The position numbers were made by a program, and so were the translations under genes. The notes beneath the pieces were generated by a model, which was not told where the DNA came from, did no database searches, and saw only the letters and a program-made list of their open reading frames with translations. Shown piece by piece: positions 1-34,788 of a stretch of 34,788 nucleotides of DNA. The first letter of the stretch is position 1. Each line of letters opens with the position of its first letter. Source of the DNA: Sandaracinus sp. Its GTDB lineage: Bacteria > Myxococcota_A > Polyangia > Polyangiales > Houyiibacteriaceae. The stretch is taken from positions 1-34,788 of the forward strand of contig PABA01000109.1 in the NCBI GenBank assembly GCA_002699025.1. The letters run 5' to 3'.

Positions 1-101
1 CGAGCGCCAGCACGGACCGCGGACGGCGGACCGCGGAACGCTTCGCGACCGCAGGGAGCGAACACGGACGGCGGACAGCTTCGCGACCGCAGGGAGCGAG
101 C
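1..101 (-). repeat. Intergenic repeat downstream of the M1 peptidase gene
   Basis: A 22-bp direct repeat occurs at 40-61 and 78-99, 38 bp apart, alternating with GGACGGCGGA words at 21-30 and 66-75. In the sense of the minus-strand gene that ends at 102, these words read TCCGCCGTCC, the B module of the intergenic family also seen at 7091-7370, 11856-11954, 18420-18700 and 33518-33606. No gene is visible here. The repeat may continue beyond the left edge of the window. Confidence 0.75.
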
Positions 102-2015
102 TCAGTTGCCGAGGTTGCGGAGGAGGCGGACCGCGTCCTCGAGGGCCTGGGCCGCCTCCGGATCGGCCTGGCCGCCGCCCTGGGCCGGGCTCCCGGGCGG
201 CGCCGTCGGTGGGGGCGGGAGGTTGCCGCCACCGTTCAGCCCCTGACCGAGCCCCTGCATGAGCTGCTCGAGCATGCCGCCGAGCCCCTGCACGGCGTCG
301 GCGCCCATCCACTGGCCCATGAGCGCGCTCATGTCCGGCCGGCCGAGGTCCTCGTCCCCGTGCGTCTCCTCGAGCCAGCGCCGCTCGAGGCGCCGCACGG
401 CCGCACGCTGGTCCCCCCGCGCGAGCCGATCGAAGAGCGCCCGCGACGGCGCCGTGCGGAAGCGGTGCTGCTCGACGTAGTCGTTCATGCCCGCGAAGAA
501 GCGCCGGTCGCCGACCTCCTCGCGCACGGCGTCGTAGACGAACGCGCCCTTACCGTAGACCAGCCCGGCGTAGGCCATCTCGTTGGCGAAGGCGGCCACG
601 GGCCGGTCGACGCGCCCGTCCGTGATGCCCTGCATGCGCATGAAGTGGTAGTTCGCGGCGACCTGCCGCGCGGCCTCCTGCTCGGCCCGCTCGTTCCCGT
701 AGCGATCGCGCATGTACTGGATGGCGCTGAACTGGGCGAGGGACTCGTCGACGAAGGGGTGCTGGCGCGCGTCGCTCCCGACCAGGCCATGCCACCACTG
801 GTGCGCGACCTCGTGCGCCACCACGAACTCGAGCATGGACGAGCGCATGTTCCCCGTGCCCGCGCCGCGCATCAGCCCCGCGAGCACCCCCATGCCCGAG
901 CCGCCGCCGCTCCCGTAGAACATCTGCGCGATCGTCACGAGCCCGCTGAACTCGACGCCGCCCGCGCCGCCGACCAGGGGCGCCTGCACCAGATCGAGGT
1001 CCGCGTAGGGGTAGCGCCCGAAGCGCCGCTCGAAGACCTCGAGGGCGCCGACCGCGTAGGCGAGCACGGCCTCCCCGTCGGCCTGGTCCCGCGGCTGGTA
1101 CCAGCTCCGCACGGTGACGCCGTTCACCTCGCGCGTCACCGCGCGGAAGGTGGGGCTGACGACGATGGCGAAGTTGCGCGCGAGCGGGAGCGTCCCGACG
1201 ACCTCGTGGTGGCCCGGGTCCTCGTCGCCCTGCCCGAGGTGGGTCTGCTCGCGGACCACGGCGCCGCTCATGGCCACCCGCGAGCCCCGGGCGCAGCGGA
1301 GCCGCGCCTTGAAGTGCGCGAGCCCGCCGCCGCCGAGGTCGCCCATGGTGCTGTCGTCCGTGCGCACCCACGCGCCGTCCCGGCGCTCGGCGACCTGCGC
1401 GTAGAAGTTGCCGAGCGAGGCCGTGCCGCCGCTCTGCGCGAGCAGGCCGTACTCGCCGTGCATCGCGCCGCCGGCACCCATGCGCTGGGCGCCCTCCATG
1501 GCCTGGGCGAGCATGCCCGTCCGCGCCGGATCGATGGCCTGGAGCTCGCCGCCGAGCTCGAGGCGCATGCGCAGATGGGCGCCGGCCGCGAGGGGCTCGG
1601 CGAGGCGGAAGGTGATCGCCGAGCGCCCGTCGAAGTCGACGCGGCAGGCGGCGCCGAGGCACTCGCTCCCGCGGAGCTCCACGCGGGGCTGCTCGCCGAC
1701 GGCGTTCGCGTAGATGCGGAGCACGACCTCGTCGAGGGGCCCGCCGGTGGTGTTCGTGTACCAGACGGTCTCCGTCATCTCGAACTCGGACTGATCGTCC
1801 GCGAGCCCGATGTCCATCTCGTAGAAGGGGAGCGCGTCGAGGCCGCCGTGGGCCTGGCCGTAGGCGACGGCGCGGCGGCGGTCCGGCGGGCGGAGGGCGT
1901 CGAGGAGCGCCTGCGGGTCGTACCACTGGGCCTGGGCGTCGGCCTCGTCGTCACACGCGCCGACGGGGAGCGTGGCGAGCGCGGCGAGGCCGAGGAGGAG
2001 CGCGCGGCGGAGCAT
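102..2015 (-). CDS. M1-family (gluzincin) metallopeptidase, predicted lipoprotein
   Basis: Predicted zinc peptidase of the M1 aminopeptidase type, about 637 residues, probably anchored outside the inner membrane. The N-terminus is a lipoprotein signal with a VGAC lipobox (Cys21). The zinc site HEVAH is at residues 401-405, and the third ligand Glu424 lies 18 residues on in FVDES, giving the full HExxH-18-E signature. A GGVEF stretch (352-356) sits where M1 enzymes have the GxMEN substrate motif, and a YGKGA motif follows the zinc site, as expected for the catalytic Tyr region. The C-terminus ends in a Gly/Pro linker and a short helix. I chose the ATG at 2015 rather than 2075 because the lipoprotein signal begins there and a TACCCT box lies 7 nt upstream. 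The fold and metal site are clear; substrate and aminopeptidase activity are inferred. Confidence 0.9.
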   Translation of the reverse strand: MLRRALLLGLAALATLPVGACDDEADAQAQWYDPQALLDALRPPDRRRAVAYGQAHGGLDALPFYEMDIGLADDQSEFEMTETVWYTNTTGGPLDEVVLRIYANAVGEQPRVELRGSECLGAACRVDFDGRSAITFRLAEPLAAGAHLRMRLELGGELQAIDPARTGMLAQAMEGAQRMGAGGAMHGEYGLLAQSGGTASLGNFYAQVAERRDGAWVRTDDSTMGDLGGGGLAHFKARLRCARGSRVAMSGAVVREQTHLGQGDEDPGHHEVVGTLPLARNFAIVVSPTFRAVTREVNGVTVRSWYQPRDQADGEAVLAYAVGALEVFERRFGRYPYADLDLVQAPLVGGAGGVEFSGLVTIAQMFYGSGGGSGMGVLAGLMRGAGTGNMRSSMLEFVVAHEVAHQWWHGLVGSDARQHPFVDESLAQFSAIQYMRDRYGNERAEQEAARQVAANYHFMRMQGITDGRVDRPVAAFANEMAYAGLVYGKGAFVYDAVREEVGDRRFFAGMNDYVEQHRFRTAPSRALFDRLARGDQRAAVRRLERRWLEETHGDEDLGRPDMSALMGQWMGADAVQGLGGMLEQLMQGLGQGLNGGGNLPPPPTAPPGSPAQGGGQADPEAAQALEDAVRLLRNLGN

Positions 2016-2022
2016 CGCCCGC

Positions 2023-2028
2023 AGGGTA
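2023..2028 (-). promoter_or_regulatory. Putative -10 box of a leaderless promoter
   Basis: On the minus strand the hexamer TACCCT ends 7 nt before the ATG at 2015, so transcription would begin at or next to the start codon. No convincing -35 box is visible. It belongs to a recurring set of TANNNT boxes 6-10 nt before starts in this window. Confidence 0.4.
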
Positions 2029-2130
2029 CGGCGCCTCGGGCGCCCTGTCCGCCCGGGGCCCGGCGGACGAGCCATCGACGAGGGCCGGACGAGGGTCGCA
2101 CGAGGGCCGCACGGGGGCCGGACGAGCGCG

Positions 2131-3483
2131 TCAGTCGAGCTGGGGCCAGTCGCCCGTGGCCCCCTCGAGGACGCTCATCTCCCGCGGCTCGAAGGCCTGC
2201 CAGGCCGAGCATCCCCCCTCGTGGAAGGGCGCGCGGGGCCGGGCGCAGACCCGCGGCCGGAGCTCGTGCGGGCCGCCGCTCTCGTCGATGCGCGGCCGGG
2301 CGCGCGCGAGGAAGGCCTCGCCGAGGGGCGCGCTCTGCCCGTCCGCGCCGAGCCGGAGGATCGCCGTCGCGCGGCGGTAGCGCCCGTTGCCGTTGCCATA
2401 GTCGCCGAGGAAGACGACGACCGCGTCGCCCTCGCCGTCGCGGGCGGCGAGCCAGCCGTCCGGGCCGAGCTCCTGGGCGGAGACCTCGAGGCCGCGGGCG
2501 AGGGGCGTCGTCCCGAAGAAGAGCGCGTCCACCCCGAAGCGCAGCGCGTAGCGCCGGGTGACGCGGACGCCGCCTTCTCTCACCCCGGCCGTGATCTCGA
2601 CGTGGGCCTCGTCCATGCGCCCGGGTTCGAAGAGCGCCAGCGAGAAGCCGAAGCCCGTCGACGACTCCTCCGTGATCGTGCCCCAGCCCTGGGCTCGCGG
2701 CGCCCGGATCGACTCGATCGCGGCGAGGCCGGCGAAGCGCACGCTGCCCTCGAGCGCGGCGGCCGGCGCCTCGGCCGCGTCGAGGTCGGGCGCGTCGACG
2801 AGGGGGAGCTCGCGGGGACCCTCCGGCTCGACGCCGCGCAGGGCGAAGGGCACGCGCCGGTAGGCGAGCGCGCGGCGCCCGATCTGCTCCGGGAAGACGA
2901 CCCAGCCGTCCTGTGGCGTCTCGTCGAGAAGCGCACTCCATCCGGCCCGGTCGAGTCCCCCCACGCGGCCCTCCTCGCCCCAGACCTCACCACTCCGAAG
3001 CTCGCGCCCGCCCCAGTCGACCGGGCCGGCCACCCTGCGTCCGCCGCCGCGCGTCTCGAGGATCACCTCCGTCGACTCCTCGAAGAGCTGCGGGAGCTCG
3101 GCCGAGGGGTAGCCCAGGAGGGCGAGGAGCGGGCCCGTGCGCGTCGTGAAGAAGAGATCCACGCGCGACGAGCGCGGGACCCGCAGGCGGACCCGCCCGG
3201 CGTCATCGGCGATGGCGCGCTCCTCGTCCCCTTCGGCGGTCAAGAGCTCCACCTCGGCACCGGGGAGCGGCGCCCCCGCGAAGTCCGCGAGCGTGAGCTC
3301 CAGCTCCGTGAAGGGCGGCTCCATCGGCGCGTCGGGCGACCCTCCATCCGGGCGGCTCCCGGGCGCGTCGAGGGGTGCCCCGCCGTCGGGCGGAGCGACG
3401 GCCGCATCGCGCTCCCCCTCGGCCCCCTCCCCGGAGCCGTAGCAGGCGATCAACAAGGCCAACCAAGGAGCGACCCGACGCAT
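2131..3483 (-). CDS. Lipoprotein with carboxypeptidase-regulatory-like domain
   Basis: Unrecognised lipoprotein of 450 residues. It has a short hydrophobic signal with lipobox LIAC (Cys14) followed by a Pro/Asp/Gly linker typical of surface lipoproteins in this window. Residues 60-115 resemble a small beta-sandwich carboxypeptidase-regulatory (CarbopepD_reg-like) domain, with a pattern of the type gAPLPGAEVELLTaeG. The remaining 330 residues have no motif I recognise. The ATG at 3483 is preferred over the in-frame ATG at 3492 because the signal starts there and because a TAGCGT box ends 7 nt upstream, which would leave the longer start untranscribed. It lies 115 bp upstream of the M1 peptidase on the same strand, but each has its own putative -10 box. 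Function unknown. Confidence 0.75.
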   Translation of the reverse strand: MRRVAPWLALLIACYGSGEGAEGERDAAVAPPDGGAPLDAPGSRPDGGSPDAPMEPPFTELELTLADFAGAPLPGAEVELLTAEGDEERAIADDAGRVRLRVPRSSRVDLFFTTRTGPLLALLGYPSAELPQLFEESTEVILETRGGGRRVAGPVDWGGRELRSGEVWGEEGRVGGLDRAGWSALLDETPQDGWVVFPEQIGRRALAYRRVPFALRGVEPEGPRELPLVDAPDLDAAEAPAAALEGSVRFAGLAAIESIRAPRAQGWGTITEESSTGFGFSLALFEPGRMDEAHVEITAGVREGGVRVTRRYALRFGVDALFFGTTPLARGLEVSAQELGPDGWLAARDGEGDAVVVFLGDYGNGNGRYRRATAILRLGADGQSAPLGEAFLARARPRIDESGGPHELRPRVCARPRAPFHEGGCSAWQAFEPREMSVLEGATGDWPQLD

Positions 3484-3490
3484 GATCGGC

Positions 3491-3496
3491 ACGCTA
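3491..3496 (-). promoter_or_regulatory. Putative -10 box of a leaderless promoter
   Basis: Minus-strand hexamer TAGCGT ends 7 nt before the ATG at 3483. It overlaps the alternative upstream ATG, so it helps decide the start of the lipoprotein gene. Confidence 0.4.
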
Positions 3497-3563
3497 GCAG
3501 CGCCTCCCCGTGAACGCCGCTCCTCGACCGTCGCTCCGCGGCCCCTCTCTCTGGAGCGCGTGG

Positions 3564-3581
3564 GCGCGCGAGCCCGCGCGC
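3564..3581 (-). terminator. Hairpin in the gap below the kinase gene
   Basis: GCGCGCG, loop AGCC, CGCGCGC: a 7-bp perfect stem in the 187-bp gap between the kinase stop (3671) and the next minus-strand gene. No T-rich tail follows, so intrinsic termination is uncertain. Nothing else is clear in this gap. Confidence 0.35.
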
Positions 3582-3670
3582 TCTCGCGAGCCCGACCCCC
3601 GCGTCTCCCAACGCGACCCGGGTACGTCGTTCTGCGCCTCGGGAGCCCGCGCCGCGCGCGGCCGACGCGC

Positions 3671-5521
3671 TCAGCTCCAGGCGAGGGCGTCGTTCAGGCG
3701 GGCCGCGCGCTCCTCGAGGGAGGGGGCGACCTCGCCGTCCACGGCCGCCTCGAAGGCGTCGGCCAGCGCCGCGGCCGTCTCGAAGCGATCGCCGGGGGCC
3801 TTCGCCAGCGCGACGCGCAGCACCGCGTCCACGCTCTCCGGCACGTCCACGACCTCGCTCGGCGCCGGCGGCAGCTCGCCGACCACCGCGCTCACCAGCC
3901 GCGGCACGTCCTTGCCCGTGAAGGCCGGCCGCCCGGTCAGGGCGCGGTAGGCGATCACCCCGAGCGCGTACACGTCCACGCGGTGATCGATGCGGGCGGA
4001 CCCGCGCGCCTGCTCGGGCGCCATGTAGGCGGGCGTCCCGACGAGGTGCCCGGCCGTGAGCGTCCCCGGCTCGCCCGCCAGCCGCGAGACGCCGAAGTCG
4101 AGGATCTTCCAGCGGGCCCCCTCGCCCCCCTCGGCGCGGAAGAGGTTCTGCGGCTTCAGGTCCCGGTGGACGATGCGCTTGCCCCGCGCGACCTCGAGCC
4201 CGGCCGCCACGTCGCGCACCAGGTCCACCACCTGCGCCGGCTTCAAGCGCCGCCGCTCGCGCAGGTACCAGGCGAGGTCGTGCCCGACGAGGAGCTCCAT
4301 GGCCAGGTAGGGCAGCGGCGCCTCCACGCCGCCGATCTCGAGCACGCGCACCACGTGCGGCGACTCGAGGGACGCGACCAGCCGCGCCTCGCGCTCGAAG
4401 CGCTCGAGCGGGTCCGCCTCGGCGTGGAGCGCGCCGCGCTGGAGGAGCTTCACGGCCGCCGGCTCGCCCGTCTCGACGTGCGTCGCCGCGTAGATCTCGC
4501 CCATGCCGCCCCGCCCGATCACCACGCCGAGCTCGAAGGCGCCGAGGCGCTGCTCGGTGAAGCGCCCGGGCTCGCCGATGCCCGCCGCCCGCTCGAGCTC
4601 GGCCCGCGCCTCGCGCAGCAAGGCCTCCCGCGCGGCCACCTGCCGCACGGCGCCCTCGAGCGCGCGCACGGTCTCGCGCGTCCGCCGCGCCGAGGCCCGC
4701 CCGACCAGGAAGGCGATGGCGTAGACGAGCTGCACGGCGGCCTGGGCGACGATGCGCGTCTCCATGGCGAGCTGATGGCCGGCCACGAGCCCCCGATCGG
4801 GCACCACCTCGAGGCTGACGAGCATGCCGAGCAGCCCCTGCCCGAGCGCCGCCGTCGCGTAGACGCCGAGGGCGAAGCGGAAGGGGGCGCCGAGGCTGTA
4901 GGTGTAGATGGCGAGCGCCACCACGCTCGGGAAGGGCGAGAAGACGCCGAAGTAGTAGGCCATGAAGGCCGACGCGCCGCTGAGCACGAGGGCGACCCAG
5001 CCCATCTGGTCCTGCGCGTAGGTGGCCGCCTGGCGGCTCGTCCACCAGACGCGCGCGAAGCCGACCCAGAGGATGGCGAGGCCGACCATGCCCCAGCGGG
5101 TGGCGATCGGGTCGCCCGGGAGGAAGGCCAGGCAGAGCGCGCCGGCGACGCAGACGACGAGCATGCCCGCGGAGAAGACGTGGATGCGGTCGACGTCGTC
5201 CTGGTGGAGGAACTCGCGCGAGCTCTGGACCAGGCTGCCGGCCGTGCCGCGCGTGGAGGCGGCCGTCGCGCCGAGGGAGGGGCCGGTCGGCGCGTCGAGA
5301 TCGGCCACCCGGGACACCGGGGCCACCGGGCGCTCCTTCTCGCGCTCGCCGGAGCGGGTCACGCCCTCCGGGTCGCTCCCCGGGCCCTCGGCCGGCGGCT
5401 GGCTGAGCCGCGAGGGGCGCGCGACGAGCGTCACCGCCTCGGCGTCGTCCCCCGCGGACCCCGCCGACGCCTCGTCCCCCTCGCCCCCCGATGCCGGCGG
5501 CGCTGACTCCGGCTCGCTCAT
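3671..5521 (-). CDS. Polytopic Ser/Thr protein kinase (membrane region N-terminal to kinase domain)
   Basis: Predicted receptor-like kinase of 616 residues. Residues 1-105 are polar and low in order. Residues 115-275 hold about five or six hydrophobic segments (for example 117-134, 144-160, 175-192, 196-210, 216-240, 258-275). Residues 283-313 look like an Ala/Glu/Arg coiled coil that joins the membrane part to a C-terminal Hanks-type kinase domain (about 329-590). Catalytic motifs are complete: Gly loop GRGGMGEIY (336-344), Lys358, HRDLKPQN (452-459), DFG (475-477), APE (501-503). Most bacterial Ser/Thr kinases place the kinase first and one TM after it, so this order is the reverse. The ATG at 5521 is chosen because upstream in-frame sequence is not protein-like and overlaps the antiporter gene. 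The membrane part presumably senses something; the signal and targets are unknown. Confidence 0.9.
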   Translation of the reverse strand: MSEPESAPPASGGEGDEASAGSAGDDAEAVTLVARPSRLSQPPAEGPGSDPEGVTRSGEREKERPVAPVSRVADLDAPTGPSLGATAASTRGTAGSLVQSSREFLHQDDVDRIHVFSAGMLVVCVAGALCLAFLPGDPIATRWGMVGLAILWVGFARVWWTSRQAATYAQDQMGWVALVLSGASAFMAYYFGVFSPFPSVVALAIYTYSLGAPFRFALGVYATAALGQGLLGMLVSLEVVPDRGLVAGHQLAMETRIVAQAAVQLVYAIAFLVGRASARRTRETVRALEGAVRQVAAREALLREARAELERAAGIGEPGRFTEQRLGAFELGVVIGRGGMGEIYAATHVETGEPAAVKLLQRGALHAEADPLERFEREARLVASLESPHVVRVLEIGGVEAPLPYLAMELLVGHDLAWYLRERRRLKPAQVVDLVRDVAAGLEVARGKRIVHRDLKPQNLFRAEGGEGARWKILDFGVSRLAGEPGTLTAGHLVGTPAYMAPEQARGSARIDHRVDVYALGVIAYRALTGRPAFTGKDVPRLVSAVVGELPPAPSEVVDVPESVDAVLRVALAKAPGDRFETAAALADAFEAAVDGEVAPSLEERAARLNDALAWS

Positions 5522-5531
5522 GCCTCTCCAC

Positions 5532-5537
5532 AGCCTA
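5532..5537 (-). promoter_or_regulatory. Putative -10 box upstream of the Ser/Thr kinase gene
   Basis: Minus-strand hexamer TAGGCT ends 10 nt before the ATG at 5521. The spacer includes GGAGAGG, so an SD sequence is possible, but the start of transcription would fall inside or next to it. Confidence 0.35.
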
Positions 5538-5570
5538 CAACCGTTCACGGGCCGGACACATTCGGGAAAC

Positions 5571-5612
5571 GCCCGAGGGAGCCCGAGAGACGCCCGAGGG
5601 ACGCCCGAGGGA
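5571..5612. repeat. Four direct repeats of 10-11 bp in a divergent promoter region
   Basis: GCCCGAGGGA-type words begin at 5571, 5581, 5592 and 5603, close to head to tail, between the divergent kinase and antiporter genes. The spacing is near one helical turn, which suits a cooperative binding site, but a simple slippage product is equally possible. Confidence 0.5.
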
Positions 5613-5642
5613 ATGGCGGCGGACCGCGGGGGCGTCCCCGGG

Positions 5643-5648
5643 TAGGAT
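5643..5648 (+). promoter_or_regulatory. Putative -10 box of the antiporter gene
   Basis: TAGGAT ends 9 nt before the ATG at 5658, so the mRNA leader would be almost absent. No clear -35 box is visible 17 bp upstream. Confidence 0.4.
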
Positions 5649-5657
5649 CCCTCCTCC

Positions 5658-7076
5658 ATGAGCGCCGTCTCGGTCTTCCTGCTCTGCATCGCGGCGATCT
5701 TCCTGATCGGCATCGTCGGCGAGCTCGTCTTCGCGCGGACGGGGATCCCGGACGTGGTCTGGCTGATCGTCGTCGGCATCGTGCTCGGCCCGGTCGCGGG
5801 GCTCGTCTCGAAGGCCAGCCTGATGGACGCGGCGCCCTACTTCGGCGCGCTCACGCTGGTGGTCGTGCTCTTCGACGGGGGCAGCGAGCTGAAGCTCCGC
5901 GAGCTCTCCCAGGCGGCCGGGCGGGGGACCCTGCTCGCGGTCGTCGGCTTCCTCCTGGCCATCCTCTTCGTCGCGCCGGTGGCCATGCTCGCGGTCTGGC
6001 TCGAGGTGCTGCCGGAGAGCTGGACCTGGATGCACGCCGTGATGCTCGGGACGATCCTCGGTGGCTCGAGCTCCGTCGTGATCATGCCGGCGCTCCGGAA
6101 GGCCGGCCTCGCGCCCCGCATCGCGAACCTCGTGAACCTCGAGTCGGCGCTGACGGATGTGCTGAGCGTCGTGACGACCGGCGCCGTGATCCAGATCCTC
6201 TCGCACCGGGTCAGCGGCGGCGCGGGCACGGCGGCCTTCACGCTCCTCAAGAGCTTCGGCATCGGCGTCGGGCTCGGCCTCGTCGCCGGGCTGCTCTCGA
6301 TCCTCGTGCTGCGGAAGCTCCGGCGGAGCGCCTACGCCTACCCGCTCACGCTCGGCGCGCTCCTCTTCCTCTACGTGCTCGTCGACGAGCTCGGCGGGAG
6401 CGCGGCGCTGGCGATCCTCGCGGCGGCGGTGATGGTCGGCAACGCGCCGGCGCTCTCGAAGGCCATCGGCCTCGCGAAGACGGCGCGGCTCAGCCACAAC
6501 GTCAAGGGCGTCCACGGCGAGATCACCTTCATCATCAAGAGCTTCTTCTTCTGCTTCATCGGCGCCATGCTCGGGCCGCCCTGGGGCGGGCTCCTCTTCG
6601 GCGTGGTGGTCGGGCTCGTGCTCTACGCGGCGCGCGTCCCGAACGTGCTCCTCTGCACCTGGAAGAGCGGCCTCTCGACGCCCTCGCGGGGGCTGGTGAG
6701 CGTGCTCTTCCCGCGCGGCATGGCGGCGGGCGTGCTGGCGATGATGCCGCACCAGGCGGGCATCCCGGGGACGCGGGAGCTGCCCGTGGTGGTCTTCTCG
6801 GCGGTCTTCACGACCATCCTGCTCTTCGCCGTCGGCTTCCCGCTCCTGAAGAAGCGCCTCCCGGCGAGCGATCTGGTGCCGCCGGGCGAGCTGGACGCGG
6901 CGCTGAGCGGCGTCCCGGCCGACGCCTCGATGACCGCCGACGCCTCGATGACGGCGGACGCCACGGCCTCGCCCCTCGCCGCCCTGGCCGGCCAGCCCGC
7001 CGACGCGACCGAGGTCGACCCGGGCGCCGCCCCCGCCGCCGAGACGTCGATCCCGCTGGTGCACCCGAAGGAGTGA
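5658..7076 (+). CDS. Cation/proton antiporter (CPA superfamily)
   Basis: Predicted inner-membrane Na+ or K+/H+ antiporter of 472 residues with about 12 hydrophobic segments up to residue 400. Family marks include LFDGGSEL (71-78) and the ion-site helix around NLESALTD (160-167). In CPA1 proteins this helix usually reads ESxxND; here Thr166-Asp167 replaces Asn-Asp. The partner unwound helix reads GTILGGSSSVVI (131-142) where CPA1 members usually have a TDP motif. The active-site Asp is kept, so the protein may well be active, but ion choice and stoichiometry cannot be read off. The hydrophilic tail (about 405-472) carries an 18-bp in-frame repeat (DASMTA). It diverges from the kinase gene, with 136 bp between them holding both putative -10 boxes. 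Confident family call; substrate unknown. Confidence 0.88.
   Translation: MSAVSVFLLCIAAIFLIGIVGELVFARTGIPDVVWLIVVGIVLGPVAGLVSKASLMDAAPYFGALTLVVVLFDGGSELKLRELSQAAGRGTLLAVVGFLLAILFVAPVAMLAVWLEVLPESWTWMHAVMLGTILGGSSSVVIMPALRKAGLAPRIANLVNLESALTDVLSVVTTGAVIQILSHRVSGGAGTAAFTLLKSFGIGVGLGLVAGLLSILVLRKLRRSAYAYPLTLGALLFLYVLVDELGGSAALAILAAAVMVGNAPALSKAIGLAKTARLSHNVKGVHGEITFIIKSFFFCFIGAMLGPPWGGLLFGVVVGLVLYAARVPNVLLCTWKSGLSTPSRGLVSVLFPRGMAAGVLAMMPHQAGIPGTRELPVVVFSAVFTTILLFAVGFPLLKKRLPASDLVPPGELDAALSGVPADASMTADASMTADATASPLAALAGQPADATEVDPGAAPAAETSIPLVHPKE
6921..6962 (+). repeat. 18-bp in-frame tandem repeat in antiporter tail
   Basis: GACGCC words begin at 6921, 6939 and 6957; two complete 18-bp units plus 6 bp encode DASMTA DASMTA DA. 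The period is a multiple of three, so copy change would keep the frame. It lies in the hydrophilic tail, past the last membrane segment. Confidence 0.7.
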
Positions 7077-7090
7077 GGCGCGGGCTCGCG

Positions 7091-7370
7091 CCCTTCGGTC
7101 GGGTGCGGGCCGCCCTCCGCTCTCCGCCTTCCGTACGGGGGCGCTCGACGAGACCGGCCCACGCCGCGTTCGCGGAGGCGCCGGGTGCTGGAGCGGCGGG
7201 AGAGCCGCTCGCCACGCCGAGCGGGCCGCGCCGTCCACGAGCCCGAGCACGTCGTGCAGCGAACAGAATCGCGCGGACGCCACGGCCCGCCCCCTCCGCG
7301 AACGCGGCATCGGCCGTGGACGCGGGCGACAGCCCGGACGGCGGATCGCGGAGGCCCCCCGACCGAAGGG
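7091..7370. repeat. 280-bp nested inverted repeat built of A-B-C modules
   Basis: Most of the 352-bp gap between the antiporter and the enoyl-CoA hydratase is one imperfect palindrome. Arm 1 holds A (CCCTTCGGTCGGG, 7091-7103), B (CTCTCCGCCTTCCG type, about 7108-7133) and C (GCCGCGTTCGCGGAGG, 7163-7178). Arm 2 holds C' (7293-7308, exact complement), B' (about 7335-7356) and A' (7358-7370, exact complement), in mirror order. The middle contains a smaller hairpin, GAGCGGC (7191-7197) with GCCGCTC (7204-7210). No ORF with coding character is seen. Arm 1 starts 14 nt after the antiporter stop. Could be a folded 3' element, a non-autonomous mobile element, or two recombined repeat copies. Confidence 0.8.
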
Positions 7371-7415
7371 AGGGGTCGAGCCCGGCGAACCGGGAACCCG
7401 TCACCGGCCCGGTGA

Positions 7416-7421
7416 TAGGCT
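7416..7421 (+). promoter_or_regulatory. Putative -10 box of a leaderless promoter
   Basis: TAGGCT ends 7 nt before the ATG at 7429 of the enoyl-CoA hydratase gene. No ribosome binding site can fit usefully between them, which favours a leaderless mRNA. Confidence 0.45.
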
Positions 7422-7428
7422 CCGCGCC

Positions 7429-8241
7429 ATGACCGACGAGCGGGTACTCACCGATTTCGCGGACGGCGTCGCCCACGTGCGGCTCAACCGACCGGACAAG
7501 CGCAACGGGCTCGACCTCGCGATGTTCGAGGGGCTGGTCGCCGCCGGCGAGGCGCTGCGCACGCGGAGCGACGTCCGGGCCGTGGTGCTGAGCGGCGAGG
7601 GCAAGGCCTTCTGCGCCGGCCTCGACTTCAAGGCCTTCATGGCCGCGCCGCAGGTGAAGGAGAAGCTCCTCGAGCGCCCGGCCGACCGCCCCGCGAACCT
7701 GGCGCAGGCGGTGGGCTGGATCTGGCGCGAGGTGCCCGTGCCGGTGATCGCCGCCATCCACGGCCCCTGCTTCGGCGGCGGGCTGCAGATCGCCCTCGGC
7801 GCGGACCTCCGCTACGCGACGCCGGACGCTCAGCTCAGCGTGATGGAGATCCGCTACGGGCTCGTGCCGGACATGGGCGCGAGCAAGACGCTCCTCGATC
7901 TCGTGCCCCTCGACGTGGCCAAGGAGCTCACCTTCACCGGGCGCGTCCTGAGCGGCGAGGAGGCGAAGGCGCTCGGCCTGGTGACGCGCGTCGAGGCGGA
8001 CCCGCTCGCGGCCGCGCTCGAGACGGCGAAGACCATCGCCTCGAAGTCGCCGCACGCCATCCGCGCGGGCAAGGCGCTCTACGAGCAGGCCCCTTCGCTC
8101 GACGTGCGCGCCGCCTTCGAGCTCGAGACCGAGCTCCAGGTCGCGCTCCTCGGCAGCCCCAACCAGCTCGAGGCGGTGATGGCCTCGATGCAGAAGCGCG
8201 CGCCGCGCTTCGCCGACGTCGAGAGCGACGCGGCGGAGTGA
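7429..8241 (+). CDS. Enoyl-CoA hydratase/isomerase (crotonase) family protein
   Basis: Crotonase-fold enzyme of 270 residues, the usual length. The oxyanion-hole segments are FCAGLDFKAF (61-70) and HGPCFGGGLQIALGADLRYA (111-130), which together bind the CoA thioester. Glu140 in SVMEI sits where hydratases keep a catalytic acid, followed by GLVPDMG. The presence of Glu140 allows hydratase chemistry, but crotonase members also include isomerases and thioesterases, so the reaction is not certain. Its stop codon (TGA ending 8241) is followed after one base by the GTG of the phospholipase-D gene, so the two form an operon and may be translationally coupled; a link between acyl-CoA and phospholipid metabolism is inference only. 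Confidence 0.9.
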   Translation: MTDERVLTDFADGVAHVRLNRPDKRNGLDLAMFEGLVAAGEALRTRSDVRAVVLSGEGKAFCAGLDFKAFMAAPQVKEKLLERPADRPANLAQAVGWIWREVPVPVIAAIHGPCFGGGLQIALGADLRYATPDAQLSVMEIRYGLVPDMGASKTLLDLVPLDVAKELTFTGRVLSGEEAKALGLVTRVEADPLAAALETAKTIASKSPHAIRAGKALYEQAPSLDVRAAFELETELQVALLGSPNQLEAVMASMQKRAPRFADVESDAAE

Positions 8242-8242
8242 C

Positions 8243-10372
8243 GTGAGCGGCCGCGACGAGCGAGGCGACGGGAAGCGCGAGGGCGGCGCCGGGGACGGCA
8301 CGCGCCGGCTGCGCGAGACCATCCGCGGGCTCCTCGGCTCGGTGGAGGAGTCGGCCCTCGACGGCGCCACCGACTGGGTCGACGCCTCGCTCCAGCGCTG
8401 GGGCGAGGCGACGGGCCTCCGGCGCTTCGGGCAGGTGCCGGGCCGCGACCAGCTCACCCGGGTCGGCGAGCCCGTGGAGCTCTCGGCGCCGGTCGGGGCG
8501 CTCCGGCGCGGGCGCGTCGACCACGTCCGCTTCCACGCGGGCGGGCGGACGCTCGGAGAGGCGCCGGTGGAGCGGGACGGCATCGCGCGGCTGATCTGGA
8601 CGCCGGACGCGCGCGCGACGCTGGTGGTCGAGGCGACGCCGGTCGGCAAGAGCGGCCGCACCTTCGAGCGGCCGGCCTCGCGGCTGGTGCTGCAGGTCGT
8701 CGAGGACGAGCCCGTCGCCGCGGTGGACGTGCACGACGTGCTCGGGGCGAGCCCAGCCCGCGATCGGGAGCTCCGCGCGCTGGCCGAGCGGGGCTGGGCC
8801 GTCTGCTACTTCGACCTCGCCGTCGAGCAGCGGAGCGCCGAGGCGCACGAGGCCATCGCCGCCCGGGGCCTGCCGCCCGGGGCCGTGCTCAGCCACGCCG
8901 CCGACGAGATCGACTTCCCGACGCTCGGCGTGGACTTCCGGCGCGTCTTCGCGACCACGACCCTGCGCCGCGTGCGCGCCCGCGGGGCGGCCGTGGCGCT
9001 GGTCCTGAGCAGCGACGCGACGACCGTGGAGGGCTGCGCCGCCGAGGACGTCGCCGGCGCCGCGACGCTCCCGGACGAGGCGACGCTCGTCGAGCTCGAG
9101 GCGGGCGCCCGCGCGCCCGGCGGCGGCCGGCTCGCGGCGATGACCCGGGCGCCGCTCCGCGAGGGGCAGGCGCTCCACGTGGAGCTCGACAACCACGCGG
9201 CGCGCGAGGCGCTCTTCGCCGCCATCGACGAGGCGAAGGAGCGGGTCCACCTCCAGCTCTACATCGTCCAGCCGGCGCGCTTCACGGATCAGCTCGCCGT
9301 GCGCCTCATCCTCGCCGCCCGGCGCGGGGTGCGCGTGCGCCTGCTCGTGGACGCGCTCTACTCCGGCGAGCGCGTGCTCGGCCTGAGCAACCCGCTGGTC
9401 AACGGCCTCGGCCAGGAGCCCGGCATCGAGGTGCACGCCGGCGACCCGATCGAGTCCCCCGGCGACCTCGAGCCGCTGCGCCTGAAGAACCGGGATCACC
9501 GCAAGCTCGCCATCGTGGACGGCGCGCGCGCCTTCGTCTCCGGGCGGAACGCGGGCGACGAGTACTACACGGGCTTCGACGAGGTCGCCGTCTTCGACTT
9601 CACGCCGCACGAGCACATCCCCTGGCTCGACGCGCACGTGGAGCTGCGGGGGCCGCTGGTCGCCGACGTGGAGCGCTGCTTCCGGGGGGCGTGGACGCGG
9701 GCGGGGGGCGACGCCTTCGAGGTGGAGACGCCGGCGCCGGCCGGGGAGAGCGCGGCGCGGCTCGTCGTGCACCTCGGCGTGCAGGACGCGAACGGGCTGC
9801 TCGCCTACGAGGCGCTCTTCGACGGGGCCGAGGATCACATCTACGTGGTCAACGACTTCCCGGTGGTGGACACGCTCGCGTCGGCCGTGCGGCGGGCCGT
9901 GCACCGGGGCGTGCGGGTGCGCTTTCTGACCGGGAGCGGGCTGGCGCGGCGGGCGGACGGGAGCTTCTTCCCGGGGCCGCGGCATCGCGAGCTCTTCGAG
10001 TACCTGACGAAGCGGCGCCTCGAGCCGCTCATGGAAGCGGGCGTGGAGGCCTTCGAGTACGCGACGCCGCCGCTCGAGGAGGTGGTGGCGCGCGGGGGGA
10101 TCGTGCGGCCCTACGTGCACGCGAAGCTGGTGACGGCGGACGGGCGGATCGCGAGCGTGGGCTCGGCGAACCTGGACGCGACGGCGAGCTACTGGGAGCG
10201 GGAGGCGAACGTGGTCATCGAGGACCCGGCGGTGGTCGGCGAGCTCGAGGGGCGGCTCGAGGCGATGATCGCGACGAGCCACCCGCTCGACCTCGGCAGC
10301 GAGGCCTGGGCGCGGGAGGCGACGAAGCGCGATCTGGTCGCGCGGCTCTGGCCGGAGGCCTTCTACAGCTGA
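8243..10372 (+). CDS. Phospholipase D/cardiolipin-synthase-like protein with N-terminal HAD-like domain
   Basis: Protein of 709 residues with two PLD catalytic motifs: HRKLAIVD (419-426) and HAKLVTAD (626-633), both complete HxKxxxxD. Two motifs in one chain indicate a phosphatidyltransferase or phospholipase, such as cardiolipin synthase or PLD; the substrate is not evident. No TM segment is seen. The first 300 residues are not part of the PLD fold. Within them VDVHDVL (161-167) resembles HAD motif I (DxDxT), and a later segment, YFDLAVEQRSAEAHEAIAAR (189-208), followed by GLPPGAVL, resembles the lipin/LNS2 or App1 type of phosphatidate phosphatase. The second acidic residue and Thr of motif I are His and Val, so this domain would be degenerate. 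GTG start, 1 nt after the preceding stop. PLD call is firm; HAD-like call is tentative. Confidence 0.88.
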   Translation: MSGRDERGDGKREGGAGDGTRRLRETIRGLLGSVEESALDGATDWVDASLQRWGEATGLRRFGQVPGRDQLTRVGEPVELSAPVGALRRGRVDHVRFHAGGRTLGEAPVERDGIARLIWTPDARATLVVEATPVGKSGRTFERPASRLVLQVVEDEPVAAVDVHDVLGASPARDRELRALAERGWAVCYFDLAVEQRSAEAHEAIAARGLPPGAVLSHAADEIDFPTLGVDFRRVFATTTLRRVRARGAAVALVLSSDATTVEGCAAEDVAGAATLPDEATLVELEAGARAPGGGRLAAMTRAPLREGQALHVELDNHAAREALFAAIDEAKERVHLQLYIVQPARFTDQLAVRLILAARRGVRVRLLVDALYSGERVLGLSNPLVNGLGQEPGIEVHAGDPIESPGDLEPLRLKNRDHRKLAIVDGARAFVSGRNAGDEYYTGFDEVAVFDFTPHEHIPWLDAHVELRGPLVADVERCFRGAWTRAGGDAFEVETPAPAGESAARLVVHLGVQDANGLLAYEALFDGAEDHIYVVNDFPVVDTLASAVRRAVHRGVRVRFLTGSGLARRADGSFFPGPRHRELFEYLTKRRLEPLMEAGVEAFEYATPPLEEVVARGGIVRPYVHAKLVTADGRIASVGSANLDATASYWEREANVVIEDPAVVGELEGRLEAMIATSHPLDLGSEAWAREATKRDLVARLWPEAFYS

Positions 10373-10394
10373 GCGCGCCGCTCTCGCGGCGCGC
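10373..10394. terminator. Hairpin 1 of a four-hairpin cluster
   Basis: Directly after the PLD stop codon: GCGCGCCGC, loop TCTC, GCGGCGCGC, a perfect 9-bp all-GC stem. There is no T-run, so it may protect the 3' end or aid termination by another route. Confidence 0.7.
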
Positions 10395-10397
10395 TCA

Positions 10398-10422
10398 GGG
10401 AGATTCCCCGGGGGAATCTCCC
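10398..10422. terminator. Hairpin 2 of the cluster; 25-bp palindrome
   Basis: GGGAGATTCCCC and GGGGAATCTCCC flank a single G: a perfect 12+1+12 palindrome. As RNA it would give about 10 bp with a small loop; as DNA it could also be a dimer-binding site. It shares the layout GATTC-nCC-n-GGn-GAATC with hairpin 3. Confidence 0.65.
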
Positions 10423-10456
10423 GCGAGCAGCCTCGCGCATCCGTGGGGTACCGTTC

Positions 10457-10479
10457 GCGGATTCGCCCGGCGAATCCGC
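10457..10479. terminator. Hairpin 3 of the cluster; 23-bp palindrome
   Basis: GCGGATTCGCC and GGCGAATCCGC flank a single C: a perfect 11+1+11 palindrome ending 1 nt before the mtnD stop codon. It works in both directions between the convergent PLD and mtnD genes. Confidence 0.65.
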
Positions 10480-10480
10480 T

Positions 10481-10942
10481 TCAGGAGGCCGCGGGAGCGG
10501 CCTCCTGGCGGTAGACCGGGACCCAGCCGCTCTGGTCCTGGAAGAGGCGCACGCAGCGGATGGTCTTCGTCTCCGTGAGCTCGAAGCGGTGGTAGCGCTT
10601 CGCGGGGACGACGATCAGATCGCCCTCCTCGACCTTCACGCGCATCCAGCGATCGTCGCGGCTCCGGATGTCGAAGATGCCCTCGCCCTCGAGCACGAAG
10701 CGGACCTCGTCCTCCTCGTGCAGGTGCTCGTCGTCGAACTTCGCGCAGATGGCGTCGAGGTTCGGCGTCTCCGGGCGGAGCTCGACCTGGTCCTGGTGGA
10801 TGTAGCCGCGCTCGTCCTTGAGCGTGTCCATGGTCGGCTGGTAGCCGGCCGGGTCGGTCGGGAGCTGGTCGTTGAGGATGCCCTCCGCGAGGAGCGTCTC
10901 GCGGGGGATCTCGGTGCCGTCGTCGATCCAGGTGGCCTTCAT
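10481..10942 (-). CDS. mtnD: Acireductone dioxygenase
   Basis: Cupin enzyme of 153 residues, acting late in methionine salvage: it oxidises the acireductone made from methylthioribulose-1-phosphate to 4-methylthio-2-oxobutanoate and formate (Fe form) or to an off-pathway product (Ni form). The metal ligands of the family are all present: His73 and His75 in EHLHEEDEVRF, Glu79, and His118 in KRYHRFEL. It follows mtnB after 40 bp on the same strand, and GGAGGA lies 8 nt before its ATG, so it is probably co-transcribed with mtnB. The enolase-phosphatase step (mtnC) that should lie between the two reactions is not in this window. The end of the gene forms a hairpin with a perfect 10-bp stem. Confidence 0.95.
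   Translation of the reverse strand: MKATWIDDGTEIPRETLLAEGILNDQLPTDPAGYQPTMDTLKDERGYIHQDQVELRPETPNLDAICAKFDDEHLHEEDEVRFVLEGEGIFDIRSRDDRWMRVKVEEGDLIVVPAKRYHRFELTETKTIRCVRLFQDQSGWVPVYRQEAAPAAS
10483..10506. terminator. Hairpin 4 of the cluster, overlapping the mtnD 3' end
   Basis: AGGAGGCCGC, loop GGGA, GCGGCCTCCT: a perfect 10-bp stem formed by the last mtnD codons and the first base of its stop codon complement. On the minus strand it lies inside the coding end; on the plus strand it is the last of four hairpins met by readthrough from PLD. Confidence 0.55.
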
Positions 10943-10982
10943 GACGTGGTCCTCCGCGCGATGGGGCGCGCGTTCGTTGAGC

Positions 10983-11648
10983 TCACTCGGCGGCCGCGGC
11001 GCGCTCGGGCGCGGCGGCCGGGTCGAGGCCGAGCTGCTTCATCTTCACGGCGGCCTCGAAGAGGTAGTCGTAGCACTCGGCCTGGGTCTTCGCCTCGGCC
11101 CAGCTGCGGCCCCAGACGTAGACGCCGTGGCGCTCCACGAGCACGGCCTGCGTCTTCGGGTGGGCCTCGATGGCGGCGGTGAGGCTCTCCGTGAGCTCGC
11201 ACTCGCGCGCCGTGTTGCGGATGATCGGGACGCGCAGCTCGTCGTGGTACCCGTGGCCGCGGATGCCCTTCATCATCTCGAGGTGCGTCACGCGGAAGTC
11301 GCCCTCGAAGGCGAGGGTCGCGAGGAGCGCGTTCACCGAGTGGCTGTGGAGCACGGCGCCGGCCCCGCGGAGCCGGTAGGCGGCCAGGAAGAGGGGAGCG
11401 CACTCGCTGAGCTTGGCGCCCTCGGCGGGGGCCTTCAGGACCTCGCCCTCGAGGTCGAGCTCGAAGAGGTCCGCGGGCTGGATGCGCTCCTTCTGGACGC
11501 CGCTCGGCGCCATGACGATGCGGTCGCCGGCGCGGATGCTGATGCCGCCACCGGTGCCCGAGACCCAGCCCTGACCGTAGAAGAGCCGGCAGAGCTCGCA
11601 GATGCGCTCCCGGGCCTCGTCGGGCGTGATGTCGAAGGCGGTGCTCAT
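10983..11648 (-). CDS. mtnB: Methylthioribulose-1-phosphate dehydratase
   Basis: Class II aldolase-fold zinc enzyme of 221 residues that dehydrates 5-methylthioribulose-1-phosphate in methionine salvage. Zinc ligands are visible as HSH (101-103) and His174 in [10 protein letters not shown]. Glu124 in THLEMMKGI matches the catalytic acid of the family (HLEMIKGI in the human homologue APIP). SGTGGGIS (30-37) is the phosphate-binding stretch near the N-terminus. The ATG at 11648 follows GAGGAG and gives the family length. The frame stays open upstream through the 26-bp repeat array, but that stretch is repetitive and no homologue I know has it, so I treat it as leader. It is followed by mtnD, 40 bp on. 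The last 15 residues are Ala-rich and probably disordered. Confidence 0.94.
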
Positions 11649-11657
11649 GGAGGACTC

Positions 11658-11785
11658 CTCGGGGACGCCGCGCGTCGCCGTCTCTCGGGGGACGCCCCGC
11701 GTCCCATCTCTCGGGGGACGCCCCGCGCCCCATCTCTCGGGGGACGCCCCGCGTCCCATCTCTCGGGGGACGCCATGCGCCCCAT
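11658..11785 (-). repeat. 26-bp tandem repeat array in the mtnB leader
   Basis: Four complete 26-bp units start at 11682, 11708, 11734 and 11760 on the plus strand, after a 24-bp degenerate unit from 11658. In the sense of mtnB each unit reads GAGAGATGGGACGCGGGGCG and then TCCCCC. It contains GGGACG-loop-CGTCCC, a 6-bp hairpin; alternate units have GGGGCG and pair less well. Each unit also holds an ATG. The array ends 9 nt before the mtnB start codon. With the putative -10 box at 11801-11806, the whole array would be transcribed. Confidence 0.85.
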
Positions 11786-11800
11786 CCATCGCAGTCCGCA

Positions 11801-11806
11801 CTCTTA
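11801..11806 (-). promoter_or_regulatory. Putative -10 box for the mtnBD transcript
   Basis: TAAGAG on the minus strand, upstream of the 26-bp repeats. If used, the leader would be about 145 nt and would carry the hairpin array. No strong -35 box is visible. Confidence 0.25.
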
Positions 11807-11855
11807 GCGCCGCCGTGTCCCACGGCAAGAGCCGAACGCATCCGCCCGCGCAGAT

Positions 11856-11954
11856 GGCGGACGCGGAAAGCGGACGGCGGAAAGCGGACGGCGGAAAGCG
11901 GACGGCGGAAAGCGGACGGCGGAAAGCGGACGGCGGAAAGCGGACGGCGGAAAG
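11856..11954 (-). repeat. 14-bp tandem array downstream of the MBL-fold gene
   Basis: Six perfect copies of CGGACGGCGGAAAG run head to tail from 11871 to 11954, preceded by a degenerate copy from 11856. They are followed by two copies of a GCAGCGCAGCGGA-type 15-mer up to the gene stop. In the sense of the gene that ends at 11990 the unit is CTTTCCGCCGTCCG, the B module of the intergenic family. Fourteen is not a multiple of three and no ORF here has coding character. This and the 26-bp array fill most of the 341-bp gap. Confidence 0.9.
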
Positions 11955-11989
11955 CAGCGCAGCGGAGAGCAGCGCAGCGGAACCGCGCG

Positions 11990-12778
11990 TCAGCCGAGGC
12001 CGAGCGTGAGCTGCCGCGCCTCGCGCCCCTCGAGGACCATCGGCCTCTCCTGATGCGCCACCTCGAGCTGCACGTTCCGCCCCCGCAGCGCCGCGCCCGC
12101 CGCGCGCCGCGCCCGCCGCGGATCGTTCGTCTTCTTCGAGAGGTGCATCAGGACCACCCGGTCGAGCGGCGCCGCCTTCAGGGCCCCGAGGAACGTCGCG
12201 CACTGCGCGTTGGCCAGGTGCCCGCGCGGCCCGCCGATGCGCTCGCGGATGAACGCCGGGTACGGCGCCCAGGGGAGGAGCTCGCGGCAGTGGTTCGCCT
12301 CGAGCAGGAGCGTCCGGCAGTCGCGCAGGTGCCGCGCCAACGCCCGCGGCGTCTCCCCGAGATCGGTCACGAGCCCCACGCAGTCGGCCGCGTCCCGCAG
12401 CACCAGGGCCACCTGCGGCGCGTCGTGCGGCACCGGCTGCGCATGCACCTCGAGGGCCCCGATGCGCACCCGCCCGCCGCGCGCGTAGGGCCGGGTTCGC
12501 GTCTCTTCGGGGAGCGTCACCTGCCGCGCGGTCGCCGGCGTGAGGTAGACGGGCGCGTCGAAGGCCCGCGCCGCACGCCCGGCGTGGGCCACGTGGTCGC
12601 CGTGGTGGTGCGTGAGGACGATCGCGTCCACGCGCCCGAGCGCCTCGCCCGTCGCCTCCTCGTAGCGCCGCCGCACGCGCCGCACCGAGAGGCCCGCGTC
12701 GACGAGCACGCGGGTGCCGCCGCTCTCGAAGATCGTGGCGTTCCCTTCGCTCCCGCTCCCGACGACGACCGTCCGCAC
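11990..12778 (-). CDS. Metallo-beta-lactamase-fold hydrolase (WalJ/PhnP-like)
   Basis: Hydrolase of 262 residues. The start [11 protein letters not shown] (8-18) and VLVDAGLS (25-32) resemble the YycJ/WalJ and PhnP group of metallo-beta-lactamase proteins. The metal-binding signature HHHGDH (57-62) fits HxHxDH. Members of this group are single-strand nucleases or phosphodiesterases; which applies here cannot be seen. The GTG at 12778 is chosen because the domain begins immediately after it and because TATGCA ends 6 nt upstream; the longer ATG starts add a stretch with poor codon pattern that would overlap the hemH promoter. It diverges from hemH. Its stop is followed at once by the 14-bp repeat array. 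Confidence 0.88.
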
Positions 12779-12784
12779 CGCCCC

Positions 12785-12790
12785 TGCATA
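12785..12790 (-). promoter_or_regulatory. Putative -10 box of a leaderless promoter
   Basis: Minus-strand TATGCA, in the octamer TGCTATGC, ends 6 nt before the GTG at 12778. The same octamer occurs on the plus strand at 12862-12869 in front of the hemH region, so the divergent promoters mirror each other. Confidence 0.45.
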
Positions 12791-12864
12791 GCACGGCCCG
12801 ATCCCCGCCGAACGGTGCGCGCGTGTAGGTGCGTGTACGTGCATGGCGGTTGCCCGGCGCTTGC

Positions 12865-12870
12865 TATGCG
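12865..12870 (+). promoter_or_regulatory. Putative -10 box in front of the hemH leader ORF
   Basis: TATGCG, in the octamer TGCTATGC, ends 6 nt before the ATG at 12877. Transcription would start at about that ATG, which is out of frame with hemH, and well after the alternative hemH ATG at 12843. Confidence 0.4.
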
Positions 12871-12876
12871 CTCGCC

Positions 12877-12900
12877 ATGAACGAAGACTCGCGCCCGTGA
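12877..12900 (+). CDS. Possible 7-codon leader peptide overlapping the hemH start
   Basis: ATG at 12877 opens a frame of seven codons, MNEDSRP, ending in TGA at 12898-12900. The last bases are GTGA, where GTG (12897-12899) is the likely hemH start, so ribosomes leaving this ORF could restart on hemH. The ATG has the same 6-nt distance from a TGCTATGC box as the divergent gene. This is inference from layout; expression is unproven, and alternatively hemH may simply start elsewhere. Confidence 0.3.
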   Translation: MNEDSRP

Positions 12901-14027
12901 CCGACGCGAAGGCCGAAGCGGGGAGCGAAGACGCCGCCCCGGGGTACGACTCGATCCTCCTCGTCTCCTTCGGGGGCCCGGAGAAGCGCGAGGACGTGAT
13001 GCCCTTCCTCGAGAACGTCGTGCGCGGCAAGCGCGTGCCCAAGGAGCGCCTGCTCGAGGTCGCCGAGCACTACTACGGCTTCGACGGCAAGAGCCCGATC
13101 AACGATCAGAACCGCGCGCTCATCGCCGCGCTCCGCGCCGAGCTCGACGCGCACGACATCGACCTGCCGATCTACTGGGGCAACCGGAACTGGCACCCGA
13201 TGCTCGGGGACACGCTCCGGGAGATGAAGGAGGCGGGTCATCACCGCGCCCTCGGCGTCTTCACGAGCGCCTTCAGCAGCTACTCGGGCTGCCGCCAGTA
13301 CCGCGAGAACATCGAGGGGGCGCGCGAGGAGGTCGGCGAGGGCGCGCCGACCGTCGACAAGGTCCGCGTCTTCTACAACCACCCGCTCTTCATCGAGACC
13401 ATGGTCGAGCGCACGAAGGAGGCGCTCGAGCAGCTGCCCGAGGGGCGACGCGAGACGGCGCGCATCGCCTTCACGGCGCACTCGATCCCCCAGCTGATGG
13501 CGGACCACTGCAAGTACGCCGAGCAGCTCGAGGAGGCGTGCCGGCTGGTCGCCGAGGAGGCCGGGCGGAGCGACTGGCAGCTCGTCTACCAGAGCCGCAG
13601 CGGCCCCCCGCAGGTGCCCTGGCTCGGGCCCGACGTGGTCGAGCACGCGGAGGCGCTGAACGTGATCGGCGTCGAGGAGCTGGTGGTCGTGCCCATCGGG
13701 TTCATCAGCGACCACATGGAGGTCATCTACGACCTCGACCACGAGCTGAAGGACGCCTGCGAGGAGATGGGGATGACGATGGTGCGGGCCGGCACGGCGG
13801 GGACGCACCCGAAGTTCGTCGCCATGCTGCGGGAGCTGATCGAGGAGCGCCTCGGGCGCACGGACCGGCGGCGTGCCGTGGGGCAGCACGGGCCGAGCCA
13901 CGACGTCTGCCCGACGGACTGCTGCCTCTACCCCGTGCGCAAGCGCCGCCCGCCCTCGGAGGAGCGCAAGCTCGACGAGGTGACGGGCGAGCAGGCGAAC
14001 GAAGAGCCGACCGCCCCGACCGAGTAG
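12897..14027 (+). CDS. hemH: Ferrochelatase with probable [2Fe-2S]-type cysteines
   Basis: Inserts Fe2+ into a porphyrin in haem synthesis; about 376 residues. Family signatures are LLVSFGGPE near the N-terminus, YWGNRNWHP, the catalytic His in TAHSIP (His195), SRSGPPQVPWLGP, and the acidic site in GFISDHMEVIYD (Glu275). Cys132 (SYSGCRQY) together with CPTDCC (338-343) near the C-terminus matches the layout of ferrochelatases that bind a [2Fe-2S] cluster, known from mycobacteria and some proteobacteria. A polar tail of about 30 residues follows. The start is uncertain: ATG at 12843 is in frame, but the first 18 codons have several A/T third bases unlike the rest, so the GTG at 12897 is preferred. 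Whether protoporphyrin or coproporphyrin is the substrate is not decidable here. Confidence 0.93.
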   Translation: MTDAKAEAGSEDAAPGYDSILLVSFGGPEKREDVMPFLENVVRGKRVPKERLLEVAEHYYGFDGKSPINDQNRALIAALRAELDAHDIDLPIYWGNRNWHPMLGDTLREMKEAGHHRALGVFTSAFSSYSGCRQYRENIEGAREEVGEGAPTVDKVRVFYNHPLFIETMVERTKEALEQLPEGRRETARIAFTAHSIPQLMADHCKYAEQLEEACRLVAEEAGRSDWQLVYQSRSGPPQVPWLGPDVVEHAEALNVIGVEELVVVPIGFISDHMEVIYDLDHELKDACEEMGMTMVRAGTAGTHPKFVAMLRELIEERLGRTDRRRAVGQHGPSHDVCPTDCCLYPVRKRRPPSEERKLDEVTGEQANEEPTAPTE

Positions 14028-14103
14028 CCCTCCCGAAGCTCGCGCTCCCCGCTCGCGCTCGGAGCCCGCGCTCCGCGCCCCCGCTCGAGCCCGCCGTTCC
14101 GCC

Positions 14104-14835
14104 TCATCCCCGCTCGCGAAACACCAGCGCGTGCCGCAGCGGCCCCCGCGGCGCGACCTCCACCCCCGGCGCCACCGCCCCCGTCGACGGCCCCCCGTCC
14201 AGGTTCAACGCCTCCTCGCAGCCCTCGCCCGCGAGCCGCTCGGCGAGCTCCAGCAGCGTCGGCCCCTCCCCCTCCCCCGCCGGCGCCACGATCACCTCCA
14301 GCACGCGCCCTCCCTCTCGCACGCAGAGCGCCGTCCGCGCGGCGCGCCGGCCCGTCTCCGAGCGGATGTTCACCGCGCCGCCCACCACCAGGCGCGGCTT
14401 GGCCTGGATCGCGAACGCCGGACGCTCGGCCGGCGCCTCGAAGCGCTCCCCGTCGAAGAGCGCGGCGCGACCCCGGTCCACGACGAGCACGCCCCCGCCG
14501 AGCGCCCGGTCGTAGCCGCTCAGCCGCTCACCGCCGGCCACCACCCAGCCCTCCGGCTCCCCGCGCCGATCCCAGAAGCCGCCGTTGATCGCCAGCGCCG
14601 CGCCCTCCGGCAGAGCGAGCGGCCGCTCGAGGCCGAGGTCCAGCACCGCGATCTCCGTCCGCGCGAGCTCGAAGCGCCAGCGATGGAGCGCCGGGCGCGG
14701 CGCGGGCGAGGGAGCCTCCGCGGGCGCCGCCACGGAGGAGCGAGTCGCCGGAGCGTCCGCGGCCTCCTCCGCCTCGCGCGCGCAGCCGAGGCCGAGCGCG
14801 ACGAGCAGGCAAAGCGTGCTACACCTCGCGGCCAT
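14104..14835 (-). CDS. Phosphodiester-glycosidase (NAGPA-like) domain lipoprotein
   Basis: Lipoprotein of 243 residues with lipobox LGLGC (Cys18) and an Ala/Pro linker to about residue 50. The rest fits the phosphodiester glycosidase domain found in the uncovering enzyme NAGPA and bacterial exopolysaccharide proteins: AINGGFWDRRGEPEGWVV, a central FAIQAKPRLVVGG stretch and a C-terminal ALNLDGGPSTG motif. Likely acts on glycosyl phosphodiesters or cell-surface polymers in the periplasm or at the surface; substrate unknown. The ATG at 14835 begins the signal peptide; the longer frame upstream overlaps speE and is rejected. It converges with hemH across a 76-bp gap containing a small GGAGC-CCGC-GCTCC hairpin (14061-14074), and diverges from speE with only 40 bp between start codons. 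Confidence 0.8.
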   Translation of the reverse strand: MAARCSTLCLLVALGLGCAREAEEAADAPATRSSVAAPAEAPSPAPRPALHRWRFELARTEIAVLDLGLERPLALPEGAALAINGGFWDRRGEPEGWVVAGGERLSGYDRALGGGVLVVDRGRAALFDGERFEAPAERPAFAIQAKPRLVVGGAVNIRSETGRRAARTALCVREGGRVLEVIVAPAGEGEGPTLLELAERLAGEGCEEALNLDGGPSTGAVAPGVEVAPRGPLRHALVFRERG

Positions 14836-14875
14836 CGCGGAGGGACGAACGCTCCGCGGAAAGCGAGAGATTCCG

Positions 14876-15736
14876 ATGGGCCTCTGGTACGAAGAGACGT
14901 TCAAGGGCACGCGCCTCAGCCTCGAAGTCACGGACACCTTCTTCAGCGGGAAGAGCGAGTACCAGAAGGTGGAGATCTTCGAGACGCGCGAGTACGGCCG
15001 CGCCCTCGCCATCGACAGCGTCTTCATGACGAGCGAGGGCGACGAGTTCGTCTACCACGAGATGCTCACGCACCCCGCGCTGCTCACGGCGAAGGACCCG
15101 AAGCGCGTCCTCGTCATCGGTGGCGGCGACGGCGGCACCGTGCGCGAGGTGCTGCGCCACCCGGGCGTCGAGAAGTGCGTGATGATCGAGATCGACGAGC
15201 TCGTCGTGCGCGCCTGCCAGGAGCACCTGCCGACCATCGGCACGGCCTGGGACGACCCGCGCCTCGATCTCCGCTTCGCCGACGGCATCGACTACGTGAA
15301 GAACAGCGACGAGGAGCCCTACGACGTGATCCTCCTCGACGGCACCGATCCCATCGGCCCCGGTGAGGTGCTCTTCGGGATGGAGTTCTTCCGCGGCGTG
15401 AAGCGCATGCTGAAGCCGAACGGCATCATGGCGCTCCAGAGCGAGACGCCGATGCTGCTCCGCGACGTCTTCTTCGAGACGCAGTTCAAGCTCCGCGAGC
15501 TCTTCGGGAAGGTGCACCCCTACTTCGGCCCGGTGCCCCTCTACGCCTCGGGCATCTGGAGCTGGACCTGGTGCTCGGACACGCAGGACCACACGGCCGT
15601 CGACGAGGGGCGCGCGGCGCCGATCGTGGACGGCTGCAAGTACTACAACCTCGACATCCACCGCGGCGCCTTCGCCCTGCCGAACTACGTGCGCCGCGGC
15701 ATCGCCGCCGGGCCGCAGGACAAGAAGGAAGGCTGA
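14876..15736 (+). CDS. speE: Spermidine synthase (polyamine aminopropyltransferase)
   Basis: Moves the aminopropyl group of decarboxylated S-adenosylmethionine to putrescine, releasing methylthioadenosine; cytoplasmic, 286 residues, normal length. Nucleotide-binding motif VIGGGDGGTVREVLRH (80-95), acidic ligand Glu105 in MIEID, and the catalytic site LLDGTDPIGPGEVLF (153-167), with Asp155 as the proposed base and Asp158 for substrate. YHEMLTHPAL (60-69) is the conserved entrance segment. The ATG at 14876 follows a purine-rich GCGAGAGA. The methylthioadenosine released feeds the pathway of mtnB and mtnD, 3-4 kb away. The stop codon lies inside three tandem GGCTGA hexamers (15731-15748). Confidence 0.95.
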   Translation: MGLWYEETFKGTRLSLEVTDTFFSGKSEYQKVEIFETREYGRALAIDSVFMTSEGDEFVYHEMLTHPALLTAKDPKRVLVIGGGDGGTVREVLRHPGVEKCVMIEIDELVVRACQEHLPTIGTAWDDPRLDLRFADGIDYVKNSDEEPYDVILLDGTDPIGPGEVLFGMEFFRGVKRMLKPNGIMALQSETPMLLRDVFFETQFKLRELFGKVHPYFGPVPLYASGIWSWTWCSDTQDHTAVDEGRAAPIVDGCKYYNLDIHRGAFALPNYVRRGIAAGPQDKKEG

Positions 15737-15750
15737 GGCTGAGGCTGAGC

Positions 15751-15765
15751 CGGGCCATGGGCCCG
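15751..15765 (+). terminator. Hairpin after speE
   Basis: CGGGCC, loop ATG, GGCCCG: a 6-bp stem 14 nt after the speE stop. No T-run. The rest of this 111-bp gap is unremarkable. Confidence 0.4.
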
Positions 15766-15847
15766 CTGGCAAGCCGAAGTGAGCGAGCACAGCGAGCGGA
15801 GACCGCTGCCGCGTGCCGGCGGCGCGTGGGCGTGACAACCTCCCTCC

Positions 15848-16726
15848 ATGCCGCTCGACCGCGCCGCGCATCGCCGCCACGACGACGCCTGGCTGCGTGA
15901 GGCCCTCGACCGCCCCGAGACGCGCCTGGTGCCGGTCTGGCGGAGCCGCAACCTGGTGGCCGAGGGGCGCCCGCCGACGCCGCTCCGCCCGACCGTCGGC
16001 GAGCACCCGGCGCTCCTCGAGGCCGGCGGCGCGCCCGTCTTCCTCGGCCTCGACGGCGAGGTGCCCGTCTTCGCCGTGGACCTGAGCCCGGTGGAGGACC
16101 CCGGAGCGCTCGGCCTGCCGGGCGCCTTCCACGACCTCCGCCGCGCCGGCGCGTTCATGGACCCGGCCGACTTCGGCCCGCTCGCCTACGCCCGCGGCAT
16201 CCTCCGCTGGCATCGCAAGAACCGTCACTGCCGCCTCTGCGGCGCGCGCACGGCGCAGGCCGACGCGGGCTTCGCGCGCATCTGCGAGGGCTGCGGCGAC
16301 AAGGAGTTCCCGCGCACCGATCCGGCGGTGATGATCCTCGTCGTCCGCGGCGACCGCGTGCTCCTGGCGCGCCAGCCGCGCTTCCCGCCGGGCATGTACT
16401 CGGCCCTCGCCGGCTTCGTGGAGCCGGGCGAGAGCCTCGAGGACTGCGTGCGCCGGGAGACGCTCGAGGAGGTCGGCCTCGAGGTGGGCGAGCTCACCTA
16501 CTTCCGCTCCCAGGGCTGGCCCTTCCCGCGCTCGCTGATGATCGGCTTCGAGGCGCGCGCGACGAGCGACGCCTTTCGCCTCGACGACCCGGAGATCGAG
16601 GAGGCGCGCTGGTTCTCCCGCGAGGAGCTCCGCGCGCCGAAGGGCTTCTTCTACCCGCCGCCCATGTCCCTCGCCCACCACCTCGTGCAGCGCTTCCTGC
16701 GCGGCGGGACCGACGCCGCGCCGTGA
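15848..16726 (+). CDS. nudC: NAD(H) diphosphatase / RNA deNADding Nudix hydrolase
   Basis: NudC-type Nudix enzyme of 292 residues that cleaves NADH to NMNH and AMP and, in studied species, removes NAD caps from RNA 5' ends. An N-terminal domain is followed by a zinc ribbon with Cys128, Cys131, Cys146 and Cys149. The Nudix box runs from Gly189 to about residue 211 with Glu195, Arg203, Glu204, Glu207 and Glu208 in place. Downstream SQGWPFPRS (221-229) is the NudC-specific motif (SQPWPFPxS in the family), here with Gly for Pro. The next gene, a Ser/Thr kinase, starts within the nudC stop (GTGA overlap), so the two are translationally coupled. Confidence 0.94.
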   Translation: MPLDRAAHRRHDDAWLREALDRPETRLVPVWRSRNLVAEGRPPTPLRPTVGEHPALLEAGGAPVFLGLDGEVPVFAVDLSPVEDPGALGLPGAFHDLRRAGAFMDPADFGPLAYARGILRWHRKNRHCRLCGARTAQADAGFARICEGCGDKEFPRTDPAVMILVVRGDRVLLARQPRFPPGMYSALAGFVEPGESLEDCVRRETLEEVGLEVGELTYFRSQGWPFPRSLMIGFEARATSDAFRLDDPEIEEARWFSREELRAPKGFFYPPPMSLAHHLVQRFLRGGTDAAP

Positions 16727-18414
16727 AGGCCGGCTCCATCGTCGGGGGGCGCTACCGGCTCGAGGCGCTCCTCGCCTCCGGCGGCATGGGCGCCGTTTGG
16801 CGCGCGGAGCACACCATGAGCGAGCGGCGCGTGGCGCTGAAGCTCGTGCGCGCGCTCGGCGGGCTCGACGAGGCGACCGTGCGGCGCTTCAAGCGCGAGG
16901 CGACGGCGCCCTCGGCCATCGGCCACCCGGGCATCGTGGAGGTGCTTGACGCGGGCGTGGAGCCGGAGGAGGGGCTGCTCTTCCTGGCGATGGAGCTCCT
17001 CGAGGGGGAGTCGCTCCGGGCGCGGCTGCGGCGGCCGGAGACGGGGCGGGGCGAGGCCCTCCGGCTCGTGCGCGCGCTCCTCGATCCGCTCGCGGCGGCG
17101 CATGCCGGCGGCTGGGTGCACCGCGACCTGAAGCCCGAGAACGTCTTCCTCGCCGAGACGCCACGGAGCGAGGCGGCGGGCGGGGGCTCGGGCGGGGACT
17201 CGGGCGGTGACTCGGGCGAGGGCCCGGGCGAGGTCGTGAAGCTCCTCGACTTCGGGCTCGTGCGGAGCGTGGGCGGGCCGAGCGCGACGCTCACCGGGAG
17301 CGCCATCGGCACGCCCGGCTACATGGCGCCCGAGCAGGCCATGAGCGCCAAGGCGGTGACGGCGCGGGCGGACGTCTGGGCGGTGGGCGCGCTGCTCTAC
17401 GAGGCGCTCGCGGGGGCGCCGCCCTTCGAAGGGGAGACGCCGCACGCCCAGATCATGCGCGCATGCGCCGAGGCGCACGAGCCGCTCGTCGAGCGCGTCC
17501 CCGGTGTGCCGGCCGCGCTCTCGGCGCTCGTGGACCGCTGCCTCGCGAAGGTGCCCGACGACCGTCCGGCGGACGCGGCGGAGGTCGCGGCAGCGCTCGA
17601 CCCGATCCTGGCGGAGCTCGGCGACGCGCTGGCGGGCCCGGCGCCCGGGCGGAGCACGCAGCCGACCCTCGACGACGACGAGGCGCCGACCGTGCGCGAC
17701 GACGGGCCGCCCTCGTCGCGGCCGCCGTCACGGGCGCCCTCCCGGCGCAGCGTGCCCGCCGTGCCCGTGCCCGGGTCGCGCTGGCTCTACGCGGCCGGTG
17801 TCGTGCTGGCCCTCGGCGGCGGCGCGGCGGCGTGGGTCGGGCTCGGCGGCGGCGCATCGGAGCGAGCCACCCCCGAACGGCCGGCCGCGGTGGCGGCGGG
17901 GCCGATGACCTCGCGCGACGCGGCCGTCGACGCGCCGCTCGACCCGGCCGCGGAAGACGCCGCGGAGGACGGCGAGGGCGTCGCGCCCCTCGTGCGCCGC
18001 CGGGGCGAGGGCTGGTCCATCGCCGTGCCCGAGCGCTGGGAGGCCGGCGAGTCGGCCGTGCCCACCATCGCCGGGGCGTGGAAGGCCCCCGAGCCGCTCG
18101 GCGCGCTCCCGCCGAACGCCTACGTGGTCGTCGAGCCCTTCGAGGGGAGCTCGCGCGAGTACGCCGACCTCGGCCTGAACAACATGGCCGAGGTCGCGCG
18201 CATCCACCTCACCCGCGACGTCGCCCTCGGCCCCGCGCGCGGCGTCGAGGTCGACGCGACCTTTCACGCCACCGAGCCCCCCTTCCGCGGCTTCACCCGC
18301 GCCGCCGTCCACGAGGGCATGGGCTACGTCATCGGCTGCCGCGGCGACCCCGACCACTTCGAGGCATACGCGGAGACCTGCCGCGCGATCCTCGACAGCT
18401 TCACGCTGGAGTGA
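16723..18414 (+). CDS. Transmembrane Ser/Thr protein kinase with C-terminal PsbP/Mog1-like domain
   Basis: Kinase of 563 residues. The Hanks-type domain (about 9-290) is complete: SGGMGAVW (19-26), Lys40, HRDLKPEN (133-140), DFG (176-178), APE (202-204). Between the catalytic loop and DFG lies a Gly/Ser/Asp-rich insertion (about 150-168), probably a floppy loop. A Pro/Ser/Arg linker leads to one TM helix (355-374), then a periplasmic part. Residues 420-563 resemble the PsbP/Mog1-like fold (GEGWSIAVPERW at the start, an AILDSFTLE end), a domain used in secreted and sensor proteins; this is inference from pattern. GTG start overlaps the nudC stop by four bases. It could sense an envelope condition and act on NudC or on RNA/NAD turnover, but no direct evidence exists. 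Confidence 0.9.
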   Translation: MKAGSIVGGRYRLEALLASGGMGAVWRAEHTMSERRVALKLVRALGGLDEATVRRFKREATAPSAIGHPGIVEVLDAGVEPEEGLLFLAMELLEGESLRARLRRPETGRGEALRLVRALLDPLAAAHAGGWVHRDLKPENVFLAETPRSEAAGGGSGGDSGGDSGEGPGEVVKLLDFGLVRSVGGPSATLTGSAIGTPGYMAPEQAMSAKAVTARADVWAVGALLYEALAGAPPFEGETPHAQIMRACAEAHEPLVERVPGVPAALSALVDRCLAKVPDDRPADAAEVAAALDPILAELGDALAGPAPGRSTQPTLDDDEAPTVRDDGPPSSRPPSRAPSRRSVPAVPVPGSRWLYAAGVVLALGGGAAAWVGLGGGASERATPERPAAVAAGPMTSRDAAVDAPLDPAAEDAAEDGEGVAPLVRRRGEGWSIAVPERWEAGESAVPTIAGAWKAPEPLGALPPNAYVVVEPFEGSSREYADLGLNNMAEVARIHLTRDVALGPARGVEVDATFHATEPPFRGFTRAAVHEGMGYVIGCRGDPDHFEAYAETCRAILDSFTLE

Positions 18415-18415
18415 C

Positions 18416-18430
18416 GGGGCCTTCGGCCCC
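18416..18430 (+). terminator. Hairpin directly after the kinase stop codon
   Basis: GGGGCC, loop TTC, GGCCCC: a 6-bp all-GC stem one base after TGA, followed by GGCTTTCC. It overlaps the A module of the first intergenic repeat copy, so the repeat family itself may supply the 3' hairpin. Confidence 0.5.
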
Positions 18431-18700
18431 GGCTTTCCGCTCTCCGCCGTCCGCCGTCCGCCGGTGGCGAGGGCGGGCAGCGGCGAGGGCCGCGTTCGCG
18501 GAGAAGGCAGGGCGTCGCGACGGCCTTCGGCTCCGGCTCTCCGCCGTCCAGCGTCCGCCGTCCGCGAAGACCAGCAACGGCGGGGACCGCGTTCGCGGAG
18601 AAGGCGAGACGTCGCGGGAGACCTTCGGCCCCGGCTTTCTGCGGTCCGCAGGCGGCGAGAACGGCGGACGCCGCCGCCGCGTCCGCAGACGAGGCCCGCG
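18420..18700 (+). repeat. Three imperfect ~100-bp direct copies of the A-B-C intergenic repeat
   Basis: Copies begin at 18420, 18524 and 18622 (spacing 104 and 98 bp), each with CCTTCGGCCCCGG-like A and TCCGCCGTCC-like B. Module C, CCGCGTTCGCGGAGAAGGC, is exact at 18490-18508 and 18587-18605 and degenerate near 18677-18695. A hairpin GCGGACGC...GCGTCCGC lies at 18664-18686. The array fills most of the 348-bp gap between the convergent kinase and cysE genes. No gene is seen. Confidence 0.8.
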
Positions 18701-18730
18701 AAGCAGACGGTTCGCCGCAGGCAGCGAAGA

Positions 18731-18748
18731 CGGCCGGGAGCCCGGCCG
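18731..18748. terminator. Hairpin near the cysE 3' end
   Basis: CGGCCGG, loop GAGC, CCGGCCG: a 7-bp perfect stem 14 nt beyond the cysE stop, between convergent genes. No T-run on either strand. Confidence 0.4.
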
Positions 18749-18762
18749 CCGGGCGCGGCGCC

Positions 18763-19683
18763 CTACTTCTCCGGGGGCTCGCTCGGGCGGTCCTCGCCGG
18801 GGCCCTTGGCGCGGCCGAAGACCTTCGAGCCGGGCGGGACGCTCTCGGTCAGCCAGACGTTGCCGCCGATCACGCTGCCCTTCCCGATCACCGTGTCGCC
18901 CCCGAGGATCGTCGCGCCCGCGTACACGGTCACGTCGTCCTCGAGGGTCGGGTGGCGCTTCACCCACGGACCGCGCCGCGGCACGGAGAGCGCGCCGAGC
19001 GTGACCCCCTGGTAGAGCTTCACGTTCTGCCCGATCACCGCGCTCTCGCCGATCACCACGCCCGTGCCGTGGTCGATGAAGAAGCTCTCGCCGATGGTCG
19101 CGCCCGGGTGGATGTCGATGCCCGTCTTGCCGTGCGCGTACTCGGTGAAGATGCGCGGGATCATCGGCACGCGCGCCTTCCGGATCAGGTGCGCCAGCCG
19201 GTAGGCGGTGATCGCCGTCACGGACGGGTAGCTGAAGACGATCTCCTCGATGCTCTCGGCGGCCGGGTCCCCCTCGAAGGCGGCCTTCAGATCCGTGTTC
19301 AGCACCCGGCGGAGCTCGGGGATCTGCCGGAAGAGGCCGATCACGATGTCCTCGCCGCTCCCCGGCTCGGGGCAGTTCTCGCAGCGCCCGTACCAGTTCT
19401 GGTAGGTCAGCGCGCGCTCGATCTGGTCGACCAGCAGGTCGTGCGCCCGGTAGAGGTGCTCGGCGACGGCGTGCCGGAGGTTGTCCCGGTTGAGCGCCCG
19501 GGTCGCGTAGAAGCCCATGAAGAGCACCGGCTCGAGCTCGCGCAGGGCCTCGATGGTCTTGCGCTTGTTCGGGAGCGCCGCGCTCTCGAGGTTGTTGATG
19601 GGCTGGTCCGCGTCGTAGCTGCCGGCGATGGCGTCGATCGCGTCCTCGAGCTCGCGGTACTGCTTGGGCTGCTGGGAGACCAT
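18763..19683 (-). CDS. cysE: Serine O-acetyltransferase (EpsC type)
   Basis: Makes O-acetyl-L-serine from serine and acetyl-CoA, the first step of cysteine synthesis; 306 residues. A helical N-terminal domain of about 180 residues is followed by the left-handed beta-helix with hexapeptide repeats (187-285). TEYAHGKTGIDIHPGATIG (180-198) and FFIDHGTGVVIGE (201-213) carry Asp190 and His205, spaced 15 as in the E. coli catalytic pair. The long N-terminal part and SYPSVTAITAYR are typical of the EpsC branch. A CENC pair (101-104) is an extra feature. The polar tail after residue 288 replaces the usual inhibitor-sensing end, so feedback control is unclear. ATG at 19683; a TAGGCT box ends 16 nt upstream. 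The next step, cysM, lies 520 bp away on the other strand. Confidence 0.93.
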   Translation of the reverse strand: MVSQQPKQYRELEDAIDAIAGSYDADQPINNLESAALPNKRKTIEALRELEPVLFMGFYATRALNRDNLRHAVAEHLYRAHDLLVDQIERALTYQNWYGRCENCPEPGSGEDIVIGLFRQIPELRRVLNTDLKAAFEGDPAAESIEEIVFSYPSVTAITAYRLAHLIRKARVPMIPRIFTEYAHGKTGIDIHPGATIGESFFIDHGTGVVIGESAVIGQNVKLYQGVTLGALSVPRRGPWVKRHPTLEDDVTVYAGATILGGDTVIGKGSVIGGNVWLTESVPPGSKVFGRAKGPGEDRPSEPPEK

Positions 19684-19699
19684 CGGGGACTCGCTCCGC

Positions 19700-19705
19700 A
19701 GCCTA
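19700..19705 (-). promoter_or_regulatory. Putative -10 box of cysE
   Basis: Minus-strand TAGGCT ends 16 nt before the cysE ATG, leaving a leader of about 10 nt. No clear -35 box. Confidence 0.35.
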
Positions 19706-19763
19706 TGGGGGCGCCGCGCGGGAATCCAGCCGATGCGCCTTTCCCGCGCGTCCGCGTGCGCTC

Positions 19764-19769
19764 TATTCT
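19764..19769 (+). promoter_or_regulatory. Putative -10 box of a leaderless promoter
   Basis: TATTCT ends 6 nt before the GTG at 19776, so the transcript would begin at the start codon of the small lipoprotein. It stands out as A/T bases in GC-rich surroundings. Confidence 0.45.
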
Positions 19770-19775
19770 CGCCGC

Positions 19776-20183
19776 GTGAGCTCACCGTCTCTCCTCGCTC
19801 TGCGCACCCTCGCCGCCGGGGCGGCGGCCGTGGCGATCCTGGGGTCGGGCTGCGCCTCCGGCGAGCGCCAGAGCGCGGAGGCCACCGTGCGCCTCGCGGC
19901 GCGCGCCATCGTGGACGTCGAGACGAGCGGCGGGGAGGTCCCGGAGCTCGAGGAGGCGGTGCAGCGGGCGCACGACTGGCTCGGCCCGGCGGAGACGGCC
20001 ATCGAGCTCTGGGATGAGGGCGGCCCCGCCGGCTACCGGCGCGTGGCGCCCTGCCTCGGCGCGAGCCTCACGGAGATTCGCCTGGCGCTCCTCGAAGCCG
20101 GCCGGCCGGTCCCGGCGGAGCTCGAGCAGGCGGAGGAGCAAGCCCACGCGGCGGGGCCCCGGCCGTGCAGCGGGGGCGGATAG
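19776..20183 (+). CDS. Small predicted lipoprotein
   Basis: Unrecognised protein of 135 residues with a lipoprotein signal, lipobox LGSGC (Cys26). The mature part is mostly helical and Ala/Glu-rich, with no domain I recognise and two further cysteines (Cys93 region and near the C-terminus) that might pair. GTG start supported by the signal peptide and by a TATTCT box 6 nt upstream. It stands 18 bp before cysM on the same strand, so it may be the first gene of a cysM-OsmC transcript, but cysM also has its own TANNNT box. A role linked to cysteine supply is only suggested by position. Confidence 0.65.
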   Translation: MSSPSLLALRTLAAGAAAVAILGSGCASGERQSAEATVRLAARAIVDVETSGGEVPELEEAVQRAHDWLGPAETAIELWDEGGPAGYRRVAPCLGASLTEIRLALLEAGRPVPAELEQAEEQAHAAGPRPCSGGG

Positions 20184-20186
20184 GAG

Positions 20187-20192
20187 TAAGGT
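20187..20192 (+). promoter_or_regulatory. Putative -10 box of cysM
   Basis: TAAGGT ends 9 nt before the cysM ATG at 20202, directly after the upstream stop. It would allow separate, nearly leaderless transcription of cysM. Confidence 0.35.
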
Positions 20193-20201
20193 TCGCGCGC
20201 C

Positions 20202-21101
20202 ATGAGCATCACCGAGCGCATCGGCGGCACGCCCCTGGTGGAGCTGCCCAGCCCCAACCCGAAGGTCCGCATCGTCGGCAAAATGGAGGGGAACAACCCC
20301 GGCGGCAGCGTGAAGGACCGGCCAGCCTGGTCGATGATCCGCCGCGCCGAGGAGCGGGGCGACCTGAAGCCCGGCATGACGCTCATCGAGCCGACCAGCG
20401 GGAACACGGGCATCGCGCTCGCCATGATCGCGGCGGCGCGCGGCTTCCCCATCGAGCTCGTCATGCCGGCGAACAGCACGGCCGAGCGCGTGAAGACCAT
20501 GCGCGCGTTCGGGGCGAAGGTGGTGCTCACGCCCGCCGACGGGGGCATGGAGGCGGCCATCGACCTCGCCCACGAGCGCGCGGCCGGCGAGCGCTACCTG
20601 ATGCTCGACCAGTTCGCGAACCCGGACAATTGGCGGGCGCATTACGAGGGCACGGGGCCCGAGCTGTGGCGGGATACGCACGGGGAGCTGACGCACTTCG
20701 TGTCGGCGATGGGTACGACGGGGACGATCATGGGCGTCAGCCGTTACCTGAAAGAGCAAGACGAGCAGGTGGCGATCGTCGGCTGCCAGCCCACGGACGG
20801 CTCGCGCATCCCGGGGATCCGGCGCTGGCCCGAGGCCTACCTCCCGAAGATCTTCGAGCGCGAGCGCGTGGACCGGATCGTCGACGTGGAGCAGGCCGAC
20901 GCGGAGGCGAAGGCGCGGCAGCTCGCGGCGGAGGCGGGCGTCTTCTGCGGGGCGAGCGCGGCCGGCGCGGTGTGGGCGGCGCAGAAGGTGGCGGCCGAGC
21001 TCGAGGGTGGGCTCGTCGCGTGCATCCTCTGCGACCGCGGCGACCGCTACCTCTCGAGCGACCTCTTCGACGGCTGCGGCGAGCTCGAGGTGATCGAATG
21101 A
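20202..21101 (+). CDS. cysM: Cysteine synthase B (O-acetylserine sulfhydrylase, CysM type)
   Basis: PLP enzyme of 299 residues that makes cysteine from O-acetylserine and sulfide; CysM enzymes also accept thiosulfate. Lys38 in EGNNPGGSVKDRPAW (29-43) is the PLP Schiff-base lysine; TSGNTGIA (65-72) binds the substrate carboxylate; GTTGT (171-175) holds the PLP phosphate. The spelling EGNNPxGSVKDR and TSGNTGIALAMIAA, and YEGTGPELW, favour CysM over CysK. The C-terminal end is short. ATG at 20202. The stop overlaps the start of the OsmC gene (ATGA), indicating coupled translation. CysE, which makes its substrate, is transcribed away from it 520 bp upstream. Confidence 0.93.
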   Translation: MSITERIGGTPLVELPSPNPKVRIVGKMEGNNPGGSVKDRPAWSMIRRAEERGDLKPGMTLIEPTSGNTGIALAMIAAARGFPIELVMPANSTAERVKTMRAFGAKVVLTPADGGMEAAIDLAHERAAGERYLMLDQFANPDNWRAHYEGTGPELWRDTHGELTHFVSAMGTTGTIMGVSRYLKEQDEQVAIVGCQPTDGSRIPGIRRWPEAYLPKIFERERVDRIVDVEQADAEAKARQLAAEAGVFCGASAAGAVWAAQKVAAELEGGLVACILCDRGDRYLSSDLFDGCGELEVIE

Positions 21102-21607
21102 CGAGCGTGAAGGTGGAGCTCAGGCGCGTGGGCCCCTGCGCCTTCGAAGCGACGAACCGGCAGGGGCACCGCATCGTGCTCGACGGGTCGCCCTCGCTCC
21201 GCGAACGCATCCTCGAGCGGGTGGCCGATCCGAGCGTGCTGCCGGGCGCCGAACAGAGCGCGGGGACGACGCAGCCGCCGACGCCGCACGAGGGCGCCGG
21301 GCTGCGGCCCATGGAGCTCTTCCTCTGCTCCCTCGCCGGCTGCAGCGCGATGGACGTGGTGATGATCGTGACGCGGCAGCGGCAGGACCTGCGCGAGCTG
21401 CGCATCACGGCGACGGGGCAGCGGGCGGACGCGACGCCGGCGGTCTACGAGCGCATCGATCTCCGCTTCGAGGCGCATGGCGGGAGCGTCGACGCGAAGA
21501 AGCTCGAGCGGGCCGTGGAGCTGGCGGTCACGAAGTACTGCTCGGTGGCGATGATGTTGAAGCCCGACGTGGCGATCGGCTTCGAGACCGCGGTCACGCC
21601 CGACTGA
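21098..21607 (+). CDS. OsmC-family protein (possible peroxiredoxin)
   Basis: OsmC/Ohr superfamily protein of 169 residues. MELFLCSLAGCSAMDVVMIV (72-91) and KYCSVAMML (147-155) carry the two family cysteines, Cys82 and Cys148, that reduce hydroperoxides in OsmC and Ohr; a third, Cys77, is also in the first helix. An extra segment at about 31-63 widens the N-terminal half compared with the shortest members. It starts inside the cysM stop codon (ATGA overlap at 21098-21101), so its output is tied to cysteine synthesis. A role in thiol-based peroxide or persulfide handling fits that pairing but is inference; many OsmC-like proteins have unknown substrates. Confidence 0.87.
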   Translation: MTSVKVELRRVGPCAFEATNRQGHRIVLDGSPSLRERILERVADPSVLPGAEQSAGTTQPPTPHEGAGLRPMELFLCSLAGCSAMDVVMIVTRQRQDLRELRITATGQRADATPAVYERIDLRFEAHGGSVDAKKLERAVELAVTKYCSVAMMLKPDVAIGFETAVTPD

Positions 21608-21698
21608 TCGTGGAGCGCTCGGCCGGGGTCTCCAGGCGCTTCGTCGCCCGCGTCGTCGCGGCCGCGGCGGGGGCGGCGCGTGGCGTCGAGGCGGCGCG

Positions 21699-23777
21699 TT
21701 GAGCGACGCGAGCCGGAGGCGGCGAGGCAGCACCTCGAGCGACCCGAGCCGCGGGCGGGGCAGCGCCTCGAGCGACGCGAGCCGCGGCCGGGGCAGCACC
21801 TCGAGCGACCCGAGCCGCGGGCGGGGCAGCGCCTCGAGCGACGCGAGCCGCGGCCGGGGCAGCGCCTCGAGCGACCCGAGCCGGAGGCGGCTGCGGGGCC
21901 GGCTCGTCGACGTCGCGGGCGTGGCGCTCGGGATCGTCTACGCGCTGCCGAGCCTCGCGTACCGCTACGGGCCGGACCAGGCGATGTTCCACTACGTCGC
22001 CCGCGAGTGGCTGCACGGGCGGCTCCCCTACCGCGACGTCTTCGACGTGAAACCGCCGGGCATGTTCGCGCTCCACGGGCTGCTCCACGGGCTCTTCGGC
22101 GAGAGCATGGTCGTGGCGCGGGTCGCGGCGATCGCGGCGGTGGTCGGGACGGGCGTGCTGGCGGCGATGGCCCTGCGTCGCGCATCGGTAGCGCGAGGAC
22201 CGGGGCCGCGAGGATCGGGGCCGCGGGAGCCGGGGCCGCGCCTCGGGGCGCTCCGGCCGGGCGACCTCGGCGTGGCCGTCCTGCTGGCCTGCGGATGGCA
22301 CTTCTCGCGCTTCGACTGGTACCACTCGGCGCAGACCGAGCTCTATCAGTCGCTGCTGCTCCTCGGCGGCTACGTGGCCTCCCAGCGGCGACGCTTCGTG
22401 CTGACGGGCGCGCTGCTCTCGGGGGCGGCGCTCTTCAAGCTCACGGCCGGGCTGCCGGGGCTCGTGGTGGTGCTGCTGGCGCTCGCGCGGATCGGCGAGC
22501 GCCACGAGCCCGGCGCCCGGCGGCGCGGCGACGAGGCCCTCGACGAAGACGCGGGGGAGGCGGCCGCGGGCGATGCGGCAGGCGATCCGGCGACCGCGGG
22601 CGATGCGGCCGCGGGCGATGGCGCCTCGGGCGATGGGACCGCGGGCGATGGCGCCTCGGGCGATGGGACCGCGGGCGATGCGAGCGGAGACGGCACGCCG
22701 CGGGCAGACACCTCGCCGTCGGACGGCGCGGCGAAGGGGCGCGCGCTCGGGGCGATGGTGCTCGGCGGGCTCCTGCCCGTGGGCGCCTTCGTCGCCTACT
22801 ACGCCGCGGAAGGGGCCCTCGGCGCGCTCGGAGACTACGCGCGGGTGATCCTGCACTACGGGAGCTCGGCGAAGCCGGACCTGCTCGGACGCTTCGCGGC
22901 CTTCTGGGTGCCGGGCGGGCTCTTCGTGGCCGTCTTCCTCGGGGGCCTGGCGGCGGCGCATCAGCGCACGGGCGACGAGGCGAGCCGGCGGGGCATGCGG
23001 GAGGCGACGCTCCTCTTCGGGAGCTGCGTGGTGGCGGTGCTCGCGCAGAAGAAGCTGAGCTTCTACCAGTGGGACGTCGTGAGCGGCTTCTTCGTCCTGA
23101 TGGGCACCTACGCGCTGCGGGCGGGGCGGCTGCCGGCGACGGGCGGGCTCGCGGCGGGGCTGGTGGTGGTCGCGCTGAGCTTCGCGCTGCCCGGGGCGAG
23201 CTACCGGGCATGGGTGGGGCGGCTCCTGACGGCGCCGGAGACGCTCGACGAAGCGCACGTGCACGAGGAGTTCGACTACAGCTACCCGGTCTCGCGGGAC
23301 CTCGCGGCGATGGTGCGGGGGCGAAGCGGCGGAGCGGCGGAAGACACCACCGCGGAAGACACCGCCGCGGAAGACACCGCCGCGGATGACGCCGCCGCGG
23401 ATGACGCCGCCGCGGAACGCGGGGCGAGGGAAGACCGCGCGCGGGTGGCGCTGCACGTGCGGGGCTACGAGCCGACGGCCTACGTGCTGAGCGGGGCCTT
23501 CTCCCCGGCGCGCACCTTCGAGAACCACCTGCACTCGTGGTGGATCCGCGACTCGGCGGTGGTGGAGGCGCTCCGGGAAGCGCACTACGCCCGGCTCGAG
23601 GAGACCGCGCCGCGCTTCTTCGCGACGCGGCCCGAGCTGCCCATCGACCTCGAGGTGCTCCCGGCGGCGGGCTACGCGCGCGTGGGGCAGGCCGGGAAGT
23701 TCACGCTCTGGGAGCGGGTGCGGAGCGACGCGCCGCCGCCGCGCTGGCCGGCCGGATGGTGGCGAGCCTACGAGTGA
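21699..23777 (+). CDS. GT39/ArnT-like polytopic membrane protein with tandem-repeat linkers
   Basis: Integral membrane protein of 692 residues with about ten hydrophobic segments. GPDQAMFHYVAREWLHG (91-107) and FDVKPPGMFALHGLLHGLFG (115-134) fit lipid-sugar-dependent glycosyltransferases of the GT39/ArnT type, with Asp93 in the place of the catalytic acid and the KPP motif after it. A hydrophilic C-terminal domain (about 510-692) follows. Four repeat tracts interrupt it: an N-terminal Ser/Arg tract (1-62), GPR repeats (168-181), a Gly-Asp tract (285-335), and an AEDT/ADDA tract (547-571). All periods are multiples of three. The start is uncertain: TTG at 21699 is the only in-frame start giving the whole protein, and the repeat codons keep G/C third bases, which supports translation. 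Donor and acceptor are unknown. Confidence 0.72.
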   Translation: MSDASRRRRGSTSSDPSRGRGSASSDASRGRGSTSSDPSRGRGSASSDASRGRGSASSDPSRRRLRGRLVDVAGVALGIVYALPSLAYRYGPDQAMFHYVAREWLHGRLPYRDVFDVKPPGMFALHGLLHGLFGESMVVARVAAIAAVVGTGVLAAMALRRASVARGPGPRGSGPREPGPRLGALRPGDLGVAVLLACGWHFSRFDWYHSAQTELYQSLLLLGGYVASQRRRFVLTGALLSGAALFKLTAGLPGLVVVLLALARIGERHEPGARRRGDEALDEDAGEAAAGDAAGDPATAGDAAAGDGASGDGTAGDGASGDGTAGDASGDGTPRADTSPSDGAAKGRALGAMVLGGLLPVGAFVAYYAAEGALGALGDYARVILHYGSSAKPDLLGRFAAFWVPGGLFVAVFLGGLAAAHQRTGDEASRRGMREATLLFGSCVVAVLAQKKLSFYQWDVVSGFFVLMGTYALRAGRLPATGGLAAGLVVVALSFALPGASYRAWVGRLLTAPETLDEAHVHEEFDYSYPVSRDLAAMVRGRSGGAAEDTTAEDTAAEDTAADDAAADDAAAERGAREDRARVALHVRGYEPTAYVLSGAFSPARTFENHLHSWWIRDSAVVEALREAHYARLEETAPRFFATRPELPIDLEVLPAAGYARVGQAGKFTLWERVRSDAPPPRWPAGWWRAYE
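21726..21890 (+). repeat. 33-bp in-frame tandem repeat, five copies
   Basis: Units begin at 21726, 21759, 21792, 21825 and 21858, exactly 33 bp apart, with a degenerate copy before from 21699. Two versions alternate, encoding GSTSSDPSRGR and GSASSDASRGR; the alternation suggests a 66-bp duplication of an older pair. Confidence 0.92.
22201..22245 (+). repeat. 15-bp repeat, three copies
   Basis: CGGGGCCGCG recurs at 22201, 22216 and 22231 with a 15-bp period, encoding Gly-Pro-Arg-rich sequence between hydrophobic segments. Confidence 0.8.
22556..22683 (+). repeat. 15/30-bp in-frame repeat encoding a Gly-Asp-Ala tract
   Basis: An exact 30-bp unit is duplicated at 22621-22650 and 22651-22680, built from 15-bp halves encoding GDGAS and GDGTA; degenerate halves extend to the left. 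It lies in a hydrophilic loop between membrane segments. Confidence 0.88.
23340..23414 (+). repeat. 15-bp in-frame repeat, five copies
   Basis: Units start at 23340, 23355, 23370, 23385 and 23400, encoding EDTTA, EDTAA, EDTAA, DDAAA, DDAAA. The acidic tract lies in the C-terminal hydrophilic part. Confidence 0.9.
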
Positions 23778-23902
23778 GCCTCGCGCGGGGATCGTGCAGA
23801 GCCCTGCGCGACGAGCCGGAGCGATCGTGCCGATGCGTGCCGAGCGCGCGCGCCGAAGTGCGGGGATCGGTGCGGTACGCTTTCTGCTGAATCCTCTTCG
23901 CG

Positions 23903-25093
23903 ATGCGTCCCCTCCCCCTCGCCCTCCTCGCCTTCCTCGCCGCCTGCGGCTCCCGCAGCGGCCTCAGCGTCGAGCAGACGCCCCCGCCCGACGCCGCGCC
24001 CGCACCCGTCGACGGCGGACCGCCCCCGATCGACGCGCGCCCGCCCGACGCCGCGCCTCCGCCGATGGGCTGCACGCTCGGCCCGCGCCAGGGCCCGCTC
24101 GCCGACGACGCGCCGACCTTCGTGCACTCGCTCGCGCCCTACGAGGACGGCTTCCTCGTGGGCTGGAGCGGCGGCTGGCCGCCCGACCTCGCGGGCTCCT
24201 TCGGCCGCCTCGACGTCGGCCTGACGGGCTTCGAGGATCGCGCCCCGATCACCCCCGGAGAGACCGTCTTCGCGGCGCCCGTCACGGCCGAGGTCGCCGT
24301 GCTCGGCGAGGGGAACAACGTCGTGCACCTCGCGCGCTACGGCTGGGCGCGCGGCACCTGGGAGCGGCGCGACGACCGGAGGCTCTGCGACGACTGCGAC
24401 GACTGCGTCCCCAGCGGCCCGGCCGTCGGCGGAGAGGGATGGCTCGCCTTCGCGACCGAGCACTTCGTCGGCGAGCGCGCGATCGAGGTGGCCTTCCAGC
24501 GGGAGGAGGCCTTCGAGCCGGAGCGCGGGCTGCGCTTCGAGGGGGAGGCGGACGCGGCGCTTTCGGGGAACGCGGCGACCCTCTGGCTGGTCTCGAGCCT
24601 CGAGGGCGAGATGCGGCTCCGGCGGCTCGGCTGGGCCGACGGCTTCGTGGGGGACGCGACGCCCCTGCCCCTGACGCCGAACGGCGTGTCGGCCGCGACG
24701 CGGGCGACGCCGGACGGCGGCGTGCTCGTCGCGGGGCGCGCGGACGCGGAGGACGACCTCGCCGTGCTGCAGGTCGGGCCCGATGGGGAGCTCGGCCGGA
24801 GCGCGCGCGTGGAGGTCGGCGACCTGGTGATCGACGCGGCGCTCTCGCGGAGCCGCGGGACGATCGCCGTGGCCTGGGAGGGCCTCGACGGGCTCGGCGT
24901 CACCGTGCTCCGCGAAGACGACCTCTCGGTGGTGCTCCCGGCGACTCCGGTCTCCGGAGAGCGCCCCGGCTCCTACCGCCGCACCATCGCGATCGCGCCG
25001 GCCCCCTACGGACACGCGATCGTCTACGGGGGCTGGGAGGAAGACACCTACTACGGCGCCTACGCGCGGCGCGTCGACTGCCGCGGGTTCTGA
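23903..25093 (+). CDS. Predicted lipoprotein, beta-propeller-like
   Basis: Lipoprotein of 396 residues with signal MRPLPLALLAFLAAC (Cys15), then a Pro/Asp/Ala linker (to about residue 53) of the kind common in this window. The remaining 340 residues form successive short beta-rich stretches with FLVGWSGG, GWLAFATEH, GVLVAGRAD, TIAVAWEG and HAIVYGGW at roughly regular spacing, which suggests a beta-propeller; no catalytic motif is seen. A CDDCDDC cluster near the middle (about residue 163-169) could bind a metal or form disulfides. A TACGCT box lies 21 nt before the ATG. It converges with another lipoprotein gene. Function unknown. Confidence 0.72.
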   Translation: MRPLPLALLAFLAACGSRSGLSVEQTPPPDAAPAPVDGGPPPIDARPPDAAPPPMGCTLGPRQGPLADDAPTFVHSLAPYEDGFLVGWSGGWPPDLAGSFGRLDVGLTGFEDRAPITPGETVFAAPVTAEVAVLGEGNNVVHLARYGWARGTWERRDDRRLCDDCDDCVPSGPAVGGEGWLAFATEHFVGERAIEVAFQREEAFEPERGLRFEGEADAALSGNAATLWLVSSLEGEMRLRRLGWADGFVGDATPLPLTPNGVSAATRATPDGGVLVAGRADAEDDLAVLQVGPDGELGRSARVEVGDLVIDAALSRSRGTIAVAWEGLDGLGVTVLREDDLSVVLPATPVSGERPGSYRRTIAIAPAPYGHAIVYGGWEEDTYYGAYARRVDCRGF

Positions 25094-25101
25094 GCGCGCC
25101 G

Positions 25102-25139
25102 GGCCCCGCTCCGCCCTGCCCGGAAGGCGAAGCGGGGCC
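25102..25139. terminator. Bidirectional hairpin between convergent lipoprotein genes
   Basis: GGCCCCGCT (25102-25110) pairs with AGCGGGGCC (25131-25139); after one mismatch, CGCC (25112-25115) pairs with GGCG (25126-25129). It lies 8 nt after the plus-strand stop and 24 nt after the minus-strand stop, in the right place to end both transcripts. Confidence 0.6.
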
Positions 25140-25163
25140 TCGGACAGCTCGGACGTCGGCGGG

Positions 25164-25922
25164 CTACTCCTCGGTGACCTCCTCGACGCAGACCCGGTAG
25201 GGGTTGGCGATGGAGCTGCCGTCGTCTCTCACCAGGACGTAGACGATGCTCTCGGCGGTCCAGCGGTCGAAGCGGAGCCCCTCGAGCTCGCCAGCGCCGC
25301 CCATCGTCGAGCGCGCGACGAGGCTGCCGGCGCCGTCGTAGAAGTCGAGGGCGAGGTCGACGCCGCTCTCGGGGCGCGCGACGACCTGGAGGCGGCCGTC
25401 GAAGGCGGCGCGCACCTGGAAGAGGTCGGCGTCGGCGCCGAGGGGGACCAGGCTGCGCATCACGCAATCGCCCAGGCCGAGGTTGGCGTCGTCGCCGGTG
25501 TCGGGGCCGGTCTCGATGGAGGGACCGCCGCAGACGGCGTCGCCGCTCCCGGTCGGGAGGCAGAGCGTGCCTTCCGCGCGGCAGGCGTGGGGGACGTCGA
25601 GATCACAGAGGCGCGTGCAGCCGGCCCCCGTGAGGCAGACGCCCGAGGCGCACTCCGCGCCGAGCGTGCAGGGGTCGCCGAAGGCGCCGGGCGGCGGGCC
25701 GGCGTCCATCGGCGGCGGACCGGCGTCCACCGGAGGCGGGCCCGAGTCCTCCGGCGGCGGGCCGGCGTCCATCGGAGGCGGGCCCGAGTCCATCGGCGGC
25801 GTGCCCGCGTCGAGGGTCGCGCCGGCGTCGTCGCCGAGGGCCGGGCCGGCGTCGAGGGAGGCGTCGTCGTCGCCGCAGCCGGCGAGCGCGAGCCAAGCGA
25901 TCAAGGCCATCGTTCGTCTCAT
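25164..25922 (-). CDS. Predicted lipoprotein with PPxD repeat linker and Cys-rich segment
   Basis: Lipoprotein of 252 residues: signal to lipobox LAGC (Cys16), then a linker of PPPMDAG/PPPEDSG-type hexapeptide repeats (about 35-75) encoded by an 18-bp DNA repeat. A Cys-rich stretch with eight cysteines follows (CTLGAECASGVCL and CTRLCDL within it), resembling small disulfide-bonded modules seen in myxobacterial surface proteins. The last 100 residues look like a beta-sandwich, with DLALDFYDGAGSLVARS and YVLVRDD, reminiscent of pre-peptidase C-terminal domains. The ATG at 25922 is chosen for the signal peptide and GGAG upstream; the longer frame is Arg-rich and unlikely. Surface-exposed adhesion or substrate binding is a guess. 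Confidence 0.75.
   Translation of the reverse strand: MRRTMALIAWLALAGCGDDDASLDAGPALGDDAGATLDAGTPPMDSGPPPMDAGPPPEDSGPPPVDAGPPPMDAGPPPGAFGDPCTLGAECASGVCLTGAGCTRLCDLDVPHACRAEGTLCLPTGSGDAVCGGPSIETGPDTGDDANLGLGDCVMRSLVPLGADADLFQVRAAFDGRLQVVARPESGVDLALDFYDGAGSLVARSTMGGAGELEGLRFDRWTAESIVYVLVRDDGSSIANPYRVCVEEVTEE
25690..25815 (-). repeat. 18-bp in-frame repeat encoding PPxDxG
   Basis: About seven 18-bp units with small changes, each giving a Pro-Pro-x-Asp-(Ala/Ser)-Gly hexapeptide on the minus strand. It forms the spacer between lipid anchor and folded part of the lipoprotein. Confidence 0.85.
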
Positions 25923-26129
25923 GGATGTCTGCTCCTCTCCGTCGCCACGACCGGAGAGCCCGGCGGGCGAGGTGGGGAGCGAACGGAGGCAGCCCGGGTC
26001 GCTTACGGTCGGCCGGAGGCGCGAACGAGGCCGGCGCGCGCGACGAAACAGCGCCCTCCCCCGTCGAGCGGCTGCGCCGCTCGGACGCACGCGGCGAGCC
26101 GCGATTCAACGGCCCCGCGCTCGATCGCC

Positions 26130-26147
26130 TCGTGAGTAAGCTCACGA
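26130..26147. terminator. Hairpin in the gap after the DPP-IV-like gene
   Basis: TCGTGAG, loop TAAG, CTCACGA: a perfect 7-bp stem, unusually A/T-containing for this DNA. It could end the minus-strand dnaJ/peptidase transcript. No T-run. Confidence 0.4.
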
Positions 26148-26213
26148 CGCGCGCCGCAAGCAAGCTCCCATCGCACCGCGAGCTCCTCCCGCCGCAGCGC
26201 CCCGAAGGTCGTG

Positions 26214-26290
26214 GCGCGCGACGCGAGCGTCGTCGATGCGCGCGACCCGAGCGCCGTCGATGCGCGCGACGCGAACGCCGTCGATGCGCG
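26214..26290 (-). repeat. 24-bp tandem repeat directly after the DPP-IV-like stop codon
   Basis: CGTCGATGCGCGC-type units recur at 26231, 26255 and 26279 with a 24-bp period and a partial copy before. The array touches the stop codon of the peptidase gene, as several other arrays in this window do. Confidence 0.75.
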
Positions 26291-28606
26291 CTACTCGAGC
26301 CCGTCCCGCAGGAAGTCCATGATGCGCCCCTGGAGCGCCTGCGCGACGGCCGGGTCCGCGACCATGTGCGTCGACCCGGCGAGCGGCACGAACTCGTGCG
26401 GGCGCCCGGCCCGGAGGAGCGCGTCGCTCATCTTCAACGCATGCACGAAGTACACGTTGTCGTCGCTCGTGCCGTGGATGACCATCAGCGGACGCTCGAG
26501 GCGCGGCGCGTGGGTGAGCACGTTGGCCGCCTCGTAGCCCGCCGCGTTCTCCGCCGGCAGCCCCATGAAGCGCTCCGTGTAGTGGGTGTCGTAGTCCGCC
26601 CAATCGCAGACCGGCGCGCCGGCGACCCCCACGTCGAAGACGTCCGGGCGCCGCATCACGGCCATCGCCGAGAAGTACCCGCCGAAGCTCCAGCCGTAGA
26701 CCCCGACGCGACTCAGGTCCATCTCCTCGAAGCGCTGCCCGAGCGCGCGCAGGCCCTCGATCTGATCCTCGAGGGGCACGTCGATCACGTTCCCGCGGAT
26801 GGCCCGCTCCCACTCGCGCCCGCGCCCCGGCGTGCCCCGCCCGTCGAGGCTCACGACGATGAACCCGTGGTCGGCCTGCCACTGCTCGCGGAGCTGGCGG
26901 TCGCGCCCCTTCCGCACGCGCACGAAGCCCGGGCCGGCGTAGACGGAGAGAAGCACCGGGTAGCGGCGGCCCGGCTCGAAGTTCCGCGGGCGCACCACCA
27001 CCGCGTGGTAGCCGCGCTCACCGACCTGCAGGTGCTCGACGTTCGGGCGGAAGGGCGGCGCCTCGGCGACGGAGCGGAGCTCGCCGACGACCTCGCCCCC
27101 GCGCCGCACGCGCCAGCGCGGCCCCTCCTCCACCGTGTGCGAGGCGTGCACCCAGACGTCGCCCGCGCGCGCGAAGGTGCCCGTGTGGAAGCCCGGCGCC
27201 TCGGTGACCCGCGTCGGCGCCGCGTCCCCCTCGAGCGGGACGCGCCAGAGGTGGCGCTCGGTCGGATCGGCGGAGGCGACGACCCAGGCCTCGCCCGCCT
27301 CGTGATCGACGTGGAGCAGCTCCCAATAGCCGAGCTCCGGCGGCGTCAGGGTGCGGGCCTCGCCGCGCTCGTCGCGGACCTCGAGCTGCCAGCGGCCGCC
27401 GCGCTCGGTGCTCCAGAGGAAGCGCTTCACCGCGCCCTCGCTCGCGTCGTCGTCCCGGAGCCACACGGGGACCGAGGCGTCGAGGTTCAGCCAGGCGTCG
27501 TCGGTCTCCTCGTGCAGCGTCCGCGTCGCGCCGCTCGAGACGTCGACCGCGAGGAGCCGCTCGACCTGCTGGCGCCGGTCCTGGACGAGGAGCGTGGGGG
27601 GCGCGCCGCGGGACCAGCGCACGGCCGCGAGGTAGGGGAAGCGGGCCCGGTCCCAGCGGATCTCGCGGGGCTCCGGCGCCTCCACGGGAGCCTCGCCCGA
27701 CGCCTCGGCCGGCGCCTCGGCGCTCTCGGCGGGCGACTGGCGCGCGTCCGCGGGATCGCCGGAGCGGACCGAGACCAGGTGCAAGCTGACGACGGCGTTG
27801 TCCGTGCCCGCGCGGGGGTAGCGCGCGGCGTGGGGCGGCTCGCTCGGGTCGATCGGGTTCGAGGCGTAGAGCATCTCGACCCCGCGCGTGTCCGTGCGCT
27901 GGAAGAGGATCGCGGAGGAGTCCGGCGCCCACCACCAGCCGCGGTAGCGCCCCATCTCCTCCTGCGCGACGAACTCCGCGAGCCCGTTCGTGACGTCGTC
28001 GTGGGGCCGGGTCGTGAGGCGGCGCTGGCGGCCCGCGTCGACGTCGATGACCCAGAGGTCCCCCTGGCGGACGCAGCCGACGAGCTCCCCGTCGGGCGAG
28101 AAACGCGCGTCGTTGGCGTAGCCGCCCTCGCTCGGCAGCTCCTTCACCTCACCCGTGGCGCGCTCGACGACGTAGAGCTTGCCGCTCAGCGGCACCAGGA
28201 TGCGCCGGCCGTCGCGGCTGAGCTGGTAGGAGGCGATGCCGCGGGCGGTCATGCGGAGGCGCTCCCGGAGGGCGCGCTCCTCCGGGGAGAGGCGCTCCTC
28301 GGCGCCGTCGAGGATCTGCGCGGCCGTGAGGACCACGCGCTCGGCGCCGGTGGCCACGTCGAAGGCGTAGAGGTCGCGCTCGGCGTCGCGGGGCCCGGAG
28401 CGGAGGAAGAGGACCTCGCCGCCATCCGGGGTGAGCGTGATGGCGGTCGGCTGGCCGAGGCGGAAGCCGCCCGTGGAGGCGTACTGCGCCAGGAAGCCCG
28501 GATCGGCGACGCCCGGCGGGCGGTCGGGCGTCGTGGGGGAGGTCGGCGTGGAGCCGCCGCAGGCGAAGAGAGCGAAGAGGAGGAAGAGCGAGAGCGCCTG
28601 GCGCAT
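26291..28606 (-). CDS. S9B dipeptidyl-peptidase-IV-like serine peptidase, lipoprotein
   Basis: Two-domain peptidase of 771 residues. A signal peptide ends at lipobox LFAC (Cys16). A beta-propeller (about 40-500) contains FVAQEEMGRYRGWWWAPDSS, the segment whose paired Glu residues bind the substrate N-terminus in DPP-IV. The C-terminal alpha/beta-hydrolase domain carries Ser640 in GWSFGG, Asp715 in GTSDDN and His747 in GSTHMV, a full catalytic triad. It should remove N-terminal dipeptides, likely X-Pro or X-Ala, from peptides in the periplasm or outside; specificity is inferred. A stretch rich in Ala/Glu/Pro (about 300-325) is a disordered insertion in the propeller. ATG at 28606 begins the signal; the in-frame ATG at 28627 adds seven polar residues. 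It follows dnaJ after 39 bp, so co-transcription is likely. Confidence 0.93.
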   Translation of the reverse strand: MRQALSLFLLFALFACGGSTPTSPTTPDRPPGVADPGFLAQYASTGGFRLGQPTAITLTPDGGEVLFLRSGPRDAERDLYAFDVATGAERVVLTAAQILDGAEERLSPEERALRERLRMTARGIASYQLSRDGRRILVPLSGKLYVVERATGEVKELPSEGGYANDARFSPDGELVGCVRQGDLWVIDVDAGRQRRLTTRPHDDVTNGLAEFVAQEEMGRYRGWWWAPDSSAILFQRTDTRGVEMLYASNPIDPSEPPHAARYPRAGTDNAVVSLHLVSVRSGDPADARQSPAESAEAPAEASGEAPVEAPEPREIRWDRARFPYLAAVRWSRGAPPTLLVQDRRQQVERLLAVDVSSGATRTLHEETDDAWLNLDASVPVWLRDDDASEGAVKRFLWSTERGGRWQLEVRDERGEARTLTPPELGYWELLHVDHEAGEAWVVASADPTERHLWRVPLEGDAAPTRVTEAPGFHTGTFARAGDVWVHASHTVEEGPRWRVRRGGEVVGELRSVAEAPPFRPNVEHLQVGERGYHAVVVRPRNFEPGRRYPVLLSVYAGPGFVRVRKGRDRQLREQWQADHGFIVVSLDGRGTPGRGREWERAIRGNVIDVPLEDQIEGLRALGQRFEEMDLSRVGVYGWSFGGYFSAMAVMRRPDVFDVGVAGAPVCDWADYDTHYTERFMGLPAENAAGYEAANVLTHAPRLERPLMVIHGTSDDNVYFVHALKMSDALLRAGRPHEFVPLAGSTHMVADPAVAQALQGRIMDFLRDGLE

Positions 28607-28645
28607 GGTCGCGGGAGCCTCGTCCATCGACGCGGTCGTGTCGAG

Positions 28646-29734
28646 TCAGGCCTCGATCGTGCGCGCCAGCTCCTGGATGAGCTCCTGCGCCCGCGGCGTC
28701 AGCTCCTTCGGCACGTCCACCTGCACCACGCACACCAGGTCACCGCGCCCGCGCCCGTCGAGGCGCGGCACGCCCGCCCCGCGGATCACCAGCGTCTCAC
28801 CCGGCTGCACGCCGGCCGGCACCTTCAGCTGCGTCGGCTCCTCGCCCGTCTTCAGGCTCGGCACCTCGACCTTCGCCCCGAGCGCCGCCTGCGGGAACGT
28901 GAGGTGCAGCTCGTGCACCAGATCCTGCGCGTCCCGCTCGAACGCCTCGTGCTCCTGCACGCGCACCGTCACGTAGAGGTGCCCGGTCGGCCCGCCGCGC
29001 TTGCCCGCCTGACCCTGCCCGGCCAGCCGCAGGGTCTGCCCGTCGTCGATCCCCGCCGGGATGCTCACGCGCACCTTGCGCTCGTGCGCGACCTCGCCGC
29101 GCCCCTCGCAGCTCGGGCAGGCCTCCTCGAAGGACGCCCCCTGCCCGCGGCAAGCCGGACAGGTCGTCTGCAGGATGAACGCCCCGCGCCGATGCCCCAC
29201 CTGCCCCGCGCCGCCGCAGGTCGCGCAGGTCGAGAGGTTCCCGTCCTTGGCGCCGGTGCCGCGACAGGGCTCGCAGGGCGTCGGGTGCTCGAGCGCGATC
29301 TCCTTGTCGACCCCGAAGACCGCCTCCTCCAGCGTCAGCTCGACGCGCGTCCGCACGTCGCCGCCGCGGGTCGGCCCGTCGGGACGCCGGCGCGAGAAGC
29401 CGCCCATCCCGCCCATGCCGCCCATCCCGCCGAAGAGGTCGCCGAAGATGTCCTGGAAGTGGCTGAAGATGTCGCCGACGTCCTGGAAGCCGACGCCCCC
29501 CCCGCCGGCGCCGTTCAGACCGTCGTGACCGAAGCGATCGTAGAGCTCCCGCTTCTGCGGATCGCTCAGGACCTGGTACGCCTCGGAGACCTCCTTGAAG
29601 CGCTCTTCCGCGCTCGGGTCGTCCGGGTTCCGGTCCGGGTGGTGCTTCGCCGCGAGCTTGCGGTAGGCCCGCTTCAGCTCGCTGGTATCGACGCCACGCT
29701 CGACGCCGAGGACCTCGTAGTAGTCCGCTTTCAT
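28646..29734 (-). CDS. dnaJ: Chaperone DnaJ (Hsp40)
   Basis: Co-chaperone of DnaK, 362 residues, full type I layout. J domain 1-70 with HPD at 32-34; a Gly/Phe region (73-113) ending in GGM repeats; a zinc-binding region with four CxxCxGxG-type motifs starting at Cys154, Cys170, Cys192 and Cys206; then the substrate-binding beta domains and a helical end. ATG at 29734 begins [11 protein letters not shown], the usual DnaJ start. It is not next to dnaK or grpE here, so it may be one of several copies. The DPP-IV-like peptidase follows 39 bp downstream. A TTGATC-16-TATCTT promoter lies about 50 nt upstream. Confidence 0.96.
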
Positions 29735-29783
29735 CCCGCCATTCACAGCTCGCGCCGGGCTGGCGGCGCGAAGGCTGGGCGGC

Positions 29784-29811
29784 AAGATAAGGCGGAAGCT
29801 CCGGGGATCAA
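29784..29811 (-). promoter_or_regulatory. Predicted sigma70-like promoter of dnaJ with flanking direct repeats
   Basis: On the minus strand TTGATC (29806-29811) and TATCTT (29784-29789) are separated by 16 bp. Two near-identical 12-mers, GGCGGAAGCTCC (29791-29802) and GGCGGAAACTCC (29812-29823) as read on the plus strand, lie 21 bp apart, one in the spacer and one beyond the -35 box, as repressor or activator sites might. A perfect GGCCCCGCGGGGCC palindrome lies further up at 29868-29881. No CIRCE element is visible. Confidence 0.5.
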
Positions 29812-29921
29812 GGCGGAAACTCCAGCGCGTCCGCCGCTCGCCTCGCTCGCTCCCTCGGCGCCCCAGCGGCCCCGCGGGGCCGTCGGCGTGACGGAGTGAG
29901 GGGCGCGCGCCGACGCGCGGC

Positions 29922-31550
29922 TCAGGGGGGCGGCGCGATCCGGGTGGCGGCCAGCTCCGCGTCGAAGCGATCGGGCGAGGTCGCCGCCTCCCCCGTCCAC
30001 GCCCCCTCGAGCACCGCGTCCATCGTGTCCACGAGCAGGTCCGCCGACGCATCCTCGAGCGCGACCTCCCCCGCGAGCACCACCTCGCCGCGCAGCGCGT
30101 CGAGCCCCATCAGCGCCGCGTCCAGGCTCGCCAGAAGCGCCGTCGAGACCTCCGCGCACGCCGCCTCCAGGCACACCGCGTCGCAGCGCCCCTCGAGCAC
30201 CGCGTCCGTCGGCAGGTCCCCGCACCCGCCCCACTCGGCGAGCAGCGCCCGCCGCGTCCGCTCCTCGCCGGCCTCCTCGAGCACCACCGCCCGGACCAGC
30301 CAGCTCAAGGGCAGGTTCAGCCTCAGCGCCTCGATCACGAGCCGCTCCCCCGCGTCCTCGACGCGCGCGTCCACCCGCGCCGCCTCGATCTCGAGCCCCG
30401 TGCGCGCCGGGTCCAGCGAGACCAGCTCGCCGTCGATCGCGCCGACCCGCACCCGCCCCTCGAGCAGGCTCACGGTCTCGTCCTCGGCGACGCGCAGCGT
30501 GCCCCGCACCTCCACCTGCTGAAGCCGCTCCTCGAGCAGCGCCGCCAGCGCCTTCATCCCCTCCGCCGGCCCGACGCCCTCGCGCGCCAGCGCCTCGCCC
30601 CAGCGCCCGTCCAGGTCGTCGCTCGTCCGCGCGTCCGACACCGCCTCCGCCGCGCCGACCGCGCCCGCGGCCAGGAGCTGCGCCTCGATCGAGTCGAGCA
30701 TCAGCGTCGCCGCCGTCTCGTCCGCCAGCTCCCGGAGCGCGTCCGCCTGCTCCACCGAGAGCGCCGTCGTGTCGCCCGGCTCGAAGTGGATCTCGCCCGC
30801 GTAGGAGCCCCGCGGCGTCAGCGGCAGGTCCTCGAGCGCGACCTCCACCTCGGCGCGCCCCTCCGCCTCCACCTCGACCCCGTCCACGCAGCCGCGCGCG
30901 AGCACGTCGCCCTCGGGCCCCTCGAGGCGCCCGACCACCGCGTAACTCACGCCCGCCGCCAGGCCGACGAAGCCGATCGGCTCCCCGTCCGGCGGCTGCA
31001 CGCGGAAGCGGTCGCCGCGGCCGAGCGTCGTCACCTCGTCCTCGCAGAGCGTGTCCGCGAAGACGCCGGCCCCGCGGGTCGTCGCCGTCCGCTCGCCCTC
31101 GTAGCTCAGCGTCACCGCGAGCTGCCCGAAGCCCCGATCGCTCACGCCGACGTCGAAGAAGACCGCGTCCGCCCCCTCGGCCGAGGCGCGCACGCGGAAG
31201 GCCGCCCGCGTCGTCCCCGCCACGAGCCCCGTCGTCGCCACGCCCGCCGCGTCCGTGCGCGCGTCCACCGAGGAGAGCGTCGAGTCGTGGGCGCGCCCGT
31301 CGAAGACGAAGCGCACGGCCTCGCCCGCGAGCGGCAGGCCGTCGCCGTCGAGCAGGCGCACGGCGAGCTCCGTCTCCTCCTCGAAGACGAGCGTGCGACC
31401 CGGCTCGCCGAGCCGCTCCAACCGCCGCGCAGGCACGGGCGCCGCGTCGATCGCCCCCACGCCGCCGTCCGGCGTGGCGTCGATCGTCTGGCCGCACGCG
31501 ACCAGCGCGAGGGCGAGCACCCCGCGAAGCCACCACAAGCGAAGAAACAT
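29922..31550 (-). CDS. Large predicted lipoprotein with bacterial Ig-like domain
   Basis: Lipoprotein of 542 residues, lipobox LVAC (Cys19). Residues about 50-140 look like a bacterial Ig-like (invasin/Big_1 type) domain: [11 protein letters not shown], a [10 protein letters not shown] turn and an AAFRVRAS strand. The middle and C-terminal parts have an amphipathic alternation of Ala/Leu/Glu residues, with a Cys-containing stretch ([20 protein letters not shown], about 445-464) that may be disulfide bonded. No catalytic motif is seen. ATG at 31550 starts the signal; the longer frame runs into the upstream promoter region. TAAACT lies 11 nt before the start. It is separated from dnaJ by 187 bp and probably transcribed alone. 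Function unknown; surface exposure likely. Confidence 0.75.
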
Positions 31551-31561
31551 CAGCAGTCCGT

Positions 31562-31591
31562 AGTTTAGCGAGAGTGGAAAGCAACGGCCAA
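31562..31591 (-). promoter_or_regulatory. Candidate promoter of the Ig-like lipoprotein gene
   Basis: Minus strand: TTGGCC (31586-31591), 18 bp, TAAACT (31562-31567), then 11 nt to the ATG at 31550. The stretch 31551-31610 is the most A/T-rich in the neighbourhood. The rest of this 205-bp gap up to the permease gene shows nothing clear apart from a TGATACCT on the plus strand. Confidence 0.4.
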
Positions 31592-31755
31592 ATCCACACG
31601 CATCATCTGTCAGGCGCCCCCGGCTCCGAGCCGCCCCCGCGAAGCCCCCCGGGCCCCGCCGACCGGGCCGTCCCGCGCTCCCCCCGAAACCGCCCGCAGG
31701 GGTGGCTCCCACCGAGTCGCCGTGATACCTGCCCCCGACCCGCCCGCGCGACGCC

Positions 31756-33501
31756 ATGGCCTACGCCCTGAACATCGGGATGCGCTACCTCCGCTCGAAG
31801 AAGCGGAGCACCATCTCCGTCATCACCTTCATCGCCGTGGCGGGCGTCGCCCTCGGCGTGGCCGCGCTCCTCGCCGTGATGGCGATCACGACCGGCTTCC
31901 AGAAGGAGTTCCGGGACAAGGTCCTCGGCGTGAACGCGCACGTGCTCGTGATGAAGTACGGCGTCGACTTCGACGAGTACCGCGACGTGATGGCGCGCGC
32001 CGAGGCCATGCCCGAGGTCTCCGGCGCCGGGCCCTTCCTCATCCACGAGATGATGCTGGCGAAGGGCGACGAGCTCGCCGGCGTGCTCGTGAAGGGCGTC
32101 GACCCCGAGCGCATGCCCACCGTGCTCGACCTGCCGAGCCAGCTCGTCGACGGCTCGCTCCGCGGGCTCCGCCGCGAGGGCGCCCGCCCGCCGCTCCACC
32201 CGGACGACGTGGCGAGCGGCACGCGCGAGGACTGGGACTGGCTCGACGAGCTCACCGACGAGGGCGAAGAGAACGGCGAAGGCGGCCAGGGCGCGGAGGG
32301 CGCGGACGCCGAGGGCGACCCCGAGGTGGAGACGCTCGACGTCGAGGCCGCCCTCGAGGAGCTCCGCGGGGATCCGCAGGCCGACCTCTTCCTGCCCGAC
32401 GGGGGCCTCCGCCCGGCGCTCCGCCGCACGCCCGTCTGGGGCGCGCCCGAGGGCGAGGAGCCGCCGCCACCCGCGCGCGCCGAGGCCCCGACGCCCGCCG
32501 CGCCGCCCGCCGAGGAGCAGGGCGCGGGCGAGTTCGAGCCGCTCCCCGAGGTCGAGGTGGCGAGCCCGGAAGACGTCGAGGCGCTCCTGGACGACCTCGG
32601 CACCGACGACCTCGAGCTCCCCGACGCCGAGTGGGAGGAGCGCATCGTCGCCGAGGAGATGGAGCTCGAGCGCCGGGAGCAGCTCGGCATCGACGAGCTC
32701 CCGGGCATCGTCGTCGGCCACACGCTCGCCGCCGAGGTGGGGCTCGGGGTCGGCGATCGGGTGCGCCTCGTCTCACCGCTCAGCGGCCTCGACACCTCCA
32801 TGCTCGCGCCCGAGGCGCGCGCCCCGCGCTCGCGCGACTTCCGGGTCATCGGCATCTTCCAGGCCGGCTTCCAGGAGTACGACTCGCGCCTCGTCTACAC
32901 CGACCTCTACGAGGCGCAGTACTTCTACGGGCAGGGCGACGCCGTGACCGGCGTGGAGCTGAGGCTGCACGACCTCGAGAAGAGCGAGGAGGTCGCGCGG
33001 CGGCTCGAGCGGGAGCTCGGCGGGCCCTTCCACACGCTCGACTGGGCCGAGCTCAACCGGAACCTCTTCACCGCCCTCGAGATCCAGAAGATCACGCTCG
33101 GCTTCGTGATCGCGACCATCATCTTCGTGGCCGCGTTCAACGTGATCGCCGTGCTGATCATGATCGTGCTCGAGAAGAAGCGGGAGATCGCGATCCTCAA
33201 GGCCATGGGCGCGACCGACGGGACCGTGCTCGGGATCTTCGTGCTGCAAGGGAGCGTGATCGGGGTGATCGGCACCTTGCTCGGCTTGCTCGTGGGCGGC
33301 GGCGTCGTGACGTATCTCGCGACCTACGAGTTCCCGCTCGATCCGAAGGTGTACCTGATCGACCACCTGCCCGTGGTCGTGAGCGGGAGCGAGTTCCTGA
33401 TCACCAGCGTCGTCGCCTTCGGCATCTGCGCGCTGGCGACCATCGCGCCCAGCCTCTGGGCCGCGAAGATGCTCCCCGTCGACGGCCTCCGCCACGAGTG
33501 A
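31756..33501 (+). CDS. ABC transporter permease, LolC/LolE-like, with long acidic insertion
   Basis: Inner-membrane permease of the MacB/LolCDE type, which takes lipoproteins out of the inner membrane towards the outer membrane; 581 residues against a usual 400-415. Start RYLRSKKRSTISVITFIAVA (10-29) and TM helices at about 18-45, 446-472, 495-517 and 546-567 give the four-TM layout; MIVLEKKREIAILKAMGATD (469-488) is the conserved coupling helix that touches the ATPase. The excess length is a hydrophilic block at about 135-313, rich in Glu, Asp, Pro and Ala, inside the periplasmic domain. No lolD ATPase gene is in this window. Given the many lipoproteins here a lipoprotein-sorting role is attractive, but the family is broad. 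Its stop is followed by the A-B-C repeat. Confidence 0.88.
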   Translation: MAYALNIGMRYLRSKKRSTISVITFIAVAGVALGVAALLAVMAITTGFQKEFRDKVLGVNAHVLVMKYGVDFDEYRDVMARAEAMPEVSGAGPFLIHEMMLAKGDELAGVLVKGVDPERMPTVLDLPSQLVDGSLRGLRREGARPPLHPDDVASGTREDWDWLDELTDEGEENGEGGQGAEGADAEGDPEVETLDVEAALEELRGDPQADLFLPDGGLRPALRRTPVWGAPEGEEPPPPARAEAPTPAAPPAEEQGAGEFEPLPEVEVASPEDVEALLDDLGTDDLELPDAEWEERIVAEEMELERREQLGIDELPGIVVGHTLAAEVGLGVGDRVRLVSPLSGLDTSMLAPEARAPRSRDFRVIGIFQAGFQEYDSRLVYTDLYEAQYFYGQGDAVTGVELRLHDLEKSEEVARRLERELGGPFHTLDWAELNRNLFTALEIQKITLGFVIATIIFVAAFNVIAVLIMIVLEKKREIAILKAMGATDGTVLGIFVLQGSVIGVIGTLLGLLVGGGVVTYLATYEFPLDPKVYLIDHLPVVVSGSEFLITSVVAFGICALATIAPSLWAAKMLPVDGLRHE

Positions 33502-33517
33502 GCTCCCGCGGATCCCT

Positions 33518-33606
33518 CCCTTCGGTCGGGATGCGCTCCGCCGTCCGCTCTCCGCCGTCCGTGCTGTCGCAGGCGTCGGCGGTCCATGCCGCTCCGCGGA
33601 GAAGCG
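33518..33606 (+). repeat. Single A-B-C intergenic repeat copy
   Basis: A (CCCTTCGGTCGGG, 33518-33530) is identical to the copy at 7091-7103. B (33535-33561) holds two TCCGCCGTCCG words. C-like GCCGCTCCGCGGAGAAGCG (33588-33606) differs from the exact C by few bases. Order and spacing match the other copies; it starts 17 nt after the permease stop, in sense orientation. Confidence 0.8.
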
Positions 33607-33645
33607 TTGGGTGCCGATGGACTCGCGCGCCCCGAGCGCCACGTC

Positions 33646-33683
<38 letters not shown>

Positions 33684-33997
33684 TCGATTCGTCTGAAGCA
33701 ACGCCCGAGACGGAGAGCTCGCCATTCTCGAGCCCCTCGTTCCGCCCCTCTTCGTCGTTCCCGTGAGCGCCGACCGTGGAGACGCCGACTCCTGCGACGC
33801 GATTCCGACGGGGCTCGCGTTGCTTCGGGCGACTCGCGCAGCGGCACGACGACGGGGCGCTCCGATCGGCGTGATGCGCACCTCGTCACGATCCCGCGAC
33901 GGAGGGTCCCCGACGCTGGGCTCATGCGCCACGAGCCGGTGAGCGGCCCTTCCCGGCCGCCATTGACGGCGAGCGCCCTGCCGGCGAGGGTGGATCC

Positions 33998-34465
33998 ATG
34001 GGGTACGAGGGTTCCGAGCTGCGCTGGGTGCGCGAAGATCAACCGGCTCGCTGGGACGGCGAGAAGAAGCGCATCGTCGGGGGCGAGGCCGAGGGCGTCT
34101 TCGACGACCGCTACCGCGAGTGCGTCGAGGGCGACGTGATCCCCGGGCGCTGGTGGCGCGTCGAGCGGGACGGGAAGGTCGTCGGCTACGGCTGGATGGA
34201 CGTCATCTGGGGCGACGCCGAGATCCTGCTCGCGACCGCGCCCGACGCGCGCGGCCAGGGCGTCGGCAGCTTCACGCTCGAGCGCCTCAAGGACGAGGCC
34301 TACCAGCGCGGCCTCCGCTACCTGACCAACGTCGTCCGCCCCACGCACCCCGAGAAGGACCGCATCGTCGCCTGGCTCGAGAAGCGCGGCTTCGCCAGCG
34401 GCAGCGACGGCCGCCACTTCCGCTCCGTCACCCGCCCCAGCGTGATCCCCGCCGCCGCCTCCTGA
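33998..34465 (+). CDS. GNAT-family N-acetyltransferase
   Basis: Acetyltransferase of 155 residues with a GNAT fold. The acetyl-CoA pyrophosphate loop is ARGQGVGSFTLERLKDEAY (84-102), with the RGQGVG signature at 85-90. The strand before it, EILLATAPD, and the C-terminal WLEKRGFASG (motif B region) are in the expected order. The substrate cannot be told from sequence. ATG at 33998 lies after GAGGGTGG, a plausible ribosome-binding site. The gene stands alone between the 496-bp gap and tRNA-Gly. Confidence 0.88.
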   Translation: MGYEGSELRWVREDQPARWDGEKKRIVGGEAEGVFDDRYRECVEGDVIPGRWWRVERDGKVVGYGWMDVIWGDAEILLATAPDARGQGVGSFTLERLKDEAYQRGLRYLTNVVRPTHPEKDRIVAWLEKRGFASGSDGRHFRSVTRPSVIPAAAS

Positions 34466-34618
34466 GGCCGAGAGGCGCCCGCACGCCGCGCAACACCGCA
34501 AACGCCCGAAATCACAGGCGCGGGGCCACACCCGACACCCGGGCGCCACGCCGAGCGCCGCCCCCGACACAAGCCGAAGCCCCCTCTTGCCACCCTCGAC
34601 CAAGAGCCCCGCGTTCGC

Positions 34619-34647
34619 TTGACACCCCCCGCCTCCCGGTCTATCTC
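34619..34647 (+). promoter_or_regulatory. Promoter of tRNA-Gly
   Basis: A perfect -35 box TTGACA (34619-34624) and TATCTC (34642-34647), 17 bp apart. Transcription would start near 34654, about 14 nt before the mature tRNA. It is the best sigma70-type promoter in the window. Confidence 0.7.
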
Positions 34648-34667
34648 GTCTGTCCCTTCGGGGCCCT

Positions 34668-34739
<72 letters not shown>

Positions 34740-34762
34740 CCGCTCGATAGAGCAACCATTCC

Positions 34763-34788
34763 GGCCGGTTGGCGCAAGCCAACCGGCC
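34763..34788 (+). terminator. Strong hairpin after tRNA-Gly
   Basis: GGCCGGTTGGC, loop GCAA, GCCAACCGGCC: a perfect 11-bp stem closed by a stable GNRA-type tetraloop, 23 nt after the tRNA. The window ends on its last base, so a T-rich tail cannot be checked. Confidence 0.8.

Follow-up and report, generated by a model that had tools for sequence, protein, structure and literature searches.

Organization of the mtnB-mtnD locus

The window, that is, the whole stretch of 34,788 nucleotides that was analysed (contig PABA01000109.1 of Sandaracinus sp., from a genome assembly of 9.24 Mb in 238 contigs), carries on its minus strand two genes of the methionine salvage pathway and, ahead of the first of them, a tandem repeat array and the elements expected for its expression:

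10481-10942, minus strand, mtnD-like acireductone dioxygenase of the ARD family (PF03079, E 5e-36)
10983-11648, minus strand, mtnB, methylthioribulose-1-phosphate dehydratase (TIGR03328, E 1e-63; start set by codon usage and orthologue N-termini)
11655-11660, minus strand, Shine-Dalgarno (SD) sequence GAGGAG, located 6 nt upstream of the mtnB ATG (read from the sequence; anti-SD duplex, -8.4 kcal/mol)
11661-11786, minus strand, 26-bp tandem array of 4.8 copies (TRF and unit alignment)
11801-11828, minus strand, probable promoter TTGCCG-N16-TAAGAG with the -10 box at 11801-11806 (box and spacing match those of related myxobacteria)

The gene upstream of the array, on the same strand, encodes a metallo-beta-lactamase-fold protein. 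MTAP and MtnA, further enzymes of salvage, are encoded on other contigs, and no match to the enolase-phosphatase MtnC (TIGR01691) was found in the whole draft genome; the pathway may operate with another enzyme in place of MtnC, or mtnC may be missing from the draft.

A first-pass annotation had placed the array in the leader of mtnB-mtnD, with mtnB starting at 11648. This assignment is borne out by the domain matches of the two proteins, by the codon-usage gene caller, which sets the mtnB start at 11648, and by orthologue alignments, which begin at approximately residue 1-11 of the corresponding form of MtnB. The anti-SD pairing of this start is also the best among the leader ATGs, the values for the upstream ones ranging from -3.0 to -6.0 kcal/mol. 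The mtnB reading frame is open across the array and an upstream ATG at 11759 is in frame with it, so that MtnB might begin at 11759 or 11789 and carry an N-terminal extension encoded by the repeats. However, codon usage, the position at which homology begins and the location of the strongest SD sequence all indicate the shorter form, and a 26-nt period would cause a frameshift at every unit, whereas the arrays found inside genes in a 1.17-Mb sample of the genome have a period divisible by 3 in 42 of 42 cases. A coding function of the array is thus unlikely, and an MtnB protein extended in this way is very improbable.

Anatomy of the array

TRF describes an array of period 26, with 92% match and a score of 201, spanning 11661-11786, the end of which lies 12 nt upstream of the mtnB ATG. 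The 25-nt unit pattern, with up to three mismatches allowed, is matched three times versus none in 100 shuffles. The tandem repeat reported ahead of mtnB is real, and it is far beyond chance relative to shuffled sequence. With near-identical units of 26 bp arranged head to tail it has the form of a minisatellite, the term being defined for tandem repeats with units of more than 10 nt (PMC3899988).

In the mRNA sense unit 1 is GATGGGGCGCATGGCGTCCCCCGAGA, units 2 and 4 are GATGGGACGCGGGGCGTCCCCCGAGA, unit 3 is GATGGGGCGCGGGGCGTCCCCCGAGA and the diverged unit 5 is GACGGCGACGCGCGGCGTCCCCGAG, with GAGTCCTCC between unit 5 and the mtnB ATG. The initial reading, according to which every unit contains GGGACG/CGTCCC and an ATG, is correct only in part. 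The GGGACG/CGTCCC pair is exact in units 2 and 4, but the unit alignment shows GGGGCG in place of GGGACG in units 1 and 3, giving a G-U pair in RNA, and GCGACG in unit 5, giving a C-C mismatch; similarly, an in-register ATG is found in four of the five units, but unit 5 has ACG. Each 26-nt copy entails a change of frame, and the unit ATGs do fall in all three frames, as had been stated. The A-to-G difference of units 1 and 3 preserves pairing at the RNA level, which weighs against a near-neutral reading of the array, at one position only.

In units 2 and 4 the DNA reads GGGACGC-CCC-GCGTCCC, a perfect inverted repeat, and a dimeric regulator could be imagined to bind each 17-bp inverted repeat just downstream of the promoter. 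However, the symmetry is broken at the DNA level in units 1, 3 and 5, the exact arm pair with a gap of 2-5 nt occurs at just two other sites in the 9.2-Mb genome, and the inverted repeat is missing from the orthologue leaders, so that a repeated DNA operator is very unlikely.

A second array, consisting of 7.1 copies of GCGGACGGCGGAAA with 98% match, is present at 11857-11955 of the window, between the upstream gene and the probable mtnB promoter.

Probable promoter and extent of the leader

The proposal that TAAGAG is a -10 box gained comparative support from mtnB orthologues of related myxobacteria, and it is now regarded as likely. The pattern TTGC-N2-N16-TA is found 14-42 nt ahead of the mtnB ATG in six of nine related leaders, versus 0.03 expected from shuffles, and a box of this form arises in 2.2% of the shuffles of the 341-nt intergenic stretch in the window, both values being optimistic because the pattern was picked post hoc, after inspection of the sequences. 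Further matches to the pattern come from genomes already used, or from near-identical ones, and do not constitute an independent test. In the genome under study TTGC-N18-TA precedes only five of 560 sampled genes, so that it is not a general feature of the genome. A scan for consensus sigma-70 promoters at a strict threshold found none at the leader, and the promoter is a likely one as called by comparison alone.

The TTGCCG-N16-TAAGAG element of the window is 152 nt from the mtnB ATG. Subtraction of the 126-nt array leaves 26 nt, a value inside the 14-42 nt range of the relatives, from which it follows that the array most likely expanded within an ordinary short leader. With the probable promoter just upstream, transcription probably runs through the repeats, giving a leader of approximately 146 nt in which no intrinsic terminator or attenuator was found.

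Predicted folding of the leader and effect of copy number

The probable leader, together with 27 nt of coding sequence, has a calculated folding energy of -86.2 kcal/mol versus -85.4 +/- 4.6 kcal/mol for dinucleotide shuffles (z, -0.18), 86 of 200 shuffles being as stable; thus, it does not show the fold beyond that of shuffled sequence by which a structured RNA is recognized. The intra-unit hairpin (loop of 3, -11.6 kcal/mol) and the inter-unit hairpin (loop of 9, -11.4 kcal/mol) are of nearly equal stability, and the folding ensemble is a mixture of the two, with intra-unit pair probabilities of only 0.13-0.55 in the whole-leader fold. The stable series of hairpins, one in each unit, that had been envisaged is therefore not what is predicted. 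The hairpins of units 1-4 have energies of -11 to -11.6 kcal/mol, and the stability of the unit is matched or beaten in 17% of unit shuffles. A perfect 7-bp stem is found in 3.2% of unit shuffles and in just one other among 31 arrays of period 18-50, and both values weigh against a near-neutral reading. The energy required to open the SD-start region is 11.0-12.5 kcal/mol in models with 0-8 copies and 12.8 kcal/mol in the native leader. With a predicted cost that is flat across this range, the model offers no copy-number route to translation, and the idea that copy number tunes start accessibility found no support in silico.

These calculations bear directly on the hypothesis of a copy-number-tuned leader RNA, in which a row of hairpins and the frame-changing upstream ATGs would set mtnB translation, with slippage as the source of heritable variation. 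The probable promoter upstream of the array, the energies of the unit hairpins and the presence of upstream ATGs in three frames are in its favour; with the ATG at 11759 in the mtnB frame, the frames opened at 11785, 11776 and 11707, all with weak SD matches, run to a TGA that shares nucleotides with the mtnB ATG (ATGA). However, the whole-leader fold within the range of shuffles, the competition between intra- and inter-unit hairpins, the unchanged start accessibility, the weaker anti-SD pairing of the upstream ATGs and the lack of conservation of the array (see below) all argue against such a mechanism, which is regarded as unlikely. It is most improbable that the leader mutates fast, each gain or loss of 26 nt shifting the frame of the upstream ATGs and the hairpin register and heritably tuning methionine salvage. 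Were mtnB tuned by copy number, a housekeeping salvage pathway would be subject to variation driven by slippage, which would be unusual.

Distribution of the array in relatives and of similar arrays in the genome

The comparison covered 48 other mtnB leaders, scanned by TRF, with some genomes present twice in two collections; the relatives, the nearest named ones of which are Myxococcota/Sandaracinaceae assemblies, were represented by one genome per species, none of them congeneric. A homologous array was found in none of the 48 leaders, where repeats reach a maximum of 2.4 copies, so that the conservation or covariation expected of a structured cis-regulatory RNA is not seen among the orthologue leaders. 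No further copy of the unit is present elsewhere in its own genome, and the 182 further genomes searched from the order gave only seven weak matches (24-66 nt, E 1e-4 to 1e-3), on which grounds a dispersed repeat family was rejected. The literature searched yielded no publication that describes tandem repeats in the leader of mtnB.

The genome contains many arrays of this kind. Comparable arrays were defined by a period of 15-80, at least 2.9 copies and at least 80% match, and they were counted in a 1.17-Mb sample made of 60 stretches and the window; the gene calls came from an in-house script based on codon usage. The sample contains 64 comparable intergenic arrays, among which that of the mtnB leader ranks 25th by score. 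If the sample is representative, the genome would harbour approximately 400-500 of them, a figure that is rough because contig ends are over-represented. Fifteen distinct arrays are found at most 60 nt ahead of a predicted start; the nearest gene boundary is a start in 21 cases versus a stop in 29, and starts are not favoured. The unit of one other array (L123:326-560) is palindromic, and more strongly so than that of the mtnB leader.

Separately, the palindromic word GTCCGCAGGAC occurs 63 times in nine of the 61 stretches versus 1.8 expected, its arrays being located on other contigs of the same genome (L081, L113, L120, L123, L126, L128 and L132). It resembles a dispersed motif that forms arrays.

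Interpretation and comparison with known systems

The most probable reading is that of a lineage-specific minisatellite, which arose inside a short mtnB leader, is probably transcribed and contributes little or nothing specific to regulation. In this myxobacterial genome, rich both in GC and in similar arrays, replication slippage or unequal exchange would probably have enlarged a formerly ordinary leader, expansion downstream of the old promoter being the simplest history. Translation of mtnB would then proceed from its own ATG (11648), served by its own GAGGAG sequence on the 3' side of the repeats that probably form part of the leader. The GC-rich array in the mtnB 5' leader is probably near neutral, and a regulatory reading is not supported. 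As it stands, the array matters little, adding another minisatellite to a myxobacterial genome already rich in repeats; it does recommend caution, in that a leader array bearing hairpins needs genome-wide and orthologue controls before being given a regulatory reading.

With bacterial minisatellites the array shares the 26-bp unit, the head-to-tail near-identical copies, the absence from relatives and the presence of many others in the genome, whereas the location in a probable 5' leader and the self-complementary unit set it apart from them. In Moraxella uspA2, AGAT repeats in the 5' UTR were found to make expression dependent on copy number (Attia and Hansen 2006, as cited in PMC4679880). 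As described there, they too are arranged in tandem ahead of one gene, in its leader, and provide a precedent for a tuned leader, but their unit is of 4 nt and the effect was measured, whereas the mtnB array, with its unit of 26 nt, is known from sequence. By this analogy, an effect of the mtnB array would be possible in principle, as would copy-number tuning of mtnB, for which no positive evidence emerged. The TAACTGA heptamer of Beggiatoaceae also occurs as direct repeats between genes, immediately ahead of start codons (PMC4679880), but it precedes many genes, whereas the mtnB unit is confined to one locus. The genome yielded no match to CsrA, and binding of the hairpins in the manner of CsrA was rejected on this basis.

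The position in the leader of a methionine salvage gene recalls SAM riboswitches. However, no Rfam family matched the leader, either at the gathering threshold over the window or up to E 1 over 11600-12000, and SAM-I (RF00162) was not found in the genome. The earlier remark that no known SAM riboswitch pattern is visible is therefore supported, and a riboswitch reading was set aside. Elsewhere in the window, at 19091-19167, Rfam reported an archaeal L4 leader (RF03135) that scores 34.9 bits where the cut-off is 34.5; this match to GC-rich sequence is probably due to chance.
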